From: a virus
Virus record (IMG/VR): IMGVR_UViG_3300009177_001484
Span: 1-62,320 of that record
Length of the DNA stretch: 62,320 bases
Strand: one strand, 5' to 3'
Position 1 is the first letter of the stretch. Each line of letters starts with the position of its first letter. The notes beneath the pieces were generated by a model that was not told where the DNA came from, made no database searches, and was given only the letters and a program-made list of their open reading frames with translations. The translations under genes were made by a program, and so were the position numbers. Positions 1 to 62,320 of this stretch are shown here, one piece after another.

Positions 1-1305
1 TTATGCACTCCTGAGCTTGAGAACGTTGGTAGCATCTCCGGTGTCACTCCGGTAAAACGCCCCTGGCACGATTGCCTCTATTTCGTCGATGATGCCCTCG
101 ATCCCGGCCAGGCACTTGTCCAGATAGGCCGGGTCGAAAGGCGCGTAGATGTCGGTGGTGCTGCTGATCGGCCGATGGCCCATTTGCACCTCGAGCTGGT
201 CGGTCGGAACGCCGCGGGCAGGATCGCGCAGCAGCTGGGCTATCGATCGACGGATCAGTTTCTGCCCTGACTCCCCTTCGCCTGGGAGGTTGAGCGCGGT
301 CGCCATGCCTTCCCAGGACTTCCGAATACTACCGACGGTGACATAGGGGCCCTTGGTCTTGGCGACCGTCTTGATCTCGTGGACCAGCTGGTGTGGGCAC
401 CGGACGATCGCGCGATACTTCTTGGTCTGCCGGCGGCCCTTGGGATTAAGCGCGATCACGGCGCGACTGGCATTCCATTGCTTGCGTTCTGGATCGGTGG
501 AAAAGTCATAGACCGCATCAGGCCGTGCGACGGTCGCTACCGAGAAGCGCAAGAATCGCAGCAGTGGAACACGCGCCTTGGCGACCCGGATCTGATCGTC
601 CGGTGTAAACTCGCGGTTTCGTGCCAAGGCGAAGTTGAACATGGCCGCCAGTTCCTTGATGTCGCTGCGGTGTGTGGGCACCACGTTGACGTCGCGGGTG
701 GGGATCGGCCTGAACTGTGCGCGCTGGGTCGTGTCGTGGCGGCTGAAGGCGAGATTGATGGCAGCGGCGAGCTGGATGACAGAATTCTCGATCGTGCTCT
801 GCGCGCGCGCTCTCTGCCCGCCGTTCTCGAACAGGATGGGCTGCCTTGCCATCCACGCACGAAACTGCTCGATCCAGGATTCGTCTACGTCCTCGCAGGC
901 GACGTTCGGCTTTGCCAAAGTGCCGAGGTAGTTGACCACATGCGCCAGCCGGGCGCGGATCGCTTCCTTCGATTCCCGCTTGTCGCCGACCAGCAGCAGA
1001 TAATTGGAGATGGCGGTTGCCACTAGGAAGCCTTGCCCGCGCTGGCTGACGTGCCCGCAGGTGGGGCAGACGGCGACGCCTTGGGTTTCCTCGAGATATT
1101 TTGCATCGAGCGCTTTCCGCGCGGCTTCGTCATCGACAGTGCCCGTTGAAGCGCTTCGGTTGCGTCCTCTTGCTGAATCGTACCAGAAGATGGTGAGGTA
1201 GGGGCTCCGGAGATCACCGTTAGCTTTTCGGTCCCAGTCGAGCTTGAAGTCACCTCGTGCATAGAGGCCCTTCTTCGCGCCGCGAGTCTTTGGTCTGCCT
1301 GCCAC
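1..1305 (-). CDS. int: Tyrosine recombinase (phage integrase)
   Basis: 434 aa integrase that would join phage and host attachment sites. The C-terminal half carries the tyrosine-recombinase pattern: ARPDAV (first catalytic Arg), a basic strand around NPKGRRQTKKYR, KLIRRS in place of the usual HxxR box (His replaced by Lys), then MGHRPIS and the nucleophile Tyr in TDIYAPF. The N-terminal 90 residues resemble the arm-binding domain of phage integrases, followed by a CPTCG pair of cysteines. The start is GTG without a clear ribosome binding site. It is the last gene of the leftward early operon. The stop codon is the first triplet of the window, so attP or attL must lie just outside. One copy of the CACCGGA paired repeat (reverse orientation) falls in its 3' end. 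Confidence 0.93.
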   Translation of the reverse strand: MAGRPKTRGAKKGLYARGDFKLDWDRKANGDLRSPYLTIFWYDSARGRNRSASTGTVDDEAARKALDAKYLEETQGVAVCPTCGHVSQRGQGFLVATAISNYLLLVGDKRESKEAIRARLAHVVNYLGTLAKPNVACEDVDESWIEQFRAWMARQPILFENGGQRARAQSTIENSVIQLAAAINLAFSRHDTTQRAQFRPIPTRDVNVVPTHRSDIKELAAMFNFALARNREFTPDDQIRVAKARVPLLRFLRFSVATVARPDAVYDFSTDPERKQWNASRAVIALNPKGRRQTKKYRAIVRCPHQLVHEIKTVAKTKGPYVTVGSIRKSWEGMATALNLPGEGESGQKLIRRSIAQLLRDPARGVPTDQLEVQMGHRPISSTTDIYAPFDPAYLDKCLAGIEGIIDEIEAIVPGAFYRSDTGDATNVLKLRSA

Positions 1306-1466
1306 TTCAACGCTTTCGTGGCCGCCTCACCCAAGACCCGGAGCGCGCCCGATGCGGCCAATACATCGAGGTCATCCAGCGTCAACATCATCCCCCTGCC
1401 CGTCTCCTGGGCACGGCAAATCCGTCGATTGAGCTCAGATACGTCCTGTGGGAGCATGTTTGTCAA
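1023..1466 (-). CDS. Small protein overlapping the integrase start
   Basis: Reading frame of 147 codons. The first 55 codons lie upstream of the integrase and look protein-like (helical, LTLDDLDVLAASGALRVLG), whereas the rest overlaps the integrase in another frame and reads as Ser/Pro/Ala-rich sequence. A TTG start at 1466 has AGGAG eight bases upstream and overlaps the stop of the winged-helix gene (TTGA). The position between a DNA-binding regulator and int would suit an excisionase, but no excisionase motif is visible. The unusually long overlap leaves the true length uncertain. Confidence 0.45.
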   Translation of the reverse strand: MTNMLPQDVSELNRRICRAQETGRGMMLTLDDLDVLAASGALRVLGEAATKALKWQADQRLAARRRASMHEVTSSSTGTEKLTVISGAPTSPSSGTIQQEDATEALQRALSMTKPRGKRSMQNISRKPKASPSAPPAGTSASAGKAS

Positions 1467-1990
1467 CGGGCCGACTCCTGCATGCCGGGACCTACGATTC
1501 GGCGGGAATCGGAGACTGGCGGAAATCCGCCATTCACCGGACCTTCACCGGACGAAGATATTTTTTGCTTTTGAGGCTTAGACCCTGGTGAAAACGTCAT
1601 TTGAGCGACGGGCGCGTCTTCAGATGGCTGGATCCACTCCGCGATTCGCACGTGGTCGGCCAGGCGGTACCCAAGACCGTAAACGCCAACGATCGGGTCG
1701 ACATTGGAATTGGCGACGCGAAGCTTTGCCCGAATCCGCTTCATGTGCGCATCGATCGAGCGGTCGCAGGCTTCGGAATATTCCCCTTGCGCGACGTCCA
1801 TAAGGTCGTTGCGTGTTTTGACTACGCCAGGACGACGCGCGAGAGCCTCCAGGATGTTAAACTCGGCCAAGCTGATCGGGATGACGTGCGCGTGCCAGAT
1901 GACAGCCACCCGCGCCCGGTCGAGGATCAGGGTCTCGATCGGGAGCACGCCATGCCCGCCGCAGCATTCGCAGGTGACGACCTGGATCAT
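1463..1990 (-). CDS. Orphan OmpR/PhoB-type winged-helix regulator
   Basis: 175 aa. Residues about 25-110 match the C-terminal DNA-binding domain of OmpR/PhoB response regulators: PISLAEFNILEALARRPG, then RSIDAHMKRIRAKL (recognition helix) and the closing VYGLGYRL strand. There is no receiver domain, so it cannot be controlled by phosphorylation in the classical way. A short N-terminal CECCGGHG motif could bind metal. The start at 1990 is chosen because its ATG overlaps the TGA of the ASCH gene (ATGA). The C-terminal 60 residues are low complexity and contain a CACCGGA paired repeat. Next to int, it may regulate early transcription or recombination direction; that is inference. Confidence 0.75.
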   Translation of the reverse strand: MIQVVTCECCGGHGVLPIETLILDRARVAVIWHAHVIPISLAEFNILEALARRPGVVKTRNDLMDVAQGEYSEACDRSIDAHMKRIRAKLRVANSNVDPIVGVYGLGYRLADHVRIAEWIQPSEDAPVAQMTFSPGSKPQKQKISSSGEGPVNGGFPPVSDSRRIVGPGMQESAR

Positions 1991-2475
1991 GGCAGCACAC
2001 TTTCTGCTGTTGGCCAGTTCCAAAGACCCTGGCGCCCCTTCATCGGAATTGGTTGGGGCCATTTCTCGATATCGAGCATCGGCCAACCCCAGTTCGCGTG
2101 CTCGTTCCGATCGCTGTCGTTGACGTGCTCGAGACCAAACTCTTCGGCGATGTCGATGCCATTTCTCGGCTCGCCGACGATGGCGGTTCCTATTCCAGCG
2201 GCAAGGGGAAGGCCGTCTGGCTTCTTAAAGTGATATAGCGGCATCAGGAGATCGAGCGTCGGCTTCTTATGCAGACAGACTTGATCCTCGTACCCCATTT
2301 CCAGCAGGTCGACGATGTGGCGAAGTTCCTCGGCCTTCATCTGCCGCGTTGCCGCGTGGATCACGATTCGCTGGCCGATTATCGACTTCGGCGCGCGCCA
2401 GCCGCGAAACTCATAGGGTTTGGCACCCTCGATGATCAGCGAAGCCCAAGGCTGCCAGACGGTTAGAACTTTCAT
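1987..2475 (-). CDS. ASCH-domain protein
   Basis: 162 aa starting MKVLTVWQPWASLIIEGAK, the hallmark opening of ASCH (PUA-like) proteins, which bind RNA or nucleotides; a conserved W and the GRWRAP-like segment (FRGWRAPK) follow. The start at 2475 overlaps the upstream stop as ATGA. It is widespread in phages and often of unknown purpose. The substrate cannot be told from sequence. Confidence 0.8.
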   Translation of the reverse strand: MKVLTVWQPWASLIIEGAKPYEFRGWRAPKSIIGQRIVIHAATRQMKAEELRHIVDLLEMGYEDQVCLHKKPTLDLLMPLYHFKKPDGLPLAAGIGTAIVGEPRNGIDIAEEFGLEHVNDSDRNEHANWGWPMLDIEKWPQPIPMKGRQGLWNWPTAESVLP

Positions 2476-2786
2476 ACAAACACCCATGTCGCGAGGATCC
2501 ACCAGAGCAGCTTGCACGCGACATGGATCGCTTGGTCCTGGTTGAAGGAAATCCACTTGCGGCCCTTGCTGTAGTCCGTTCCGGCGTGGATCAGGATTTC
2601 GGCGCCGCAAAGCAGCCAGCTTCCCGTGATCAGCTGGACAGCGACTCCATGAATGATCGCGTGATATGCGAGCGCCAGTCGCCAGGATGCGCCAGGCACC
2701 AACCGGTTTTTCTGGCGCGACAGGAAATCGCCCTGGAGCGGATAGTCGCACACGGCGTGGGCCGCGATGAGGTAGAGCAGCATCAC
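2472..2786 (-). CDS. DUF3307-like membrane protein
   Basis: 104 aa with several hydrophobic segments and the DUF3307 signature: an early AHAVCDYPLQGDFL motif, paired histidines in AYHAIIHG, and a terminal tryptophan-rich span (LLWWILATWVF). Family members are polytopic inner-membrane proteins common in phages and without an assigned function. It overlaps both neighbours by four bases. Confidence 0.72.
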   Translation of the reverse strand: MMLLYLIAAHAVCDYPLQGDFLSRQKNRLVPGASWRLALAYHAIIHGVAVQLITGSWLLCGAEILIHAGTDYSKGRKWISFNQDQAIHVACKLLWWILATWVFV

Positions 2787-2974
2787 AGCAGCCGTTCCCC
2801 AGCGGCCAACGTGCGATAGTCCTCGGCGATCGCTTCCATGACGCCGATCTGGCGGTCAGCCTGCGCCTGGGTCATTTTGTTGTTAGCAACACGACGCGAA
2901 TAGACGTGCCGGCGATAGCCGAGCTCGCGCTCGACGGCTTTTAGCTTTTCTTCTGCGGTGAAAGGCGCAATCAC
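2783..2974 (-). CDS. Small phage protein, unknown
   Basis: 63 aa, charged and helical (EEKLKAVERELGYRRHVY, QAQADRQIGVMEAIAEDYRTL). Sequences of this form are common beside phage early genes, but no function is known to me. It is linked by ATGA overlap to the MarR-like gene upstream. Confidence 0.7.
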   Translation of the reverse strand: MIAPFTAEEKLKAVERELGYRRHVYSRRVANNKMTQAQADRQIGVMEAIAEDYRTLAAGERLL

Positions 2975-3270
2975 GGCGTGATCTCCTGCAGCCGACAGCG
3001 CTCCCGGCGACCCCGCATCGTTGCTTCAAGGATCACCGACCGGCCGTCATCCGGATCGCGCAGGCGTTGCACCCAACCTTCGGCTTCGAAGTGATCTACC
3101 ACCCGTGTGATGACTGGCTTCGACACCTTCATCTTACGTGCGACTTCGCGGACGTAGTGAGGACCGTCCTCATCGCAAACCACGGCGAGGAATGCCAACT
3201 GTCGCGTGGTCATATCGATGTAGTTGTTAGATCTGACCCATGCGAGAGCGGTTTTAGCGAGATCCAACAT
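2971..3270 (-). CDS. MarR-like winged-helix regulator
   Basis: 99 aa. A winged helix-turn-helix covers most of the protein: RQLAFLAVVCDEDGPHYVREVARKMKVSKPVITRVVDHFEAEGWVQR, followed by the wing DPDDGRSVILEAT, which is the typical MarR DxRxxxxxLT region. It lacks the long dimerisation helices of full-length MarR proteins (about 140 aa). The start overlaps the upstream stop (TGATG). It may act on phage or host promoters. Confidence 0.75.
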   Translation of the reverse strand: MLDLAKTALAWVRSNNYIDMTTRQLAFLAVVCDEDGPHYVREVARKMKVSKPVITRVVDHFEAEGWVQRLRDPDDGRSVILEATMRGRRERCRLQEITP

Positions 3271-3530
3271 CAGGCCAGCCCCCGCTCGACCATCATCGCG
3301 AACGCCTGCAGTTCCTGCTCAATCGCCTCCATCTGCGCCATGTCGTTGGCGGTCGGGTCAGCGCCGGGATCGAGCGCATGGCCCATCATCGCGTTCCACA
3401 AGTGCCAGGCACCCGCGAAGAACGCGCAACGCATCTCCCGGCGCTGAGTGTCGTTGGTCTCGCTTGGGATCGCAGCGGCCTCAAGCGACTTCCAGCCCTG
3501 CTGGATGATGTCGAATTGCACTTCAGCCAT
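3270..3530 (-). CDS. Hypothetical phage protein
   Basis: 86 aa with a conserved-looking core (MRCAFFAGAWHLWNAMMG) of a type I have seen repeatedly in phage early operons. No catalytic motif is visible. It is predicted helical and soluble. Confidence 0.7.
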   Translation of the reverse strand: MAEVQFDIIQQGWKSLEAAAIPSETNDTQRREMRCAFFAGAWHLWNAMMGHALDPGADPTANDMAQMEAIEQELQAFAMMVERGLA

Positions 3531-3855
3531 CGTCCTTCTCCAGGTTAACGACGATGATTTCGGTACCCTTGGGCAGCTTTGCGAGAATGGCTTCTAGGTC
3601 GGGTTTGGCGATCTTCCCCAGCCACTCGTCCCAAAGCAGATCCGGCCGCGCGAACTCGTGCGTATAGACGTCTCGGCCAAGCAAATCGGTAACGCAGCGA
3701 TGAAACTCACCAAACGGCATGCACATATTTTCCTGTCTGAGCTGGAAAATCGCGCGCTCCTGATCAGACATCTGCCGCCAACGCTCTTCAGAGCCGAACT
3801 GGATCGCTTCGGCGCGGGTAAACTGATATTCAGCCAAGTGACTTGGATCATACAT
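3523..3855 (-). CDS. DUF7736-like phage protein
   Basis: 110 aa. The segment FGEFHRCVTDLLGRDVYTHEFARPDLLWDEW resembles a conserved phage domain of unknown function (from memory DUF7736). The C-terminus overlaps the next gene by eight bases. There are no nucleotide-binding or metal motifs. Confidence 0.65.
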   Translation of the reverse strand: MYDPSHLAEYQFTRAEAIQFGSEERWRQMSDQERAIFQLRQENMCMPFGEFHRCVTDLLGRDVYTHEFARPDLLWDEWLGKIAKPDLEAILAKLPKGTEIIVVNLEKDDG

Positions 3856-4228
3856 TGGTGCGCACCTCGCCGGCTGGCTCGTAGTACCGGCTCAGCAGCA
3901 GGCATTCGCGCATGCCGCCATTCTTCGACAGAATTCCCACGATACAATCGAAGTCGATCGTCGCCAGCGCGTATCCAGGCGAGATCGTTTCGATCAGCTG
4001 GAGCATGCGTGCGAACTCTGGAGCGTCCAGGTACCGGATGAAGATACCTACACCGCCGAGGAAGTTGGTCGCCTGCCAGAGACCCTGCTTGCCGCGGATC
4101 ATATCCCCCGGGCTGAAGCGATGCACCTCGCCCAGCTTTGCAAAGCTGTCCGCCAGCGAGATCCGCGCGGTGGCTTCCTCGACAACCGGGGCTGGCTCTT
4201 CGTGCATCTGTAAAAACTGGTCGAACAT
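3848..4228 (-). CDS. Hypothetical protein
   Basis: 126 aa, mixed alpha/beta, not recognised. It contains GDMIRGKQGLWQATNFLGG and a hydrophobic core near the end. It is retained because it sits in an unbroken chain of overlapping leftward genes. Confidence 0.65.
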   Translation of the reverse strand: MFDQFLQMHEEPAPVVEEATARISLADSFAKLGEVHRFSPGDMIRGKQGLWQATNFLGGVGIFIRYLDAPEFARMLQLIETISPGYALATIDFDCIVGILSKNGGMRECLLLSRYYEPAGEVRTNV

Positions 4229-4560
4229 CAGATTTCTCCCCGCATGAATTCAGGTAGTTCGAAATCAATGTGATCATCAGGCGCCGGCAGCGCGGTGCTC
4301 TCCCGATATTCGACAGGACGATAGGGCCTAAGCTCGGTGTACCGCCCGGCATCGCGCGCGATCTCCTCGGAAACGGGGCGAAGGGCGTAGACGGACGTGA
4401 CGCCATAGAATTCCGTCACAACCTCGTCGTTGGCGCCGTGGATATCGACCCGGAGCATCTTGCCGCCGGCGATCTCCACTTCCCGGACAAACCCAGGGCG
4501 CTTGCGATGGCCCATGAGCTCGAGGATAGCCCAGGACTCGAATGGAGGTTCTGTGCTCAC
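4228..4560 (-). CDS. Conserved phage protein, acetyltransferase-like context unknown
   Basis: 110 aa. It begins WAILELMGHRKRPGFVREVE and continues through a beta-rich region to YALRPVSEE. This pattern recurs in many phage and prophage genomes without assigned function. It shares a stop/start overlap with its neighbour on each side. Confidence 0.7.
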   Translation of the reverse strand: MSTEPPFESWAILELMGHRKRPGFVREVEIAGGKMLRVDIHGANDEVVTEFYGVTSVYALRPVSEEIARDAGRYTELRPYRPVEYRESTALPAPDDHIDFELPEFMRGEI

Positions 4561-4754
4561 TTCGCCTTCCTCCGCGCTTTCGCAGCAGCATGTGCCGCCG
4601 GCGTCATCCCATAATCAGGATGGTTCTTAGAGAGATTGGCGGTGGCGACGGGTTCACGCTCGCCTGCCGCGGGGAAGCGTGCGCGCTTATCCGCCATCTT
4701 CGCTTTATGGGCTGTCTTGATGTCGATCGGCGAGGTGCCGCGTTGCGCTTTCAT
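4557..4754 (-). CDS. Small basic hypothetical protein
   Basis: 65 aa, rich in Lys, Arg and Ala (KTAHKAKMADKRARFP, AAHAAAKARRKAK), so it probably contacts nucleic acid. An upstream in-frame ATG exists at 4799, but the start at 4754 overlaps the previous stop as ATGA and has AAGGGAG about eight bases ahead, so it is preferred. Confidence 0.6.
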   Translation of the reverse strand: MKAQRGTSPIDIKTAHKAKMADKRARFPAAGEREPVATANLSKNHPDYGMTPAAHAAAKARRKAK

Positions 4755-4975
4755 AACAAACTCCCTTGGGTCGATTCCGGTGAATTTCTGCGCAGCCATT
4801 CGACCGCTTCCTCGCGCGCTTCGCGGTAGGGCTCAGGCTCGCGGCGTACCCTGTTCCAGGTCGCGTAAACCTTTCGCTGCAGATCGAGCGGCAGGCGCTT
4901 CCAGTGCGGGAGGCACATCAGCTTGTCTGTCGGACAGTCGATGGTGCATCCTGGAGCGGCGCAGCAGTGGGTCAC
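4751..4975 (-). CDS. Small Cys-containing phage protein
   Basis: 74 aa with a probable zinc site: THCCAAPGCTIDCP followed by LMCLPHWKRLP. This Cys/His arrangement with a following W and RVRREPEPYREAREEAVEW helix is a familiar small phage protein of unknown role. The GTG start at 4975 overlaps the TGA of the membrane micro-gene upstream (GTGA); the longer in-frame start at 5047 is rejected. Confidence 0.68.
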   Translation of the reverse strand: MTHCCAAPGCTIDCPTDKLMCLPHWKRLPLDLQRKVYATWNRVRREPEPYREAREEAVEWLRRNSPESTQGSLL

Positions 4976-5100
4976 GACGTCACCAGGTGCCAGGCGGCGG
5001 CGAAGAAGAAGGCCGCGAGGGCGATCACAACGAGCAGGCACCCGCACCCTACGTTTTGGACTATGCTCACTGCCTTTGCGGCGGCTTCTTCATCCCGCAT
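4972..5100 (-). CDS. Single-span membrane micro-protein
   Basis: 42 aa peptide. A short charged N-terminus (MRDEEAAAKAV) precedes one hydrophobic span (CLLVVIALAAFFFAAAW). The stop overlaps the next GTG start and the start overlaps the end of the upstream gene by eleven bases, which fits the tight packing of this operon. Function unknown. Confidence 0.6.
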   Translation of the reverse strand: MRDEEAAAKAVSIVQNVGCGCLLVVIALAAFFFAAAWHLVTS

Positions 5101-5302
5101 CGCCTACGCCTTCCCAGATGATGACGGCGGGCTTGCGAACGTCTTCCATCGCCTCGGTCAGCGCCTCGCCGACGGTCGGCGCTTTCCGCTCAATGCCGAG
5201 TACGCCCTTGCGAAACACGATCGCACTGTCGGCCAGGCGCATGTGGATGCGCGGACGGCTATCCATGCCGCCGAGCAGCTCGTTGGGGCCGCGCCTAGCC
5301 AC
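5090..5302 (-). CDS. Hypothetical protein
   Basis: 70 aa, not recognised. The GTG start at 5302 is supported by GGGGAGG seven bases upstream; an internal ATG at 5266 is the alternative. The C-terminal half (GEALTEAMEDVRKPAVIIWEGVG) looks like a compact alpha/beta fold. Confidence 0.6.
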   Translation of the reverse strand: MARRGPNELLGGMDSRPRIHMRLADSAIVFRKGVLGIERKAPTVGEALTEAMEDVRKPAVIIWEGVGDAG

Positions 5303-5894
5303 GGGCTGCCCTCCCCGCGTCTCGAGCGGCATTCAATCGCGCCATGGCCGCATCGCTACCGCCAGCGTCAGGGTGGGCCTTTCGCGCTTTTTCGCGATAG
5401 CGCGCTTCGATCTCATCGATCGATGCGGCCGGCGACAACTCAAGGGTTTGAAACCACTGTTCGGGCGCCGGCAGTGCCTGGTACCCGGTGAATACCTGTT
5501 CGACGGTGCCGACGCCCCAACGATCCATGCCCCGGATCGCCTCGATGTGCTTCGCGATCGCGTTGACGTTGTCGGCAACACGATTCCAGGTGTCGCAGGC
5601 CAGGGCAGTATCCTTGCCTTTCAGCTTGAAATAGACAGCGACGCCCGCGTCATAGGGTTCGGACCCGGTGGCCGAGATCGCACCGTTGACGCGCCGCTCG
5701 CGATTGGTCGAGACGATGATTTCCTTGGCGTTTAGCCGACCGAGCTCGCTCTCCAGACGATCGAACGCCGTCGCGAGTGTTAGCGTCTTCTGGCCTGAGC
5801 CATCGTTGCCACGCTCATGGAATGACGCGGTTTTGCGACTGCCACGGCGTGGCCAGCCCGCAGGCCAAGTCAAAGGGTAATTTGTCGGGCCCAT
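5295..5894 (-). CDS. J-domain-containing phage protein
   Basis: 199 aa. The C-terminal 55 residues form a J-domain-like unit (SIDEIEARYREKARKAHPDAGG) with the HPD tripeptide needed to stimulate Hsp70 ATPase. The N-terminal 140 residues (starting MGPTNYPLTWPAGWPR, then FDRLESELGRLNAKEIIVS and AVYFKLKGKDTALACDTWNR) are a separate conserved phage domain. The start at 5894 overlaps the upstream stop (TGATG). It probably recruits host DnaK to a phage complex; partner unknown. Confidence 0.78.
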   Translation of the reverse strand: MGPTNYPLTWPAGWPRRGSRKTASFHERGNDGSGQKTLTLATAFDRLESELGRLNAKEIIVSTNRERRVNGAISATGSEPYDAGVAVYFKLKGKDTALACDTWNRVADNVNAIAKHIEAIRGMDRWGVGTVEQVFTGYQALPAPEQWFQTLELSPAASIDEIEARYREKARKAHPDAGGSDAAMARLNAARDAGRAARG

Positions 5895-6244
5895 CAGGCA
5901 GCCCGCCCTTCGCACGCTTCAAGCGCACGGAAATAAATGGTTTCGAAGGTGTGGACCTGGGCACAGTCGATGCAGACGTTCACCGCCGGCGACTGATCCA
6001 TGACGATCCCAGGATCTCGGGCCGCGAATATCTCGGCCAATGGCGCAGTGCGCGGATCGCCGCCCCACATGCTGATCAGCCCAATCCGTTCGCGGATCGC
6101 GTTGGCATCGATGCCGACCCGCTGCAGCGGTGCCCGGTAGAACAGCGGAAAGCCCGTGCTGAGCAGCTGCTTTTGACAGCAGACGCACGGGGTCAGCTCC
6201 TCTCCCTTCAACTTCGGCAAAGCTGCGAGCGGGTCTTCCATCAT
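5894..6244 (-). CDS. Four-cysteine hypothetical protein
   Basis: 116 aa starting MMEDPLAALPKLKG. Two CxxC pairs (PCVCCQKQ and VCIDCAQ) about 80 residues apart suggest one zinc site. It overlaps the J-domain gene and starts four bases after the HU-like gene, so it belongs to the same transcript. No function is recognised. Confidence 0.68.
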   Translation of the reverse strand: MMEDPLAALPKLKGEELTPCVCCQKQLLSTGFPLFYRAPLQRVGIDANAIRERIGLISMWGGDPRTAPLAEIFAARDPGIVMDQSPAVNVCIDCAQVHTFETIYFRALEACEGRAA

Positions 6245-6248
6245 GGCC

Positions 6249-6506
6249 TCAAAGGTTGCTGGATGGTTTGAAGGCGACCCGTTCACGACCAACCGTCGTG
6301 ACCATCTCGCCGGTGCGGGGATTGCGGACCTGGCGGCCCCCTTCCCGGTATTTCTTCTTGAACGAGCCGAACCCGGGTAGCCGCGCTGCGCCGTCTCGGT
6401 TGATGACGGCCCGGACCGCGTCGACCGTTGCGGAGAATGCGCGCTCCGCATCCGCGTTCGACAAGCCGGTGGCCGACTTCATCTCATCGATGATCGCTTT
6501 CTTCAT
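6249..6506 (-). CDS. HU/IHF-family DNA-binding protein
   Basis: 85 aa, close to the 90 aa of HU. It has the family layout: helical N-terminus (MKKAIIDEMKSATGLSNADAER), LPGFGSF, the DNA-intercalating arm GGRQVRNPRTGEMV, and the closing VAFKPSSNL. It bends DNA as a dimer. The phage copy probably serves recombination or replication, since its ATG overlaps the recT stop (ATGA). Confidence 0.9.
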   Translation of the reverse strand: MKKAIIDEMKSATGLSNADAERAFSATVDAVRAVINRDGAARLPGFGSFKKKYREGGRQVRNPRTGEMVTTVGRERVAFKPSSNL

Positions 6507-7825
6507 TGGTGGTCTTCCTTGCCGGACTGTCCGTGATCGTCGCCAGCCGGTCCGGCGCCGGCCTGGCTGCCACCTGACGCAAGATCCGCCAGGCGATCGG
6601 AGAGATAGGTGTTCACTTCCTCGGCGATCGGTCCGGGCGCGGCATCGATCAGAAGCGCCTCGCGCTCCCAGAGCCGGTCGATATCCTCGCTGGCCTTCGC
6701 CGCGTCGGCCATGGTGCGCACGGCCGCGAGCCAGAGCTGCCAATCCTCTTCGGTGGCGGGAATCGAGCGCTTCTCCTGTGCGTCATCCCTGACCTGCTCG
6801 CCCTGCGCGTCCGCATCGTCAGTGCCGGCGTCATCATCCTGATGATCCTGGACGGCCGCGTGTTTCGCTTGCTTCGGCGCATCGTCGTGATCGCGGTCGA
6901 CATCCTCGATCTCGCGCTCGTCGACCTCGGCGCGCGGCCCGAAATCGGTGATATCGATCCGCCTGCTATCGTCCTCGAGCGATCGGAACTGCTCGCGCGT
7001 CGGCCGTGCCGGTGTCGGCAGGGCCTTATCCTTCGGAGCCGGATCGAACTGCGGAAACATCTCGCGGGCTTCGGCATCGACGCCGGTATAACCCGGCAGC
7101 TGCTTGGCGTGACGCCGCGCGACGGTCTTCTGGCCCATTTCGGTCGGCCAGGTCTTGTGGACCGGTCCTGACTGGGAGTTGGCGACGACATAGTCGACCT
7201 GGGCCTGGGTCATATATTCGACGCTGACAGTGCCGTTGGTCTTCCACGCGATCGAGTAATAGCCGGCGATCGGACCGCGTTTTTCCTCCTCGGTGATGAT
7301 GTCGTGCTCGACCCCGGGATTCGAACCGCGCCGTATCTTGAACCGCCCTTCGGCGATCTCGTTCTTGTAGACCACGTCGGTCTGGAAATCAGCCATGTCG
7401 GGGCTGCGCAGGATCTTCTTGCGCACGCCGGCTATCATCGACTGATACCGCGCTTCCTTGCGAAAGAAGGTACGCGTGCCTTCCTTGACCTTGTTGTTCG
7501 ACGGCACCAGAGCCGCTTCGACCCCATCGGGTTTCAGTTGGTCATAGGCGGCGCGCATGCAGGCTGTGATGATCGACGGAAAATAGCATTCGAGAATGTC
7601 GGGCTTGTTCCGGATCGCGATCAGGATGATCGTGCGGAACGCATCGAACGTCATGTCGTTCGGCAGGACATACTCGATCGCGCGCTGCATGCTGCCGAGG
7701 CCCGCCATCAGCTCGCGCGAAAGTTCCTGGATCTGCTCGGGGGTCAGCGCCGGCTTTTCCTCGCGCTTGTCGGGATGCTGGTTACCCTGCCGGTTGCGGC
7801 GGTCGAGTTGCCTAGTCTGGGCCAT
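6503..7825 (-). CDS. recT: RecT-type single-strand annealing protein
   Basis: 440 aa. The first 250 residues match RecT/Bet annealing proteins (TFDAFRTIILIAIRNKPDI, FFRKEARYQSMIAGVRKKIL, DVVYKNE, IAGYYSIAWK). This is longer than typical RecT (about 270 aa) because of an acidic tail (DHQDDDAGTDDADAQ) and a C-terminal helical extension. It anneals complementary strands during phage recombination. RecT systems normally pair with a 5'-3' exonuclease; none is recognisable next to it. Confidence 0.85.
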   Translation of the reverse strand: MAQTRQLDRRNRQGNQHPDKREEKPALTPEQIQELSRELMAGLGSMQRAIEYVLPNDMTFDAFRTIILIAIRNKPDILECYFPSIITACMRAAYDQLKPDGVEAALVPSNNKVKEGTRTFFRKEARYQSMIAGVRKKILRSPDMADFQTDVVYKNEIAEGRFKIRRGSNPGVEHDIITEEEKRGPIAGYYSIAWKTNGTVSVEYMTQAQVDYVVANSQSGPVHKTWPTEMGQKTVARRHAKQLPGYTGVDAEAREMFPQFDPAPKDKALPTPARPTREQFRSLEDDSRRIDITDFGPRAEVDEREIEDVDRDHDDAPKQAKHAAVQDHQDDDAGTDDADAQGEQVRDDAQEKRSIPATEEDWQLWLAAVRTMADAAKASEDIDRLWEREALLIDAAPGPIAEEVNTYLSDRLADLASGGSQAGAGPAGDDHGQSGKEDHQ

Positions 7826-7826
7826 A

Positions 7827-8558
7827 TTATCCCTGCACGCTGGATTTGGTGCCCCGGTCGATCTTCAACCCGGGGATGGTTTTCATGTGCTTGGCCATGT
7901 CGCGGCCGACGGCGCAGATCGCCTCGACGACCTTGTCGGACATCAAGATATCGGCGGGCACCTTGGCGATGTCCTCGATCGAAACCTTTATCTCGCCGCG
8001 CTTGACCAACTTGTAGCCATAGTCGCCGCGCAGCTGCTGGCGCGGAGGCTTTCCGAGACCGAGCGGATTATGCCCGACGGTGGGTGTTTCGATCGGCGGT
8101 TCAGTGTAGTGGATCGCTGCGCGCGGCTGTTGTGCCTGGCGCAATTTCTGCTCGGTCAGTTCCTGCTCTTGTTGCTGATCGCGGATCCGCTGCTCTTCCT
8201 CGTCCTCCCAGTCCGTCGCCTTCTTGTGCGCGGCGGTGGCGGCTTCCTCGATGTCTGCCCAAAAATTGAGCACCATCGATATTGCAGCGGCCTTGGCGTC
8301 ATCGAGCGGCCCGGTGATATTGACGCGATCGCCATCGATCAGCTTCTTGACGTCCTTGGCAATGCCGACCCGGTCGATCGCATCGCCGGCGGTAGCACGA
8401 TCCCGCACGACGGTTGACTGGAGTCGCGCCAGCAGTTCGCCCCTGCGCTTGGCGTACTTATCCAGAACCTGGCGCATCTGGTCGCGCACGTCCTCGACGA
8501 TCGCAGGCGGCAGGTTGCCTCCCAGCCCGAGGCGATCGTTGATGTCAGCCTCGCCCAT
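7827..8558 (-). CDS. Coiled-coil protein beside RecT
   Basis: 243 aa, strongly helical. It starts MGEADINDRLGLGGNLPP and runs through DWEDEEEQRIRDQQQEQEL, then a proline-rich linker and a compact C-terminal domain (GYKLVKRGEIKVSIEDIAK). Similar helical proteins lie upstream of recT in other alphaproteobacterial phages, so it may assist annealing or replace the exonuclease partner. That link is inference from position. Confidence 0.65.
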   Translation of the reverse strand: MGEADINDRLGLGGNLPPAIVEDVRDQMRQVLDKYAKRRGELLARLQSTVVRDRATAGDAIDRVGIAKDVKKLIDGDRVNITGPLDDAKAAAISMVLNFWADIEEAATAAHKKATDWEDEEEQRIRDQQQEQELTEQKLRQAQQPRAAIHYTEPPIETPTVGHNPLGLGKPPRQQLRGDYGYKLVKRGEIKVSIEDIAKVPADILMSDKVVEAICAVGRDMAKHMKTIPGLKIDRGTKSSVQG

Positions 8559-8836
8559 CACCGCTTCACCCAGATGGCATGGCCATAGGGGGTGAGGATT
8601 TTGAGCGACGTCGGCGTCTTGATGACGATCGGGCACTCGACCCTGACGATGTCGGCGGGATAGCCAACGCCGCGCGAATAATTGAGCTCGACGGTGTGTG
8701 CCTCGCAGGTTTCCAGGTCCAGCCCGACGATGCCCGCCCATTTGATCTGGCCCGCCGTGAAGCGCGCACCGGTCTCCCGCTCGCCCTCCCACAGGTTGAT
8801 GTTCGATGGCGATATGCGGTTCATGGCGAGACTCAC
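8558..8836 (-). CDS. Hypothetical protein
   Basis: 92 aa. It opens with ISPSNINLWEG, recalling the N-terminus of RecB-like nucleases (SPSxIxxF), but none of the nuclease catalytic residues follow. The GTG at 8836 overlaps the upstream TGA; an ATG at 8824 is the alternative start. Function unknown. Confidence 0.6.
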   Translation of the reverse strand: MSLAMNRISPSNINLWEGERETGARFTAGQIKWAGIVGLDLETCEAHTVELNYSRGVGYPADIVRVECPIVIKTPTSLKILTPYGHAIWVKR

Positions 8837-9243
8837 GGGAGGGTTGAGGTCATGGGATCGACGCGACCGCCGGTGATGGCGAACGGGTCGTCGGCGTCGT
8901 AGAGCGCGGCGTGGTCGGCGCGCGCGACGCGATAGTCATAGTCTTCCCTGGTCGTCGGGCGGAGCTTGGCGTTGGGCCAGATGCCCACGAGCGTTTCGAC
9001 GGGATGGTTTCCGATGAAAACCGGCTGGTCCGGGTCGCCGTAGAGACCGCCGTTGATTTCCACTTGCCAGCGGGGGGAGCGGTCAAGGGGTGGGGCATCA
9101 ACGGCGTCGGGATTCTGCGGCGGCCCGAACCAGATCCGGAGAGGTATATCGATGCGACCCGAGGGCCCTCTCCGGAAAAGATAACAGCCCTCTTCGAGCG
9201 CGTCGGCGCCGTCGGGAGCTGGATTGAACATGTCGACGATCAT
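8833..9243 (-). CDS. Hypothetical protein
   Basis: 136 aa, beta-rich. The segment YLFRRGPSGRIDIPLRIWFGPP and a later WQVEINGG recall phage proteins of unknown function that precede recombination genes. Its ATG overlaps the upstream stop. Confidence 0.65.
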   Translation of the reverse strand: MIVDMFNPAPDGADALEEGCYLFRRGPSGRIDIPLRIWFGPPQNPDAVDAPPLDRSPRWQVEINGGLYGDPDQPVFIGNHPVETLVGIWPNAKLRPTTREDYDYRVARADHAALYDADDPFAITGGRVDPMTSTLP

Positions 9244-9563
9244 TTCTGCTCGGCGTCGGCGTTGGCACAGGAGCCGCCGGCTCCGGCGCTATCGGTGCCG
9301 GGACCATCAGCATCAGACCCGGCCTGCTGTAGCTCATGTGCCGTTATGCTCACGTCGTCCAACCGCGGCGCGGAAATCGGCCACTCCTCGATGTTCGACG
9401 AGGTCTTCGCCTTCCAATAGGCGTTGACCTCGCCCGCGGTCGCAGCCTTCACGCCGGAGACGTGGGGTGCCACCACAATGCTGATTGCCTGCTCTTGCGA
9501 AATCGCCTCGACAAGCTCCTGCCTGCCCTGGAACGTCACGAGATACGGCCGTGTATTGCTCAT
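9240..9563 (-). CDS. Hypothetical protein
   Basis: 107 aa starting MSNTRPYLVTFQGRQELVEA. The N-terminal half looks like a small alpha/beta fold; the C-terminal half is Ala/Gly/Asp-rich and probably disordered. I chose 9563 over the in-frame start at 9695 because the upstream extension is Arg/Pro-rich and overlaps the next gene. Confidence 0.6.
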   Translation of the reverse strand: MSNTRPYLVTFQGRQELVEAISQEQAISIVVAPHVSGVKAATAGEVNAYWKAKTSSNIEEWPISAPRLDDVSITAHELQQAGSDADGPGTDSAGAGGSCANADAEQK

Positions 9564-9580
9564 CTGAAAACTCCGTGAAA

Positions 9581-9727
9581 TCAGTAGAACTGGGCGATGT
9601 TGACCACGAGCAGGATCAGTAGGATCCCGCAAAGGCCGACTCTGGCGCGCAGGCTGTGCGCCCGGCGCTTCGCGCCGCAGCGCGAACAGGGGCACGCCCC
9701 GAAATTATGGTCGAGCGGACGGCTCAC
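9581..9727 (-). CDS. Small membrane protein with Cys motif
   Basis: 48 aa. An N-terminal CPCSRCG metal-binding-type motif is followed by a basic stretch and one membrane span (GLCGILLILLVVNIAQF). The GTG at 9727 overlaps the TGA of the gene upstream (GTGA). Function unknown. Confidence 0.6.
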   Translation of the reverse strand: MSRPLDHNFGACPCSRCGAKRRAHSLRARVGLCGILLILLVVNIAQFY

Positions 9728-10086
9728 AGGATGGAGACCAGCGCGCCGACGCACAGCATGATGGCGGCGAAGACGGGAAGGAACTGGCTGGCCCATTGAT
9801 TGTCCGCCTGCCCCGCCGCGATCGCGAGATCGATGCGGTTGCCGTGGCGCAGCTTGCGCTGGGCCATGGCGAGCACGTCCTGCACGTCCAGATCATCCCG
9901 CGCCGCGCGGAATTCCACCTCGCGGTAAAGCTCGTGGGCGAACTTCTCCGCTGCCAAGCGGCGCGGATCGAAATCACGGAATTGCGATGCGAGCTGGGTC
10001 TGCTCGAGCATCTTGGCGACGACGGGAAGCACGTCGCTCACCGCCTGGTCGAATACCCTGTCGTCGATCTTCAGCGACGTTCCCAC
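9724..10086 (-). CDS. First gene of leftward operon, tail-anchored protein
   Basis: 120 aa, soluble and helical for about 95 residues with one C-terminal membrane span (FLPVFAAIMLCVGALV). The GTG start has GAGGGAGA about eight bases upstream. It is the promoter-proximal gene, a position held by N-type antiterminators or host-takeover genes in lambda-like phages; nothing in the sequence shows either activity. Confidence 0.65.
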   Translation of the reverse strand: MGTSLKIDDRVFDQAVSDVLPVVAKMLEQTQLASQFRDFDPRRLAAEKFAHELYREVEFRAARDDLDVQDVLAMAQRKLRHGNRIDLAIAAGQADNQWASQFLPVFAAIMLCVGALVSIL

Positions 10087-10114
10087 CGCACTTCTCCCTC
10101 ACGAGTCGTGCTAT

Positions 10115-10143
10115 GAGATATTACGGCATATATGCCGCGTCAA
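10115..10143 (-). promoter_or_regulatory. Putative early leftward promoter (PL-like)
   Basis: On the minus strand, TTGACG (10143-10138) is followed after 17 bases by TATCTC (10120-10115). The spacer is almost entirely the palindromic operator at 10124-10137, so repressor binding would block polymerase directly. It would drive the operon from 10086 down to the integrase. Confidence 0.6.
10124..10137. promoter_or_regulatory. Repressor operator OL1 (perfect palindrome)
   Basis: CGGCATATATGCCG, a perfect 14-base palindrome between the -35 and -10 of the leftward promoter. The same CGGCA-N4-TGCCG form recurs at four other sites in the immunity region. Confidence 0.7.
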
Positions 10144-10152
10144 CCTTTATTG

Positions 10153-10166
10153 CGGCATATATGCCT
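10153..10166. promoter_or_regulatory. Repressor operator OL2
   Basis: CGGCATATATGCCT, one mismatch from OL1, centred 29 bases upstream of it. It probably permits cooperative binding. Confidence 0.65.
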
Positions 10167-10179
10167 TACGTAGTCGTAG

Positions 10180-10740
10180 TTAAAACTTCTCGATGCTGGA
10201 GCGTGGTATTTTCATGACACGCTGATACCTCAGCCACCACGCTTTTGCGGAATTAGCTTCGGTCTTCAAAGAGATTTCAATGCTTTCGGTCCGCCAGGTT
10301 CTATGCTCGTAGATCGTCTCGGGATTGTTTAGCGATCGGCATAACTGAGCGACCTTGCCCGCGAACCCGCTGGCATAAGGATTACCGCAATCGTTGCGCA
10401 CCACCTCCTCCTGGTAGTCTTCAGGAACGCCATATTTTTCCGACAGCGCAGCCTCTACTGCGTTTCCGCAGCGATCGCTGGTGTCCTTCCATGACGCCTC
10501 CAGCGTAACCGTTTTCACAGCCTTGTTTTCGAATTCGGGAAGAATGATCGTCTTGCAACCTTCAAACAGGTCAGCCTCTCCATTTGGGTAGAGCGCTTTG
10601 AATTCCGCTTTCGACATCCCAACCCTTATCGAGCCCCAGAGAACCACTCGATCGTCAACTGTTGGGGGATCTTCCGCGTGCGCGATGGCCTGAGAGTACA
10701 ACGCTACCGCAAGGACACACAGTTTCACGGATCTGATCAT
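10180..10740 (-). CDS. Exported protein cotranscribed with repressor
   Basis: 186 aa with a clear signal peptide (MIRSVKLCVLAVALYSQAIAHA, cleavage probably AHA/ED). The mature protein has four cysteines (EGCK, DRCG, NDCG, QLCR) fitting two disulfides in the periplasm. It starts two bases after the repressor stop, so it should be expressed in the lysogen, like lambda rex genes. Superinfection exclusion or another lysogenic conversion function is therefore plausible, but no family was recognised. Its base composition is lower in GC than its neighbours, hinting at separate acquisition. Confidence 0.72.
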   Translation of the reverse strand: MIRSVKLCVLAVALYSQAIAHAEDPPTVDDRVVLWGSIRVGMSKAEFKALYPNGEADLFEGCKTIILPEFENKAVKTVTLEASWKDTSDRCGNAVEAALSEKYGVPEDYQEEVVRNDCGNPYASGFAGKVAQLCRSLNNPETIYEHRTWRTESIEISLKTEANSAKAWWLRYQRVMKIPRSSIEKF

Positions 10741-10742
10741 CG

Positions 10743-11483
10743 TTAAAACCCCAGAGCGTCATCCCATGGTTGAACGCGGTGAATAGCATGGACCAGGTCC
10801 ATGGGAACCTCGAACGTCAGATCGTTCTGGAACTGATAAAGCACGAGCGCGTCTGGCCGCCGGCGCACGAGGCGCTTTAGCAACACGCACGAGATCTCGG
10901 CATCGCCTTCATCACCTAAAGGTCTTTTCAGTTGAACAGCGACGTCGTCTCCAAGCATGGGCTGGATTTTGGGATTGAGCAGCACCCGCCGGCCAGGCTC
11001 AAAGCGCGGAAACATCGAGTAGCCGATCACTGTCAGCACATACGCATCACGATTGCCGAGGAGCATCTGCGGCCGCGTCATGTAATCCATCGCGCCAGAC
11101 ATATTCAGTTCGGTCTGCTCGATGGCAACGTTCGTTCCATCGGGCCCGAGAAACCCCAAATCAGCGCCCAAAGCAGTGCCGTAAATTGGCAGATCTCGGG
11201 GTAATCCTCGGAAATCGTTAAAGGCGCGTGATGGCGACCGCAGCTGGCTGGTCAGTTCCGGAGAGGCTGACATAGGACGACCGAGCAGCCATTCGGGCGT
11301 GGTCCTCAATACCCGCGCGAGTGCTGCCAATCTTTCCGCGCTGGGCATCGCGTCTCTTGTTCGAATGTACCGGATGGCATCAGGTTGTCCGGTCGCTTCC
11401 ATCGACGCACCGCGTTCGGAAAGCCCAAGCTCGTTCAGTCGCTCGGCGATTCGAATCATCAGTGTTTCGGTCTTCGAACCCAT
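10743..11483 (-). CDS. CI-like repressor (HTH plus S24 peptidase domain)
   Basis: 246 aa. The N-terminal helix-turn-helix (IAERLNELGLSERGASMEA, then AERLAALARVLRTTPEWLLG) is joined to a LexA/CI C-terminal domain with the catalytic Ser in GYSMFPRFEPG and the Lys in the VLLKRLVRRR strand. Such repressors hold the lysogenic state and self-cleave on RecA activation. The start is uncertain: ATG at 11483 fits the family length, while ATG at 11525 and codon 11579 extend it through the operators. It is divergent from the Cro-like gene. Confidence 0.88.
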   Translation of the reverse strand: MGSKTETLMIRIAERLNELGLSERGASMEATGQPDAIRYIRTRDAMPSAERLAALARVLRTTPEWLLGRPMSASPELTSQLRSPSRAFNDFRGLPRDLPIYGTALGADLGFLGPDGTNVAIEQTELNMSGAMDYMTRPQMLLGNRDAYVLTVIGYSMFPRFEPGRRVLLNPKIQPMLGDDVAVQLKRPLGDEGDAEISCVLLKRLVRRRPDALVLYQFQNDLTFEVPMDLVHAIHRVQPWDDALGF

Positions 11484-11484
11484 G

Positions 11485-11498
11485 CGGCGCTTATGCCG
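11485..11498. promoter_or_regulatory. Operator OR3-like
   Basis: CGGCGCTTATGCCG, nine of ten arm positions of CGGCA-N4-TGCCG. It lies just upstream of the chosen repressor start, where binding would repress the repressor's own transcript. Confidence 0.55.
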
Positions 11499-11519
11499 CA
11501 CCTGCTCAAAACTCGCATG

Positions 11520-11533
11520 CGGCATTCCTGCCG
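11520..11533. promoter_or_regulatory. Operator OR2-like
   Basis: CGGCATTCCTGCCG with perfect arms. It abuts the -35 of the rightward promoter. Confidence 0.65.
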
Positions 11534-11563
11534 TTGACGAGTGCGGCAGATATGCCGTAGTTA
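11534..11563 (+). promoter_or_regulatory. Putative early rightward promoter (PR-like)
   Basis: TTGACG at 11534-11539 is the same -35 hexamer as in the leftward promoter, again followed by an operator. The -10 is weak (TAGTTA at 11558-11563, spacing 18). Transcription would then begin only a few bases before the Cro-like ATG at 11572. Confidence 0.5.
11544..11557. promoter_or_regulatory. Operator OR1-like
   Basis: CGGCAGATATGCCG with perfect arms, inside the spacer of the rightward promoter. A further TGCCG half-site is at 11564-11568. Confidence 0.65.
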
Positions 11564-11571
11564 TGCCGCCC

Positions 11572-11877
11572 ATGGACACTTACGAACAGGCGCTTCTGAC
11601 CGTAGCGCGCGAATACGCAAACGCGGTCAATACCAGCGGCGGAAAGTCACTGGCCAGGGTCTCAACGATCGTTGCGAATCGGGGGTCATTTTTCGACGCA
11701 CTCGAAAAGGGCGCGACCTGTTCGGTCCGGAACTTTGAGAAGTTCGCGGAATATTTTGGCGTCCCTGAGAACTGGCCCGGGGATGAAATTCCAGCCGTTG
11801 CCCAGATGGCGCTCAACAGCATTGGCCGCCCGGCGCGGCCGGCCCCGGAGATACCCGCTCAGGGCGCGGCAGCATGA
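11572..11877 (+). CDS. Cro-like regulator
   Basis: 101 aa. The core KSLARVSTIVANRGSFFDALEKGATCSVRNFEKFAEYF has the form of small DNA-binding proteins I associate with sphingomonad prophages, placed as the first gene opposite the repressor. The tail is Pro/Ala-rich. No ribosome binding site precedes the ATG, and the predicted promoter ends almost at the start codon, so the mRNA may be leaderless. It is expected to repress the repressor's promoter in the lytic cycle. Confidence 0.72.
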   Translation: MDTYEQALLTVAREYANAVNTSGGKSLARVSTIVANRGSFFDALEKGATCSVRNFEKFAEYFGVPENWPGDEIPAVAQMALNSIGRPARPAPEIPAQGAAA

Positions 11878-11883
11878 GGAACC

Positions 11884-11966
11884 CCGGGGCAGTCCTGGCC
11901 GCCCCGGAGCCCGCACAATCGACTGAAACGCAACGCAACCACAACATGGCGCGGTGATGCACCGCG
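11884..11966 (+). promoter_or_regulatory. Two hairpins between Cro-like and CII-like genes
   Basis: CCGGGGC/GCCCCGG (11884-11907, ten-base loop) and CGCGGTG-ATG-CACCGCG (11950-11966). Neither is followed by a T run, so they are not ordinary intrinsic terminators. In lambda this interval holds nutR and tR1, so an attenuation or antitermination site is possible. Confidence 0.4.
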
Positions 11967-11981
11967 AAGGATGAAAAGTCA

Positions 11982-12428
11982 GTGTCGGATATACCCTTGC
12001 CAACGCAGGATGCTGCAGATGCACACATCGCCCGGGCGCTGTCCCTGTTCATGGGCGACCAGCGCAAGCATTCGGTGAGCGAGGTTTCGCTCGCGACCGG
12101 GATCAAGTCGCGCACGCTGTGGAGCTGGATAGCGGCCAACCCGATCGATCGCAGCACCATTCCCGGCGACAAGCTGTTGGTGCTGATGGGTTTTCTCGGC
12201 ACGGAGTTCACCTCCAAGGTTCTCAGCATCATCGGCCAGGGCGCCCACAGCCTGCAGGCCGAGCATGGCCAACCCGCCGTTGTGATCGCCAAACTGGTGA
12301 CCGGGGTCGCGGAATTCGCGCAACGGGGGAGCGACAACCGCTTTTGCCATGTCGACGAGAGCGCCCTCGAGCCAGTCGCCGACGACATGATCGAGATCCT
12401 GACGCCCTTCTCGACGAAGGGCCGATAG
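11982..12428 (+). CDS. CII-like / helix-turn-helix regulator
   Basis: 148 aa. The stretch HSVSEVSLATGIKSRTLWSWI is a helix-turn-helix, followed by a helical region that could oligomerise. The GTG start has AAGGA ten bases upstream. Its place right after the Cro-like gene suggests a CII-type activator or a replication regulator; the sequence supports DNA binding only. Confidence 0.6.
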   Translation: MSDIPLPTQDAADAHIARALSLFMGDQRKHSVSEVSLATGIKSRTLWSWIAANPIDRSTIPGDKLLVLMGFLGTEFTSKVLSIIGQGAHSLQAEHGQPAVVIAKLVTGVAEFAQRGSDNRFCHVDESALEPVADDMIEILTPFSTKGR

Positions 12429-12453
12429 CCATCTGCGGGGCCGTCCCGCCGAT

Positions 12454-12470
12454 CTGAGGCCGCGCCTCAG
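12454..12470. repeat. Perfect palindrome ahead of 12494 gene
   Basis: CTGAGGC-CGC-GCCTCAG, a seven-base stem with three-base loop, 23 bases before the next start codon. There is no T run. It could be a protein-binding site or translational control hairpin. Confidence 0.4.
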
Positions 12471-12493
12471 CAACAACAGCCCAGGGGGTACCC

Positions 12494-13018
12494 ATGGCAA
12501 AGCAAGCCAATGCAGAACAGGTCGCGGCAGATTTACGCCCGGCCAATTTCCGTGGAGCGGTCCAGCTCCTGCGGACGATTGACGCGAAGAAGGACAAGAT
12601 CAGTTCGATCAACAACTCGATCGGAGAGGTCTACGGCAAAATCGAGGGGATGAAGGTCAACCGCAAGGCGGCCAAGATCTTCGTCGGCCTCGATAAGCTG
12701 GAGCCGGATGATAGGACCGACATCATCAGATCGCTCAATGGCTTGATGGATGTGGCGGAGTGGCCAGCCGTTGAGGCCGACCTTGCCGATCAAGCCGAAG
12801 GCAACATCGTATCGATGCGTCTCGGCCAGGGTCATGATCCTGAATTCGACGAAGATACCGACGCCGCTGAAGACGATGACGACGATGAGGATGACGACGG
12901 GGAAAGCGACAGGCCGCAAAATGCTGACGGCGCCGACAAATTCCTTCGCGGCCTGCCGGCCAAGCCCGGCATGTCTCCTGCCGAGGTGGATGCGCCGAAG
13001 GGGCCGCGCCTGCAGTGA
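12494..13018 (+). CDS. GapR-like helical protein with acidic tail
   Basis: 174 aa. The first 95 residues are helical (LRTIDAKKDKISSINNSIGEVYGKIEGMK, VNRKAAKIFVGLDKL), recalling the layout of alphaproteobacterial DUF2312/GapR DNA-clamp proteins, though homology is not certain. A long Asp/Glu run follows (AAEDDDDDEDDDGE). The start has AGGGGG upstream. A role in replication or DNA topology is inference. Confidence 0.6.
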   Translation: MAKQANAEQVAADLRPANFRGAVQLLRTIDAKKDKISSINNSIGEVYGKIEGMKVNRKAAKIFVGLDKLEPDDRTDIIRSLNGLMDVAEWPAVEADLADQAEGNIVSMRLGQGHDPEFDEDTDAAEDDDDDEDDDGESDRPQNADGADKFLRGLPAKPGMSPAEVDAPKGPRLQ

Positions 13019-13629
13019 AGCTGAGCGTCTGCACCCTCGACCTTGCTACCGTGACAGGATGGGCGCTCCACAACGAGGATCTGGAGCGCCCCTTCTTCGG
13101 GGCGTTGCGCCTGCCCGGATCGGCCAGGGAGGTCGGGCAGCGCTGCTCGGCGCTGTGGGACTTCCTGGAGGACAAGCACGCGATCTACCGGTTCACGCAT
13201 ATCGTGCGCGAATCGCAGCACATCGCGGCCCCTTCCCAGCCTGCCGACGATAAGCCCGCCAGGCCGGGCAGGAAAAAGAAATCCTTCAACATCAACATGG
13301 ATACGGCGAACTGCCTGATCTGCCTTGGCGGCGCCGCCGAGATGTTCGCGTTCCGCCACAGGATCAAATTTTACGAGACCCCGATCCAGACCTGGAGAAA
13401 GCATTTCCTGGGCCGGGGTGCCGGCTTCAAGCGCGATGCAGGCGGCGACTATCTGCCCGGCGAAAACCCCAAGGAGCTCGCGATCCGGAAGTGCGCCGAA
13501 TATGGGTGGCACACGGACAGCGCCGACGCGGCCGAGGCTTGCGGGATCCTCGATCACTTTCTGAGCCTGGTGCCCGATTATCATCGGCCATGGCGCGATT
13601 TCACACTCATGGGGGGTATCAGGGCATGA
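13015..13629 (+). CDS. RuvC-like Holliday-junction resolvase
   Basis: 204 aa. RNase H-fold resolvase motifs are present: TLDLATVTGWA with the first Asp at residue 9, the Glu in RESQHIA (about residue 65), and the final acidic cluster DSADAAEACGILDH near the C-terminus. It would cut branched replication or recombination intermediates before packaging. The GTG overlaps the previous stop (GTGA). A Lys-rich loop (GRKKKSF) inside the fold may contact DNA. Confidence 0.82.
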   Translation: MKLSVCTLDLATVTGWALHNEDLERPFFGALRLPGSAREVGQRCSALWDFLEDKHAIYRFTHIVRESQHIAAPSQPADDKPARPGRKKKSFNINMDTANCLICLGGAAEMFAFRHRIKFYETPIQTWRKHFLGRGAGFKRDAGGDYLPGENPKELAIRKCAEYGWHTDSADAAEACGILDHFLSLVPDYHRPWRDFTLMGGIRA

Positions 13630-13922
13630 AGCGCCAGTTGCGCATGGCCGTCGACGAGACGTTGTACTGGGGCGTGCAGGCGCAAGCGGCCGAGGGCCAT
13701 TGCAGCATTCCGGAAATATTCGGCGAACTGGCCGGGGAAGCGCTCGCCGCGCGCGCGCTGCAAGGGGACAGCCCGACAATGCCGCCGATGGACGATATCA
13801 CGCTCCAGATCGTCCAGATCGCGGCGATCGACGAAATATCCGTGTCGGAAGCCTGGCTGATGGTGCTCGGCATGGGTCTGAAGCTGTGGCAGGAGGACGC
13901 CCGCGAGCGTGCGAATCCATGA
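13626..13922 (+). CDS. Hypothetical protein
   Basis: 98 aa, helical, not recognised. It overlaps both neighbours by four bases (ATGA), so it is translated with the resolvase and the methyltransferase. Confidence 0.62.
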   Translation: MKRQLRMAVDETLYWGVQAQAAEGHCSIPEIFGELAGEALAARALQGDSPTMPPMDDITLQIVQIAAIDEISVSEAWLMVLGMGLKLWQEDARERANP

Positions 13923-14554
13923 GCGCACCGAAACCCGACGACCTTCCCCTGCCCGCAATTCCTGCCCAGCGCTTTGCCTGCGCGGCGATGGACATGCCCT
14001 GGCACTGGCAGGCGCGGGCAGCGACCCGTAACCATCATATCAGCCGATCGCCGCAGAAGCATTATCCGACGATGAGCATCGAAGCGATGCGCGCGATTCC
14101 GATGCGCGACATCCTGCTGCCCGACGCGCATGTGTTCTTCTGGATCACCGGCCCGCTGTTGATCAAAGGCGTTCACCTGGACCTGTTCGATGCCTGGGGC
14201 CTGCGTCCCTCGTCGCTCGCGTTCGTCTGGATCAAGACCAAGGCCAGCTTCGACATGAAGCTGCTCGAGCGCACGCCCCTACTCGAGAACGATCTCGCGA
14301 TGAACCTGGGGTTCACGACACGGCAGAACGCGGAATTCGTCGTGCTCGGCCGTCGCGGCAACGCCAGCCGACTGTCGGCATCGGTGCGCCAGGTGATCGT
14401 ATCGCCACAGCGCGAGCACAGCCGCAAGCCCGAGGAGTTTTACCGCCGGGTGCAGCATTATTGCGATGGCCCCCGGATCGATATGTTCGGCGGCGCCAAT
14501 CGTCCGGGCTGGACCCACTGGGGCTATCAGCACCGCGAAAGCGACGCGGCGTGA
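13919..14554 (+). CDS. MT-A70 family adenine methyltransferase
   Basis: 211 aa. The catalytic motif reads D25-M-P-W (AAMDMPWHW) in place of the usual DPPW, preceded by a short N-terminus, and followed by family landmarks HYPTMSIEAMRAIPM, LLPDAHVFFWIT and AFVWIKTK. It probably transfers methyl groups to N6 of adenine in phage DNA, protecting it from restriction or timing replication. It sits between the resolvase and DnaB genes with four-base overlaps. Confidence 0.82.
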   Translation: MSAPKPDDLPLPAIPAQRFACAAMDMPWHWQARAATRNHHISRSPQKHYPTMSIEAMRAIPMRDILLPDAHVFFWITGPLLIKGVHLDLFDAWGLRPSSLAFVWIKTKASFDMKLLERTPLLENDLAMNLGFTTRQNAEFVVLGRRGNASRLSASVRQVIVSPQREHSRKPEEFYRRVQHYCDGPRIDMFGGANRPGWTHWGYQHRESDAA

Positions 14555-16047
14555 GCGAGCCGGCACGCATCTACGACAGCGATCCGGCAGACGATCCGGA
14601 ATTTGGAGACACGACGCAGTCGATCAGCAACATCGATGCGGAAGCTGCCCTCCTGGGGGCGCTGATGATCGACAACCGGCATATCGACCATACGCTGTCG
14701 CTGCTGGATGCCTCGGATTTCTATGAACCGGTGCACGGCCGCATTTATTCGGCGATTCATAAGTTCGCGGATCGGGGCATGAACGCAAACCCGGTGACCT
14801 TGCGACCCGTGTTCATGCGCGATCCTGGAATACAGAAACTCGGCGGACCGGGCTACCTCGCCATGCTGACCGGCAGCGGTGTAGCCCTGATCGGCGTCAA
14901 GGATTTCGCGTTGCAGATCGCTGACCTCGCCGCGCGCCGGAAACTGGTCGACGCGGCAAAGGAGGCGATCGAGCGCGCCTACAACGTGGTGGATGGCGGG
15001 GTCGAAGAGATATTCGCCGGAGTCGAGGAAAGTGTTCGTAAATCGACCGAACGCGCCTCTCCCGTGCGGCCCAACAGCGCGGCCGACATGATCGCGATGG
15101 TGCAGAAGCGCCAGGATGCGATCGTGATGAGCGACGGGATCGATATCCCCAGCTGCAAGTCGATTCCCGAGCTGGATCAGCTGATCGGCCCGCTCGAGCC
15201 CGGCCTGGTGATCATCGGCGGCCGGCCGGGCAGTGGCAAATCCGTGGTCGCCGAATCCGCAGCATGGGGATGGGCCGCCAACGGATTCGCAGGTGAATAT
15301 TATCACGCCGAGATGACCGAGGAGCAGATGGCGATGCGCCATGCCGCCGACCTCAGCCTGGCGATCGGATCGCCCATCGCGCATTCGAAGATCCGCCAGG
15401 GCAAGCTCGACCGTCAGGACATGGCGGTACTGGCCCGCGTCCAGGAGGTGGCCGCAACGCTTCCCCTGCGGTTCAACGCGGTGGGACGATGTGACGTGCG
15501 CCAGATCAACAGCCTGGTAGGTCGCGCCAAGTATCGGCTGGCCGCGCAGGGTCGCAAGCTCGCCTTCATCGTGGTTGATTATATGCAGCTGCTGAAGGCC
15601 GCCGGCAATACCAAGGATTTCGATCGCGTCTCCGCAGTGTCGAAGGCGCTGCTGGATATCGCCTATCGGAACGGCATCACGGTCGTCGCGCTGTCGCAGC
15701 TGGGCCGTCAGGTCGAGGAGCGCAAGGACAAACGTCCGCAGTTGGCCGACCTGCGCGGATCCGGCGATATCGAGCAGGATGCCGACGCGGTGGTGCTGCT
15801 GTACCGCGAGGAGGTCTATCTCCTGCGCGAGCAGCCGAAGAAGGATCACAAGGACCGCGACGCATGGGAGAAGGATTTCGAAGCGGTCCGCGGCAAGATC
15901 GAACTGATCGGCGAAAAAAACCGCCATGGCGCGCCGTCGACCGTCCACGCCAAATTCTTCGGCAAATATTTTGCGATCAGGGGCAACGCATTCGACGAGT
16001 TCGATGTCCAGCCCATGCTCGCGCTCGACGAGGGAAGGCTCATATGA
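14551..16047 (+). CDS. dnaB: Replicative DNA helicase, DnaB family
   Basis: 498 aa, close to bacterial DnaB. The N-terminal domain (NIDAEAALLGALMIDNRHID, DFYEPVHGRIYSAI) is followed by the RecA-like motor with Walker A GGRPGSGKS (about residues 222-230), Walker B in LAFIVVDYMQLL, the SQLGRQVEERKDKRPQLADLRGSGDIEQDADAVV region and the terminal arginine finger area. It unwinds the fork. The GTG overlaps the methyltransferase stop. Having its own helicase, the phage need not hijack host DnaB through a P-type loader. Confidence 0.95.
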   Translation: MSEPARIYDSDPADDPEFGDTTQSISNIDAEAALLGALMIDNRHIDHTLSLLDASDFYEPVHGRIYSAIHKFADRGMNANPVTLRPVFMRDPGIQKLGGPGYLAMLTGSGVALIGVKDFALQIADLAARRKLVDAAKEAIERAYNVVDGGVEEIFAGVEESVRKSTERASPVRPNSAADMIAMVQKRQDAIVMSDGIDIPSCKSIPELDQLIGPLEPGLVIIGGRPGSGKSVVAESAAWGWAANGFAGEYYHAEMTEEQMAMRHAADLSLAIGSPIAHSKIRQGKLDRQDMAVLARVQEVAATLPLRFNAVGRCDVRQINSLVGRAKYRLAAQGRKLAFIVVDYMQLLKAAGNTKDFDRVSAVSKALLDIAYRNGITVVALSQLGRQVEERKDKRPQLADLRGSGDIEQDADAVVLLYREEVYLLREQPKKDHKDRDAWEKDFEAVRGKIELIGEKNRHGAPSTVHAKFFGKYFAIRGNAFDEFDVQPMLALDEGRLI

Positions 16048-17096
16048 GCAAGAGCATGGATGCCCTTAGCTGGGCTTTGAACTGTCGCGGCCTATCCCCC
16101 GGCGCTTGGAAGTTGCTCGTGATGCTTGCGCGGCGCGTTGGACCTCGCGATTTCGACGTGTGGCCAAGCTATAAGAAGATGGCCGACGATGCGGAAATGA
16201 GCATCTCGTCGGCGCGTCGATTCATCCTGGAGCTCGAGGCTGCGCGTTTTATCGTACTGATTCCGCAGGAGCGCAAAGATGGCGGCCGGACGTCCAACAT
16301 TTATCGGCTGCAAGTGCGATCCACGATGTCGTTTCCGGATGGTTCGACAAGAGAAACAATGCCGGATTCGGTTGATGAAGATACCGGTCTGGACGACGAT
16401 ACCCCCATGTCCAATTTGAACACGCCCCCTGCCGCTGGTGAACAGGGACCCCTGTTCACTGCTGAACAGGGCTATAATGAACTTAACTCAGAAGGAACTA
16501 AGAAAGAAGATTCCCCACCTCTCCTAACGGAGAGGCACTCCCCAGAAGAAAATTTGCTTTTCGAGGAGGAACGGGAATCCAACGATCTGCCGATGGAAAT
16601 TCCCAAACTGGAGGACCAGGTCGTCAACCGGTGGCACTGGCTCAAAGCCGCGCACCCCCACGTCGTCGACGTCCAGCGCCTGAACGATTCCCGGCGCAAG
16701 AAAATCACGGCGCGGGCGAAAGAGGTCCAGCAACCCGGGCAATCGCTGTGGGAGGTCTGGCAGGTCATATTCGACCGGATCGAAGCAAACACGTTCCTGT
16801 GCGGCGAGGACCCGCCGGGCAGGGGCTACACATCGCCCAAGGCCCTCGACATCGACTTCGTGCTGCGCCCGTCCGAATTTCTGAAAATCTTCGAAGGAGG
16901 TTACCGTGCCAACCGCTCAGCAAGCACTCACGATCCCGTCACGGGCCGCCGATTTGGCCCTGCAGAGCAGAGCGGCCGCCAGGCGCTCGAGCGCTTTCTT
17001 TCTGGTTTCGAAGAACCCGATGAGCGACGAGATCCACGACCAGGTCAAGCGATCGCTCACCGACACGGCGATCCGCGAGATATCGCTGGCCCATGA
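16044..17096 (+). CDS. Replication initiator (O-like) with winged-helix N-terminus
   Basis: 350 aa. Residues 1-95 form a helix-turn-helix unit typical of phage replication proteins (SWALNCRGLSPGAWKLLVML, WPSYKKMADDAEMSISSARRF). The middle (about 120-175) is low complexity and is encoded by the iteron-like repeats described separately, as in lambda O. The C-terminal part has a helical domain. It follows DnaB directly and probably melts the origin and loads the helicase. The 3' end overlaps the next gene by at least 77 bases. Confidence 0.78.
   Translation: MSKSMDALSWALNCRGLSPGAWKLLVMLARRVGPRDFDVWPSYKKMADDAEMSISSARRFILELEAARFIVLIPQERKDGGRTSNIYRLQVRSTMSFPDGSTRETMPDSVDEDTGLDDDTPMSNLNTPPAAGEQGPLFTAEQGYNELNSEGTKKEDSPPLLTERHSPEENLLFEEERESNDLPMEIPKLEDQVVNRWHWLKAAHPHVVDVQRLNDSRRKKITARAKEVQQPGQSLWEVWQVIFDRIEANTFLCGEDPPGRGYTSPKALDIDFVLRPSEFLKIFEGGYRANRSASTHDPVTGRRFGPAEQSGRQALERFLSGFEEPDERRDPRPGQAIAHRHGDPRDIAGP
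16435..16536. other. Candidate replication origin inside initiator gene
   Basis: Three copies of TGAACAGGG: 16439-16447, an inverted copy CCCTGTTCA at 16450-16458, and 16463-16471; the first and third belong to a 13-base direct repeat with a 24-base period. An AT-rich stretch (16472-16514) follows, then a perfect hairpin CCTCTCC-TAAC-GGAGAGG (16519-16536). Iterons, an AT-rich element and a location in the initiator gene match lambdoid origins. Confidence 0.55.
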
Positions 17097-17424
17097 CGGC
17101 GTTTCGACCGAGCTCGCGTTGCCCGGCAAGGTCGACGGCGCCCAGATCATCGGGGAACTCACCCGCGCTATCGCGTTGCTCGGCGGCGGCTGGCCATCGG
17201 ACCAGCGCGAGGAATGGATCGGCGTGATGACCGACGAGCTGCGCGACCTGCCCCACATTCTGACAATCCCGGCGATCCGCGAAGCGCGCAGGACCGTGCG
17301 CTTCGCCAAGGACTTCCTGCCGGCTGTCATCGAAAGCATCACGGAGCCGCTGTCCAAGCTGCGCGCGGAAAAAGACACACTCGAAACCCTGCTGGAGATC
17401 GCGCACAGTGAGACGCGGGCCTAA
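17020..17424 (+). CDS. Helical replication-associated protein, unknown
   Basis: 134 aa from the ATG at 17020 (MSDEIHDQVKRSLTD). Core: ALLGGGWPSDQREEWIGVMTDELRDLP. A GTG at 16906, preceded by AAGGAGGT five bases away, would add 38 residues and deepen the overlap with the initiator gene to 191 bases. The function is unknown; the place between initiator and terminase suits a replication accessory protein. Confidence 0.55.
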   Translation: MSDEIHDQVKRSLTDTAIREISLAHDGVSTELALPGKVDGAQIIGELTRAIALLGGGWPSDQREEWIGVMTDELRDLPHILTIPAIREARRTVRFAKDFLPAVIESITEPLSKLRAEKDTLETLLEIAHSETRA

Positions 17425-18070
17425 CCTCAACCGGCGAAAGGATCTCGAGGCAGCGATCGCACGGGCCCAGCCCGACGAGATGCTGACCCTCTCCGCGCTC
17501 GCCCTGGCATGGGGATCGACCAAGACCAACTTCGTCAACGTCAAGGCGAACATCGCGGATTTTCCGACGCCGGTCGACGGCCCCAAGAACAGCCATCTCT
17601 ATCCGGCCAGGGACGCGCTTGAGGCGATGCTGCGCTACGAACGCCGCAACGACGCGATGCAGGCCGAGATGCAGCAGACCGCGAACGCCATCCTTGGCCG
17701 GAGCAAAGCATCGTCGGTCGAGACCACGCTTCCGGTGAGCGAACTTGCCACGCTCTCACGTCTGGCGGCCGAGGTGGAGACGCGCGAACGGGATCAGGGG
17801 CTGTGGGCCAACCTCGCTGAAATGGCGTCTACCGCGGGGCAAGTATTCGCCAGTATATCGGGGTTCCTGGGCTCGCTCGCCAATGAGATCGATCCCAACG
17901 GACAGCTGCCGCCAGAGACGCGCACGCTGCTCGATCAGCGCGGCCGCGATAAATTGCTAAGCGTTCACGGTGAAATGAAATATATGCTCTCAGGCGATGC
18001 TGCACCACGATCTCGCCAGCCCACGAAAACTTCAAGAGCGTCTCGTCGCGCTCGGCCGGCACGCGCATAG
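17408..18070 (+). CDS. Small terminase subunit (putative)
   Basis: 220 aa. An N-terminal helix-turn-helix-like region (TLSALALAWGSTKTNFVNVKANIADFP) is followed by helices, the layout of Nu1-type DNA-recognition subunits, and it directly precedes the large subunit. It would bind the packaging site and recruit the motor. The GTG start overlaps the previous gene by 17 bases; the basic C-terminus (SRASRRARPARA) overlaps the large subunit. Confidence 0.68.
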   Translation: MRRGPNLNRRKDLEAAIARAQPDEMLTLSALALAWGSTKTNFVNVKANIADFPTPVDGPKNSHLYPARDALEAMLRYERRNDAMQAEMQQTANAILGRSKASSVETTLPVSELATLSRLAAEVETRERDQGLWANLAEMASTAGQVFASISGFLGSLANEIDPNGQLPPETRTLLDQRGRDKLLSVHGEMKYMLSGDAAPRSRQPTKTSRASRRARPARA

Positions 18071-20135
18071 GGGCGATCCCCGCCAGGCCTTCCTCGCCCG
18101 GCTCGACAACCTTCTCCCCCCATCGCTGATCACGACCAACGACTGGGCGGCCAACGACCGCTTCGTGGCGAATGCCGAAGGAAAGCCGGTCAGGCTGGAC
18201 CTCAACAAGACGCCGTACATCCGCCGGATCCAGGATGCGTGCGACATGCTCGAGGTCATGCTCGTCGGGGTCAAGGGCCCGGCGCGCTGGGCGAAGACGA
18301 TCGCGGCCGAGAACAAGGTCGGCAAGCATTGGGACAAAGGCCCGCATGTCAACGTGCTGTGGCTGATGCAGACCAAGGACGATCTCTCCGACTATATCGA
18401 CGAGCGCGTCACATGGATGCTCGAGAACCATCCCGGCATATCCGAGAAGATCGACTGGAGCGACAGCCGCAACGGACGCTTCCGCATGGAGGTCGCCAAA
18501 TCGATCACCTTCTGGCGAGCGGCCACCATGAAGGCGCTGCGCGGCAAGTCCGCCCCGATCATCGTCGCCGACGAGATCGATGCCTATGAAAAGCGGGTGC
18601 GCCGCGCATTGAAGACGCTGATCAAGAATCGCCAGCGCGAGCATGGTACCAACGCGTTGTTCTACGCCTGCTCGCACCCCGACGCCGGCCCCACCGAGGG
18701 CATCGACGATCTCATCCGCGACGGGCTGATCCACCTGTGGTTCGCGTGCTGCCCGCAATGCGGCGAATCCTCGTCCCCCGCCAAGGAAGCCGAAGCGCTC
18801 AACCGCCGCTACAGCTGGAACGTCACCCAGCTGCTCGAGCGGTCGGAGGAGATCGAACGGACCGAGATGCTGGAGATCATTAAGGACCAGGCCCGGCTGA
18901 TCTGCCCGCATTGTGGATATCCGATTCCCGAGCAAGAGCGCTTCCAGTTCATGGCCGAGGGCGACTGGCTGCACGAAGGCCAGACGATGGACAGGGTCGG
19001 GGTGATCCATGGTGCTGCCCGGGTGCACGCGACGATGGGTTTTGTCGGCCACGCGATGATGTCGCCCTTCGTCAACCTGGGTGAGCTGGCGGCGGCCTGG
19101 GCGGCGGCGTGGCTGACCTTCAAGGACACGGCGATGGACGATCTTCTGCGCGAGGAGACGGTCAAGTCGCTCGGCGAAACCTACGGCACGCCCAAGACCG
19201 AAGAGCAGATCGACGACTGGAAGGTGGTAAAGGCCCGGCTTGCTGCAGGCTATCTGGAAAAGACTGTCCCGCCCGGCGTGTTGTTCCTCACCGCGTTCGT
19301 GGACGTCCAGGGGAACCGCTTCGAAGTCCGCGTGATCGGCTGGAACCTGGCCAAGCAGAGCTGGCTGATCGATGCGTTCGCGATCAAACAATGGCCGGGC
19401 TTCGACAATATCGATCCGTCCAATCGGCTGGGCGACTGGTCGATCATCGAGCAGGCGGTGCTGCAGGCGTCCTATCCGCTGGCGTCGACCATGTCGCCCG
19501 GCAAGGACAACAGCCTGCTGATCACCAGCGAAACCAAGTTTCTTTCGATCGCGCGCACCGCCATCAACAATTCAGGGTCGCCCGGCGTTACCAATAACGG
19601 CCGGGTCTGGCTGTCGAACATGCTGGCGCGCCAGGCGCTGGGCGTCGGGCCAGTGATCGAGCCGTACCGGGTGCTGCTGTTCCAGGGCAGCCCGCATAAA
19701 AAGGGCGAGACCTACGGTCGCCCGCAGCAGAAGATGGTCGACGATGCCGGCAAGGCGCTGGCGGTACCGGTCTATGAGCGCGTGCCGGTCGTCCACGACA
19801 TCAAGCGGATGATCGCGCTGCGGCTGAAGATCGAGGAGGGACCGGGACGGATGCACCTGCCCTTCCGGATCAACGACCACTACATCCGCGAGCTCGTGTC
19901 CGAACGCATGGTCAACGGCGACTGGGTGCCCAGCGGCCGCAACGAGACCTGGGATGGCTGGGTCGCCTGCGAACTGGCGCGCGCTACCCTGCAGCCCGAT
20001 CGCCCCGGCCTGTGGGACACGCTGCCGGACTGGGCGACGCCGCGAAAACGAACCGAGAACGCGCCCGGAGAGGCCCCGCCCTCCTGGTACGACCGGCTCG
20101 CCAAATACAATCGCGGCATATTCGAGGAGGAATAA
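17997..20135 (+). CDS. terL: Large terminase subunit, GpA family
   Basis: 712 aa, a normal GpA length. An ATPase domain has a degenerate P-loop (VKGPARWAKT, about residue 92) and Walker B IIVADEID (about residue 188). A zinc-finger insertion (CCPQCG and CPHCG) is typical of GpA. The nuclease domain begins FVDVQGNRFEVRVIGW. GpA enzymes cut at cos sites and pump DNA into the prohead, so this phage probably has cohesive ends. The ATG at 17997 overlaps the small subunit by 74 bases. Confidence 0.93.
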   Translation: MLHHDLASPRKLQERLVALGRHAHRGDPRQAFLARLDNLLPPSLITTNDWAANDRFVANAEGKPVRLDLNKTPYIRRIQDACDMLEVMLVGVKGPARWAKTIAAENKVGKHWDKGPHVNVLWLMQTKDDLSDYIDERVTWMLENHPGISEKIDWSDSRNGRFRMEVAKSITFWRAATMKALRGKSAPIIVADEIDAYEKRVRRALKTLIKNRQREHGTNALFYACSHPDAGPTEGIDDLIRDGLIHLWFACCPQCGESSSPAKEAEALNRRYSWNVTQLLERSEEIERTEMLEIIKDQARLICPHCGYPIPEQERFQFMAEGDWLHEGQTMDRVGVIHGAARVHATMGFVGHAMMSPFVNLGELAAAWAAAWLTFKDTAMDDLLREETVKSLGETYGTPKTEEQIDDWKVVKARLAAGYLEKTVPPGVLFLTAFVDVQGNRFEVRVIGWNLAKQSWLIDAFAIKQWPGFDNIDPSNRLGDWSIIEQAVLQASYPLASTMSPGKDNSLLITSETKFLSIARTAINNSGSPGVTNNGRVWLSNMLARQALGVGPVIEPYRVLLFQGSPHKKGETYGRPQQKMVDDAGKALAVPVYERVPVVHDIKRMIALRLKIEEGPGRMHLPFRINDHYIRELVSERMVNGDWVPSGRNETWDGWVACELARATLQPDRPGLWDTLPDWATPRKRTENAPGEAPPSWYDRLAKYNRGIFEEE

Positions 20136-20393
20136 ATGGGGGCTTATAGCGATCCCGATCAGTGGACCGAGACGAGTCTTCGCGCCGAGCTCGCGGAGTG
20201 GCGCGCCGCGCGCAAGACCGCGATCATGGGAGGCATCGCGGTGATCGCCGGCGAAGGGCGGCGCCTGGAATATTCGCGCGCCCAGCTTCCCGCGATCGAT
20301 TGCGAGATCAAGGAGATCCTTGCCGAGATGCGCCGCCGCGGGCTGATCGCGGGAAACATCGGCGCGATCGCGGTGGAGATCGGTCATGGATGA
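20136..20393 (+). CDS. gpW-like head-tail joining protein
   Basis: 85 aa. The pattern TSLRAELAEWRAARKTAIMGG then RRLEYSRAQLPAIDCEIKEILAEM matches gpW of lambda, the small connector placed between terminase and portal genes. The ATG follows the terminase stop directly, with GAGGAA as ribosome binding site. Confidence 0.78.
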   Translation: MGAYSDPDQWTETSLRAELAEWRAARKTAIMGGIAVIAGEGRRLEYSRAQLPAIDCEIKEILAEMRRRGLIAGNIGAIAVEIGHG

Positions 20394-22026
20394 ATCGCCA
20401 GTCGAAAATGCCGTGGCGCCGACCGAAAACGGCGGCGCCGTGCCGATCGAGGCAAGCCTGGCAACCGTGGGGTCGGGCTTTTCTTTCTCCGCACAGCTTT
20501 ACCGCAACATCGAAAGCTTCCCCGGACAGGTGAGCATCACGCCGCCAATCATGACGGCCAGGCGGGAGAACAAGATCTCGCGCCGTGACGCGGTGCGCCA
20601 GAGCCGGCATGTCGAGCGGTCCAACGCGCACATTCATGGCGGCATCAACCGCAAGGTCGACATGGTCGTCGGCTCGCAGCTGCGCATGCAGTCGATCCCG
20701 GAGTGGGAACTGCTCGGCCTCACCAAGGAGTGGAAGAAAAGCTTCTCGCGCGCCTGCGAGCTGCAGTTCGGCAGCTGGGCGAACGGCTCGCGCAAGCTGC
20801 AGGACGCCGAGGGCGACAGCGATTTCGGCGGGCTGATGTGGCTCGCCTTTCGCCATGCGATGGGGCCCGACGGCGAATGCTACGGCATCATCCACTACGA
20901 CCAGGATCGGGCGAACGAATATGGCACGCGCTGGGCGACCTTCGTCCAGATCCTCGACCCGCAGCGGATCGCGACGCCGCCTGAAAAGGAAGGCGACGCG
21001 ACGGTCTATGAGGGCCATCAGCTTGACAAACACGGCCGCACGATCGGCTTCTGGGTGCAGAAAGACGATATTGCCGAGGATCCACTTGGCACCACCCAAT
21101 ATTTCTACGTGCCGCGTGAGACGCCTGATGGTCGCCCAATTGGTTTCCACTGGTTCTTCAAGGAGCGCGCCGGCGCGAAGCGCGGCATCAGCCGGATGAT
21201 CACGGCGCTGCGCCAGTCGCTGATGCTCGACCAGTTCGACGATGCGCAGCTGTCGTCCGCGATCGTGAGCGCCGTGCTCGCGATGCACATCAAGTCGACC
21301 CAGGATCCCGAGACGGTTGCCGAGATGCTGGCCCCGGCGGCCAATGGCGGCGAAAGCGCGTTCGATCGCAAGGTCGCCTATTACGACAAGGTGAAGATAC
21401 GGATCGGCCAGCAGCGCCTGCCGGTGCTGGGGCCGAACGACGAGATCGTGATGGCCGCGGTCAATCGCGCCGCCGCCGATCCCACCGCGTTCCGCACCGG
21501 CTTCCTGCGCTATTTTGCATCGGCGCTCGAGACGACGCACAGTTCGATCAGTTCGAACCATGCCGACATGAATTATTCGAACGCGCGGTCGGAGCTGCTC
21601 GAGACCTGGCGCACGGTGATTTCCGAACGCGCGCGCTTTGCCAGCGGCCCGCCCCGGCTGGTGTGGAACGCGGTGATCGAGGAAGCAGTGTTCAAGGGCT
21701 ATATCGCGATGCCCGCCGGCGCACCGCTGTTCAGGGAGATGCGCGATGCCTACACCCGCTGCTGGGTGATGGGCCCGGGCATGAGCGAGATCGATCCGGT
21801 CAAGGCCGCCGAAGCCAACAAGATCGAACTCGAGACCCGCACCACGACGCGCCAGGCGATCGCCGCCGCCAAGGGCCGGGATTATCTCGAGGACTTCGAC
21901 CAGCTGGCCGAGGAGAATGAGGAAGCCGAGGCCCGCGACCTGGAGCTCGAGCCCGAAAAGGCTCCCGTCGCGCCCGCCGCTGCAGCGAAGACTTATCCCA
22001 GCGATCCGCAACAGCCCGAGCCATAG
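20386..22026 (+). CDS. Portal protein (lambda gpB family)
   Basis: 546 aa. Typical gpB segments: REDKISRRDAVRQSRH-like start, GGINRKVDMVVGSQLRMQSIP, FRHAMGPDGECYGIIHYD, and MNYSNARSELLETWRTV near the end. It forms the dodecameric ring through which DNA enters, and the docking site of terminase and connector. The C-terminal 60 residues are acidic and Ala/Pro-rich. Confidence 0.93.
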   Translation: MDESPVENAVAPTENGGAVPIEASLATVGSGFSFSAQLYRNIESFPGQVSITPPIMTARRENKISRRDAVRQSRHVERSNAHIHGGINRKVDMVVGSQLRMQSIPEWELLGLTKEWKKSFSRACELQFGSWANGSRKLQDAEGDSDFGGLMWLAFRHAMGPDGECYGIIHYDQDRANEYGTRWATFVQILDPQRIATPPEKEGDATVYEGHQLDKHGRTIGFWVQKDDIAEDPLGTTQYFYVPRETPDGRPIGFHWFFKERAGAKRGISRMITALRQSLMLDQFDDAQLSSAIVSAVLAMHIKSTQDPETVAEMLAPAANGGESAFDRKVAYYDKVKIRIGQQRLPVLGPNDEIVMAAVNRAAADPTAFRTGFLRYFASALETTHSSISSNHADMNYSNARSELLETWRTVISERARFASGPPRLVWNAVIEEAVFKGYIAMPAGAPLFREMRDAYTRCWVMGPGMSEIDPVKAAEANKIELETRTTTRQAIAAAKGRDYLEDFDQLAEENEEAEARDLELEPEKAPVAPAAAAKTYPSDPQQPEP

Positions 22027-22050
22027 GGGGCGGCCCCCAGGAGAATATCC

Positions 22051-23001
22051 ATGTCCATATTCCTACCGTTCGCGATGCAGAATTTCCTGAACGTCCCGCT
22101 CGCCATGCACGAAAGCGCTGCCGATATGCTGGTTGCGGCCTTGTCGGGTCGGCTCAACATCAAGGAGTTGACCAGCGCCAGCGGCATCCACAACGAGCGC
22201 GACCTGGACGATCTCGCCTTGCTGGGGCGCGAACGGGTGGACGCGGGACAGCTGAGCTTCGTCTCAGCCACCAAGACGAAGTCATCACCGCAGCGCGCCC
22301 GGTCGTCGCGCGACAAGACGTTCCAGATCGCGGGCGACGTCGCGATCGTTCCGATCAAGGGTACGCTGATGAAGGATTGGGGGATCGGGCCCTATTCCGG
22401 CAGCACGGGCTATGACGGCATTCAGACCCAGATCATGGACGCGGTCCAGGACGACGACGTCAAGGCAATCTGGATGTGGATCGACAGTGGCGGCGGCACC
22501 GTCAACGGCCTCGAGCAGACCGCCGACCTGATCTACAATCTGCGCGAGAAGAATACGGGCAAGCCGATCTGGGCGATGGCTTCCGACTATGCCTATTCGG
22601 CTGCCTATATGCTCGGGACCGCGGCGGATAAATTCTTCGTGCCGCGGCTGGGCGGGGTAGGCTCGGTCGGCACGATCACCATGCACGCCGACCTGTCCAA
22701 GAAGCTCGAGAATGACGGCATCAAGGTGACGGTGATCCGGGCCGGAAAGAACAAGGCCAGGGCCAATGGAATCGAGCCGCTGGACGAAGAAACCCTCGCC
22801 CATATCGAGGCGCAATGCGCGGTACATCGCGAGGCTTTCATCGAGACGGTCGCCCGCAATATGGGCATCTCTAAAAAATCTGTCGCGGAAACCGAAGGTC
22901 TCGACTATATGGGGACCGCAGCCAAGGCCATCGGCTTCGTTACGGAAGTGCTTCCTGAACCAGAGGTTTGGGGAAAACTTCAGCGGAAAATCAACCGCTA
23001 A
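22051..23001 (+). CDS. S49-family prohead protease (gpC-like)
   Basis: 316 aa. SppA-like peptidase: MWIDSGGGTVNGLEQ, catalytic Ser in DYAYSAAYMLG (about residue 181) and Lys in RAGKNKARANG (about residue 231). It matures the portal and scaffold inside the prohead. In lambda the scaffold Nu3 is made from the same gene's 3' end; here the protease ends without that extension and a separate gene follows. Confidence 0.9.
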   Translation: MSIFLPFAMQNFLNVPLAMHESAADMLVAALSGRLNIKELTSASGIHNERDLDDLALLGRERVDAGQLSFVSATKTKSSPQRARSSRDKTFQIAGDVAIVPIKGTLMKDWGIGPYSGSTGYDGIQTQIMDAVQDDDVKAIWMWIDSGGGTVNGLEQTADLIYNLREKNTGKPIWAMASDYAYSAAYMLGTAADKFFVPRLGGVGSVGTITMHADLSKKLENDGIKVTVIRAGKNKARANGIEPLDEETLAHIEAQCAVHREAFIETVARNMGISKKSVAETEGLDYMGTAAKAIGFVTEVLPEPEVWGKLQRKINR

Positions 23002-23015
23002 CGAAGGATCTTACG

Positions 23016-23573
23016 ATGGCCGCACGTCTGGTTGCTCTTCAGAACCTGTTCAAGGGAGCGGGCGCGCCGTCCGCTGCAAAGTCTGGCGATGACGACGAGA
23101 ACCAGGGCGAGCGCCAGCCATCCAACGCCGACCCCGATATTGATGTCGTGCGCGCCGATGAGGTGAAGACCGGCATCGCTGCTGCAAAGCAGGACGGCCA
23201 CAAAGCAGGTTTTGCTGCAGCGAACGCGCGGTTCAAGGCCGTCCTCGAGAGCGACGCCGGTAAGGCCAACGTCCCCGGCGCCGTGTTCATGCTGACCCAC
23301 AGCAATGCCTCGGCCGAGGACATCATCGCCAAGCTGCCAGAGATGGGCGTTGCTGCGGCCACGCCACAGGCGAAGACCGAAGCTGAAGACAAGCCCGCCC
23401 AGACGGCCGACCTCAAAAATACCAATATCGACCTGGGCGGCAAGCCAGGCCAGCAGGCGAAGAACGGCGGCGATGACGACGATGGCGGCGTCAAGATGGT
23501 CAACAGCGTGATGGCCGAGGTCCACGGGGTCGACCTCACCAAGGCCGCGACGCCGGCGTCTTACGGATATTGA
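23016..23573 (+). CDS. Scaffold-like acidic protein
   Basis: 185 aa, rich in Asp, Ala and Gln, with a helical centre (VKTGIAAAKQDGHKAGFAAANARFKAVLES) and disordered flanks. Its position between protease and decoration protein is where a scaffolding protein is expected, and the composition agrees. No direct motif proves it. Confidence 0.6.
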   Translation: MAARLVALQNLFKGAGAPSAAKSGDDDENQGERQPSNADPDIDVVRADEVKTGIAAAKQDGHKAGFAAANARFKAVLESDAGKANVPGAVFMLTHSNASAEDIIAKLPEMGVAAATPQAKTEAEDKPAQTADLKNTNIDLGGKPGQQAKNGGDDDDGGVKMVNSVMAEVHGVDLTKAATPASYGY

Positions 23574-23579
23574 TTCAGG

Positions 23580-23619
23580 GCCGCGATTGCGCGGCTCTTT
23601 GACTCTCCCGCACCGGGTG
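23580..23619 (+). terminator. Two hairpins before decoration gene
   Basis: GCCGCG-ATTG-CGCGGC (23580-23595) followed by TCTTT, then CCGCA/TGCGG. The T run is short, so at best a weak terminator or processing site that could set the ratio of decoration and capsid mRNA to upstream genes. Confidence 0.35.
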
Positions 23620-23642
23620 CGGCGGAAAAGGAGGACGATCAG

Positions 23643-24323
23643 ATGGTGCTGCTGACGACCAACCCGGATACACTGGGTGACGGCCATTTTCTGTTCGGCC
23701 CGTATGATCCCAACCTCTCGGGCGAAAATATCGTCCTGCTGGCGACGACGGTTGCGCTCGTATCCGGCACGATGCTGGGGCGCACGATCACCGGCACCCC
23801 GACTGTGGCGGCAGTTGCAGCAGTCAGCGGCAGCGGCGGCACGCCTGGCAACGGCGCGGTGGGAAGCCTTACGGCCGATGCCGGCGCCCCCGAAGGCGCC
23901 TACACGATCACCATTCTCAATCCGGCGGCGAATGCCGGCGCGTTCGAAGTGCGCAAGCCCGATCGCAGTCTCGACGGCTATGGCACGGTCGGCGTCGCCT
24001 ACAACGGCACGATCAACTTCACGCTGGCCGATGGCAGCACCGATTTCGTGGAAGACGACCGGATCACGGTCAATGTCTCCTATGCCGACTATGCCTATCG
24101 CTACGGCGCGCTGGATCCCGCGGCGGTCAACGGCCTGCAGAATTTTGCTGCGATCCTGTTCGGCCGCCGCGAGATCAGCACGGTTACGCAGCGCGCTGCC
24201 GGTGTCGTCCGCGACCAGGGCGTCAACGGCAATCTGATCACGTACCCGAACGCCATGACCACCGCCCAGAAGGCGAAGGCCGAGGATCAGGCACGCGACA
24301 AGGGCATCATCATCCGACGTTGA
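23643..24323 (+). CDS. Head decoration protein (gpD family) with insertion
   Basis: 226 aa, twice lambda gpD. Both ends match the D family (start FLFGPYDPNLSGENIVLLATT; end YGALDPAAVNGLQNFAAILFG). About 90 residues of glycine-rich, beta-type sequence (AVSGSGGTPGNGAVGSL to TDFVEDDRITVNVSY) are inserted in the middle. Trimers stabilise the expanded capsid; the insertion probably projects outward. AAGGAGG precedes the ATG. Confidence 0.82.
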   Translation: MVLLTTNPDTLGDGHFLFGPYDPNLSGENIVLLATTVALVSGTMLGRTITGTPTVAAVAAVSGSGGTPGNGAVGSLTADAGAPEGAYTITILNPAANAGAFEVRKPDRSLDGYGTVGVAYNGTINFTLADGSTDFVEDDRITVNVSYADYAYRYGALDPAAVNGLQNFAAILFGRREISTVTQRAAGVVRDQGVNGNLITYPNAMTTAQKAKAEDQARDKGIIIRR

Positions 24324-24391
24324 TACGAAACGGCGGGGATCGGTAACCACGGGGCAAGTTGACCGGTCGATCCGGGCCAAGGGAGCAAGAG

Positions 24392-25453
24392 ATGGAAGAA
24401 GTTCTCAATATTTTCCGGAACGACGCGTTCAGCAAAGCCAGCCTTCGCCGGATGGTCGACAACACGCCGTTCGTGCCGGGCCTGCTCGGCGAGATGCGGC
24501 TGTTCGACCCCAAGCCCACGACGAACGAATTCATCATCATCTACGAGGAAGATGGCAACATCCGCCTCATTCCGATGACCGAACGCGGCGCGGCCGACAT
24601 CCAGCAGGTTCGCGACCAGGGTCGCTTCTACGCGCTGAAGACCCGCCGTCTCGCCAAGATGGATTCGGTCCGCGCCTCGGAATTCCTCAATATCGGCAAC
24701 ACGGCGCTTCCCGAAACGGTCCGCGCGCGCGAAGCGTCCACCGTCGTCGCCAAGCGCACTGGGCAGCTGCAACGCGACATGGAGATGACCAAGGAGCTCC
24801 ATCGCCTTGGCGCGCTCCAGGGCAAGCTGATGGATGCCGATGGCACCACGGTCGTCTACGATTATTTCAGCGAATTTGGCATTTCCGCCCCGCCGCTTAT
24901 CGACATCGACTTCGCCGGCTTGTCCGAAGAAGAGTTCATGATGTTCTTCCAGGCGAACTTCTACACCCCGATGATGCTGTCGCTCGGTGAGAAGCGTCGG
25001 ACCGGCCAGACCTATGTCGGTGCGATCGTCGGCGACGGCTTCTGGTTCAAGCTCCAGACCCATCCGGGCTTTCGCGAGATCTGGAAGCTCAACATGCAGG
25101 CCCAGGCCATTGCCCGCGCGATGAACCCGCTTGTAATGCCCAACCAGTGGCAGCGGGTCGATTTCGGCGGCGTCACCTGGATCAACTATCAGGGATCGAC
25201 CGGCGGCGAGATTTCGGTGCCGTTCAACGAAGCCCGCTTCTTCCCGGTCAATGCAGTCGACGTATTTGACGTTTACTGGTCGCCTGGCGAAACTTTCGAG
25301 CAGGTCAAGGAAGAGGGTAAGCCAGCCTATCTCATGGTCCAGCCCGACGTGCGCAACGCGATGGTGTCGCACATCGACATCTTCCTGCGCAGCTATCCGC
25401 TCTACGCCTGCATCTATCCAAAGGCGCTGATGAAGGCGCGCGTGAAGCCCTGA
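24392..25453 (+). CDS. Major capsid protein (gpE family)
   Basis: 353 aa, near lambda gpE (341 aa). Family landmarks: MEEVLNIFRNDAFSKASL at the start, FDPKPTTNEFIIIYEEDG, QVRDQGRFYALKTRRLAK, and FPVNAVDVFDVYWSPGETF toward the end. HK97-type fold by family. GGGAG lies ten bases before the ATG. Confidence 0.95.
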   Translation: MEEVLNIFRNDAFSKASLRRMVDNTPFVPGLLGEMRLFDPKPTTNEFIIIYEEDGNIRLIPMTERGAADIQQVRDQGRFYALKTRRLAKMDSVRASEFLNIGNTALPETVRAREASTVVAKRTGQLQRDMEMTKELHRLGALQGKLMDADGTTVVYDYFSEFGISAPPLIDIDFAGLSEEEFMMFFQANFYTPMMLSLGEKRRTGQTYVGAIVGDGFWFKLQTHPGFREIWKLNMQAQAIARAMNPLVMPNQWQRVDFGGVTWINYQGSTGGEISVPFNEARFFPVNAVDVFDVYWSPGETFEQVKEEGKPAYLMVQPDVRNAMVSHIDIFLRSYPLYACIYPKALMKARVKP

Positions 25454-25492
25454 TCGCACCGCAACCGCCCTAGCTAGGACAAGGATCTGAGA

Positions 25493-26050
25493 ATGGATCA
25501 AGCCAACCGTACCAAGGTACATGTGATCGCCTTCGGCACCGTCGTCGCGAAGGACGGGTCGATCATCCATGTCGATCCTGGTAGCTCGGATCCGCGCTGC
25601 CGCAATCCGGTCGTCACCGACGAGGTCAAGGCGCTGCTGCTTGAGCGCGGTTTCATCAGCGAGTTGCACGGCGTTGCAGCTCAGATTGACGATGATGACG
25701 TTGTCCTTGGCGCCACGGCTCCCGAAGTCGTTCCGCTGGTGTCGACCGTCAGTTCGCTCACCGGTGCGCCGGTCGTCGGCGACTTCCCGGTCTATCCGGT
25801 CGGCCAGGAAGTGGTGCGCGAGCCGCTTAAGAACGAGGCAGGCGATATCGTCGAGCCCGAGGCCGATGCGGACGCCAGTGCGGCCGAAATAGTTGAAGAT
25901 GAGAACGGGGGTGCGGCCGGCACCGGTGCTGAAGGTGACGGGCTTTCGGAGACGGATCCTGATCTTGCACCGACGCCGGCTGCTGCCGTCACCGAGGCAA
26001 CCCCATCGGCCGCTGGCAAAGCGAAGAAGCCAGCGGCGAAGAGCAACTAA
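25493..26050 (+). CDS. Head-associated protein with acidic tail
   Basis: 185 aa. A compact N-terminal half (KVHVIAFGTVVAKDGSIIHV, KALLLERGFISELHG) is joined to an Ala/Glu/Asp-rich tail ending in KAKKPAAKSN. It occupies the lambda FI position between E and FII; FI is also acidic, but homology is not evident. Confidence 0.65.
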   Translation: MDQANRTKVHVIAFGTVVAKDGSIIHVDPGSSDPRCRNPVVTDEVKALLLERGFISELHGVAAQIDDDDVVLGATAPEVVPLVSTVSSLTGAPVVGDFPVYPVGQEVVREPLKNEAGDIVEPEADADASAAEIVEDENGGAAGTGAEGDGLSETDPDLAPTPAAAVTEATPSAAGKAKKPAAKSN

Positions 26051-26074
26051 GGGCGGGCTCCCCGCAGGACTGAT

Positions 26075-26112
26075 GGGGCCGTCCGCGTCAAGCAGGCGGT
26101 CCCTTTATTTTT
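26075..26112 (+). terminator. Intrinsic terminator after capsid genes
   Basis: Stem GGGGCCGTC / GGCGGTCCC (nine pairs, two wobble) with an eleven-base loop, then TTTATTTTT. A good rho-independent terminator. It would reduce transcription from the abundant capsid genes into the tail genes. Confidence 0.7.
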
Positions 26113-26120
26113 GGAAGTGA

Positions 26121-26453
26121 ATGATGAACTGGGCGGATCACGAGGCGATGATGAACGGGACGGTCGACGACCGGCTTGGGGATGTCATCGCCTGGTCGAC
26201 CGCCAACGGCCCGTTCGTCGAGGTGAAGGGGTTCGTGCTGTTTGAGGTAGCGCCCGTCGGCATCGGCGAGATCGACGAGATGCTGCACCGCCCGCACATC
26301 AAGATCGCGAAGTCCAGGGTGCCGTCGCTGTCCTCGGCCGACCGGATCCGCAACGCGCGCCTGGGCGACGGGACGTGGCGCCCTACCCCCAACCGGCAAC
26401 CCGACAGCACCGGCAACTACTGGCTGATCGATATCCAGCGGGCGTCGAACTGA
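26121..26453 (+). CDS. Head-tail connector, FII-like
   Basis: 110 aa. The order FEVAPVGIGEIDEM, then IAKSRVPSLSSADRIRNARLGDGTW and NYWLIDIQR parallels lambda FII (117 aa): a beta-barrel containing a short redesigned loop. It closes the filled head and forms the tail docking site. The ATG follows the terminator by eight bases. Confidence 0.65.
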   Translation: MMNWADHEAMMNGTVDDRLGDVIAWSTANGPFVEVKGFVLFEVAPVGIGEIDEMLHRPHIKIAKSRVPSLSSADRIRNARLGDGTWRPTPNRQPDSTGNYWLIDIQRASN

Positions 26454-26959
26454 TGCTGCTCCCGCCCCCACCCTTCATTCGGCTGCTGCTCGCCACCAAG
26501 GCCGCGCTCGAGGCGGTCGACTATGAAGACCTCGCCGGGTTCGCGGTCACCGTGCGGCATCATCGTGGACGCCATCCGTCCGCCGGCGAGCTGCCCGCAC
26601 TGTCGATCCTGTTCGACGAGAATGAGATCGACGGCGAGGACTCGCTCACCAGCTATGAAAGCGGCAACGATCTCAAGATCACGCTCCAGGCGGACAAGCT
26701 GCTCGATCCGGAAGATCAGGATCTCGACCCGACCGGACTGCTGGGCGCCGGCCGGATGCTTGCGGCTGGCCAGATCGCGCTGATCGCCGAGGGCGGTCCG
26801 TTGATCCCGCTGCTGTGCGACTGGGTCTCGAGCGGCGCGATCGCGCTGGACGAAGACTCGAGTGCCGATCTGGTGCGCGTCACCCAAGAATTCACGGTGC
26901 GCTACCGGACTCTGACCCTTGAACCGAATACGCTGCTTGCGATGGGAGAACAGCCATGA
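26453..26959 (+). CDS. Tail terminator-like minor protein
   Basis: 168 aa, not clearly recognised. Position and length match lambda Z/U, tail-completion proteins between FII and the tail tube. It begins MLLPPPPFIRLLLATKAALE and is overlapped by both neighbours (TGATG, ATGA). The role is inferred from gene order only. Confidence 0.55.
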   Translation: MLLPPPPFIRLLLATKAALEAVDYEDLAGFAVTVRHHRGRHPSAGELPALSILFDENEIDGEDSLTSYESGNDLKITLQADKLLDPEDQDLDPTGLLGAGRMLAAGQIALIAEGGPLIPLLCDWVSSGAIALDEDSSADLVRVTQEFTVRYRTLTLEPNTLLAMGEQP

Positions 26960-27258
26960 CCGAACCGAAGGACCATAAGGACGGCAAGCCGCCGATCGCA
27001 CTGCCGGCCGGATCGTTCGAAATGAGCGAGGTCGTCAAGCTGGCCGACAAGGTGCCGGCCGAGGGCGAGAAGCGCGATACGCTGCTGGCCGAGGGGTTGG
27101 AGAAGCTCAACGCCACCAAGCAACAGCCGCCCGAAGATCAGGAGACCGCGCCAGAGGCGATCGCCAAGGGCGCACCCGCACCGTTCGACGCGCCGATGGC
27201 GGTTGCGCCGGTCTCTATCCCCGAACCCGCAAGCTCGAGCAAGTCGGCGGCCGAATGA
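26956..27258 (+). CDS. Small hypothetical protein before tail tube
   Basis: 100 aa, hydrophilic and Pro/Ala/Glu-rich in the second half, probably disordered. Not recognised. Translation is coupled to the preceding gene. Confidence 0.6.
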   Translation: MTEPKDHKDGKPPIALPAGSFEMSEVVKLADKVPAEGEKRDTLLAEGLEKLNATKQQPPEDQETAPEAIAKGAPAPFDAPMAVAPVSIPEPASSSKSAAE

Positions 27259-27294
27259 TCCCGGCGCCCGGTAACTGATCAGGAGAAACACGAT

Positions 27295-28497
27295 ATGGCA
27301 TGGAATCTTCGCTCTAAGGTCGTGGCGATGGGGGTCGCACTCCAGGTCTCGGCCGGCGTCTTCGTCTCTCCGTCCGCCGCCGACCTGGTCGCGGTCTCGG
27401 TCCCCAACAACAACTACAACGTCATCACCGCGGAAGATCCGACGGCGACGGGGGGTATCTGGGCCGCAAACCCGGTCTATCTCGGCAAGTCCGGTACCGC
27501 CGGCGCGACCATTCCGCTCCGCGGCCCAGGCGGCGCTTCGCCGCCGGCGCTGAACGCATGGCCGGTCGGCCGGATCATGCAGGCCGCAGGCTGGGTCGAA
27601 TTGCGCAATGGTGCCGCGATCACGGGCCAGGTGCTGCAGTCGGGCAACACCACGACATCGCTGGTGCTGGCGACCGCACAGCCCTCGACCGATGACCTCC
27701 TGATCGGCGTGCCGGTAACCCAGGCGCAGGTCGGCACGGGTTTCCGCGCGACGACGTTGATCCGCGACTATGTGGGTTCGACCCGCACCGCGCATCTGGC
27801 GGAGACGCTGGGCATCGCACCGGCGACCGGCGACGCCTACACCATTCCGCCCTATCTTCTCTACGTCCTGGGCACCCTCACCACGCCACCGCCCAAGCTG
27901 TCGATCTCTATCTGGCGCGACAAGAAGCGGTATGACTATGTCGACTGGTCGCCGACGTCGCTGTCGATCGATGTGCCGGTCGCCAACGACGCCAACCAGG
28001 TGTTCCCGTCGATCGAGTTCACCGGCAGTGCCACGCCTTATGCGGTCACCGACGAATCGGCCCCGATCCTCTCTTCGGCGGCGTTGTCGGTTCCGGTCGT
28101 GCCTGCCCGTGGCGGCAAGTTCTTCCTCGACAAGATCAAGCTGGGTCACCAGAGCGTCAAGTTCACCGAATCGACCGAGGTCGGCGCGCCTTCGAACCAG
28201 AACCAGGACATCGGCCAGGACGGCTACGAGATCATGTCCGGTACCAAGACGATCGACCTCGACCTGAACGACATGACGGTCGCGACCTACGATCTGAAGG
28301 CGACAGAGGATGCTCGGACGGTCGTGCCGATCCTGTCGACATTCGGGCTGGGCGCCGGCAATAATTTCGGCCTGCTGCTGCCGAACAACATCCTGAGCGG
28401 GCACAGCCCGGGCGACAGAAACGGGTTCACCAACCTGACTGGCAATGCAGCGCCCCAGGATGTAGATAAGTCAGCAGCGCTCGCAATTTGGTGGTGA
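27295..28497 (+). CDS. Major tail (tube) protein
   Basis: 400 aa, beta-rich, lying directly upstream of the tail chaperone and tape measure genes, the standard position of the tail tube subunit. Segments such as KLSISIWRDKKRYDYVDWSP and YEIMSGTKTIDLDLNDMTVATYDL suit a tube-fold protein. It is longer than lambda V (246 aa), so extra domains may decorate the tube. AGGAG precedes the ATG. Confidence 0.75.
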   Translation: MAWNLRSKVVAMGVALQVSAGVFVSPSAADLVAVSVPNNNYNVITAEDPTATGGIWAANPVYLGKSGTAGATIPLRGPGGASPPALNAWPVGRIMQAAGWVELRNGAAITGQVLQSGNTTTSLVLATAQPSTDDLLIGVPVTQAQVGTGFRATTLIRDYVGSTRTAHLAETLGIAPATGDAYTIPPYLLYVLGTLTTPPPKLSISIWRDKKRYDYVDWSPTSLSIDVPVANDANQVFPSIEFTGSATPYAVTDESAPILSSAALSVPVVPARGGKFFLDKIKLGHQSVKFTESTEVGAPSNQNQDIGQDGYEIMSGTKTIDLDLNDMTVATYDLKATEDARTVVPILSTFGLGAGNNFGLLLPNNILSGHSPGDRNGFTNLTGNAAPQDVDKSAALAIWW

Positions 28498-28540
28498 CTT
28501 TCGATCTATCTCCGGTGTACTCCGGTAAATAGGTTCCCCC

Positions 28541-28573
28541 GGCCTCCTGATTGTCCCGAGCGATCAGGAGGCC
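28541..28573 (+). promoter_or_regulatory. Hairpin covering the tail-chaperone ribosome binding site
   Basis: Perfect 11-base stem (GGCCTCCTGAT / ATCAGGAGGCC) with an 11-base loop. No T run follows, so it is not a classical terminator. The right arm contains AGGAGG seven bases before the ATG at 28579, so in folded mRNA that site is hidden. Confidence 0.6.
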
Positions 28574-28578
28574 ATTTC

Positions 28579-29511
28579 ATGTCAAAAACAAATTCTTCAC
28601 AGCCACCCGCGCTCTATATTCCCGTCACGGCCGCCGTGCCGACCGACTTCACCCCGCCTTCGATCAAAGACACCGAGCACGACATGCGCTTCGTGGTGTC
28701 GATTCCCACGCCATCGGAGCGGGAGCGCCTGGGCGCCCGGCTCTACGCCTATGGCGTGGTCCAGGTCAGCCAGGAGCTGATGCGCGCGACGACGATCGAC
28801 GAGCTCTACAATCTGTTCCCGGAAGAGGAGGCTGAAGACAAGGCCAATTTCCTCGACACCTATTGGCAGCGCCAGATCATCGACGAAGAGAATATGACGC
28901 TGTGGACCGACAAGGAACGGCAGCGCATCCTGGACGAAATGGAAGGCGCACCGGCACGCGCCGCCTATGAGATGCCGATCAAGCTCAATCGCATCCGGGA
29001 CGACGCCAAAGCCACGATGCTGGTCGATGAGGCGTTCAATCGCTCGGAACGGCTTCGGACGCTGGGCGCCCGCCAGATAAACTATGCCCGTGAGGCTGGC
29101 CGCATGCAGATGCGCATGCACATCAAGGGATGTTTCCCGAACGCCAAGGGCGCCCCCGTGCCCGCGATCGATATCGAGGGTGATCTGCTTACCGTCGCGT
29201 CGCTCGATGCGATCCGCGATGCGATCGGCGAGGCGGCCTGGAAAGAACTGATCGACCACATCCAATCGCTCTACGATCTCGACAGGGAAGAGGTGGGAAA
29301 CTCCGACTCGCTGCCCGGGAAGCCGCCCGAAGCGACTGGTTCGCCAGAACCGAGCGGCGATTCGGCGAGCAGCGATGGACCTTCGACGACATCGAATATT
29401 GGAGCAACCCCGTCCGGCGAATCCGCGACGACCATCGCACCATCGTCGCCCTCTACCTCCTCAGCCGCAGCGACGCCGAAAAAGGCTGGCCCGACGGCAA
29501 AGGCCGCATAG
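28579..29511 (+). CDS. Tail assembly chaperone, zero-frame product (gpG-like)
   Basis: 310 aa. The first 240 residues are helical and acidic (FVVSIPTPSERERLGARLYAYG, DELYNLFPEEEAEDKANFLDTYW); the last 70, after codon 241, are Ser/Pro/Ala low complexity, as expected for a tail read only when no frameshift occurs. It lies between tail tube and tape measure genes. With the frameshifted form it should coat the tape measure protein during tail assembly. Confidence 0.78.
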   Translation: MSKTNSSQPPALYIPVTAAVPTDFTPPSIKDTEHDMRFVVSIPTPSERERLGARLYAYGVVQVSQELMRATTIDELYNLFPEEEAEDKANFLDTYWQRQIIDEENMTLWTDKERQRILDEMEGAPARAAYEMPIKLNRIRDDAKATMLVDEAFNRSERLRTLGARQINYAREAGRMQMRMHIKGCFPNAKGAPVPAIDIEGDLLTVASLDAIRDAIGEAAWKELIDHIQSLYDLDREEVGNSDSLPGKPPEATGSPEPSGDSASSDGPSTTSNIGATPSGESATTIAPSSPSTSSAAATPKKAGPTAKAA

Positions 29512-29579
29512 ACCAGCCCATCCGGCTGATCCGCGCGTTCGATGTCGTGAAGCAATATTACGATCAGCAGGAGGGCTAG
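28579..29579 (+). CDS. Tail assembly chaperone, -1 frameshift product (gpGT-like)
   Basis: The slippery heptamer GGGAAAC (29295-29301) is exactly in phase (GTG GGA AAC). After a -1 slip at 29301 the second frame stays open to the TAG at 29577-29579, adding 92 codons with protein-like content (RFGEQRWTFDDIEYWSNPVR, IDQPIRLIRAFDVVKQYY). The product is 333 aa. The second frame has no start codon of its own, ends one base before the next ATG, and the arrangement equals lambda G-T. A downstream hairpin (CGGG-AAGCCG-CCCG) may help the slip. Confidence 0.82.
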
Positions 29580-30272
29580 ATGGCCGCGCCGATCCGGTTC
29601 ATGTTCAAGGTGCCGGATTTCAAGGCGGCCTTTGCCGGCGAGGCGCGGACCTATCGGCGCAAGCGCGAGCAGGCCGCGCACATCGCGACCGACCGGGCCT
29701 CGCGCGAAGCGCAGGCCGTGCTGCGCGCCCGGATGAAAAGCGCGGGTCTCGGACGCCTCGGCAATGCGGTCGGCCAGACCTCGTCGCTGCGCAAGAAAGG
29801 CAAGTCGCCCTATGGCGTGCTCTATGCCAAGGGCGGCGACGATACGCTGGCCGGCGGCGCGCTCGAGGCTTATACCCAGGGCGTCATCATTCGGGCACGC
29901 AACCGGCAGTGGCTGGCATTCCAGACCCAGGCGGTGCAGCGACTGATCGGCCGCAGGCGGATGACGCCAGAGCGCTATAATCAATCCAGCCTGGTCACCC
30001 GCCTCGGCCCGCTGCATTTCCGTCCGGTGAAGCCTGGTCTCGCTTTCCTGGTCGCCCGCAACGTCACCCTCAGCCCAAAGGATGGCAGGGCCAAAGCCGC
30101 CGGCAAGCGCGCGCCGCGCACGAGGATCCCGGCGAAGGAAGTCGTCGTGTTCGTGCTCATTCGCTTCACGCGGCGCGGCAAGCGGCTCGACAAGGACCAG
30201 ACGGTCGCACCGGTGTTCGCAAAGGTAGGTCCCTATTACGGCGAGGCCTTGGCCGAATTGCTGACAGCGTGA
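29580..30272 (+). CDS. DUF6441-like tail protein
   Basis: 230 aa, basic. It starts MAAPIRFMFKVPDFKAAFAGE and holds AKGGDDTLAGGALEAYTQG and a C-terminal KVGPYYGEALAELLTA, agreeing with the phage family DUF6441 as I remember it. It lies between chaperone and tape measure; possibly a tail-completion factor. The ATG follows the frameshift product's stop by one base. Confidence 0.7.
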   Translation: MAAPIRFMFKVPDFKAAFAGEARTYRRKREQAAHIATDRASREAQAVLRARMKSAGLGRLGNAVGQTSSLRKKGKSPYGVLYAKGGDDTLAGGALEAYTQGVIIRARNRQWLAFQTQAVQRLIGRRRMTPERYNQSSLVTRLGPLHFRPVKPGLAFLVARNVTLSPKDGRAKAAGKRAPRTRIPAKEVVVFVLIRFTRRGKRLDKDQTVAPVFAKVGPYYGEALAELLTA

Positions 30273-30342
30273 TGCTGTCCGAAGGCGGCATTCCACGCTA
30301 TAGGGAGGCAGGCCAGCAGCTGCGCGTACCGGGAGATCATCC

Positions 30343-33300
30343 TTGCCGCGCGCATCCACCTTCACGACCTATTGCAACACGGTACTCGACAAGAACACCG
30401 AGCAGCAGTTCGACCGGCTGGCGGCGGCGGCGACACGCGCCTTCACGACCATCCAGCGCAGCGCATCTTCTGCCTCGGCCGCCACGGCCGGGCTGTTGGG
30501 CGGGCGGGGCACCGGAGGGCTTGGCGCCGGCACCAGTCCCGCCGTCCGGTTGCAGGCCCAGGCCCAGCGCGCGGCGGCCGTCGCCTACCAGGTCAATGCA
30601 CGCGCTGCCCGGGACAATAGCGCGGCGGTAGAGCGGCAGGGGCGCATCGCGGAAGCCGCGGCGCGCAAGAACAGCCTGCTGAGCAAGACGCTCGAGACCA
30701 GCGCGACGTCGCTGCGGATCGTCCAGGGCCAGCTCGGCCCGGTGGCGGGCCGGGTCCAGGCCGTCGCCGGCGCGATCAACGAACTGACCGGCCTGCGTCT
30801 TGGCGTCGCCGGGCTGGGTGCCGCGATCTTCGGGCTGGCGCGCAGCGCGAACCAGTTCACCGAGATCCGCACCGCGCTTCAACCCTTTTACGAAACCCAG
30901 CGCGACGTGAACGCGGCGATGGCGGACGTGGTGGGCATTTCCAACCGGTCGCGCCAGGCGCTGGCGCCGATCGCCCAGCTCTACACCCGCATCAACCAGG
31001 CGGGGAAAGAGTTCGGAATCACCAGCGCGCGGGCGGCGCGGATCACCGAGATCGCCGCCAAGGCCGCCTCGCTGTCGGGAGGATCCAAGGACAGCCAGAA
31101 CGATGCGTTGCGCCAGTTTACGCAAGGCCTGGGATCGAACCAGTTCGGCGGCGACGAGCTGCGGTCGGTCAAGGAAGGCGCGTTCCGCCTGGCCAAGGCG
31201 ATCGCCGACGGGCTCGGGGTATCGATCGCCCAGCTGAAGGAGCTCGGCGCCAATGGCGAGCTCACCGCCGAGAAGGTGGCGACCGCGCTCGAGCGTTCGG
31301 CCGACCGGATCGAGACCGAATTCGGCCGGATGGATCAGACGCTGGGATCGTCCAGCACCAAGTTCGTCAACAATCTGCTTTTGATGGCAGGCGGGATCGA
31401 TTCGACGCTGGGCCTGACATCGACGCTTGCGCGCTCCCTGTCTTTCGTCGCCGACAACCTCAAGGGCCTGGCGAAGATCGCGGCCGGCGTGGCCGCCGGG
31501 TTCGCAGCGATCAAGGCCGCGACCTTCGTCGGCGAGATCTCCAGCGGCGTGAAACAGTTCCTGGTGATGCAGGCCGCGGTCACCGAGCTCGGCAAGCGTC
31601 GCTCGGCCGAAGCGCTGGTCGCCAAGCATGCCGCGGCCGAGCGCGTTCAGGAGTTGGAAGAGCAACGGCTCGAGATCTTCCGGGTAATCGGGGCGCTTGA
31701 GCAGCAGGCCGCCGAGGAAGCCAAGATCGCGAATTTGGCAAACCGCAATGCAGCCGCTGGATTTCCGGGTGCGTCGGTCGGCGGCAAGATCGTCGGCGCC
31801 GCCGAGGCCAATGCCAAGCTTGCTGATACGGCTGGGAAGTTAAGCCAGGCCCAGGCCGCGGCCGCGCGCAACAGTCGGCTGTACGAGACAGCCGTCAGTA
31901 ATGCCGCTGTAGCCACTGATCGTTACGAAAAGCGGGTTGCCATTGCATCAGGCCGCACCAGTCTTTTCAAGCTTGGAATGTCGGGTCTGCTCAGCGTGTT
32001 CAATCCTTATGCGCTCGTTGTGGGGCTCGCGACGACCGCGCTGATCAGTTACGCCACGCGAACAACTGCTGCGGAAAAAGCCATAGCAGGGCTGACCGCC
32101 GAGCAGCGCAATGCGATCGACGCAATTGACGCGACGACCAAAGCCTTGCTTGCCCAGGATTCGGTGCTGGCGCGGCAGGAGGTTCGGTCCCGCAAGAAGT
32201 TGGCCAATGATGCCAACGATGCCGAGAAGGAGGCCCGCGGCAATCTCGCCAGCAGCATCAATGAGTTGGCCAATGGCGCCGGCTTTAGCACCGACGGCGG
32301 GAAACTGCGAAATATTGCCAACCAGCTGCGCGACGGCATCCTGACGATCAAGGACGCGGACGCCAAGCTCGAGCCGATCAGGCAGCGCAACCCGTCTCTC
32401 TTCCGTGCTGGCATCGTCGATAAGATCCTGGGCGGTGCACAGACCAAGATCGACGACCAGATCAAGGAAGGGATGAAGCAAGCCCAGGTGCTCAAGTTCT
32501 CGCAGAAGAACCTGACGGACGCACAGGACGCGCTCGACCAAGCATTGAAGCATCCACCTGCAGCGCCGACGACGACCCCTCCGTCAACCGCGAACATTGC
32601 TGCGCTTGCGGCCCAGGCCGAGGTCGCCGCCTATGATGACGGCACCCATGCGCTGAAGGAAGCATCCGCCCGGCGTAAAGCCGCGATCGCGGCGCTCGAC
32701 AGCGAGTTCGGGGTCAAGGGAGGCAAGATCGATCCGTCGAAGTCGAACGACTATCTGGCGCGCCGCACCGAGATCGAGAAGACATACAAGCAGGAGACCG
32801 ACCTCGCGCGCGCCCAGAAGGCAGCCGCCGCGCAGGCCCTGTCCGATCAGCGCAAGCGCGGCCGTGAAGCGATCCAGCTGGTCAATCAACAGGAAACTGC
32901 CGAGGAGCGCATCGCGCGGATCCGTGAGAAGTTCGACGAGGCACCGCGGCTCGCCGACCAGGGCAAGCAGGCCCTGCGCGAACTGGACGATCTCATCAAG
33001 AAATATGGCGAGTTGAAGGATGCCAAGAGCCGGGCGATCGTCGCCGACGCGACCTCGGCCCGTGGCGTCGTCGTCGACAATCTCGACAAGCCCTACAAGG
33101 AATATCTCCGCGCCCAGCAGGAGGGTCTCGCGATTCAGCGGCTGGTGCTCCAGGGAAGGAACGCAGAGGCCGCCGCGCTCCAGACCATCTATGATCTCAC
33201 CGAACAGATGGGTCCGCTCGACGACGCGCGCAAAAAGCGGATCTACGAAGCCGCGGTCGCCAACGAACAGATCACGCGCGAGCTGGAAGCCCAGCAGCGG

Positions 33301-35307
33301 CTGGTCAACGCGTACACCTCGGCGGTCGGAGACGCGCAGCGCACGCTCGAGGACTTCCTCGGCAACCTGCGCAAAAATCCAAAGGACGCCTTCAAGAACC
33401 TGGGCAAGCAGCTCCAGGACAATCTCGGCAACCTGCAGATACGGCTGATCTCGGAGAAACTGTTCGGCGGTCTCGAGGACGAACTGAAGGATCTGGTCAA
33501 CGGCAATAGCGGCGTGCGGTCGGCCAATGATTTCCTGAAAGACCAGACCGAGCGCGCCGGCGATTCGCTGTCAGAAATGGCTGACACGGTCGTCAATGTT
33601 ACCAACAAGCTTTCTGAGGTGGCCTCGGGTACCGCCGTCCCCGGCACGCCCGGTTCGCCAGCATCCCAGGTCGGCATTGGCGCGGCCGCCGCCACGATCG
33701 GCAAGGCCGTCAGTGAGGCCGTAGGCGACAAGGTCGACGACATCGTCGTCACGGGCAAGCGCGGAACCGACCCGTCGACAGCCGCGGCACGTGAATTGCC
33801 GAATGCGGTGAAGGCGATCGAGAAGATCAACGAGGGCCTGGTCAAGAACCTGCAGAAGATCCTCGGGGTCCAGTTACCCCAGGTCCTGCAGGGTGTACTG
33901 GCACAAGGTCTCACCGGTTACGCCCAGGCAGGCCCGGTCGGTGGCGTACTCGGCGCGCTGAAGGGCATTCCGGGGGTCACCGGCAAGCTCGACAAGCTGC
34001 TCGGCAAGAGTGATGCGCTGGGTGGCGCGATTGGTGGCGCGCAGACCGGGGCGATGGTCGCCGGCATCGGCAAGATGCTCGGGCTCAAGACCTCAACGCT
34101 CGGCGGGCAGATCGGCGGGGCAGCCGGATCATTCCTGCCCATCCCCGGCGGGCAGTTGATCGGCTCGATCATCGGCTCGGTGGTCGGCGGCCTGTTCAAG
34201 AAGACCCCGAAGGCCAGCACCAACCTGCGGACCCGCGACGACGACACCATCGATATCTATGGCACGACCGGCCAGGGCAAGGGCAAGGCGGAACGCAAGG
34301 CGGCGGCCAAGGCTGCGGCCCACGCGATCGACGATGCGCTGTTGAACCTCATGGATCAGTTCGGCACCGGGCTGGCGGACAATGTCAAAATTGGCGCGAT
34401 CGGCAGCAAGAAAAAGAAGTTCTTTTTCGACGCACCCGGCGCCGGCGGCAAAGAGTATTTCTCCGACCAGGCCGACGCGATCACGGCCGCGATCACCTAT
34501 GCGGTCAACCATGGCGTGATCGAGGGCATGAAACAGTCGGTCAAGAACCTGATCACCAGCGGCAAGGATCTCAATACCCAGATCGAGAAAGCCTCCCTGC
34601 TCGAATCCATTCCCAAGCGCCTGCTCGCCTTCACCGATCCGGTGCGCGCCGCGGTCGAAGGGGTGAACGACGAATTCAAGCAGATCATCCGGGTGCTCGA
34701 TGAAGCCGATGCGTCGGCCAGCGAATATGCCGATGCGCAAAAGCTTTATGAATTCGAGCGCGCCAAGGCGATCGAGCAGGCGACCAGCCAGGCCTCGAGC
34801 GCGATCGAGGATTTCCTGAAGGACATGAAGGGCGGCAGCAACAGCCCGCTCAGCCGCCGCGCGGTCTATGCGAACGCACAGTCCGACTTTTCGAAGATCG
34901 CCAGCGACGTCAACGCCGGCAAGGCGGTGGACGACAACAAGCTGCTCGATGCCGCGACCCGCTTCCAGGATGCCAGCCGCGCGCTCAACGGATCGAACCA
35001 GAGCTTCTTCAGCGACTTCGATACGATCTTCAACCTGCTCACGAAGGCCAAGGCCAACATCACCGGGAGCACGACGACCTCGACGGGGACCCTGCCGGCG
35101 TCGCCGTTCGCCAACAACAGCAGCGTCAACGATGCGATCGCGGCGACCAGCCAGGCGCAGGTGGCGGCGACCAACACCCAGACCAACACGCTAGCCGGCA
35201 AGCTCGACACCCTGGCCGCGATCATGAAGGACGTGTTCGCCGGCCTGCCCAACGCGCGCGTCGGCTATAGCAAGGCGCTGGCGATGCTGCCGGGCATCAG
35301 GCTGTGA
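30343..35307 (+). CDS. Tape measure protein
   Basis: 1654 aa, which would give a long flexible tail. The N-terminal third carries the tape-measure domain (ALAPIAQLYTRINQAGKEFG to DRIETEFGRMDQTLGSSSTKFVNN), followed by hydrophobic helices and long coiled coils. A Gly/Ala-rich segment (GGVLGALKGIPGVTGKL, IGSIIGSVVGGLF) could form the membrane-active part used in DNA ejection. TTG start with GGGAGA upstream. Confidence 0.92.
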   Translation: MPRASTFTTYCNTVLDKNTEQQFDRLAAAATRAFTTIQRSASSASAATAGLLGGRGTGGLGAGTSPAVRLQAQAQRAAAVAYQVNARAARDNSAAVERQGRIAEAAARKNSLLSKTLETSATSLRIVQGQLGPVAGRVQAVAGAINELTGLRLGVAGLGAAIFGLARSANQFTEIRTALQPFYETQRDVNAAMADVVGISNRSRQALAPIAQLYTRINQAGKEFGITSARAARITEIAAKAASLSGGSKDSQNDALRQFTQGLGSNQFGGDELRSVKEGAFRLAKAIADGLGVSIAQLKELGANGELTAEKVATALERSADRIETEFGRMDQTLGSSSTKFVNNLLLMAGGIDSTLGLTSTLARSLSFVADNLKGLAKIAAGVAAGFAAIKAATFVGEISSGVKQFLVMQAAVTELGKRRSAEALVAKHAAAERVQELEEQRLEIFRVIGALEQQAAEEAKIANLANRNAAAGFPGASVGGKIVGAAEANAKLADTAGKLSQAQAAAARNSRLYETAVSNAAVATDRYEKRVAIASGRTSLFKLGMSGLLSVFNPYALVVGLATTALISYATRTTAAEKAIAGLTAEQRNAIDAIDATTKALLAQDSVLARQEVRSRKKLANDANDAEKEARGNLASSINELANGAGFSTDGGKLRNIANQLRDGILTIKDADAKLEPIRQRNPSLFRAGIVDKILGGAQTKIDDQIKEGMKQAQVLKFSQKNLTDAQDALDQALKHPPAAPTTTPPSTANIAALAAQAEVAAYDDGTHALKEASARRKAAIAALDSEFGVKGGKIDPSKSNDYLARRTEIEKTYKQETDLARAQKAAAAQALSDQRKRGREAIQLVNQQETAEERIARIREKFDEAPRLADQGKQALRELDDLIKKYGELKDAKSRAIVADATSARGVVVDNLDKPYKEYLRAQQEGLAIQRLVLQGRNAEAAALQTIYDLTEQMGPLDDARKKRIYEAAVANEQITRELEAQQRLVNAYTSAVGDAQRTLEDFLGNLRKNPKDAFKNLGKQLQDNLGNLQIRLISEKLFGGLEDELKDLVNGNSGVRSANDFLKDQTERAGDSLSEMADTVVNVTNKLSEVASGTAVPGTPGSPASQVGIGAAAATIGKAVSEAVGDKVDDIVVTGKRGTDPSTAAARELPNAVKAIEKINEGLVKNLQKILGVQLPQVLQGVLAQGLTGYAQAGPVGGVLGALKGIPGVTGKLDKLLGKSDALGGAIGGAQTGAMVAGIGKMLGLKTSTLGGQIGGAAGSFLPIPGGQLIGSIIGSVVGGLFKKTPKASTNLRTRDDDTIDIYGTTGQGKGKAERKAAAKAAAHAIDDALLNLMDQFGTGLADNVKIGAIGSKKKKFFFDAPGAGGKEYFSDQADAITAAITYAVNHGVIEGMKQSVKNLITSGKDLNTQIEKASLLESIPKRLLAFTDPVRAAVEGVNDEFKQIIRVLDEADASASEYADAQKLYEFERAKAIEQATSQASSAIEDFLKDMKGGSNSPLSRRAVYANAQSDFSKIASDVNAGKAVDDNKLLDAATRFQDASRALNGSNQSFFSDFDTIFNLLTKAKANITGSTTTSTGTLPASPFANNSSVNDAIAATSQAQVAATNTQTNTLAGKLDTLAAIMKDVFAGLPNARVGYSKALAMLPGIRL

Positions 35308-37757
35308 CGCCGGTCCTGATCCATGTCCGGCCGCAGCATCCGGCCACGCTTACGCGCTACGACGTGCGCTGTGCCGATGGGCCGAGCGCGCAGGTCTATG
35401 GCCTGGGCGGGCTGGTCTGGGAGCCTGCGATCCTGCAGCGGCCGCTGCGCAGCATCGAACTGTTCACCCCCGCGATGGACGGGCGGGTCCAGGCCGGCAC
35501 CGCGCGCTTCGCCTTGATGCTCAATGCGGTCACCAACCTGCCGATCGATCCCATGACGCTCTACTGGAAGGGCGCACCGGTCAAGATCTGGAGCGCGCCG
35601 GATCTGTCGCTCGAGCGCGCATCGCTGCCATTCGACGGCTATGTCACCGGGGCAAAACCGGACATCGATGCGCGCAGCATCGTGATCGACGTCGCGGTAT
35701 CGACCAACTTTCTCGACAAGCCACTGCTCACGCTGGAATTCACCGGGGGCGGTGACTTTCTCGGCGACGTCGGCAAGCGGGGCACGCTGAAGCCGGCCGG
35801 CTTTGGCATCGTCCCGAACATCGAGCCGGTGTGGTTCGACGAGACCGACAACATCGGCATGATCGACGGCTACGGCAATACGATCACGGTCACCGGCTTG
35901 TTCGAAGGACGATCGAGCCTTGGGCCGAGCATGGGCGACTATCCAAGCTATGCCGCACTGAAAACCGCGATCTCGGGCGGAACCATCATCCGGGGCCGGT
36001 GGGCTACGTCGATCGCCGACGGGTGCATTGGCCTCGGTGCCCCGCCAGCCGGCGTCATCACGGCCGACGCGGTGTTCGGGACCGATCGCCCGGGTGCGAT
36101 GATGCGCCGCTGGATCGAGGCGCACGCCGGCGTCGCCACGGGATCGATCGACACCATCGCTTTCAGCGCACTCGATATCGCCGTGCCCCGCCCCGTTCAT
36201 TACTGGACCAGCCAGCAGCGCCAGGTGATCGAATTGCTTCAGGCGATGGCGGGCAGCTGCAACGCCAGCCCGATCGTCACGCTCCAGCGCAAGGTAACGG
36301 TGAAGCGCGCGGTGCTGTCGTCACCGGTTGCCACGTTCGATCGTTCGGGCGGCATAGAGCCGCGGGTGATCAACTGGCGCTCGGTCGACAGCGATCCGCC
36401 CTGGGCGCGGCTGAAGGCGCGGACGGCCCGGCCCGGACGGGTGCTTGATCTCGTCGAGATCAACTACGAAGATGACCTGATCGATTTGGGCGACTACGAC
36501 AACGCCAAAACCTACCGTCAAGGCAACATCGTCTATCAGCCGAGCAACGGCAATCGTTTCCTTTATATCAACGCGACGCCGTCGATTGGCAATGCGCCGC
36601 CCAACACGACCTATTGGGCATTCTTTCAATCCGCCGATCCGGCCATCGCCGCCGCCCAGTCCACTGCATCGACCGCCTTGTCGGATGCCGCCGCAGCAGC
36701 CTCACAGGCTGCATCGGCGCTGCTCGCCATTGCGGATATCGTCAACGACGGGATATTGGACGGGAGTGAAAAGCCGCAGGCGGTAGCCGCATGGACGGAT
36801 ATCACCAACGCCCAGCCTGGCCTCGACGCACAGGCTGCTGACTTTGGAATCACGACGGAACGGACAAACTACAACAACGCGATATCCGCGCTTGGCGCTT
36901 ATCTCGCCGGACTGTCACCGGCGTGGAATAATTATTCGGTCAACACGCCAATCGTGCGGGCCACCTTCATTGGTAAGTTCGCCGACGTGATCTATGCCAA
37001 ACAGGTGCTTGAAGCACGTATCAGGGCCGCCATGCTGAGCGTCGCCGATCCGGTGACGGGCGTCATAAAGCCCAACAAGGTGATCACGACGTCGGTCACC
37101 GCATACAATATGACTGACGGTGCCAGCATCTATGTCGAGGGCACCATCAGCAGCATAAACGGAACGCGCTCGCCCGAGCTCCTGGGTTACGTGACCTACA
37201 CGCCCACGACCGGGCAGTTCCTGGAATTGATCTTCAATGGCGTCATCTACACCAACGGGGTAACGGGTATCGCAATCGATTGCATCGACCCCAGCTATAC
37301 CGACCCGAATGGGGGAAATGGCGTCTATGGCGTGGCCATCTATCCCGATGTGATCGTGCCAAGCTCCTGCATCGGCGCCAACATTTACACCTTTAACGAC
37401 ACCAGCCCCAAAGGCACCTGCGACTGGGTTGCCAATGCCGACGGTACGATCTCGGTGGGCAATCTTACCACTACGCTGAATTCAAGAGATGTGATCACGT
37501 TGACGCCCGGGGCGGCTACCAGCGGCAACCATTTCAACGTGTTCGCCGGAGGGTTTGGCGCTGGCGTTAAGCCGGGGCGGCGGATTTGGCCAAGGGCGGG
37601 CGCGCCTGCAACATTCGGGCGATATCTGGGAAATGCCATACTTTCTTCAATCACTTGTGAGGAAGCGAGCCTGGCCCCAGGGATAACCTACACCTGGAGG
37701 ATATTTGGGTGGAAATTCGAGAACGGGCTGTCCAGCGTCCGGGAGGCAAAGGTCTGA
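35304..37757 (+). CDS. Tail tip / central fibre protein
   Basis: 817 aa, right after the tape measure gene with a GTGA overlap. The N-terminal 370 residues are a beta-rich hub (FDGYVTGAKPDIDARSIVID). The middle has the DGILDGSEKPQAVAAWTDI segment common to phage tip-attachment proteins, after an Ala-rich helix. The C-terminal 200 residues are beta-rich and Gly/Thr-rich. It probably forms the tail tip and contacts the cell surface. Exact equivalence to gpJ is not shown. Confidence 0.72.
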   Translation: MTPVLIHVRPQHPATLTRYDVRCADGPSAQVYGLGGLVWEPAILQRPLRSIELFTPAMDGRVQAGTARFALMLNAVTNLPIDPMTLYWKGAPVKIWSAPDLSLERASLPFDGYVTGAKPDIDARSIVIDVAVSTNFLDKPLLTLEFTGGGDFLGDVGKRGTLKPAGFGIVPNIEPVWFDETDNIGMIDGYGNTITVTGLFEGRSSLGPSMGDYPSYAALKTAISGGTIIRGRWATSIADGCIGLGAPPAGVITADAVFGTDRPGAMMRRWIEAHAGVATGSIDTIAFSALDIAVPRPVHYWTSQQRQVIELLQAMAGSCNASPIVTLQRKVTVKRAVLSSPVATFDRSGGIEPRVINWRSVDSDPPWARLKARTARPGRVLDLVEINYEDDLIDLGDYDNAKTYRQGNIVYQPSNGNRFLYINATPSIGNAPPNTTYWAFFQSADPAIAAAQSTASTALSDAAAAASQAASALLAIADIVNDGILDGSEKPQAVAAWTDITNAQPGLDAQAADFGITTERTNYNNAISALGAYLAGLSPAWNNYSVNTPIVRATFIGKFADVIYAKQVLEARIRAAMLSVADPVTGVIKPNKVITTSVTAYNMTDGASIYVEGTISSINGTRSPELLGYVTYTPTTGQFLELIFNGVIYTNGVTGIAIDCIDPSYTDPNGGNGVYGVAIYPDVIVPSSCIGANIYTFNDTSPKGTCDWVANADGTISVGNLTTTLNSRDVITLTPGAATSGNHFNVFAGGFGAGVKPGRRIWPRAGAPATFGRYLGNAILSSITCEEASLAPGITYTWRIFGWKFENGLSSVREAKV

Positions 37758-38509
37758 TGAAAGGAATGCTCTACTTCAAGCGATCGGGCGCGATTTTCGC
37801 TGAAATGACGATCGGCGGCTCTGCAAATATCCATCAATATGAGGACGCCGATCGCGGCTTCCTGCCGCTGATCGCAGACCCTTCGGCGGTATTCGTGGAC
37901 GCGGCCGCACTGGAACCGAGGATCGACTCCGGGCCTATCATCGCGGACCTTCTGTCGGTCGACGTCGGCGACACGATCACGTTGAGCGGCTTGCCTGATC
38001 CATGCTTCCTGCAGATCGACCGGAACGTGCCGTTCGAAGTCACTGGCGGTAGTCATGCCATCAGCTTTGCAACGCCCCGCGCGGCGACCATCAATCTCGT
38101 GGGGCAATACCGCGCCGCACCCCTGCTTCTGACATGGGCGGACCTTGAGGACCTCAAGAATGGGCTTCGAGCGTCGGCGCGCGACGTGCGCGATGCCAAA
38201 ATCAACGGCGGCTGCATGACACCGAAAGGGGCTGTCGATACCGATCTCGAGAGCCGGCTGAATATCAGCGACTGGTGCAGCGCCGCGATGCGCGCGCAAT
38301 CGGCGAGCGAGTCCTTTTCAATCGACTGGACGATGCAGGACAACAGCGTTGCCACCCATGACGCGGATGAAATGATCGCCATGGCAACCACCGTGATCGC
38401 ATTCGTCTCCGCTTGCCACGCCGCCTATCAGGCTATCCGCGGCGCGATAGAGGCGACGACCGATGCCGCGACGCTCAATGCCATAGACATTTCGGAAGGG
38501 TACCCATGA
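37757..38509 (+). CDS. DUF4376-like tail protein
   Basis: 250 aa. The C-terminal 95 residues resemble DUF4376, found at ends of phage tail fibre or fibre assembly proteins (SFSIDWTMQDNSVATHDADEMIAMA, then IRGAIEATTDAATLNAIDI). The N-terminal half is beta-rich. The start is chosen at the TGATG overlap with GGGAGG upstream. Confidence 0.7.
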   Translation: MKGMLYFKRSGAIFAEMTIGGSANIHQYEDADRGFLPLIADPSAVFVDAAALEPRIDSGPIIADLLSVDVGDTITLSGLPDPCFLQIDRNVPFEVTGGSHAISFATPRAATINLVGQYRAAPLLLTWADLEDLKNGLRASARDVRDAKINGGCMTPKGAVDTDLESRLNISDWCSAAMRAQSASESFSIDWTMQDNSVATHDADEMIAMATTVIAFVSACHAAYQAIRGAIEATTDAATLNAIDISEGYP

Positions 38510-38709
38510 CCGACACTGCCCCAGCAGCACAACGTGCTTACCGCATCAACGTGATCGTTCAGGACGTCGCTAACGGCGGCATGTCTTCCAAAACCATAAT
38601 TGTTACCAGTCTGCTTGCGGATGCCGGTGAGGTTTCGGCCTATCTGGCGAAGGCACTGAAGCGGCAGCGCGAAGTCAAGGCGATGCCAAAAGAAGGTGGC
38701 GGATCATGA
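38506..38709 (+). CDS. Small hypothetical protein
   Basis: 67 aa, alpha/beta, not recognised (RINVIVQDVANGGMSSKTIIV). ATGA overlap with the upstream gene. Confidence 0.6.
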   Translation: MTDTAPAAQRAYRINVIVQDVANGGMSSKTIIVTSLLADAGEVSAYLAKALKRQREVKAMPKEGGGS

Positions 38710-38750
38710 TGCTCGTCTCGCCACGTCTCGGTTCCGAGGGGATTCAATGA

Positions 38751-39119
38751 ATGTCGATGCACCATCTCGGCAACGCGCACCTCTACACCGCGCTGGCCTA
38801 TTACGTGATCGGCTTGGTGCTCTTAGGCGTTTCCATCAAGATATGGTGGACGCATCCCGTCAACCGCGCGCTGATCTTTGGACCTTATGTCACGCAAGAG
38901 GGCATGAAACTTATCCTGCGAAACTGGCCGTTCATGGCGATGTTCGGCGCGTTCATCCTGAGTTGCGCCTTCGATCACCACGCTGACTGGCTCGCGTCTC
39001 GTGGCACGATCTCCTACGCGTACGTGGACATATTATCGATCATCGAAGCAATGATTTCGGTTTGGACGGCGGGGAGCATGGTGTTTGTCGCGCTGCGTGC
39101 AGCATGGCGGAGCCGTTGA
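38751..39119 (+). CDS. Polytopic membrane protein
   Basis: 122 aa with three hydrophobic spans: LAYYVIGLVLLGVSIKIWW, WPFMAMFGAFILSCAF and IEAMISVWTAGSMVFVAL. GAGGGG precedes the start. Being in the late operon, it may be a holin-related or entry-related membrane protein; size and span count would permit a class I holin, but a better holin candidate lies at 44872. Confidence 0.6.
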   Translation: MSMHHLGNAHLYTALAYYVIGLVLLGVSIKIWWTHPVNRALIFGPYVTQEGMKLILRNWPFMAMFGAFILSCAFDHHADWLASRGTISYAYVDILSIIEAMISVWTAGSMVFVALRAAWRSR

Positions 39120-39616
39120 ATCTTTCACTCATCCCCGAAACCCTGGGCGGCGTGCTCGGCGCAATTGGCACTTTTGTGCTCGGGCTGTTGATGTGGACCA
39201 CCCATCGCAAAAAAGGAAAGATAGACGAGAGCGCTCTTGTCCTGGCGGAATGGAAGAACCTTTTCGAAGCCCATCAAAAGCAGATGAACGATACCGTCGC
39301 CGCTCATCATGCTCAGATGACCAGCATCGTCGCGACACACCAGGGGCAGATGCAAGCCGCGATCGCTGAGATCACGACGTTGCGTAGAGAGGTTTCGTCG
39401 CTGCGGGACCGGGTCGCCGTTCTCGAAAATGAAAACCGCGAATATCGGGACGAGAATGAAGGTCTGCGCCGCCAGCTTGCACAAGCCTCTCGCTCCCAGG
39501 CCGTGATGCTCGCACCGTCGGTCGCGTCCAAGTCTCCGACAGCAAACAAGCGGTTCGGCCTTCCCGAAGATCAGCAAGAGCTGCTGCGCAAGATAGACGA
39601 GAAGGACGCCGAATAG
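39104..39616 (+). CDS. Membrane-anchored coiled-coil protein
   Basis: 170 aa. One N-terminal span (GGVLGAIGTFVLGLLMW) and a basic stop (THRKKGK) are followed by a long coiled coil (LRREVSSLRDRVAVLENENREYRDENEGLRRQL). It overlaps the previous membrane gene by 16 bases, so the two probably work together. Confidence 0.65.
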   Translation: MAEPLNLSLIPETLGGVLGAIGTFVLGLLMWTTHRKKGKIDESALVLAEWKNLFEAHQKQMNDTVAAHHAQMTSIVATHQGQMQAAIAEITTLRREVSSLRDRVAVLENENREYRDENEGLRRQLAQASRSQAVMLAPSVASKSPTANKRFGLPEDQQELLRKIDEKDAE

Positions 39617-39662
39617 GCGACACGCCTAGTCTGGGGGCATAAAACGCGGTATTGCGGCAGTC

Positions 39663-40046
39663 ATGCCCGCAACCCCCGCTGACATCTCCAGGTTCACGAC
39701 CGACGGGATCGTGATCACCTCCCCCACCGATCCCGCGGTTACCGCCGCGATCCTCGCCGAGCATGTCGATGCACTGGATGGCGCGGGCGAGGAGATCGAG
39801 ATGTTTTTCGACGATCCGGCCGACGCCCAGATCATGCTCGACGAGAAATTCACCTATCTGCGCCAGGCCGTGATCGTCCATGAGGGCATCGAGGTCGACG
39901 AAACGGTGGATCTCGCCGAGGGCGCCGCGACGATCCCCTCGGTCCGCGTGATCGACGCCATGCGTGGCATTGACCAGGTCGTGCGGGTGCGCGCCTACGC
40001 CCAGGACATGGGGGCCGACCGCTTCAGCGTCGAGGTGCTGCAATGA
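39663..40046 (+). CDS. Hypothetical late protein
   Basis: 127 aa with an acidic middle (GAGEEIEMFFDDPADAQIMLDEKF). Not recognised. It overlaps the next gene by ATGA, suggesting a shared role in the tail tip. Confidence 0.62.
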   Translation: MPATPADISRFTTDGIVITSPTDPAVTAAILAEHVDALDGAGEEIEMFFDDPADAQIMLDEKFTYLRQAVIVHEGIEVDETVDLAEGAATIPSVRVIDAMRGIDQVVRVRAYAQDMGADRFSVEVLQ

Positions 40047-41143
40047 CGATCGCGCTTTCCGTCGGCGCGGTGACCGCGACCTCGGCCGTACTCAACATCG
40101 GCACGCCAGGCGCCGAGGGTACGATAGACGTGCAGCTTTCCACCCGAGCCGATTTCTCGTGGTGCGTTTGCCCGATCTACAGTTTCCCGCTCGGCAGCAC
40201 CGTCACGCTCGAGCAGATCAACCAGGCGACCAGCTATTATGCGCGTGCCCGCACCAGGCCCAGCGTCGGGGACGAAGAGGCCTGGAGCAATATCGCGGGT
40301 TTCCGCACGCCGCTCGTGGCCGATCGCGCCACCGCGCCGCAGGCGATCATGATCGATCCGGTGATGCTGGTGGTGCCCGAGCCGATCCTGAGCTGGTTGC
40401 CCGATCGCGAGAATGCCGGCTATCCCGCTCGTAACCTGGCCCGCGACGCGCCGGCGGCATGGGAGTGCGTTATGTACGAGGTCACCCCTGGCAATTTCGC
40501 GGTAGGCCTCGAATTCTCCACAGCCGGCGCGCCCGTCGACACGCTCGCGCTGCTCAACACCAACCTGCCCGAAGGCGCCGGCATCGATGTCCGGGCCGGC
40601 GCGGACCAGGACAATGTTCGGAGCGGATCGCCCACCTTCGTCTACGGACTCGTTTCGTTCAGGGCGAGCGCCAACCTGCCTGGACGAAACGGTTACCACG
40701 GATTGATCCGCTTTCCCGGACCGGTCGCGCAGCCCTATTGGCGCATCGGCATCTACGGCATCACGCCATCACACCTTCTTCACGTCGAGCACTTAGTTAT
40801 TGGATTGAACAGGAAATCCCGAAACCATGCGCTCGACAAGCGCGAGAGCGGCAGCAATCTGGGCTCGCTCGAGCGCACCCGATCGGGCAACCCGGACCGC
40901 CAGGATGGTGCCCGCATGCGTGAAGTAGAGTTCGACATCGCCTTCATGACCGAAGCACAATACGAAACGGTCTATGCCGATCTGATCTATCGCCAGAATG
41001 AGCCGGTGCTGGTCGTGCCCAACACCAGGCAGGGCGGCTTCCTGCACGACCGGATCCTTTATGGCGACTTGACCGGCGGCCAGACCAGCCAGCCGACCTC
41101 GCCGCATTACACCCGTGGATTCAAGATCAACTCGCTGATCTGA
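40043..41143 (+). CDS. Tail tip protein with fibronectin-like N-terminus
   Basis: 366 aa. Residues 1-90 form a fibronectin-like repeat (AVTATSAVLNIGTPGAEGTIDVQLS, ATSYYARARTRPSVGDEEAWSN). The rest (FAVGLEFSTAGAPVDTLALLNTNLPEGAGIDVRAG to ILYGDLTGG) is a beta-rich domain seen near phage tail tips. Its stop lies 17 bases before the CACCGGA repeat. Confidence 0.65.
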   Translation: MTIALSVGAVTATSAVLNIGTPGAEGTIDVQLSTRADFSWCVCPIYSFPLGSTVTLEQINQATSYYARARTRPSVGDEEAWSNIAGFRTPLVADRATAPQAIMIDPVMLVVPEPILSWLPDRENAGYPARNLARDAPAAWECVMYEVTPGNFAVGLEFSTAGAPVDTLALLNTNLPEGAGIDVRAGADQDNVRSGSPTFVYGLVSFRASANLPGRNGYHGLIRFPGPVAQPYWRIGIYGITPSHLLHVEHLVIGLNRKSRNHALDKRESGSNLGSLERTRSGNPDRQDGARMREVEFDIAFMTEAQYETVYADLIYRQNEPVLVVPNTRQGGFLHDRILYGDLTGGQTSQPTSPHYTRGFKINSLI

Positions 41144-41160
41144 GCGGGGCGCGATTTCCA

Positions 41161-41199
41161 CACCGGAGTTTCACCGGACAAAGTGCAATTGCTGTGCTA
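41161..41199 (+). promoter_or_regulatory. CACCGGA repeat pair with promoter-like block
   Basis: Two CACCGGA copies (41161, 41172; period 11) are followed, 15 bases after the second, by GTGCTA (41194-41199). The same CACCGGA-N15-GTGCTA block precedes the holin gene. A late promoter for the receptor-binding genes is plausible. Confidence 0.5.
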
Positions 41200-41236
41200 A
41201 AGAACGGCCCTTCTGGTGGATGGGCAGGCATCGCAC

Positions 41237-41767
41237 ATGGCATTCAAACCCGGCGAACCGATCAGTGAAACCAACCGCATGCCGGTGGTGGTCGTGCCGG
41301 CCGACTATACGCCCGGCGAGGACATATCGGAAGCCAATCCCCTCCCTGTCGGCGGCGGCACGTATCACCCCGGCCTGCCGATCAGCATGACCAATCCGCT
41401 GCCGGTCGAGGGTACCGGCGGCGGGACAACCCCGGTACCGACGCTCGGCGGCCTCGAGCTCGCACCCCTCACCGTCCCTTTCGGCTTCACCGGCGTGTTC
41501 GCGGATGCCGATGCCAGCGGCGTGCCCGGCACCGTCGAGTTCTCGCTCGAGGACAATGGCGCCGGGATCTTTTCGATCCACGAAGTCACGGGCGCGCTGT
41601 CGATCGTCATCCCCCCGGCGTCCGGCACGGTCCCCCAGGTCACCATCCGCGCCGAGAACGGCGCCGGAGACGCGATCATCAAGCGCTTCGCGATCACGGT
41701 CATCGGCACCGAGCCGGACGAAGATGCTTTCGCAGCGCACCTGCTGCTCCTGCTCAACGAACTTTAG
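41237..41767 (+). CDS. Late protein with repeated PLPV motif
   Basis: 176 aa. Three N-terminal repeats of the form G-x-P/D-I-S-x-N-P/R-x-P-V (PGEPISETNRMPV, PGEDISEANPLPV, PGLPISMTNPLPV) precede a beta-sandwich-like domain. Probably a fibre adaptor or structural protein; function unknown. An upstream GTG at 41216 is an alternative start. Confidence 0.6.
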   Translation: MAFKPGEPISETNRMPVVVVPADYTPGEDISEANPLPVGGGTYHPGLPISMTNPLPVEGTGGGTTPVPTLGGLELAPLTVPFGFTGVFADADASGVPGTVEFSLEDNGAGIFSIHEVTGALSIVIPPASGTVPQVTIRAENGAGDAIIKRFAITVIGTEPDEDAFAAHLLLLLNEL

Positions 41768-41776
41768 GAGGCCGCT

Positions 41777-42355
41777 TTGGGCACTATCACGATCGCGGAT
41801 TTTGACGGTCTGCCAGTAGATGTCGAAAAGCCAAACCCGCATGGCCGTGCGGCGGCGGCGGCATCGGTGGCCGTCGCGCTTGCGACCGAAGACAAGGCGG
41901 CGCTGGGCGCAAACACGGACGGGCCCTGGGTCGGCACCGGCAATGCTTCGCTCGTCGCGGTTTTGAAGGCGCTCTTCCTGGAGGCGATCGACGATGCGCC
42001 GGTGAGCATCGCCGCCCCACCCCAGTCGATCACGCCGTGCGTGATAGCCAGTGCCGACAGCTTGTCCGCCGGCGTCGACCTGGGCCTGTTGCGCCTGTCC
42101 GCGATCCAGCTGCCCGCTAATATCGACGGCGCGGCGACGCTGAGCTTCCAGGGCAGCATCGACGGCGTGACCTGGGCCAATGTCTACACGGCGGCCGGCA
42201 CGGAGAAGACGGTCACGGTTGCCCTGTCGCGGTTCGTCATCGTCGACTGGAATGATTTCCGGGGCCTTCGCCATCTGAAGGTGCGGCTCGGCACCGCCGG
42301 CGCGCCCATCACCACCACCGCTGAACGAACCCTTCAATTGCTCGCCGAGAGCTGA
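41777..42355 (+). CDS. Hypothetical late structural protein
   Basis: 192 aa. The C-terminal 100 residues (LRLSAIQLPANIDGAATLSFQGSIDGVTWANVY) look like a beta-sandwich module found in phage structural proteins. The TTG start has AGGAGG six bases upstream. Confidence 0.62.
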   Translation: MGTITIADFDGLPVDVEKPNPHGRAAAAASVAVALATEDKAALGANTDGPWVGTGNASLVAVLKALFLEAIDDAPVSIAAPPQSITPCVIASADSLSAGVDLGLLRLSAIQLPANIDGAATLSFQGSIDGVTWANVYTAAGTEKTVTVALSRFVIVDWNDFRGLRHLKVRLGTAGAPITTTAERTLQLLAES

Positions 42356-42386
42356 GGCGTCGGATCATGCCGCAGGATGACAGGAC

Positions 42387-44777
42387 ATGGACACCTTGAG
42401 CAAATTCCTCTTCTTCCTTAAGGGCGGAAGGCCCAAGCCCCCTGTTCCGTTGTTCGGCGATTATTCCGACTTCGGCGCCGGGCGAGAAGCCTATGACTTC
42501 GGGCTGCCCGATGATCCGATCGTCGACCTGACGGGTCCTGGCGCCGGCGAATTCCAGGTCCATTCGGGCAAGGTCTCGCCGATCGGTTTCCTCAGCCAGT
42601 CCAGCTACACGCTCACCGCCGAGACGATCCTGGGCAAGAAATATCTCCTGACGATATCGGTTCAGCGTCCGGCCTCGGGCACGCTCACCCCGGCGCAGCG
42701 CTATCCCGCGACAATCGACGAGCTGCTGCTGGCGGCGACCGAGCAGCGCTACCGCGGCGACCGCATCCGCCTGCGCCCCGAGATCTTCAACCCGGCCGAG
42801 GTCGACAAGCTCGCCGCCCTCACTTTGCCGACCCTGCTGCGCCCGGGCGGCCCGGTGGCGCCAACCCATCCCTATCACGCCAATGTGCGCGGCATGGCGT
42901 CGATCGAGGTCGGCCGGGGCGACAGCCGCAAATATAATCAGCTCCCGGCATCAGCCTATAACGGGTTCATCACCTTCGAATCCTATGATCCCGCGCGCCC
43001 GGCCGAGGTGCGGCTGATCCGCTTCACCTCCAACCGCGGCACGCCATATGACCATCGCTGGACCAACCTGCGGCTGCAGCGGCTCTATCCCGACGTGCCC
43101 GGCCAGACGACGCCCGGCTATGGCGGCAATCCGACCCGGTTGACGTGTGCGACCGACTATATCCAGGACAGCGTTTCAAAGAAGACCGAGATGGTCCAGT
43201 GGGACAATAACTGGGTCCACAGCACGCGCCTCGGCAATGCGGTCACCGGCAGTTCCGAGCAGCATAGCGACATCTTCCAGTTGGGAAACTATTTCGAGAA
43301 CAATGCCTTCAGCGGCACCCAGGCCTTTGCCAAGGACAGCCTATGCGTCGGCAATATCTATAAGGGGTTTTCCAGCGATCCGCACAAGCACGCCTATTGG
43401 TCCGACCAGCGCAAATGCCACTGGTCATACAACCTGTTGCTTGATGTCCAGGATCCCGGGGATGGTCACCTCGATGGCAGCCAGGCGCAATATTACAGGA
43501 ACACGGCCGCGCCCGGCCTGTCCGCCTGCAAGGGCCTGGACGCATTCCCGGATGGCACCGAGATCGAGACCTATGCGGCGATCGGCAATCTGTGTGTTCG
43601 GCTGGGCGATCCCGCCATCAAGACGCTGACCCAGCCGAACGCGCTCATTTTCGACGCGGTCAACTACTATCCCAAATTGCAGCTGTCGCCGTACATCGCC
43701 GACAATGTGCTGGTCAGCAACGGCAGCTACCTGGTTTCGCTCACCTATGCCGGGCCCAAGACGGTGATCGAGAACAACACCGCCCTGCTCGATCCGCTGG
43801 TGTCGGCCGGCGCATCGCCCAAGATCAACATCTCGGTCACCTGCTCGCCCGACATGACGGTGCGCAACAACGTTGTCACCAACAGCATCCAGGGCCAGAG
43901 CATCAGGAATGCCTATGGCAACACACGTGCCATTCCGTCCGAATATGCCGGCATGTTCGCCCGCAGCGAATATAGCGGCATCAAGACGGCCGCCGACGTG
44001 ATGGCCGCGCTCGCGCCGCAGGGCCGTCTGCTTGGCCTGCAGCGCGAGATCGGCGCGATCAACAGCATGATCGACCAGGCGGCAGGCACCCGCACCCCCC
44101 ATCCCGCCCCGATCTATCCGCTCGAGATCCTGGCCGACCGCTTCGCAGGCAATGGTGCGATCACCAATCACACGCCCGACGCCTCACCCTTTGGCAAGGC
44201 CTGGCGCCGGGTGCCGGGCGGGAGCAACGCGCCGCAGCTCAGCGGGTCCGGCACCGCCTATGGCCCGATCAATCCCAACGTCATGGGCGGCTGGTATGTA
44301 CCGTCGGCCGAGGCGACAGGCGCCTACAACATTCCGCTCGGCAACGGCCTGATCATCGAGATGGAGCTGATGCCGGTCACCATCCTCGCGCACGAGACCG
44401 CGTGCTTCCTGCTCGGCACGCCAGCGGCCGACGCCAGCTTCAAGGGCTTCCTGCTGCGCCGTAACGCGGCCAACCATATCCAGCTGATCAAGGCGCTGGG
44501 CGATGGTACCGCCGCGAATTATGACATCCTCGCCGACCAGGACCTGCCATTGACGCAAAACACGCCGGTCAGGATATCGATGGACCTGAATCCCGTCACG
44601 AATCTTGCGACGATGCTGATCGGCGGCGTGGCAGTCGCTACCGCGGCACTGGATGTAAGCGGCCTCACCGCGAGCGCGGCCGGCTTCTGGATGAAGTCCG
44701 GTGCCGGCGCCAACGTCTTCGGACAGGACATGGGCGTTCATGTGAAGGACCTGCGCATCCGTCGCAAGCGCCCCTGA
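42387..44777 (+). CDS. Beta-helix tailspike-like protein
   Basis: 796 aa. Residues about 160-500 hold short repeating segments with Asn and polar ladders (FQLGNYFENNAFSG, KDSLCVGNIYKGFS, YIADNVLVSNGSYLV, TVIENNTALL, TVRNNVVTNSIQGQSIRN), typical of right-handed parallel beta-helices. A lectin-like beta-sandwich follows in the last 200 residues (IIEMELMPVT, VRISMDLNPVTNLATMLIGG). Such proteins are often polysaccharide-binding or -degrading spikes; no catalytic pair could be assigned. Confidence 0.65.
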   Translation: MDTLSKFLFFLKGGRPKPPVPLFGDYSDFGAGREAYDFGLPDDPIVDLTGPGAGEFQVHSGKVSPIGFLSQSSYTLTAETILGKKYLLTISVQRPASGTLTPAQRYPATIDELLLAATEQRYRGDRIRLRPEIFNPAEVDKLAALTLPTLLRPGGPVAPTHPYHANVRGMASIEVGRGDSRKYNQLPASAYNGFITFESYDPARPAEVRLIRFTSNRGTPYDHRWTNLRLQRLYPDVPGQTTPGYGGNPTRLTCATDYIQDSVSKKTEMVQWDNNWVHSTRLGNAVTGSSEQHSDIFQLGNYFENNAFSGTQAFAKDSLCVGNIYKGFSSDPHKHAYWSDQRKCHWSYNLLLDVQDPGDGHLDGSQAQYYRNTAAPGLSACKGLDAFPDGTEIETYAAIGNLCVRLGDPAIKTLTQPNALIFDAVNYYPKLQLSPYIADNVLVSNGSYLVSLTYAGPKTVIENNTALLDPLVSAGASPKINISVTCSPDMTVRNNVVTNSIQGQSIRNAYGNTRAIPSEYAGMFARSEYSGIKTAADVMAALAPQGRLLGLQREIGAINSMIDQAAGTRTPHPAPIYPLEILADRFAGNGAITNHTPDASPFGKAWRRVPGGSNAPQLSGSGTAYGPINPNVMGGWYVPSAEATGAYNIPLGNGLIIEMELMPVTILAHETACFLLGTPAADASFKGFLLRRNAANHIQLIKALGDGTAANYDILADQDLPLTQNTPVRISMDLNPVTNLATMLIGGVAVATAALDVSGLTASAAGFWMKSGAGANVFGQDMGVHVKDLRIRRKRP

Positions 44778-44818
44778 TCGCGCCGCCGATCCGATGTGGG
44801 AACGTTAATCAGGATTCA

Positions 44819-44846
44819 CACCGGACATTCACCGGACATTGTGCTA
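44819..44846 (+). promoter_or_regulatory. CACCGGA repeat pair with promoter-like block before holin
   Basis: CACCGGA at 44819 and 44830 (period 11); GTGCTA (44841-44846) lies 15 bases after the first copy. It sits 26 bases upstream of the holin ATG in a 94-base intergenic gap. Confidence 0.5.
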
Positions 44847-44871
44847 GAAGGCCCGCAAGCAGGGGTCGCGC

Positions 44872-45204
44872 ATGTCCGAACTTATCAACCCGAAGTTCAT
44901 CATCGCCTACTCGATCGTCCTGGGATTCGCGGCTGCGTATGTGAACAACCCGGACGATACGATGAACGGCGCGCTGATCGCGGCGTTCGCGGGCGCCTGG
45001 GGCTTTTACCTCGGCAGTTCCAACAGCAGCAACCAGGTGCGCGAGCAGGTCGGCAAGGCGCTCGATATCGCCGCCGCCGCCCAGCCCACGACCCCCTTCT
45101 CACCCCAGCTCGCAACCGGACCGCAGCCCGTCAAGATCGAAGGCACCATCGAGAAGGCGCCGCATGAGACCACTGCGTTAAACGATACCGGGATCATCGA
45201 ATGA
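44872..45204 (+). CDS. Holin (putative)
   Basis: 110 aa with two hydrophobic spans (FIIAYSIVLGFAAAYV and ALIAAFAGAWGFYLG) separated by a short polar turn (NNPDDTMNG), then a hydrophilic C-terminal tail. This class II holin layout and the direct overlap with the endolysin gene support a role in timed inner-membrane opening. Confidence 0.72.
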   Translation: MSELINPKFIIAYSIVLGFAAAYVNNPDDTMNGALIAAFAGAWGFYLGSSNSSNQVREQVGKALDIAAAAQPTTPFSPQLATGPQPVKIEGTIEKAPHETTALNDTGIIE

Positions 45205-45923
45205 CGATGCGCGATCCGATCTTCACGGTGATCCAGCGCCGTCTTGCTGCCCTCGGCCTCTATGACGCCGCGGTGGACGACGAATGGGGCCCGGGCATGG
45301 CGGGCGGGATCGACCGGGCGCTGGCGCTTATCGAGAAGGCCAGGGTCACGGCGACTCCGGCCGGCGCGCTGCTCTATCCCGGCCTGAAGCCGGACTATGC
45401 CTGGATCCGCGACCAGGGTCCTTTGCCCCGCCACCTGTCGGAGATGCTGAACCTGCTGGGCACGCACGAGGTCGCAGGCCCGGGCAACAGCCCGGTGATC
45501 ATGGGCTGGACCGCCGAGCTCCTCGCGGCCGGCATCGACCTGCGCAGTTCATATCCCGGAGATTCGGTCGCCTGGTGCGGCCTTGCCATCGCGATCGCCA
45601 TGCTGCGCGCCGACCGGCCTGTCGTCGACAATCCGCTGTGGGCGCTGAACTGGTCTAAATGGGGAGAGGATGGCGGCCAGCCAGAGCTTGGCGACGTGCT
45701 CATCTTCATGCGCGACGGCGGCGGCCACGTCGCTCTCTATGTCGGCGAGGACCGCGACTGGTTTCACGTTCTTGGCGGTAACCAGTCAGACAGCGTCTCG
45801 ATCATGCGGATCGCCAAGACGCGCCTGAAGGCGTGCCGCCAGCCTGCCTACAAGAACAAACCAGCCAGTGTCCGCCCCCGCCTCGTCCGCACGACCGGCG
45901 CGATTTCCGTCAACGAAGCATGA
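45201..45923 (+). CDS. Endolysin, TIGR02594-like (NlpC/P60 type)
   Basis: 240 aa. Catalytic Cys in DSVAWCGLAIAIAM (about residue 125) and His in GGGHVALYVGED (about residue 175), with WSKWG between them, characterise the TIGR02594 cysteine peptidase/amidase family. The N-terminal 75 residues (IFTVIQRRLAALGLYDAAVDDEWG) resemble a peptidoglycan-binding helix bundle. There is no signal peptide, so the holin must release it. ATGA overlap with the holin gene. Confidence 0.85.
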   Translation: MTMRDPIFTVIQRRLAALGLYDAAVDDEWGPGMAGGIDRALALIEKARVTATPAGALLYPGLKPDYAWIRDQGPLPRHLSEMLNLLGTHEVAGPGNSPVIMGWTAELLAAGIDLRSSYPGDSVAWCGLAIAIAMLRADRPVVDNPLWALNWSKWGEDGGQPELGDVLIFMRDGGGHVALYVGEDRDWFHVLGGNQSDSVSIMRIAKTRLKACRQPAYKNKPASVRPRLVRTTGAISVNEA

Positions 45924-45939
45924 TCGGGAGTATATCCTC

Positions 45940-46752
45940 GTGGTAGTACAGACCTTCAAACAGCATCTCAGCCCCGGCGAGCAGCGACATGCCCGCGCCA
46001 ATATCGGCGCCGGCGTCGACCTCACCGTGCCCCAGGACCTGACCGAGGACCAGAAGCTCCGGATCCTGATCAACCTCGGCCTCGAGGATGAACCGACCCT
46101 GCCGCAGATCGGGCCCTCGTCCGCGACGTTCCTGACCACGGCCTCGGCCGGCACGACGATCGTCAACCTCACCGGCGTTCCGACCGGGGTCACGCCCACC
46201 TTCACCCCGACCGATCCCGGCGATGCCGGCAAGATCGCCGTCGTCGGCACGGGCGGCTCGGCCCACCTGGTCGTCGGGTCCACGCCCTCGACCGATGGCG
46301 ACAACGTCTCCGGTACCGTCGCGGCGGCTGGCGCTCTCTCGCGCAATATCACGATCACCGCCAACGCGCCGGCGGTCAACACCCGGCCGCGCTACGGCAT
46401 AGGCGCTGCCAACGCCTACCAGTCCGGCAATGTCGCGGCCCTGTTCGCATCGATGACCAACATCGCCGGCAGCAGCAACGGCGGCAAGACGGGCGGTCCC
46501 TTCACGGTCGCGCCTGGTGCTGGCCAGTACGGCTGGGTCGCGATCCTCCAATCCGCCGCGGCCGGCGGCGTGACGTTCAACGACGGCCTGGGGGACGGCG
46601 GCTGGTCGGGCGCCGGCCAGGCCGGAAACTTCACCAGCGGCCCGCTCACGCCGAGCACCTCGAGCACGTCCTACACGGACGCGAACGACAATGTCTGGCT
46701 GCTGTTCCGCCAGGATTATTCGAACGCTGCCTTCACCGGCTCCATTTCCTAA
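45940..46752 (+). CDS. Short fibre protein
   Basis: 270 aa from GTG 45940 (GGGAG upstream). The N-terminal 45 residues (QTFKQHLSPGEQRHARANIGAG) look like a fibre-attachment peptide. A repeat domain (TIVNLTGVPTGVTPTFTPTD to SGTVAAAGALSRNITITA) recurs in the next, larger fibre protein. The C-terminal Gly/Ser-rich part may be the receptor-facing tip. Confidence 0.65.
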   Translation: MVVQTFKQHLSPGEQRHARANIGAGVDLTVPQDLTEDQKLRILINLGLEDEPTLPQIGPSSATFLTTASAGTTIVNLTGVPTGVTPTFTPTDPGDAGKIAVVGTGGSAHLVVGSTPSTDGDNVSGTVAAAGALSRNITITANAPAVNTRPRYGIGAANAYQSGNVAALFASMTNIAGSSNGGKTGGPFTVAPGAGQYGWVAILQSAAAGGVTFNDGLGDGGWSGAGQAGNFTSGPLTPSTSSTSYTDANDNVWLLFRQDYSNAAFTGSIS

Positions 46753-46766
46753 GAGGACGATCGTTC

Positions 46767-49700
46767 ATGCCTATCACGTCCAGTCCGGTCGCGACCTCCA
46801 ACGACCAGATCCCGATCATCGCCGCGAGCAATCTGCACAAGATGGCGGGCGTCCCGAAACATTTCCTGACGTTCGCCGATTTCACGGCGGCGGTAGCCAA
46901 GGAGCGTGCACGGGTAACTGCATCGGCCGCGCTGTGGGGAGATGGCGAACCGATCACGATCGGGGAAGAGGCCGAAACCCGCGCATCGCGCTCCTGGAGC
47001 ACCGACCTCAATCATGCGCGCACCGTGACGATCGGCTCGTTCCGGACGATCCTGCCAGGGGACGGCAACCGCGTGCGCGCGGCGTCCGGCATCCCAGCGT
47101 CCGGCACCGGCGCCAATGGCGATCTGTCGGTCGACTGGGCGGGCAAGGCGATCTATCAAAAGACGAGCGGCAGCTGGGCCCAGACATCGTCGCTTGCGAC
47201 CGGTGGCGGCAGTGATTTCAGCCGGGTCGATTCCCAGCCCGACGAGATTTACACGCCTGTCGTATCCGACGTCGGCACCCTCAAGATGTTTACAGCCGCG
47301 GCCGGCACGGTGGTCAACTTCGCGCTGCACTCCGAAGAGCCGATCCCAGCGCTTTCCAAGATCAGCTTCATGGCAGGCTCCGGCCCGCTGTCCTTCACCA
47401 ACGGCGTCGGCGTCAACCTGATCGGCCCGCCCAACAAGGGCAAGACCGCGCTCGGCCCCAACGCGAGGATCGACGCGATTCAGCTGTCCACCGACACCTG
47501 GTATATTTCCGGGGACCTCGCCGAGGTCGCGCCGATCGCACCAGTAACCGCCAGCTTCCCGGCTGGCGCCACGCCCGGCACGCTCGTCGCGAACCTCACC
47601 AACATTCCGACCGGCGTGACGCCGAGGTTCTCGCCCGCCGACGGCCGCGTCGTTGTCGCGGGCAGCGAAGCGACCGGATGGAAGCTGGTCGTCGGCCTGA
47701 CGAACTCCTCCGTCGGCGCGATCGCCGGCGTCGTCTCCGCACTTGGAGCCAACAATGCCCCGATCGCGATACAGGTGCAGTCCAGCGCGCCTGTCATCCT
47801 CAACAGCACCGCGATCAGCGATCTCGCGCTGAAACGCACGAGCGGCAACGGACAGATTCAGCTCGGCAATCTTTCCCTGCCCGATGCCGACTGGACGATC
47901 TTCTTTGCTGCGGCCATGCCGACCAACACCGGCGCCACCAACCAGCCGATCTTCTCGCTCGGTACCCAGTCAGACACGGTCATGAGCGACAACGGCACGC
48001 TCAACATTCTGGGTGCCGCCGCGTCCGGCATCACCGGCCCGGCCGCCAACACGGTTATCTTCACGGGTCGCGACGACAACGGAAACTGGCTCGGTGGCCG
48101 TTCTACCGCTCAAGCCATTGCCGGTTCCACCGGAGCGGTCAAAATCCTTACCTCCGAATATCGCGGCAACGTGTTCGAAGGCATGGGCGAACGTCTCTGG
48201 GCGCTCTGTCGTCGTGGCGGCGCGATCGAGGTGTGGGAGGTCGACCCGGCCGGCTATCCAACCCTACAGGAGAGTTTCACCCCATCGCCGGCGTTCGGCG
48301 CGATTTCAAGCAGGCCGGCGGTTCTTACCGCGCTGAACACGGTAGGCGTCACGCAAGGTTCGGTCACCGTCCAGCGCTTCGGCCGCATCGCGCAAGCGCT
48401 GACACCTGCGCAGATGGTCGCTATCGCGCAAGGCGTGGATCCCCGCCAGGTCGCCACCTTCAACGCGGGGGCCGGTGACCGTCTATGGGCGTTCACGTCC
48501 AACAGCGGCACCGTCAACGACCTGATCAATTCGCAGGCGGCGACGATTGTCGGCACCTACACGGCGCAAACCGCGATCATTCCCCCGACCGTCACGGCCG
48601 AGATGGTCCGCGTCGACCGCATCCGCGCCAATAGCGGCGTCCAGCGCACGGGCGTGGTGCTCTCCGACCTGCCGCTTCAGGGCACGGTCACCGGCACCAA
48701 CGACGACATCTACGCGCGCCTGGTCCAGTATGATTCCCAGTCCACCATCGTTGCCGACTGGCAGAAGGTCGCGACCTCGGCCGGCGGCGTGTGGGCAGGC
48801 AAGATGTCCGGCGTCCCGGGCAGCAGCTTCACCCGTTACGCGTTGCAGGTTCGCAAGGGGCTGGCCGGCACCGTCAACACGCTCAACCGCCCGTTTGTGA
48901 TCGGCCTCGGCTTTGTCACCGGTGGCCAGTCGATCATGCAGGGTTTCCGCCTGGTCGGCACCGGCACGGTCGAAGCCCCTGCTACAGCGGCAACATGTCC
49001 CCGCTGGTTTAGCAACGAGCCTGGATCGCAGCCGGATTCCTACGAGGGAAGCACCGGCACTTACCATCGCGGCTGGGTCACCAACAAGTCGACAGCCGGT
49101 TACGGCGAGACCGGTCTCATCAACAAGCTGGCGGCACTTGCCGGCTGCCCTGTGTTCTCCCTTTCAGCGGCCGATAACGGCGTTCCGATCGAAACCTACT
49201 ATCTCCAGCCCAAGGGCACGCCCCAGCTGGTCGAGATGGCTTCGATCTGCCGCCCGAAATATTTCTTCTGGTCGCAAGGGCACGCTAACAGCAGCGACGG
49301 ACTCGCCTACAAGGCGAAGCTCGACAAGCTCTATGACCTGTGGCGCTCGGTCATGCCGTGGGATTGGGAATTCATCGTCATTCCCGTCAACGCCAACTAC
49401 TTCACCAGTTCAGCGGCCGCATGGGATGGCGTCCGCCGCGCCTACAAACAGTTCGTCGATGAGCGTCGCGCAGCCGGAGACACCAAGGTCCACCTCGGCG
49501 GCTCGATGGTCAACGCACTGCTGAACCCCGATGGTACCCACCTCGGCCCAACGCCTGCGGCAATGGGCATCCAGATCGACGTGATGGCTCAGGAGATTCT
49601 CTATCTCGAGGGGATCGCCGCCAACGACGCCAATGGCCCCGTCATCGACGAGGACAATGTCGCCTGGGATGGCGGCAACCAGCTCATCGTTCCCTACATC

Positions 49701-51221
49701 CACAATGGTGGCACGAACCTGCACGGCCGGATTGGCGGGAACATCACCGGGTTCGAGGTCGGCACCGATCAGAGCTTCAGCACACTGATCACCCACACCG
49801 CGACCGTGACCAACGCGGCCGAGGTGACGATCACCATGGCCGACACCCCGACGTCTGCGCCTTGGATCCGCTATCAATATGGTCTGCCGGGTCGCACGGG
49901 CGCGCTTGATCCCGGCGGCAGCGGATACCAGCTCGCCCTGGTCAACCCGCTGTTCGACGATCGTACCGCGCCATACAACGGCTCGCTCGGCTTCTCGGTG
50001 GGTCCCTGGGACCATGCGATACCGTCGCAGCTGCAGACGGTCATCTCCAAACCAACCAACGTGCAGATCACAAGCCCTGCCGCCGGCGAGGTATCGACCA
50101 GCTGGGCAGCGCCAGCGCTGGGCACGGTCGACCGTTACGAGGTCGAGGTCGGTTCGGTCGGGTCGAACATCTTCGGCTCGACTCTGACAGTTCCCGTCGC
50201 GAGCCCGCGCCTGGGCCACTGGACGGGATTGCCCGGCGGCATCTACCGCACGCGCGTCCGTGCGATCTTCAGCGACGGGACGCCGTCGGCCTATGTGATA
50301 TCGGCCGATACGATTTCCGTAACCGGCGTGGTTGTCCCGGCCCCCACCGGGGTCACGGTATCCAACCCCTCCTCGGGCAAGTTGCGGATCACGTTCACGC
50401 CTCCGGCCGGATCGATCGAACGTCACGAGGTCGAATATGGCGTCGCAGGGACGGGAACGATTTATTCCCACACCCAGGACGCGTTGGTCAGCCCGTATGA
50501 TTGGCTGGGCATCGGTCCGGGCAGTTACAGCGCGCGCGTCCGCACCATCTTCACCAGCGGGCCGCCGTCGGACTGGGTGATCGCGTCCAACACCGTCACC
50601 CTGTCGGGTGCGACCGTCATCGTCAGTGCCGACTTCACGGGTGCGGATAATGCCGGACTTGGATCCTACGTCCCCGAGATCGGCGGTGCGTTCACCTCGA
50701 TCTCCGGCTACACAGGCCAGGCCGCGCGCATTCAGGCCAACATGGTCTATTCGAACAGCCCGACCGCGTACATGCGCAACGTCACGCCCATGCCCTCACC
50801 AGATTACAAGGTGGCCGGATTGTTTCGGAAACCGCAGCTCAGCAATAACAACGACATCGTCGGCGTCATCGCGCGCTGCCAGGAAGCGATCCCCACCTTC
50901 TACTTCTGGGCCTATCATCAGGCCGGCGCCCAGTGGCGCATGTACCGCGTCGTCAACAAGGTGCTGCAGCAGATCGATGTGGGCTGGAGTGAGGCGATCG
51001 GCACCAATGGCGGCAATCGCATCGCCGAGATCGAGGTGAACGGCACCGGCGCGGCGGTCAACCTGATCGGCCGCGTCGCCGGGGTCGAGCGCTTCAATGT
51101 CGACGACATCGACGCCAATCGAATCACGACGGCCGGCTTCATGGGCTTCGGGTTCAGTGCGGTTCAGACCACGACGACCGGCCTGCGCCTTGATCACATC
51201 GACGCGACCACGCTGTCATGA
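46767..51221 (+). CDS. Large tail fibre with SGNH-hydrolase-like domain
   Basis: 1484 aa. In order: N-terminal attachment region; a copy of the domain shared with the previous gene (about residues 255-340); a lectin-like beta-sandwich (about 360-560); an SGNH/acetylesterase-like domain at about 715-950 with GQSIM, WSQGHANS and DGTHL as candidate blocks I, III and V; two fibronectin-type repeats (about 1090-1290); and a C-terminal beta-sandwich. It probably binds and de-O-acetylates surface polysaccharide. Confidence 0.75.
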   Translation: MPITSSPVATSNDQIPIIAASNLHKMAGVPKHFLTFADFTAAVAKERARVTASAALWGDGEPITIGEEAETRASRSWSTDLNHARTVTIGSFRTILPGDGNRVRAASGIPASGTGANGDLSVDWAGKAIYQKTSGSWAQTSSLATGGGSDFSRVDSQPDEIYTPVVSDVGTLKMFTAAAGTVVNFALHSEEPIPALSKISFMAGSGPLSFTNGVGVNLIGPPNKGKTALGPNARIDAIQLSTDTWYISGDLAEVAPIAPVTASFPAGATPGTLVANLTNIPTGVTPRFSPADGRVVVAGSEATGWKLVVGLTNSSVGAIAGVVSALGANNAPIAIQVQSSAPVILNSTAISDLALKRTSGNGQIQLGNLSLPDADWTIFFAAAMPTNTGATNQPIFSLGTQSDTVMSDNGTLNILGAAASGITGPAANTVIFTGRDDNGNWLGGRSTAQAIAGSTGAVKILTSEYRGNVFEGMGERLWALCRRGGAIEVWEVDPAGYPTLQESFTPSPAFGAISSRPAVLTALNTVGVTQGSVTVQRFGRIAQALTPAQMVAIAQGVDPRQVATFNAGAGDRLWAFTSNSGTVNDLINSQAATIVGTYTAQTAIIPPTVTAEMVRVDRIRANSGVQRTGVVLSDLPLQGTVTGTNDDIYARLVQYDSQSTIVADWQKVATSAGGVWAGKMSGVPGSSFTRYALQVRKGLAGTVNTLNRPFVIGLGFVTGGQSIMQGFRLVGTGTVEAPATAATCPRWFSNEPGSQPDSYEGSTGTYHRGWVTNKSTAGYGETGLINKLAALAGCPVFSLSAADNGVPIETYYLQPKGTPQLVEMASICRPKYFFWSQGHANSSDGLAYKAKLDKLYDLWRSVMPWDWEFIVIPVNANYFTSSAAAWDGVRRAYKQFVDERRAAGDTKVHLGGSMVNALLNPDGTHLGPTPAAMGIQIDVMAQEILYLEGIAANDANGPVIDEDNVAWDGGNQLIVPYIHNGGTNLHGRIGGNITGFEVGTDQSFSTLITHTATVTNAAEVTITMADTPTSAPWIRYQYGLPGRTGALDPGGSGYQLALVNPLFDDRTAPYNGSLGFSVGPWDHAIPSQLQTVISKPTNVQITSPAAGEVSTSWAAPALGTVDRYEVEVGSVGSNIFGSTLTVPVASPRLGHWTGLPGGIYRTRVRAIFSDGTPSAYVISADTISVTGVVVPAPTGVTVSNPSSGKLRITFTPPAGSIERHEVEYGVAGTGTIYSHTQDALVSPYDWLGIGPGSYSARVRTIFTSGPPSDWVIASNTVTLSGATVIVSADFTGADNAGLGSYVPEIGGAFTSISGYTGQAARIQANMVYSNSPTAYMRNVTPMPSPDYKVAGLFRKPQLSNNNDIVGVIARCQEAIPTFYFWAYHQAGAQWRMYRVVNKVLQQIDVGWSEAIGTNGGNRIAEIEVNGTGAAVNLIGRVAGVERFNVDDIDANRITTAGFMGFGFSAVQTTTTGLRLDHIDATTLS

Positions 51222-51625
51222 TCACACTGCCGACGATCGCTGGCGTCAGGGCGTTCGCGAAACGCTTCTGGCCGTTGATGGCGATCGCGGCCGTCGCCCT
51301 GCTGCTCCTGCTCACCTATTGCGAGGGCAAGCGGAGCCAGGCGGCGATCGACGCCAAGGCGCGGCTGGAGGGCAACGTCAAGGCGCAGGACGAGAAGGCA
51401 AAAGCGGACGAGCAATCATCGACCCGGCGCCGCACCGACGACCGCCGCCTCGACCAGGAGGCGACCCAGCTCAAGGAGGTACAGACCGATGCGCACAATC
51501 CTACCGACGCTCGCCTTGCTCGCCATCGTTGCATCAGGCTGCAGCAGCAAGCCCGAGCGGCTGGTCGTGCAGCACCCGACTGTGCAGGACCTGGTGTGCC
51601 CGGCGGAGCCGGCGGCGCTCACTGA
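51218..51625 (+). CDS. Rz: Inner-membrane spanin (Rz-like)
   Basis: 135 aa. An N-terminal membrane anchor (WPLMAIAAVALLLLLTY) is followed by a charged periplasmic helix (DAKARLEGNVKAQDEKAKADEQ). The 3' end overlaps the Rz1 gene by 137 bases in another frame. It connects inner and outer membranes at the final lysis step together with Rz1. ATGA overlap with the fibre gene. Confidence 0.8.
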   Translation: MITLPTIAGVRAFAKRFWPLMAIAAVALLLLLTYCEGKRSQAAIDAKARLEGNVKAQDEKAKADEQSSTRRRTDDRRLDQEATQLKEVQTDAHNPTDARLARHRCIRLQQQARAAGRAAPDCAGPGVPGGAGGAH

Positions 51626-51800
51626 CGCACAGGTCGAGGCCGATGCCGACGGGCTGCTCGATCAGGCGTTCAACGATGCCGCACTGCTCGCCGGCCGCGC
51701 GTGCCGGGATGCCAACGCCCGGGTCTGCGCCTGGCACGTCATGCGCGGACTGAAGCTGCCGCCCGGCTACAAATGCGGCTTCCCACCCCCCGGCAGTTGA
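51489..51800 (+). CDS. Rz1: Outer-membrane spanin lipoprotein (Rz1-like)
   Basis: 103 aa with a lipoprotein signal peptide: MRTILPTLALLAIVASGC, lipobox VASGC with lipidated Cys at residue 18. The start lies inside the Rz-like gene in the +1 frame, the classical embedded arrangement. The mature part has four more cysteines and a Pro-rich end (LPPGYKCGFPPPGS). Confidence 0.83.
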   Translation: MRTILPTLALLAIVASGCSSKPERLVVQHPTVQDLVCPAEPAALTDAQVEADADGLLDQAFNDAALLAGRACRDANARVCAWHVMRGLKLPPGYKCGFPPPGS

Positions 51801-51850
51801 TCCGGGCACGGCCGCACCATCATTCACCGGATAACACCGGACAAAGAAAC

Positions 51851-51876
51851 GGGCCGGGGGATTTCTCCTCCGGCCC
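51851..51876. terminator. Bidirectional intrinsic terminator between convergent operons
   Basis: GGGCCGG / CCGGCCC outer stem with an inner GGA/TCC pairing. On the minus strand it is followed by GTTTCTTT, a usable T run that ends the leftward accessory operon; on the plus strand only CCTTT follows, a weaker stop for the late genes. Confidence 0.6.
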
Positions 51877-51938
51877 GATCCTTTAGCGGGCATACCAAGG
51901 CCAGGCAGCTGCGCTGTCCGCCTTATAGGAGCATTGTG

Positions 51939-52418
51939 TTAAATGCTCAATCTGGAACTCGCAGCCCCTTTTGGCCACGGACCATAAATCGTCCAGGTGA
52001 GTGGCGGCCATTTTTGCAAGACCTCAAAGGATTCGCCAGGTGCCAGGAAACGATATCGAAACTCGACCGGCTGAAGGTCGTCGAAAATATACGAGGAGAT
52101 CGCCACCCTGTACCCTATCCCGCGCTGAGCCGCTTCGATACACAGTCGCTCCTTCTCCTCCGCCATAGCGAGACTTAGATCGTGTGCGATCCCGTCCAGC
52201 TTCTTGCGGACGATCGCGAAGGGCTTATCAATTTCCATCATCCCACCCCAGAACCCAACCGGTTGTACAGCTTCCAATATCTTGCGTCTCTCCTCGTTCG
52301 ACAGCGGTAGCTGTTTGCGCGGCACCGGGGACTCGCCCTTGCATTTCAGGCAGCGCAGCGGAAGGTCCGGACCAAGGTCCTCCCAGAAATGATCGCACAG
52401 ACGCACCGGTTCCAACAT
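51939..52418 (-). CDS. Hypothetical protein with zinc-binding motif
   Basis: 159 aa. The N-terminus (LCDHFWEDLGPDLPLRCLKCKG) has Cys/His spacing suited to zinc. The remainder is helical, then beta (FDDLQPVEFRYRFL, PPLTWTIYGP). Last gene of the leftward accessory operon; TGATG overlap with the micro-gene upstream. Confidence 0.62.
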   Translation of the reverse strand: MLEPVRLCDHFWEDLGPDLPLRCLKCKGESPVPRKQLPLSNEERRKILEAVQPVGFWGGMMEIDKPFAIVRKKLDGIAHDLSLAMAEEKERLCIEAAQRGIGYRVAISSYIFDDLQPVEFRYRFLAPGESFEVLQKWPPLTWTIYGPWPKGAASSRLSI

Positions 52419-52585
52419 CAGCCAAACTCCGGTGGCACGGCCGGCGTGCCCGACAGCCAGCCGATCGGAACGAGCACCGCATAGAGCACCCAGCTCAGCA
52501 TATGGGTGAAGGGCATCAGGGCGATCAATGCCAGGACGAGCAGCAGACCCGTCCAGCCCAGGGCATCGGAGATAGCGCGTTTCAT
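52418..52585 (-). CDS. Small membrane protein
   Basis: 55 aa with two hydrophobic segments (WTGLLLVLALIALMPF and WVLYAVLVPIGWLSG). Start overlaps the ligase stop (ATGA) and stop overlaps the next start (TGATG). Function unknown. Confidence 0.6.
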   Translation of the reverse strand: MKRAISDALGWTGLLLVLALIALMPFTHMLSWVLYAVLVPIGWLSGTPAVPPEFG

Positions 52586-53508
52586 GCGTGCACCTTCTTG
52601 TCAGGGCGACTTCTAACGAAGACCGCGTGGCGCGGCCTGGACGATCCGGCCTTGCGGTTATACTTGACCTCGACGATCGCGCCCTCGCCACCTTCAAGCG
52701 CGAGCTGGTAGAATTGCTTCTTCTGGATATTGCTGAAGCCGGCGGTCACCTTGATCGGGCCCTCCTCGCCCCGCACGATCAGCCCCTTGAACGTATCATC
52801 CTTCACGAGGATATCGACGATCGGGCAATCGAGCGTCACCTCCTCCTTGATCCGGATCCACCGCGGCTCACGCCGGCGACGGTAAGGTGCGTCGGGATCC
52901 TTCAGCACGATGCCCTCATACTTCGCCCGCCATAGCTCTGAGACCTTCGCCCGGATCGCAGACGTGCCGTTCAGGCCGAAAGGATGCAGCAGGCCCACGA
53001 ACGGGCTCTCGGCCGCCTCAGACGCCCGCCTGAGCTTTGCAAGCCGCATTGCGGTACCCTCGGTGCAGCGATCGCGTTCCCACTCGCTGAAGGGCACGGC
53101 GTCGAACATCCAGAACACGCCGGCGCCCTCCCCCTTCTTCAGCGCGGCAACCGTGGCGTCGAAACCCTCTTCCTCGACATATTCGCCATCGATCACCATC
53201 GCCTGGCCGAACGCCTCTTCCACGCGGACGAGACCGGGCAGGCAATGGAGCGCGCAATCGAGCGGCACCCCCTCCCGCGTGACGATACGTCCGTCGATAT
53301 AGAACGCCCGGACGCCGTCGACCTTGACCTGGCCGATCCAGTTGCCGTCGATATCGTCTAGGACGCCGTCCACGGGCATCGGGCCGAGCTCCGGGGCATT
53401 AGGGCCACCGCGGACGAATTCGAGCTTCTGGCGCTCCGCTGGACGTTCCGGCGCGGCTGGTCGGCCGAGGATCTTGCCCATCATGTGGGTGAGGAGGTTA
53501 GGCATCAT
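52582..53508 (-). CDS. ATP-dependent DNA ligase
   Basis: 308 aa, minimal two-domain ligase. Nucleotidyltransferase motifs: I = K62-V-D-G-V-R67, III = MVIDGEYV, IIIa = FWMFDAVPF, IV = KYEGIVLKD and V = RWIRIKEEVT, followed by an OB-fold-like C-terminus. The 50-residue N-terminal extension is unusual. It seals nicks after phage replication or repair, using ATP where the host's main ligase uses NAD. Confidence 0.88.
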   Translation of the reverse strand: MMPNLLTHMMGKILGRPAAPERPAERQKLEFVRGGPNAPELGPMPVDGVLDDIDGNWIGQVKVDGVRAFYIDGRIVTREGVPLDCALHCLPGLVRVEEAFGQAMVIDGEYVEEEGFDATVAALKKGEGAGVFWMFDAVPFSEWERDRCTEGTAMRLAKLRRASEAAESPFVGLLHPFGLNGTSAIRAKVSELWRAKYEGIVLKDPDAPYRRRREPRWIRIKEEVTLDCPIVDILVKDDTFKGLIVRGEEGPIKVTAGFSNIQKKQFYQLALEGGEGAIVEVKYNRKAGSSRPRHAVFVRSRPDKKVHA

Positions 53509-53747
53509 TTGACCTCCCGAAAGCGGACAAAGTGCCGCTCGGGGTTGGGCTCTTCCGGGTCGATACTCATCAGCTGGGCGACGCGTGCGCCGATCCGCAG
53601 TTCATCCTGATTTTCATGCGCCGTTATCAGCGCCTGGCGCAGCGGTTCGGTGAGATAGAGCACCGGCCGGGTGTAACCGTCCTTCCACACGCTATAGGCG
53701 AACGTCGTTTCGATCAGATCGCGTTGTTCGTTGGTGAGTTTGGGCAT
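53505..53747 (-). CDS. Hypothetical protein
   Basis: 80 aa, not recognised (LTNEQRDLIETTFAYSVWKDG). The ATG at 53747 overlaps the upstream TGA; a GTG three bases earlier is possible. Coupled to the ligase gene. Confidence 0.6.
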   Translation of the reverse strand: MPKLTNEQRDLIETTFAYSVWKDGYTRPVLYLTEPLRQALITAHENQDELRIGARVAQLMSIDPEEPNPERHFVRFREVK

Positions 53748-54382
53748 CACTCGCCCCCCTTGCGATCGCGGCGAAATGCCTCACGGTCGAACCATTTCAG
53801 CACCGCCCGGAGCGGCACCTTCACCGGCGTCCCGTTCTTCAGCGCCGCCCGGGTCGTGGATTCACCGATCCCGAAATCCCGCTCGATCATACGCGGCCAG
53901 GTTACACCCGCGTCAGGGTTGCCATAGAGCCACTGGAGCGCTTCGAGGTCGGTTTCGAACGAGGGTGGATCGAAGTATTTGGCGATAACGCTGTCTGAGG
54001 CATCCTTTAATGGGCCTTGCCAAACCGTCACGTGTGAAGGTCGCGCAAAGTTCTCCTCTTCCCATTCCTCAGCCTCAGCGGTGACAATGCGGCCTAGATC
54101 GCTTTCCATATCGATCAACGCCTTGAGGCCACGGGCGAGCGTCCCAGTCTGTATTGCGCGACGCTTCGTCACCTCGCCAGGCTCGACGCTGCAACCCTTG
54201 GATTCCGTAAGCCATTGCTTGCGGCCAAACTCGGGCATGTTGAGATAATAGACCGCGAGCTCGGTCCAGCGCGTAAAGCCGTCACTCTTGCTAGAGGCAA
54301 AGGCGATCCGGGTGGCTTTATCGAGCGGGATATGTTCGGCGTTCATGGCGTCCATTTCGATTGTAGAGTCGTGGCTTGTCAT
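53747..54382 (-). CDS. Hypothetical protein
   Basis: 211 aa. A C-terminal stretch (WPRMIERDFGIGESTTRAALKNG) reads as a helix-turn-helix, so it may bind DNA. The N-terminal part (FTRWTELAVYYLNMPEFG) is unassigned. AAGGT precedes the ATG at 54382. Confidence 0.58.
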   Translation of the reverse strand: MTSHDSTIEMDAMNAEHIPLDKATRIAFASSKSDGFTRWTELAVYYLNMPEFGRKQWLTESKGCSVEPGEVTKRRAIQTGTLARGLKALIDMESDLGRIVTAEAEEWEEENFARPSHVTVWQGPLKDASDSVIAKYFDPPSFETDLEALQWLYGNPDAGVTWPRMIERDFGIGESTTRAALKNGTPVKVPLRAVLKWFDREAFRRDRKGGE

Positions 54383-54421
54383 TGTTGTTACCTTTGATCC
54401 GGGCACGGTCAAACCGTCGTT

Positions 54422-55600
54422 TCAGGCGACGGCGCGAAGGGGCGGCATCGCTCCGAAGCGCGTTCCCACTGTCCCGTCATCCCAGCGCTCGAGCTCATCG
54501 CATCGGGCCTGCAATGCCTTCTCGGTCAAATGGAAGGTATGAACCCGATCAGCGAACCGCGCTTTCATCTTGTCGACCAAGCGATATTCGCAGTTCAGGC
54601 GGTTTTGCAGGTTGCGGCCGAACAGCACGGCCCGACGGCGCTTTTCGTCACCACGTTCGCGCAGCTGCTCGTTCGTGATTTCGAGCCCACGATTGCGGGT
54701 TTCAGCCTCATCTGCCCGCGCTTCCATAGCCAGGCACCGCGCATTAACCGCCTCCAAAGCGGATCGCAGAAGCGCGCGGTCACGTCGCTGTGCGAGATAA
54801 ACGTTGATCGTTCGCACCCGTGCGGCGTGGAGACGCGCAATCCTTGCCTCGTGACGGACAATCACGGTTTCTTGATGGCTAATCGCGTCGAGCAAGTTTT
54901 CTTCCCGCTCTGCATGATCGGGAGCCGTCGTCTTCACTGGCTGAACCGGCGCGACGCCAGAGAGTTGCGACTCGAGCGCGTCAAGTCGCGCGGTCAATAC
55001 AGCGATAGCATCAGCGACCAATTCCGCCGCCGGGGGTGCCAATTCCTCCACTGGGGCGGGAGCGGGGGCTTCGATGTCCACCGCTACTGCGACGGGGCTT
55101 TGCGGCTTTTTCACCTTGCTTGTTTTGGCAATCGGACCCGCTGCAGTCCGTACCGCTTCCCGATCCCATATCACGCCCAGCTTTTTAGGGTCGACGGGCA
55201 GCGTTTGCGAGCTGATGACATCGCCCGATTCGTCGAGCGTTTCCATAGTTACGGGGCGAGTGATCCGGCCCGGCATGGGAATGGAATAGGCGCCGGTCTC
55301 ATATTCGGGCGGTCGATTTCTCCATTCGATCCGCGTCGTTAAGGTTTCATAATCCAGCACTTCGACCTTTTCCAGGCGTTCGAGTGCACGCTGCCGGCCG
55401 CACGTAATCCCATTGAGATGGTAATCCCAATCATCAAAATGAGCGAGGCCGGCCCGGCCGACAAGAAAACCGAGATAGCAACGCCTCTCTTCATCGGTCG
55501 CGTGGCGGGCCTTATCATTCTTTCGCGTTTTTCCGGCGTCGGTCCACTTGGAAACGTCAAACAAGTTAAACGGCGCGGCTACAATTGTTGCGTGCATCAT
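54422..55600 (-). CDS. Large coiled-coil protein, unknown
   Basis: 392 aa. Residues 1-150 form a globular part (FDVSKWTDAGKTRKNDKAR, LGFLVGRAGLAHFDDWDYHLNG), then a Pro/Ala linker and about 180 residues of coiled coil (LEAVNARCLAMEARADEAETRNRGLE). Its start codon lies in a CAATTGTTGCGTGCA element like those at 57299 and 57451, suggesting shared control. The function is unknown. Confidence 0.6.
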   Translation of the reverse strand: MMHATIVAAPFNLFDVSKWTDAGKTRKNDKARHATDEERRCYLGFLVGRAGLAHFDDWDYHLNGITCGRQRALERLEKVEVLDYETLTTRIEWRNRPPEYETGAYSIPMPGRITRPVTMETLDESGDVISSQTLPVDPKKLGVIWDREAVRTAAGPIAKTSKVKKPQSPVAVAVDIEAPAPAPVEELAPPAAELVADAIAVLTARLDALESQLSGVAPVQPVKTTAPDHAEREENLLDAISHQETVIVRHEARIARLHAARVRTINVYLAQRRDRALLRSALEAVNARCLAMEARADEAETRNRGLEITNEQLRERGDEKRRRAVLFGRNLQNRLNCEYRLVDKMKARFADRVHTFHLTEKALQARCDELERWDDGTVGTRFGAMPPLRAVA

Positions 55601-55678
55601 GGTTCGATTCCTTCAAGGCCCCGCCATCATCAGGCGCGAAAGGGGCGGCTTCGCGCGACCCGCCGGAGCGGGTTTCGG

Positions 55679-55906
55679 CTATTTTGAAAGGATGACGCCT
55701 AGAACGGTGCAGGCGAGAATGATCACGCCGGAAACAAGCACACCTAACCGGATGGTCTGGCGATCCATCGCGGCCCTTAGCTGTTCATGTGTGACGTGAT
55801 CGGCCATGCTGTCTCCGATCTCGGATGCTATCGCGACCGCATGGGGGCGCGCAAGGCCTGCATCCTCTAGGCGCTGCATCGTGGCGATCGCGTTATAGGT
55901 GGGCAT
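55679..55906 (-). CDS. DUF1640-like tail-anchored protein
   Basis: 75 aa. The segment MQRLEDAGLARPHAVAIASEI followed by a short coiled coil and a C-terminal span (LGVLVSGVIILACTVLGVIL) matches the layout of DUF1640/CCDC90-like small membrane proteins found in bacterial genomes. Role unknown. Confidence 0.62.
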   Translation of the reverse strand: MPTYNAIATMQRLEDAGLARPHAVAIASEIGDSMADHVTHEQLRAAMDRQTIRLGVLVSGVIILACTVLGVILSK

Positions 55907-55909
55907 GGT

Positions 55910-56161
55910 CTAAGCCTCCTGTTCGTCGACGCAAATAACAGCGTAAGGGTCTGTTGGGTCGGCCAATTGGTCGAATTCAGAATTTACGAGTTCTTCCTTG
56001 CCGCTTCGCTCTGTGTCTAGTTCCTCGTCGGTTAGGTCGAGAAGACCAGTCATTCCTTGAAGAACGCGCAAACGGGCGTTTTCTGGACTGTCCGATTCAA
56101 CTTCAATGTCATAGCGAACGGATGAAATCTCATCCTTGTAATAGCGAACACAGTATTTCAT
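55910..56161 (-). CDS. Acidic hypothetical protein
   Basis: 83 aa, strongly acidic (DLTDEELDTERSGKEEL) and lower in GC than the structural genes. Acidic small phage proteins sometimes mimic DNA; there is no direct evidence here. Confidence 0.58.
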   Translation of the reverse strand: MKYCVRYYKDEISSVRYDIEVESDSPENARLRVLQGMTGLLDLTDEELDTERSGKEELVNSEFDQLADPTDPYAVICVDEQEA

Positions 56162-56616
56162 TGTCCCGCCTCCAATTCTGCGATGTAGGCTTCAGCGGCG
56201 GCGCGTGAGGGGAAATCCTCGACCAGTTCCGGCTCATCGCCCGTAACGTCAAAAACCGCCCATATTTCGGCGTCGGCTTCATCGCACATCACGAAATAGG
56301 TTGATCCGTCCGCCCCTTCGTCCGTGCCCTTAAAGCTGTCGCGTTGTGGCTCGACCTCATAGGACGTATCGGGCTTAGGCACCCAAACCCACGCCTGCAC
56401 CCATGTACCGGCATCGCCCTCAGACGCGCCGGCCACATCATCAATTTCCAGCTCGTCTGTGGCGTAGAGGTCGGAGGCCTTTGCGAGTAGTGCAGGGTCC
56501 GCCCTATGGTCTTTTGCCGTGGTGATCAGGCCGATTGCTATGGTGCACGCGATTGGATCGCGGCTCATGAGGGCGTCCTGTATCTGGTCGATATGCTGAT
56601 GGTTTAGATAGGCCAT
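56158..56616 (-). CDS. Acidic hypothetical protein
   Basis: 152 aa, acidic throughout (ASEGDAGTWVQAWVWV, DEADAEIWAVFDVTGDEPELVEDFP). The ATG at 56616 has AGGAGGG six bases upstream and is preferred to the TTG at 56622. Not recognised. Confidence 0.62.
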   Translation of the reverse strand: MAYLNHQHIDQIQDALMSRDPIACTIAIGLITTAKDHRADPALLAKASDLYATDELEIDDVAGASEGDAGTWVQAWVWVPKPDTSYEVEPQRDSFKGTDEGADGSTYFVMCDEADAEIWAVFDVTGDEPELVEDFPSRAAAEAYIAELEAGQ

Positions 56617-56618
56617 GT

Positions 56619-56741
56619 TCAACCCTCCTGCACTGCGAGCTGCACCTGTGGCACAGGCAGGTTGTTAGCGAGGTAGATGCAGCCGCCTATAAGGCAGGCC
56701 ATCAAGGCGCCTAGCACCATGGGGAATATCTCTTCGCGCAT
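56619..56741 (-). CDS. Single-span membrane micro-protein
   Basis: 40 aa: MREEIF, then one span (MVLGALMACLIGGCIYLA) and a short polar end. It starts two bases after the previous stop and is followed directly by the next gene. Confidence 0.55.
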   Translation of the reverse strand: MREEIFPMVLGALMACLIGGCIYLANNLPVPQVQLAVQEG

Positions 56742-56743
56742 GA

Positions 56744-57061
56744 TCAGGCCCTCCCGTGGGCGTGCTGATCGGGGACAAGGAACCAGTCCACGCCCTCGGT
56801 GCCATAGATGGTGGGTTCGTCCTCGATGGCGGCGACCCATACATAGCAGTTGCCAGCTTCTGCAGGCATGCCGCCAGCGGCCCACCATCCCGACCATCCG
56901 TACTTGGTGGCCAGCGCTATGGCTGCCTGAGCGTGGTTCGCCTCAGGGTTGAGGGCCCAATCCCAATGCTGGGTCACTGCGCCCGCTGCTGCAGTTGCCC
57001 TAACGCGAGAGCCCTTGGTGTTGGTGGGCCCATGCCACTTGGTGATGATTGCCTGTCTCAT
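56744..57061 (-). CDS. Conserved phage protein, unknown
   Basis: 105 aa. ITKWHGPTNTKGSRVRATAAAG and the later YGWSGWWAAGG are landmarks of a small protein common in phages and plasmids, generally without known function. GGAGG lies before the ATG. It shares the operon with its usual small companion upstream. Confidence 0.68.
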   Translation of the reverse strand: MRQAIITKWHGPTNTKGSRVRATAAAGAVTQHWDWALNPEANHAQAAIALATKYGWSGWWAAGGMPAEAGNCYVWVAAIEDEPTIYGTEGVDWFLVPDQHAHGRA

Positions 57062-57063
57062 GA

Positions 57064-57216
57064 TCAGGCCTCCCACACGGGGCGGGCCACATAGCGCACT
57101 GCGCCATATGCCATGTCCCTGCGATCACAGGTGCGGGTGGCGTTAGTCCGCGTTTTGACAGTGGCCACGATGGCCTGCGTCTGCATGTCGATGATGTCAT
57201 ATCTGATGGGCTTCAT
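57064..57216 (-). CDS. Small conserved companion protein
   Basis: 50 aa (YDIIDMQTQAIVATVKTRTNATRTCDRR). First gene of the leftward accessory operon, with AAGGA seven bases before the ATG. The form recurs beside the protein encoded downstream. Confidence 0.6.
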   Translation of the reverse strand: MKPIRYDIIDMQTQAIVATVKTRTNATRTCDRRDMAYGAVRYVARPVWEA

Positions 57217-57461
57217 TGTTCGTTCCTTCGTTCATGTCATTTCCGATCGCAGTGCGAATCGGTTGACCTATTCAACATACACCAATGCACGCACTGCGCA
57301 ATAGTTGCGTGCAAATAAATCGACCTTTCAACCCCTCGAGGCCGCGGGTCCTTCCCAGCGATCCCCGCCCCGTAAGCGGTTAAGGACCGCTAAAGTCGCG
57401 AGGCTTTGAAAAAAATCGTTATTGCAAAACGAAAACGGGAATAGGTGAGCGCAATAGTTGC
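57217..57461. promoter_or_regulatory. Divergent control region with repeats
   Basis: 245 bases without a gene. It holds GCGCAATAGTTGCGTG twice (57296-57311 and 57449-57464), each containing the palindrome CGCAA-TAG-TTGCG; the first copy is nested in an outer TGCACGCA / TGCGTGCA palindrome (57286-57313). The second copy ends in the GTG start codon of the rightward gene. On the minus strand a TATGTT (-10-like) lies beside the first copy. AT content rises at 57408-57440. Confidence 0.55.
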
Positions 57462-57890
57462 GTGGCCCAGGTCGATTGGCAAGTTTATCGGATCGCCGTA
57501 GAAAGCCGCATGCCTCTGAACATCGGCCAGGCCATAGAATTCATCGTCCACGCCTACCCGCGATGCGTGAAGGAGGATATTAGAACGCCAAAGATGAGAG
57601 AGGCGCTACATCTGATCATGGCGCATTTTCCGGCCGCCAAACCCCATCTCGTCGAGCTGTGGTATCGACTTGAATATCAGCCGCAGTTGAAGGTGCACGA
57701 GCACGCCATCAAACTCGCCCCAATCCACCGGACCTATCGCATCATCGAACGGAAGATGGGTCTTGAGGGGTGGTATGGGTCGCCCACACCGGCAGACCGG
57801 ATGAAGATGGAGCGGGTCCGGGCTTTGACCGCGGATGCTCTACATCAGCCGGGCTTATCGAGCGACGAGTTATCGTCACCCAGGAGTTGA
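57462..57890 (+). CDS. Hypothetical protein under repeat control
   Basis: 142 aa, helical and basic (IGQAIEFIVHAYPRCVKEDIRTPKMREAL, WYRLEYQPQLKVHEHAIKL). Not recognised. The GTG start forms the end of a CGCAATAGTTGCG element and no ribosome binding site is evident, so it may be autoregulated. It is the only rightward gene between 51939 and the right edge. An internal ATG at 57510 is an alternative start. Confidence 0.55.
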   Translation: MAQVDWQVYRIAVESRMPLNIGQAIEFIVHAYPRCVKEDIRTPKMREALHLIMAHFPAAKPHLVELWYRLEYQPQLKVHEHAIKLAPIHRTYRIIERKMGLEGWYGSPTPADRMKMERVRALTADALHQPGLSSDELSSPRS

Positions 57891-57968
57891 TTCTGTCGAA
57901 GGAACGTGCAAATCTCGTTTTGCACAGGAGAGGTTCGGTACGTTCAAACGTCCGAGCTTTCACCGGGA

Positions 57969-57994
57969 GGGTCGGCCGAAAGGTCGGCCCTTTT
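57969..57994 (+). terminator. Intrinsic terminator with GAAA tetraloop
   Basis: GGGTCGGCC-GAAA-GGTCGGCCC (nine pairs, two wobble) followed by TTTT. It ends the rightward gene 78 bases downstream of its stop. Confidence 0.72.
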
Positions 57995-57999
57995 CCTCA

Positions 58000-58080
58000 T
58001 CATCCCTTCTCCCTGTTCGTGCCGGGGGTGGGATACCCATAGGCATCGACCAACATATGCCGGATTTCGTCCCGGCTCAT
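58000..58080 (-). CDS. Micro-ORF, 26 residues
   Basis: Short hydrophilic peptide (MSRDEIRHMLVDAYGYPTPG). Its ATG overlaps the stop of the preceding micro-gene. Coding status rests on that overlap only. Confidence 0.35.
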   Translation of the reverse strand: MSRDEIRHMLVDAYGYPTPGTNREKG

Positions 58081-58193
58081 CGTATCGACCACCACTGATA
58101 TTCATCGTCGTCCGAAGGCGGGCCGACATCGAACCAATAGGAGGCCGCGACCACCAAGGCGATCACGGCGGCGTAGAGAATTAGATCTATCAT
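58077..58193 (-). CDS. Single-span membrane micro-protein
   Basis: 38 aa: LILYAAVIALVVAASYWF forms one span, followed by an acidic end (PPSDDDEYQWW). ATGA overlap with the gene upstream. Confidence 0.5.
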   Translation of the reverse strand: MIDLILYAAVIALVVAASYWFDVGPPSDDDEYQWWSIR

Positions 58194-58558
58194 GGCGTCT
58201 TTCCAAACATGCGAAGCTGCCAGGCCTCTCCCCAGCTTTCCTTGGCGTCCTCATCGCGACAGGCGTCACAATCGCAGCGGTTCGCGTCCAGCGGCCGATC
58301 GGGATCCCACACGGCCCATGCGTTGCGCCTGTCAGCGCGGCTGTGACGGTTGGGCATGAAGCCCCGGCCGGCGACGAAGCATTTCTGGGATGCGTCATAT
58401 TCGACGCCTGAGTTGCGGCGTCGGTAGGCTGCGATGTCTCCGCTCGCGATCTGGGTCGTCACGTTGAAATAGCGCACGATGTCACCGCGATTGATGCGCC
58501 GGTGCCGCACCAGGCGGTCCTCAATAAAGTCCAGGCGGCGGTCCATGAACCAGGTCAT
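58190..58558 (-). CDS. Helix-turn-helix-containing hypothetical protein
   Basis: 122 aa. The N-terminal part (DFIEDRLVRHRRINRGDIVRYFNVTTQIASGDIAAYRR) reads as a DeoR-like helix-turn-helix. A CDCDACRD motif near the C-terminus may bind metal. Possibly a local regulator. Confidence 0.6.
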   Translation of the reverse strand: MTWFMDRRLDFIEDRLVRHRRINRGDIVRYFNVTTQIASGDIAAYRRRNSGVEYDASQKCFVAGRGFMPNRHSRADRRNAWAVWDPDRPLDANRCDCDACRDEDAKESWGEAWQLRMFGKTP

Positions 58559-58746
58559 TTCTTGCCGTTCCTGGCAGGAGTGAAGCTTGTCTTGCCCGCC
58601 CCCGTGAAAGCTGGTTTTAATGACGGCTTGGGCGGCAATGGCACTCGATCCCCTACGTTGAGATCTCGCCGTGCTTTTGGCGGGCAGCTGTGTACGTCCT
58701 CGAAAGTCCGATCAGCGCCACAGATGATGCACTTATTCTCCGGCAT
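58555..58746 (-). CDS. Small zinc-ribbon-like protein
   Basis: 63 aa with CIICGADRTFEDVHSC near the start. The ATG at 58746 overlaps the TAA of the gene upstream (TAATG). Role unknown. Confidence 0.58.
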   Translation of the reverse strand: MPENKCIICGADRTFEDVHSCPPKARRDLNVGDRVPLPPKPSLKPAFTGAGKTSFTPARNGKK

Positions 58747-59243
58747 TACCGCCACTCCGGCTTGATGCCAGCGTTGCCGAAGAGATTGATCCAGCCGCCC
58801 ATGCCATCAGTGTCCGGATTGAGCTTGCCGGCCAAAATGCGGTCCACGGTTTCAGCGATCCGCGCGATCGCGGCCTCATCGTTCGCATCCCAGAACTGCG
58901 CCATGAAGTTGGCAGGCTCTAAGCGGTGCTGAACGACTTTACCGGTGCGGAGCATCTCGTCTCTGCGAGCCTCAGGGTTCAGCGCAAAAAGAACCATCTC
59001 GTAACCAGCGCTGGGAACGTGAATGATCGCAGGCGGCATCCCTTCGATCGGCCGAAGGTGACAGAGGGAGAGCATATAACTGTGCCAGATAGGGTGCGCC
59101 CACCTTGCTTCGATGACCCACATGGCCAGGCAGCCGAGGTTCGGCGCGACGCCCTTCTTAGCGAGGCCAGCTAAATCTATCTGCCATGCAAGGCCGCGAT
59201 CATCGCACTTCTCAGGTGGCGGCATAGACTCAAACACGTTCAC
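58746..59243 (-). CDS. Hypothetical protein
   Basis: 165 aa. No known domain; WVIEARWAHPIWHSYMLSLCHLRP recalls phage proteins predicted to act on nucleotides, but this is uncertain. Coupled by overlaps to both neighbours. Confidence 0.62.
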   Translation of the reverse strand: MNVFESMPPPEKCDDRGLAWQIDLAGLAKKGVAPNLGCLAMWVIEARWAHPIWHSYMLSLCHLRPIEGMPPAIIHVPSAGYEMVLFALNPEARRDEMLRTGKVVQHRLEPANFMAQFWDANDEAAIARIAETVDRILAGKLNPDTDGMGGWINLFGNAGIKPEWR

Positions 59244-59449
59244 TTCACGATCTCCCCGCCCCTGACCTCAACCCAGCCGTCGAGACCCATGCAGCCGCCA
59301 TCGGTGAGGATCATCATCGTCTCGCCGAGCAGGTATTCGTTGCAGTCGCCGGCGAGCGCAGGTAGCTTGGCGATTCCGCGCACCTTGCCGATCGAAACGT
59401 AGGTACCGTAGGGGGTGACGCCCTTCGCCCGAGCGGTATCGGTCCTCAT
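59240..59449 (-). CDS. Small hypothetical protein
   Basis: 69 aa, beta-rich (GTYVSIGKVRGIAKLPALAG). The ATG at 59449 overlaps the Dam-like gene stop (ATGA). Confidence 0.6.
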   Translation of the reverse strand: MRTDTARAKGVTPYGTYVSIGKVRGIAKLPALAGDCNEYLLGETMMILTDGGCMGLDGWVEVRGGEIVK

Positions 59450-60315
59450 AGCATCCTCGGTGTCGGCATCGCTGCCAGAGCTGCTGGATTGAGCCAGATG
59501 CACTCGGTGCGAGGCCGGGCGCCATCCGCCCAGGCGTTACGGTTGAAGCGCTTCCAGCCTGCCAGCGTGTCGTCGTAGATCTCCGAGGGATACCCGGACA
59601 GCACGACCATTCCCCGGAGCTGCTGCAAAGCCGCCAGGAGCACGTCATGATCCTCGGTTTCCATATCGTGGACGTAAACATGGTAGCCAGCACCACGCCG
59701 GCGCGATCCGGCCGACCTGGTTTGGGGTAAATAGGGCGGATCGACGTAATGCAGCGTGCCGGAAGCGTCGACTCGCTTCATGAGTGCGATCGCGTCGATA
59801 TTCTCGATCACGACTTCGCGCATGCGATTGATGATCAGTTCCAGGCCTTCTGGGAACGAGGCCCATTCCTTTGCTGGCAGTTTCAGCGTCGACGAAACAT
59901 TGGCGCGAAACCCGGTCCGATAGACGCCATTGGTCCCATCCGACCCAAAGCCCTGAAAACTGCGGACGATGGTGCGGCGCGCGCGCTCAATCGGATCGTC
60001 GGAAAGCTCGTAGGCCTGGTAGAATTCATCGCGCGCATATGGCGTCAGGCGCAGCTGGCGAACGAGCTCGGCCGCTGCCACCGGATCCCGCAACACCCGG
60101 AACAGGCCGACAAGGGTCTGGTCGAGATCGTTCCACACTTCGGCCCCCGCAGGCTTCTTCTGCAACAGGACACTGGCGGCTCCCCCGTATGGCTCGACGT
60201 AGGTCACATGCGCGGGGAAATGGGCGATGATCCAACGCGCGATCCGCCACTTGCCGCCGTGCCAGCGCAGAACCGGACGAGTGCAGGGCTGGTCGAGTTG
60301 CTTGATCTCGGTCAT
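59446..60315 (-). CDS. DNA adenine methyltransferase, Dam/D12 class
   Basis: 289 aa. Motifs: RWHGGKWRIA (SAM-binding FxGxK type, about residue 19), VEPYGGAASVLL, and catalytic DPPY in LHYVDPPYLPQT (about residue 193). It methylates adenine N6 at a short specific site, probably to escape host restriction. The insertion around RSAGSRRRGAG is a likely specificity loop. Overlaps the C5 methyltransferase gene by ATGA. Confidence 0.9.
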   Translation of the reverse strand: MTEIKQLDQPCTRPVLRWHGGKWRIARWIIAHFPAHVTYVEPYGGAASVLLQKKPAGAEVWNDLDQTLVGLFRVLRDPVAAAELVRQLRLTPYARDEFYQAYELSDDPIERARRTIVRSFQGFGSDGTNGVYRTGFRANVSSTLKLPAKEWASFPEGLELIINRMREVVIENIDAIALMKRVDASGTLHYVDPPYLPQTRSAGSRRRGAGYHVYVHDMETEDHDVLLAALQQLRGMVVLSGYPSEIYDDTLAGWKRFNRNAWADGARPRTECIWLNPAALAAMPTPRML

Positions 60316-62117
60316 GCCGCCTCCCGATCGTCAGTGATGCACATTTCCGGTGCGTTGGCTTCGATCAGCGCTTTGCTCATCGGTGGGCAGACGCTGTTCC
60401 CGATCATCCGGATCTGCGAAGCGATTGGCAGTCGACCCCGGACCTTGCGACCTGATTTTGTGACACGATCGCACACTGGATCGAGGATGTAGGTGTCCGG
60501 AAAGCCCTGCGCCCGCGCGAGCTCCCGCGGCGTGAGCATACGCATACCGATATCGACGATGGCGTACTCCTCGCCGTCTATAGTGACAGTTACCAAGCCG
60601 AAGCGCGCCTTGGCGGTGATCGCGTCCAAAGGCTTATCGGCTGTTTGCCCGTGCTCTGCTGCCCCGTAATACTTGACCAGGAAAGCGAGCACCTGCGCGA
60701 AATGCTTGCCGCCGGCGCTGATGGTGTGAAGCGGTTCGTCGACCGGCTGCCCATCTTTCGAAGTGCCGCGCAATTTGACCAGGCTGGAGGCGACCAACGC
60801 TTGGTGAGGCCCGCGCGTGGCTACGGTGCTTAGCGGCTCTTCGGCCGAATGACCTGCATTCACTGTCCCGCCCGGATTGGTGTTGAACTGAGCTAAATGC
60901 GCGACCGTCACAGCGAGCGGGGGAGCTCCTCCTGGGCGCTTTATGAAACTATTGGCCGTGATTGTGGGTGCTGGATCTTCAAGGGACTGACCATCACTGT
61001 TCCGCCGATACTTGTGAAGAAATGCCGCGACGATCGCTGCATCCGCCTTGGCGGTTGTTGTAGGATAAGGGCCATCGGGATCGACTGGCCCGCTTTGTGC
61101 GCGCCTACCGCCGACGCCGACAATGGTCGCGGAAACAAGCGCGGTCTTGCCGCCGCCTCCAGGCATCGCTGTGGGCATTGGTTCGTCGATGTCGGCTCCC
61201 TTGCTCTTACCAAATTGTCTCTCCAAAATCGGTGCGACAACAGCAAGTTCACCGCCATTGGCAGTCGTCACGGTGCGGAGCGGATCATCAACCGAATGCA
61301 CGCGCATATCTCCGCTGTGTGTCACCGGTACGATGAAAGGGCGTGAAGAATTGACGACGTACCGCATGATGCCAGCCGCGATCCGCCTGCATGTCGCATC
61401 TTTCAGCGGCCGCTTTCTCTCGAAGATCGAAGGGCACGGGATAGACCAGTCGATGCACTCGGCGGCCGTCCGCCATGGCAGACGTTGCCCCGACAGTACT
61501 TCCGGCGTGCCAGGCTTGCCATGCGTAGGTTTGGGCCAGACGATCGGCCGCTTATCGCAGCGTGCAATGACAAAGAGGCGCTTCCTGGAGGTCGGTGCTC
61601 CGTAATCACAGGCGCGTAATTCCCGCCATTGCACCTGGTAACCAGCACGCCTGATCTTCGCGACCCATGCGTCAAAGGATTTGCCCTTCTGGATCTTGCA
61701 TGGCTTGCCATTTGCATCGAGCGGGCCCCACGTGCGAAATTCTTCCACGTTCTCAAGCCAGATGACCGTGGGCCGCATCGTCGGCCCCAGGCGCTTGATG
61801 AAATGCGGGACGATATCGGCCAGGTCGCGAATCCGTTTGTCTACGGGAACGGCGCCCTTAGCTTTGCTGAAGTGCTTGCAGTCAGGAGAAAACCAAGCCC
61901 CCCCTACCCTTCGACCGCCAGCCACATCCAAAGGATCGATGGCATAGACGGACTGACAGAAATGCTGAGTCCCAGGGTGATTGGCTTCATGGACCGCGAT
62001 CGCTTCTGGATCGTGGTTTACGGCGACGTCGACCGATCGACCCATCGCTTGCTCTGCACCCTCGGAGGCGCCGCCACCACCGGCAAAGTAATCAACGAAG
62101 ATCGGCTCGAGGATCAT
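60312..62117 (-). CDS. C5-cytosine DNA methyltransferase with repetitive middle
   Basis: 601 aa, much longer than ordinary C5 enzymes. Motif I is VDYFAGGGGASEG; motif IV reads SPDCKHFSKAKG, with the catalytic Cys in PDC instead of PPC; motif VI is WLENVEEF; motifs IX and X close with ELARAQGFPDTY and MIGNSVCP. Between about residues 270 and 490 seven units of the form (V/A/L)(D/E)(E/D)P-x-x-T(V/I)(T/S) recur. They take the place of a usual target-recognition domain. Confidence 0.88.
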   Translation of the reverse strand: MILEPIFVDYFAGGGGASEGAEQAMGRSVDVAVNHDPEAIAVHEANHPGTQHFCQSVYAIDPLDVAGGRRVGGAWFSPDCKHFSKAKGAVPVDKRIRDLADIVPHFIKRLGPTMRPTVIWLENVEEFRTWGPLDANGKPCKIQKGKSFDAWVAKIRRAGYQVQWRELRACDYGAPTSRKRLFVIARCDKRPIVWPKPTHGKPGTPEVLSGQRLPWRTAAECIDWSIPCPSIFERKRPLKDATCRRIAAGIMRYVVNSSRPFIVPVTHSGDMRVHSVDDPLRTVTTANGGELAVVAPILERQFGKSKGADIDEPMPTAMPGGGGKTALVSATIVGVGGRRAQSGPVDPDGPYPTTTAKADAAIVAAFLHKYRRNSDGQSLEDPAPTITANSFIKRPGGAPPLAVTVAHLAQFNTNPGGTVNAGHSAEEPLSTVATRGPHQALVASSLVKLRGTSKDGQPVDEPLHTISAGGKHFAQVLAFLVKYYGAAEHGQTADKPLDAITAKARFGLVTVTIDGEEYAIVDIGMRMLTPRELARAQGFPDTYILDPVCDRVTKSGRKVRGRLPIASQIRMIGNSVCPPMSKALIEANAPEMCITDDREAA

Positions 62118-62320
62118 GCCGCCATCTCCTGTTGAAACGACGGCCAGGCGCGAACGATGGCATCCATCGCCGGCGGATTGAACGATGCCGAGGTCGTCTT
62201 GCCGCTTCGCTTCTCATACGATTCGACGGTCCACTTGCCGGTGTCGAAGCGCATGTGGATCGACAGATCGCAGTCCTCGAAAACTTTGCGAGATGCCATC
62301 AGGGTGATGTGCTCAGCCAC
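62114..62320 (-). CDS. Hypothetical protein, possibly cut by window edge
   Basis: At least 68 aa (VFEDCDLSIHMRFDTGKWTVES). The window ends at a GTG codon that may be the start; if so the gene is complete, otherwise it is partial. An internal ATG at 62299 is also possible. Overlaps the methyltransferase by ATGA. Confidence 0.55.
   Translation of the reverse strand: MAEHITLMASRKVFEDCDLSIHMRFDTGKWTVESYEKRSGKTTSASFNPPAMDAIVRAWPSFQQEMAA

Follow-up and report, generated by a model that had tools for sequence, protein, structure and literature searches.

A probable lambda G/GT-type programmed -1 ribosomal frameshift for a tail assembly chaperone in a viral genome and its relatives

The viral DNA analysed here (IMG/VR record IMGVR_UViG_3300009177_001484, positions 1 to 62,320; this whole stretch of 62,320 nucleotides is referred to as the window) very probably carries a programmed -1 ribosomal frameshift of the lambda G/GT type that makes a tail assembly chaperone (Table 1). 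The phase of the slippery heptamer, a homologous extension, the conservation of the heptamer, and the gene order all support a frameshift of this type, which an initial annotation had proposed; the chaperone role of G and GT is drawn from the gene order and the G/GT architecture, and is inferred, as are the slippage itself and its efficiency. The mechanism itself is ordinary and long known, and what is new is this set of members without a named family, a set of phages (some of them sphingomonad-linked) whose slippery site is either GGGAAAC or AAAAAAC. The result also corrects the gene model, in that gene calling from ORFs would overlook the T domain, a conserved tail domain of 92 residues without a Pfam or PHROG model.

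Table 1. Features of the putative frameshift locus and of the neighbouring tail genes, in coordinates of the window
Feature	Position	Strand	Basis
Tail-tube-like (major tail) protein gene, upstream of G	27295..28497	+	Homology, position
Zero-frame gene G, 310 aa, putative tail assembly chaperone	28579..29511	+	Phase, ORF, AlphaFold model
Slippery heptamer G|GGA|AAC (-1 shift to GGG AAA)	29295..29301	+	In-phase homologues GGGAAAC/AAAAAAC in all same-order relatives
-1-frame extension T, 92 codons + TAG, predicted only as GT fusion	29301..29579	+	Open frame, homologues, no start, model
Possible stimulatory RNA stem-loop just 3' of the heptamer	29302..29381	+	MFE -35.3 kcal/mol
DUF6441-like gene, directly 3' of the extension	29580..30272	+	phrog_6367, E 2.7e-14
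Tail length tape measure protein gene, TTG start	30343..35307	+	Pfam TMP_3, 6.4e-43; phrog_339, 8.7e-73

The zero-frame codons at GGGAAAC, inside the ORF of G, are GGA (29296–29298) and AAC (29299–29301). In the -1 frame, no stop occurs between 29184 and the TAG at 29577–29579, a stretch with 92 codons past the slip, and this TAG abuts the next ATG at 29580; the sole ATG, GTG, or TTG within this open frame is a GTG ten codons short of the stop. The phase, the 92-codon open frame, and its end against the next gene had thus been read correctly in the initial annotation, and its claim that the frame has no start codon of its own holds as far as that GTG.

The locus is placed between the tail-tube-like and tape measure genes, with one DUF6441-like gene intervening before the latter. 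The tape measure assignment is firm, and the tail-tube identity of the upstream gene is suggested by homology and by a weak Phage_tube_2 match of its counterpart in the group of Synechococcus phage MinM1; counterparts of 50–63% identity occupy the same place in the relatives L018, L025, L027, L029, and L032. The product of the DUF6441-like gene is 30% identical to the DUF6441 protein of MinM1, and the gene appears to move around the tail module: L026 has it behind the tape measure gene, and Rhodobacter phages (L020) have it ahead of the tail tube gene. G comprises a folded body (residues ~19–235), followed past the slip site by a 69-aa tail rich in Ser, Pro, Thr, and Ala; it is predicted to be mostly helical, with a pLDDT of 85.7 in the AlphaFold model (residues 1–241). 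The extension T is likewise predicted to fold (pLDDT, 81.4; pTM, 0.74). No named tail assembly chaperone family in Pfam or PHROGs matched G or T, fold searches with both models against solved or viral chaperone structures gave no strong match, and no literature was found that names DUF6441, MinM1, or such an arrangement in Sphingomonas phages. This absence of a family or fold match, together with the fact that a DUF6441-like gene and not the tape measure gene directly follows GT, would suit a real -1 frameshift whose product is something other than a tail assembly chaperone, but we regard that reading as very unlikely, given a site between a conserved tail-tube-like gene and the tape measure gene and a G/GT layout like that of Rhodobacter phage RcKemmy. 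The tail chaperone role given in the initial annotation is thus putative, drawn from position and architecture.

Relatives were sought with the downstream DUF6441-like gene as the anchor, and were thus found independently of the heptamer or the extension. The search gave seven further distinct lineages (L016, L017-19, L025, L027, L029, L032, and L034) with a common gene order of tail-tube-like gene, G, extension, DUF6441-like gene, and tape measure gene; L026, in which the DUF6441-like gene comes after the tape measure gene, was left out of the heptamer comparison. All seven have an in-phase heptamer at the homologous codon, in which XXX is always GGG or AAA, and a homologous extension of 93–118 codons, which stops at the next gene or close to it. 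Four lineages (the window, L016, L017-19, and L025) carry GGGAAAC, and L027, L029, L032, L034, L007-9, and MinM1 carry AAAAAAC, a mixture of GGG and AAA never being seen among lineages with this gene order; the type of heptamer does not track the anchor-gene tree, which is poorly resolved. The extension of the window is 44–61% identical to those of the near group, except for L034 (25%), and 28–30% identical to those of MinM1 and its kin (L007-9). MinM1 itself was found via the extension (E, 0.02), a match backed by the shared neighbouring DUF6441 gene. Direct searches against named phages with the G protein and with the tail-tube-like protein, and a search at the DNA level, gave no match. Homologues of the extension and a heptamer kept at the homologous codon, the two checks put forward at the outset, were therefore both found among the relatives. 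L025 is a Sphingomonadaceae MAG and L026 a contig of Sphingopyxis sp. 2PD, and it is from this origin only that the host of the phage is taken to be probably a sphingomonad-type bacterium.

The relatives also bound the point of slippage. In MinM1 and its kin L007-9, the sequence reads A|AAA|AAC|TGA followed by the homologous extension, and with the zero-frame TGA directly 3' of AAAAAAC (MinM1/L007) the slip could occur no later than the heptamer; L032 has a -1 frame that opens just 3 nt 5' of the heptamer, which would place the slip at or after that point. By homology across these loci, the slip is placed on the heptamer, bounded from both sides. Past the slip site, substitutions among five close relatives fall on -1 codon positions 1, 2, and 3 at 0.31, 0.28, and 0.49, respectively, a pattern that, as far as sequence comparison goes, is that of a -1 coding frame with wobble positions favoured. 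This bias and the predicted fold bear out the description of the -1 frame as protein-like.

It is highly improbable that the extension constitutes an independent gene translated from a start codon of its own, or that it is decoded otherwise, for example by re-initiation. The homologue in MinM1 is indeed annotated as a separate CDS starting from GTG, but the -1 frame has no possible start before its last 10 codons in the window and none anywhere in L018, and the conserved KLR(L/I)AAR begins at the heptamer, upstream of the GTG annotated in MinM1. In that record (ON981384.1; L002:149-403; record 1-577), the T extension is given as a free-standing gene with the GTG start, the G gene crosses the record ends and is marked only by a misc_feature, and the frameshift at A|AAA|AAC|TGA is unannotated.

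How much the heptamer and the open frame are worth by themselves was gauged on the long ORFs of the plus strand, 40 in the window with a total of 14,731 codons. In-phase heptamers of the form X XXY YYZ (Y = A/T) occur 15 times among these codons, and 24% of them have a -1 frame that runs 94 or more codons without a stop; past the slip, the codon-usage score shows a mild preference for the -1 frame (0.13 vs -0.02 bits per codon for the zero frame). Because equally long -1 frames are common and heptamers recur, the window alone proves nothing, and a heptamer with an open -1 frame within it is weak evidence; it is conservation across the relatives that, on sequence grounds, settles the frameshift question. 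A second site, GGGAAAA at 22971 near the end of the protease gene, also precedes a long -1 frame, and was rejected since the gene that follows starts at an ATG of its own and since the end of the protease gene, read in two relatives, has no heptamer in either. In that region of the window, the head maturation protease gene (22051–23001) is followed by a separate scaffold-like gene (23015–23573), and the protease frame is much longer in two relatives (G004, 460 aa; G005, 447 aa), which suggests a protease-scaffold fusion in these. The frequent open -1 frames of this GC-rich window, the 15 heptamers, and the long frame at 22971 would all be in keeping with a chance origin of both heptamer and open frame at 29295, yet this has hardly any probability, as every same-order relative keeps both heptamer and extension at the homologous place. 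An origin by sequencing error or a recent frameshift mutation splitting one gene, conceivable for any two overlapping frames, is scarcely credible either, since a second contig (IMGVR_UViG_3300009101_000219) differs at a single position over 4985 bases and the same -1 arrangement is kept in distinct, independent lineages.

The zero frame continues for 69 codons past AAC in the window and is rich in Ser, Pro, Ala, and Thr, as the initial annotation had described. Its second codon position coincides with the GC-rich wobble position of the -1 frame, which accounts for this composition; in the window and L016, the zero-frame stop sits within I(D/E)QP, a conserved motif of the -1 frame. When the -1 protein was randomly recoded with synonymous codons, the zero-frame open lengths resembled those observed (reached by 0.14 to 1.0 of the simulations per locus), so that no selection on the zero-frame tail need be invoked, and its standing as a selected feature was rejected. 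The tail is thus best seen as a by-product of coding in the -1 frame, and its composition, although correctly noted, adds no independent support for the frameshift. We think it unlikely that the zero-frame tail of G (69–84 codons, rich in Ser, Thr, and Pro) has a function of its own and that the stretch after the heptamer is dual-coding; if so, abundant G would bear an unstructured tail and rare GT a folded domain.

A stimulatory stem-loop 3' of the heptamer is plausible. The mean folding z of the 75 nt past the heptamer is -3.05 over 11 loci, the lowest among all offsets tested, with the strongest folding in MinM1/L007 and L032; in the window itself, the value of -1.35 (rank 8 of 54 windows) is unremarkable, and the stem-loop at 29302–29381 has a z of -1.57. 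No compensatory pairs were seen in the consensus stem, and the stem was accordingly rejected as a proven conserved structure. A perfect 11-bp hairpin (28541–28573) lies farther upstream, between the tail-tube-like gene and G, with the Shine-Dalgarno sequence AGGAGG of G within its 3' arm; strong hairpins of differing sequence occur at the same intergenic spot in L018, L025, L027, L029, and L007, some of them followed by T runs. This element is a candidate for an attenuator/terminator or for a hairpin hiding the ribosome site.

In the mechanism that we propose, most ribosomes would translate G through to the zero-frame stop at 29511, while a minority would move back by one base at G|GGA|AAC, probably aided by the downstream stem-loop, as tRNA-Gly re-pairs with GGG and tRNA-Asn with AAA. 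The slipped ribosomes would make the GT fusion, with its T domain of 92 residues. If lambda is a guide, G may bind the tape measure protein and a few GT molecules may recruit tail tube subunits; neither G nor GT need be part of the finished virion.

Like lambda G/GT, the proposed system has a heptamer beginning G|GGA|AA for its -1 shift, placed toward the 3' end of a gene located between those for the tail tube and tape measure, and a C-terminal extension in the -1 frame. It differs in that the heptamer ends in C whereas that of lambda ends in G, that GT is separated from the tape measure gene by a DUF6441-like gene, and that G has a long zero-frame tail of 69 codons and no match to named chaperone families. 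Synechococcus phage MinM1 (ON981384) likewise has a homologous extension, preceded by A|AAA|AAC and adjoining a DUF6441 gene, but its zero frame stops at once (TGA) and the extension is annotated only as a hypothetical protein. A review (PMC5009743) describes the lambda mechanism, gives G_GGA_AAC and A_AAA_AAC as g-t shift sites in HCTV-1 and HCTV-2, and reports that in E. coli A_AAA_AAC is less slippery than A_AAA_AAG. Two further phages probably contain unannotated tail chaperone frameshifts with an RcKemmy-like extension, namely Synechococcus phage Sc-Yong805-1 (OP858991.1; L021:4437-5134), after the run GAAAAAAAAGG, and human gut phage MT835566.1 (L023:4418-5200), after GCAAAAAACGG. In RcKemmy itself (MW677517, genes 15/16), the T part belongs to another family (DUF7697), the zero-frame tail is shorter, and the DUF6441-like gene is upstream of the tail tube gene; nevertheless, GGGAAAC is present in the identical phase between the tail tube and tape measure genes, the tail assembly chaperone is annotated as a joined CDS, and most phages of the same Rhodobacter study were reported with the frameshift (PMC8601537).
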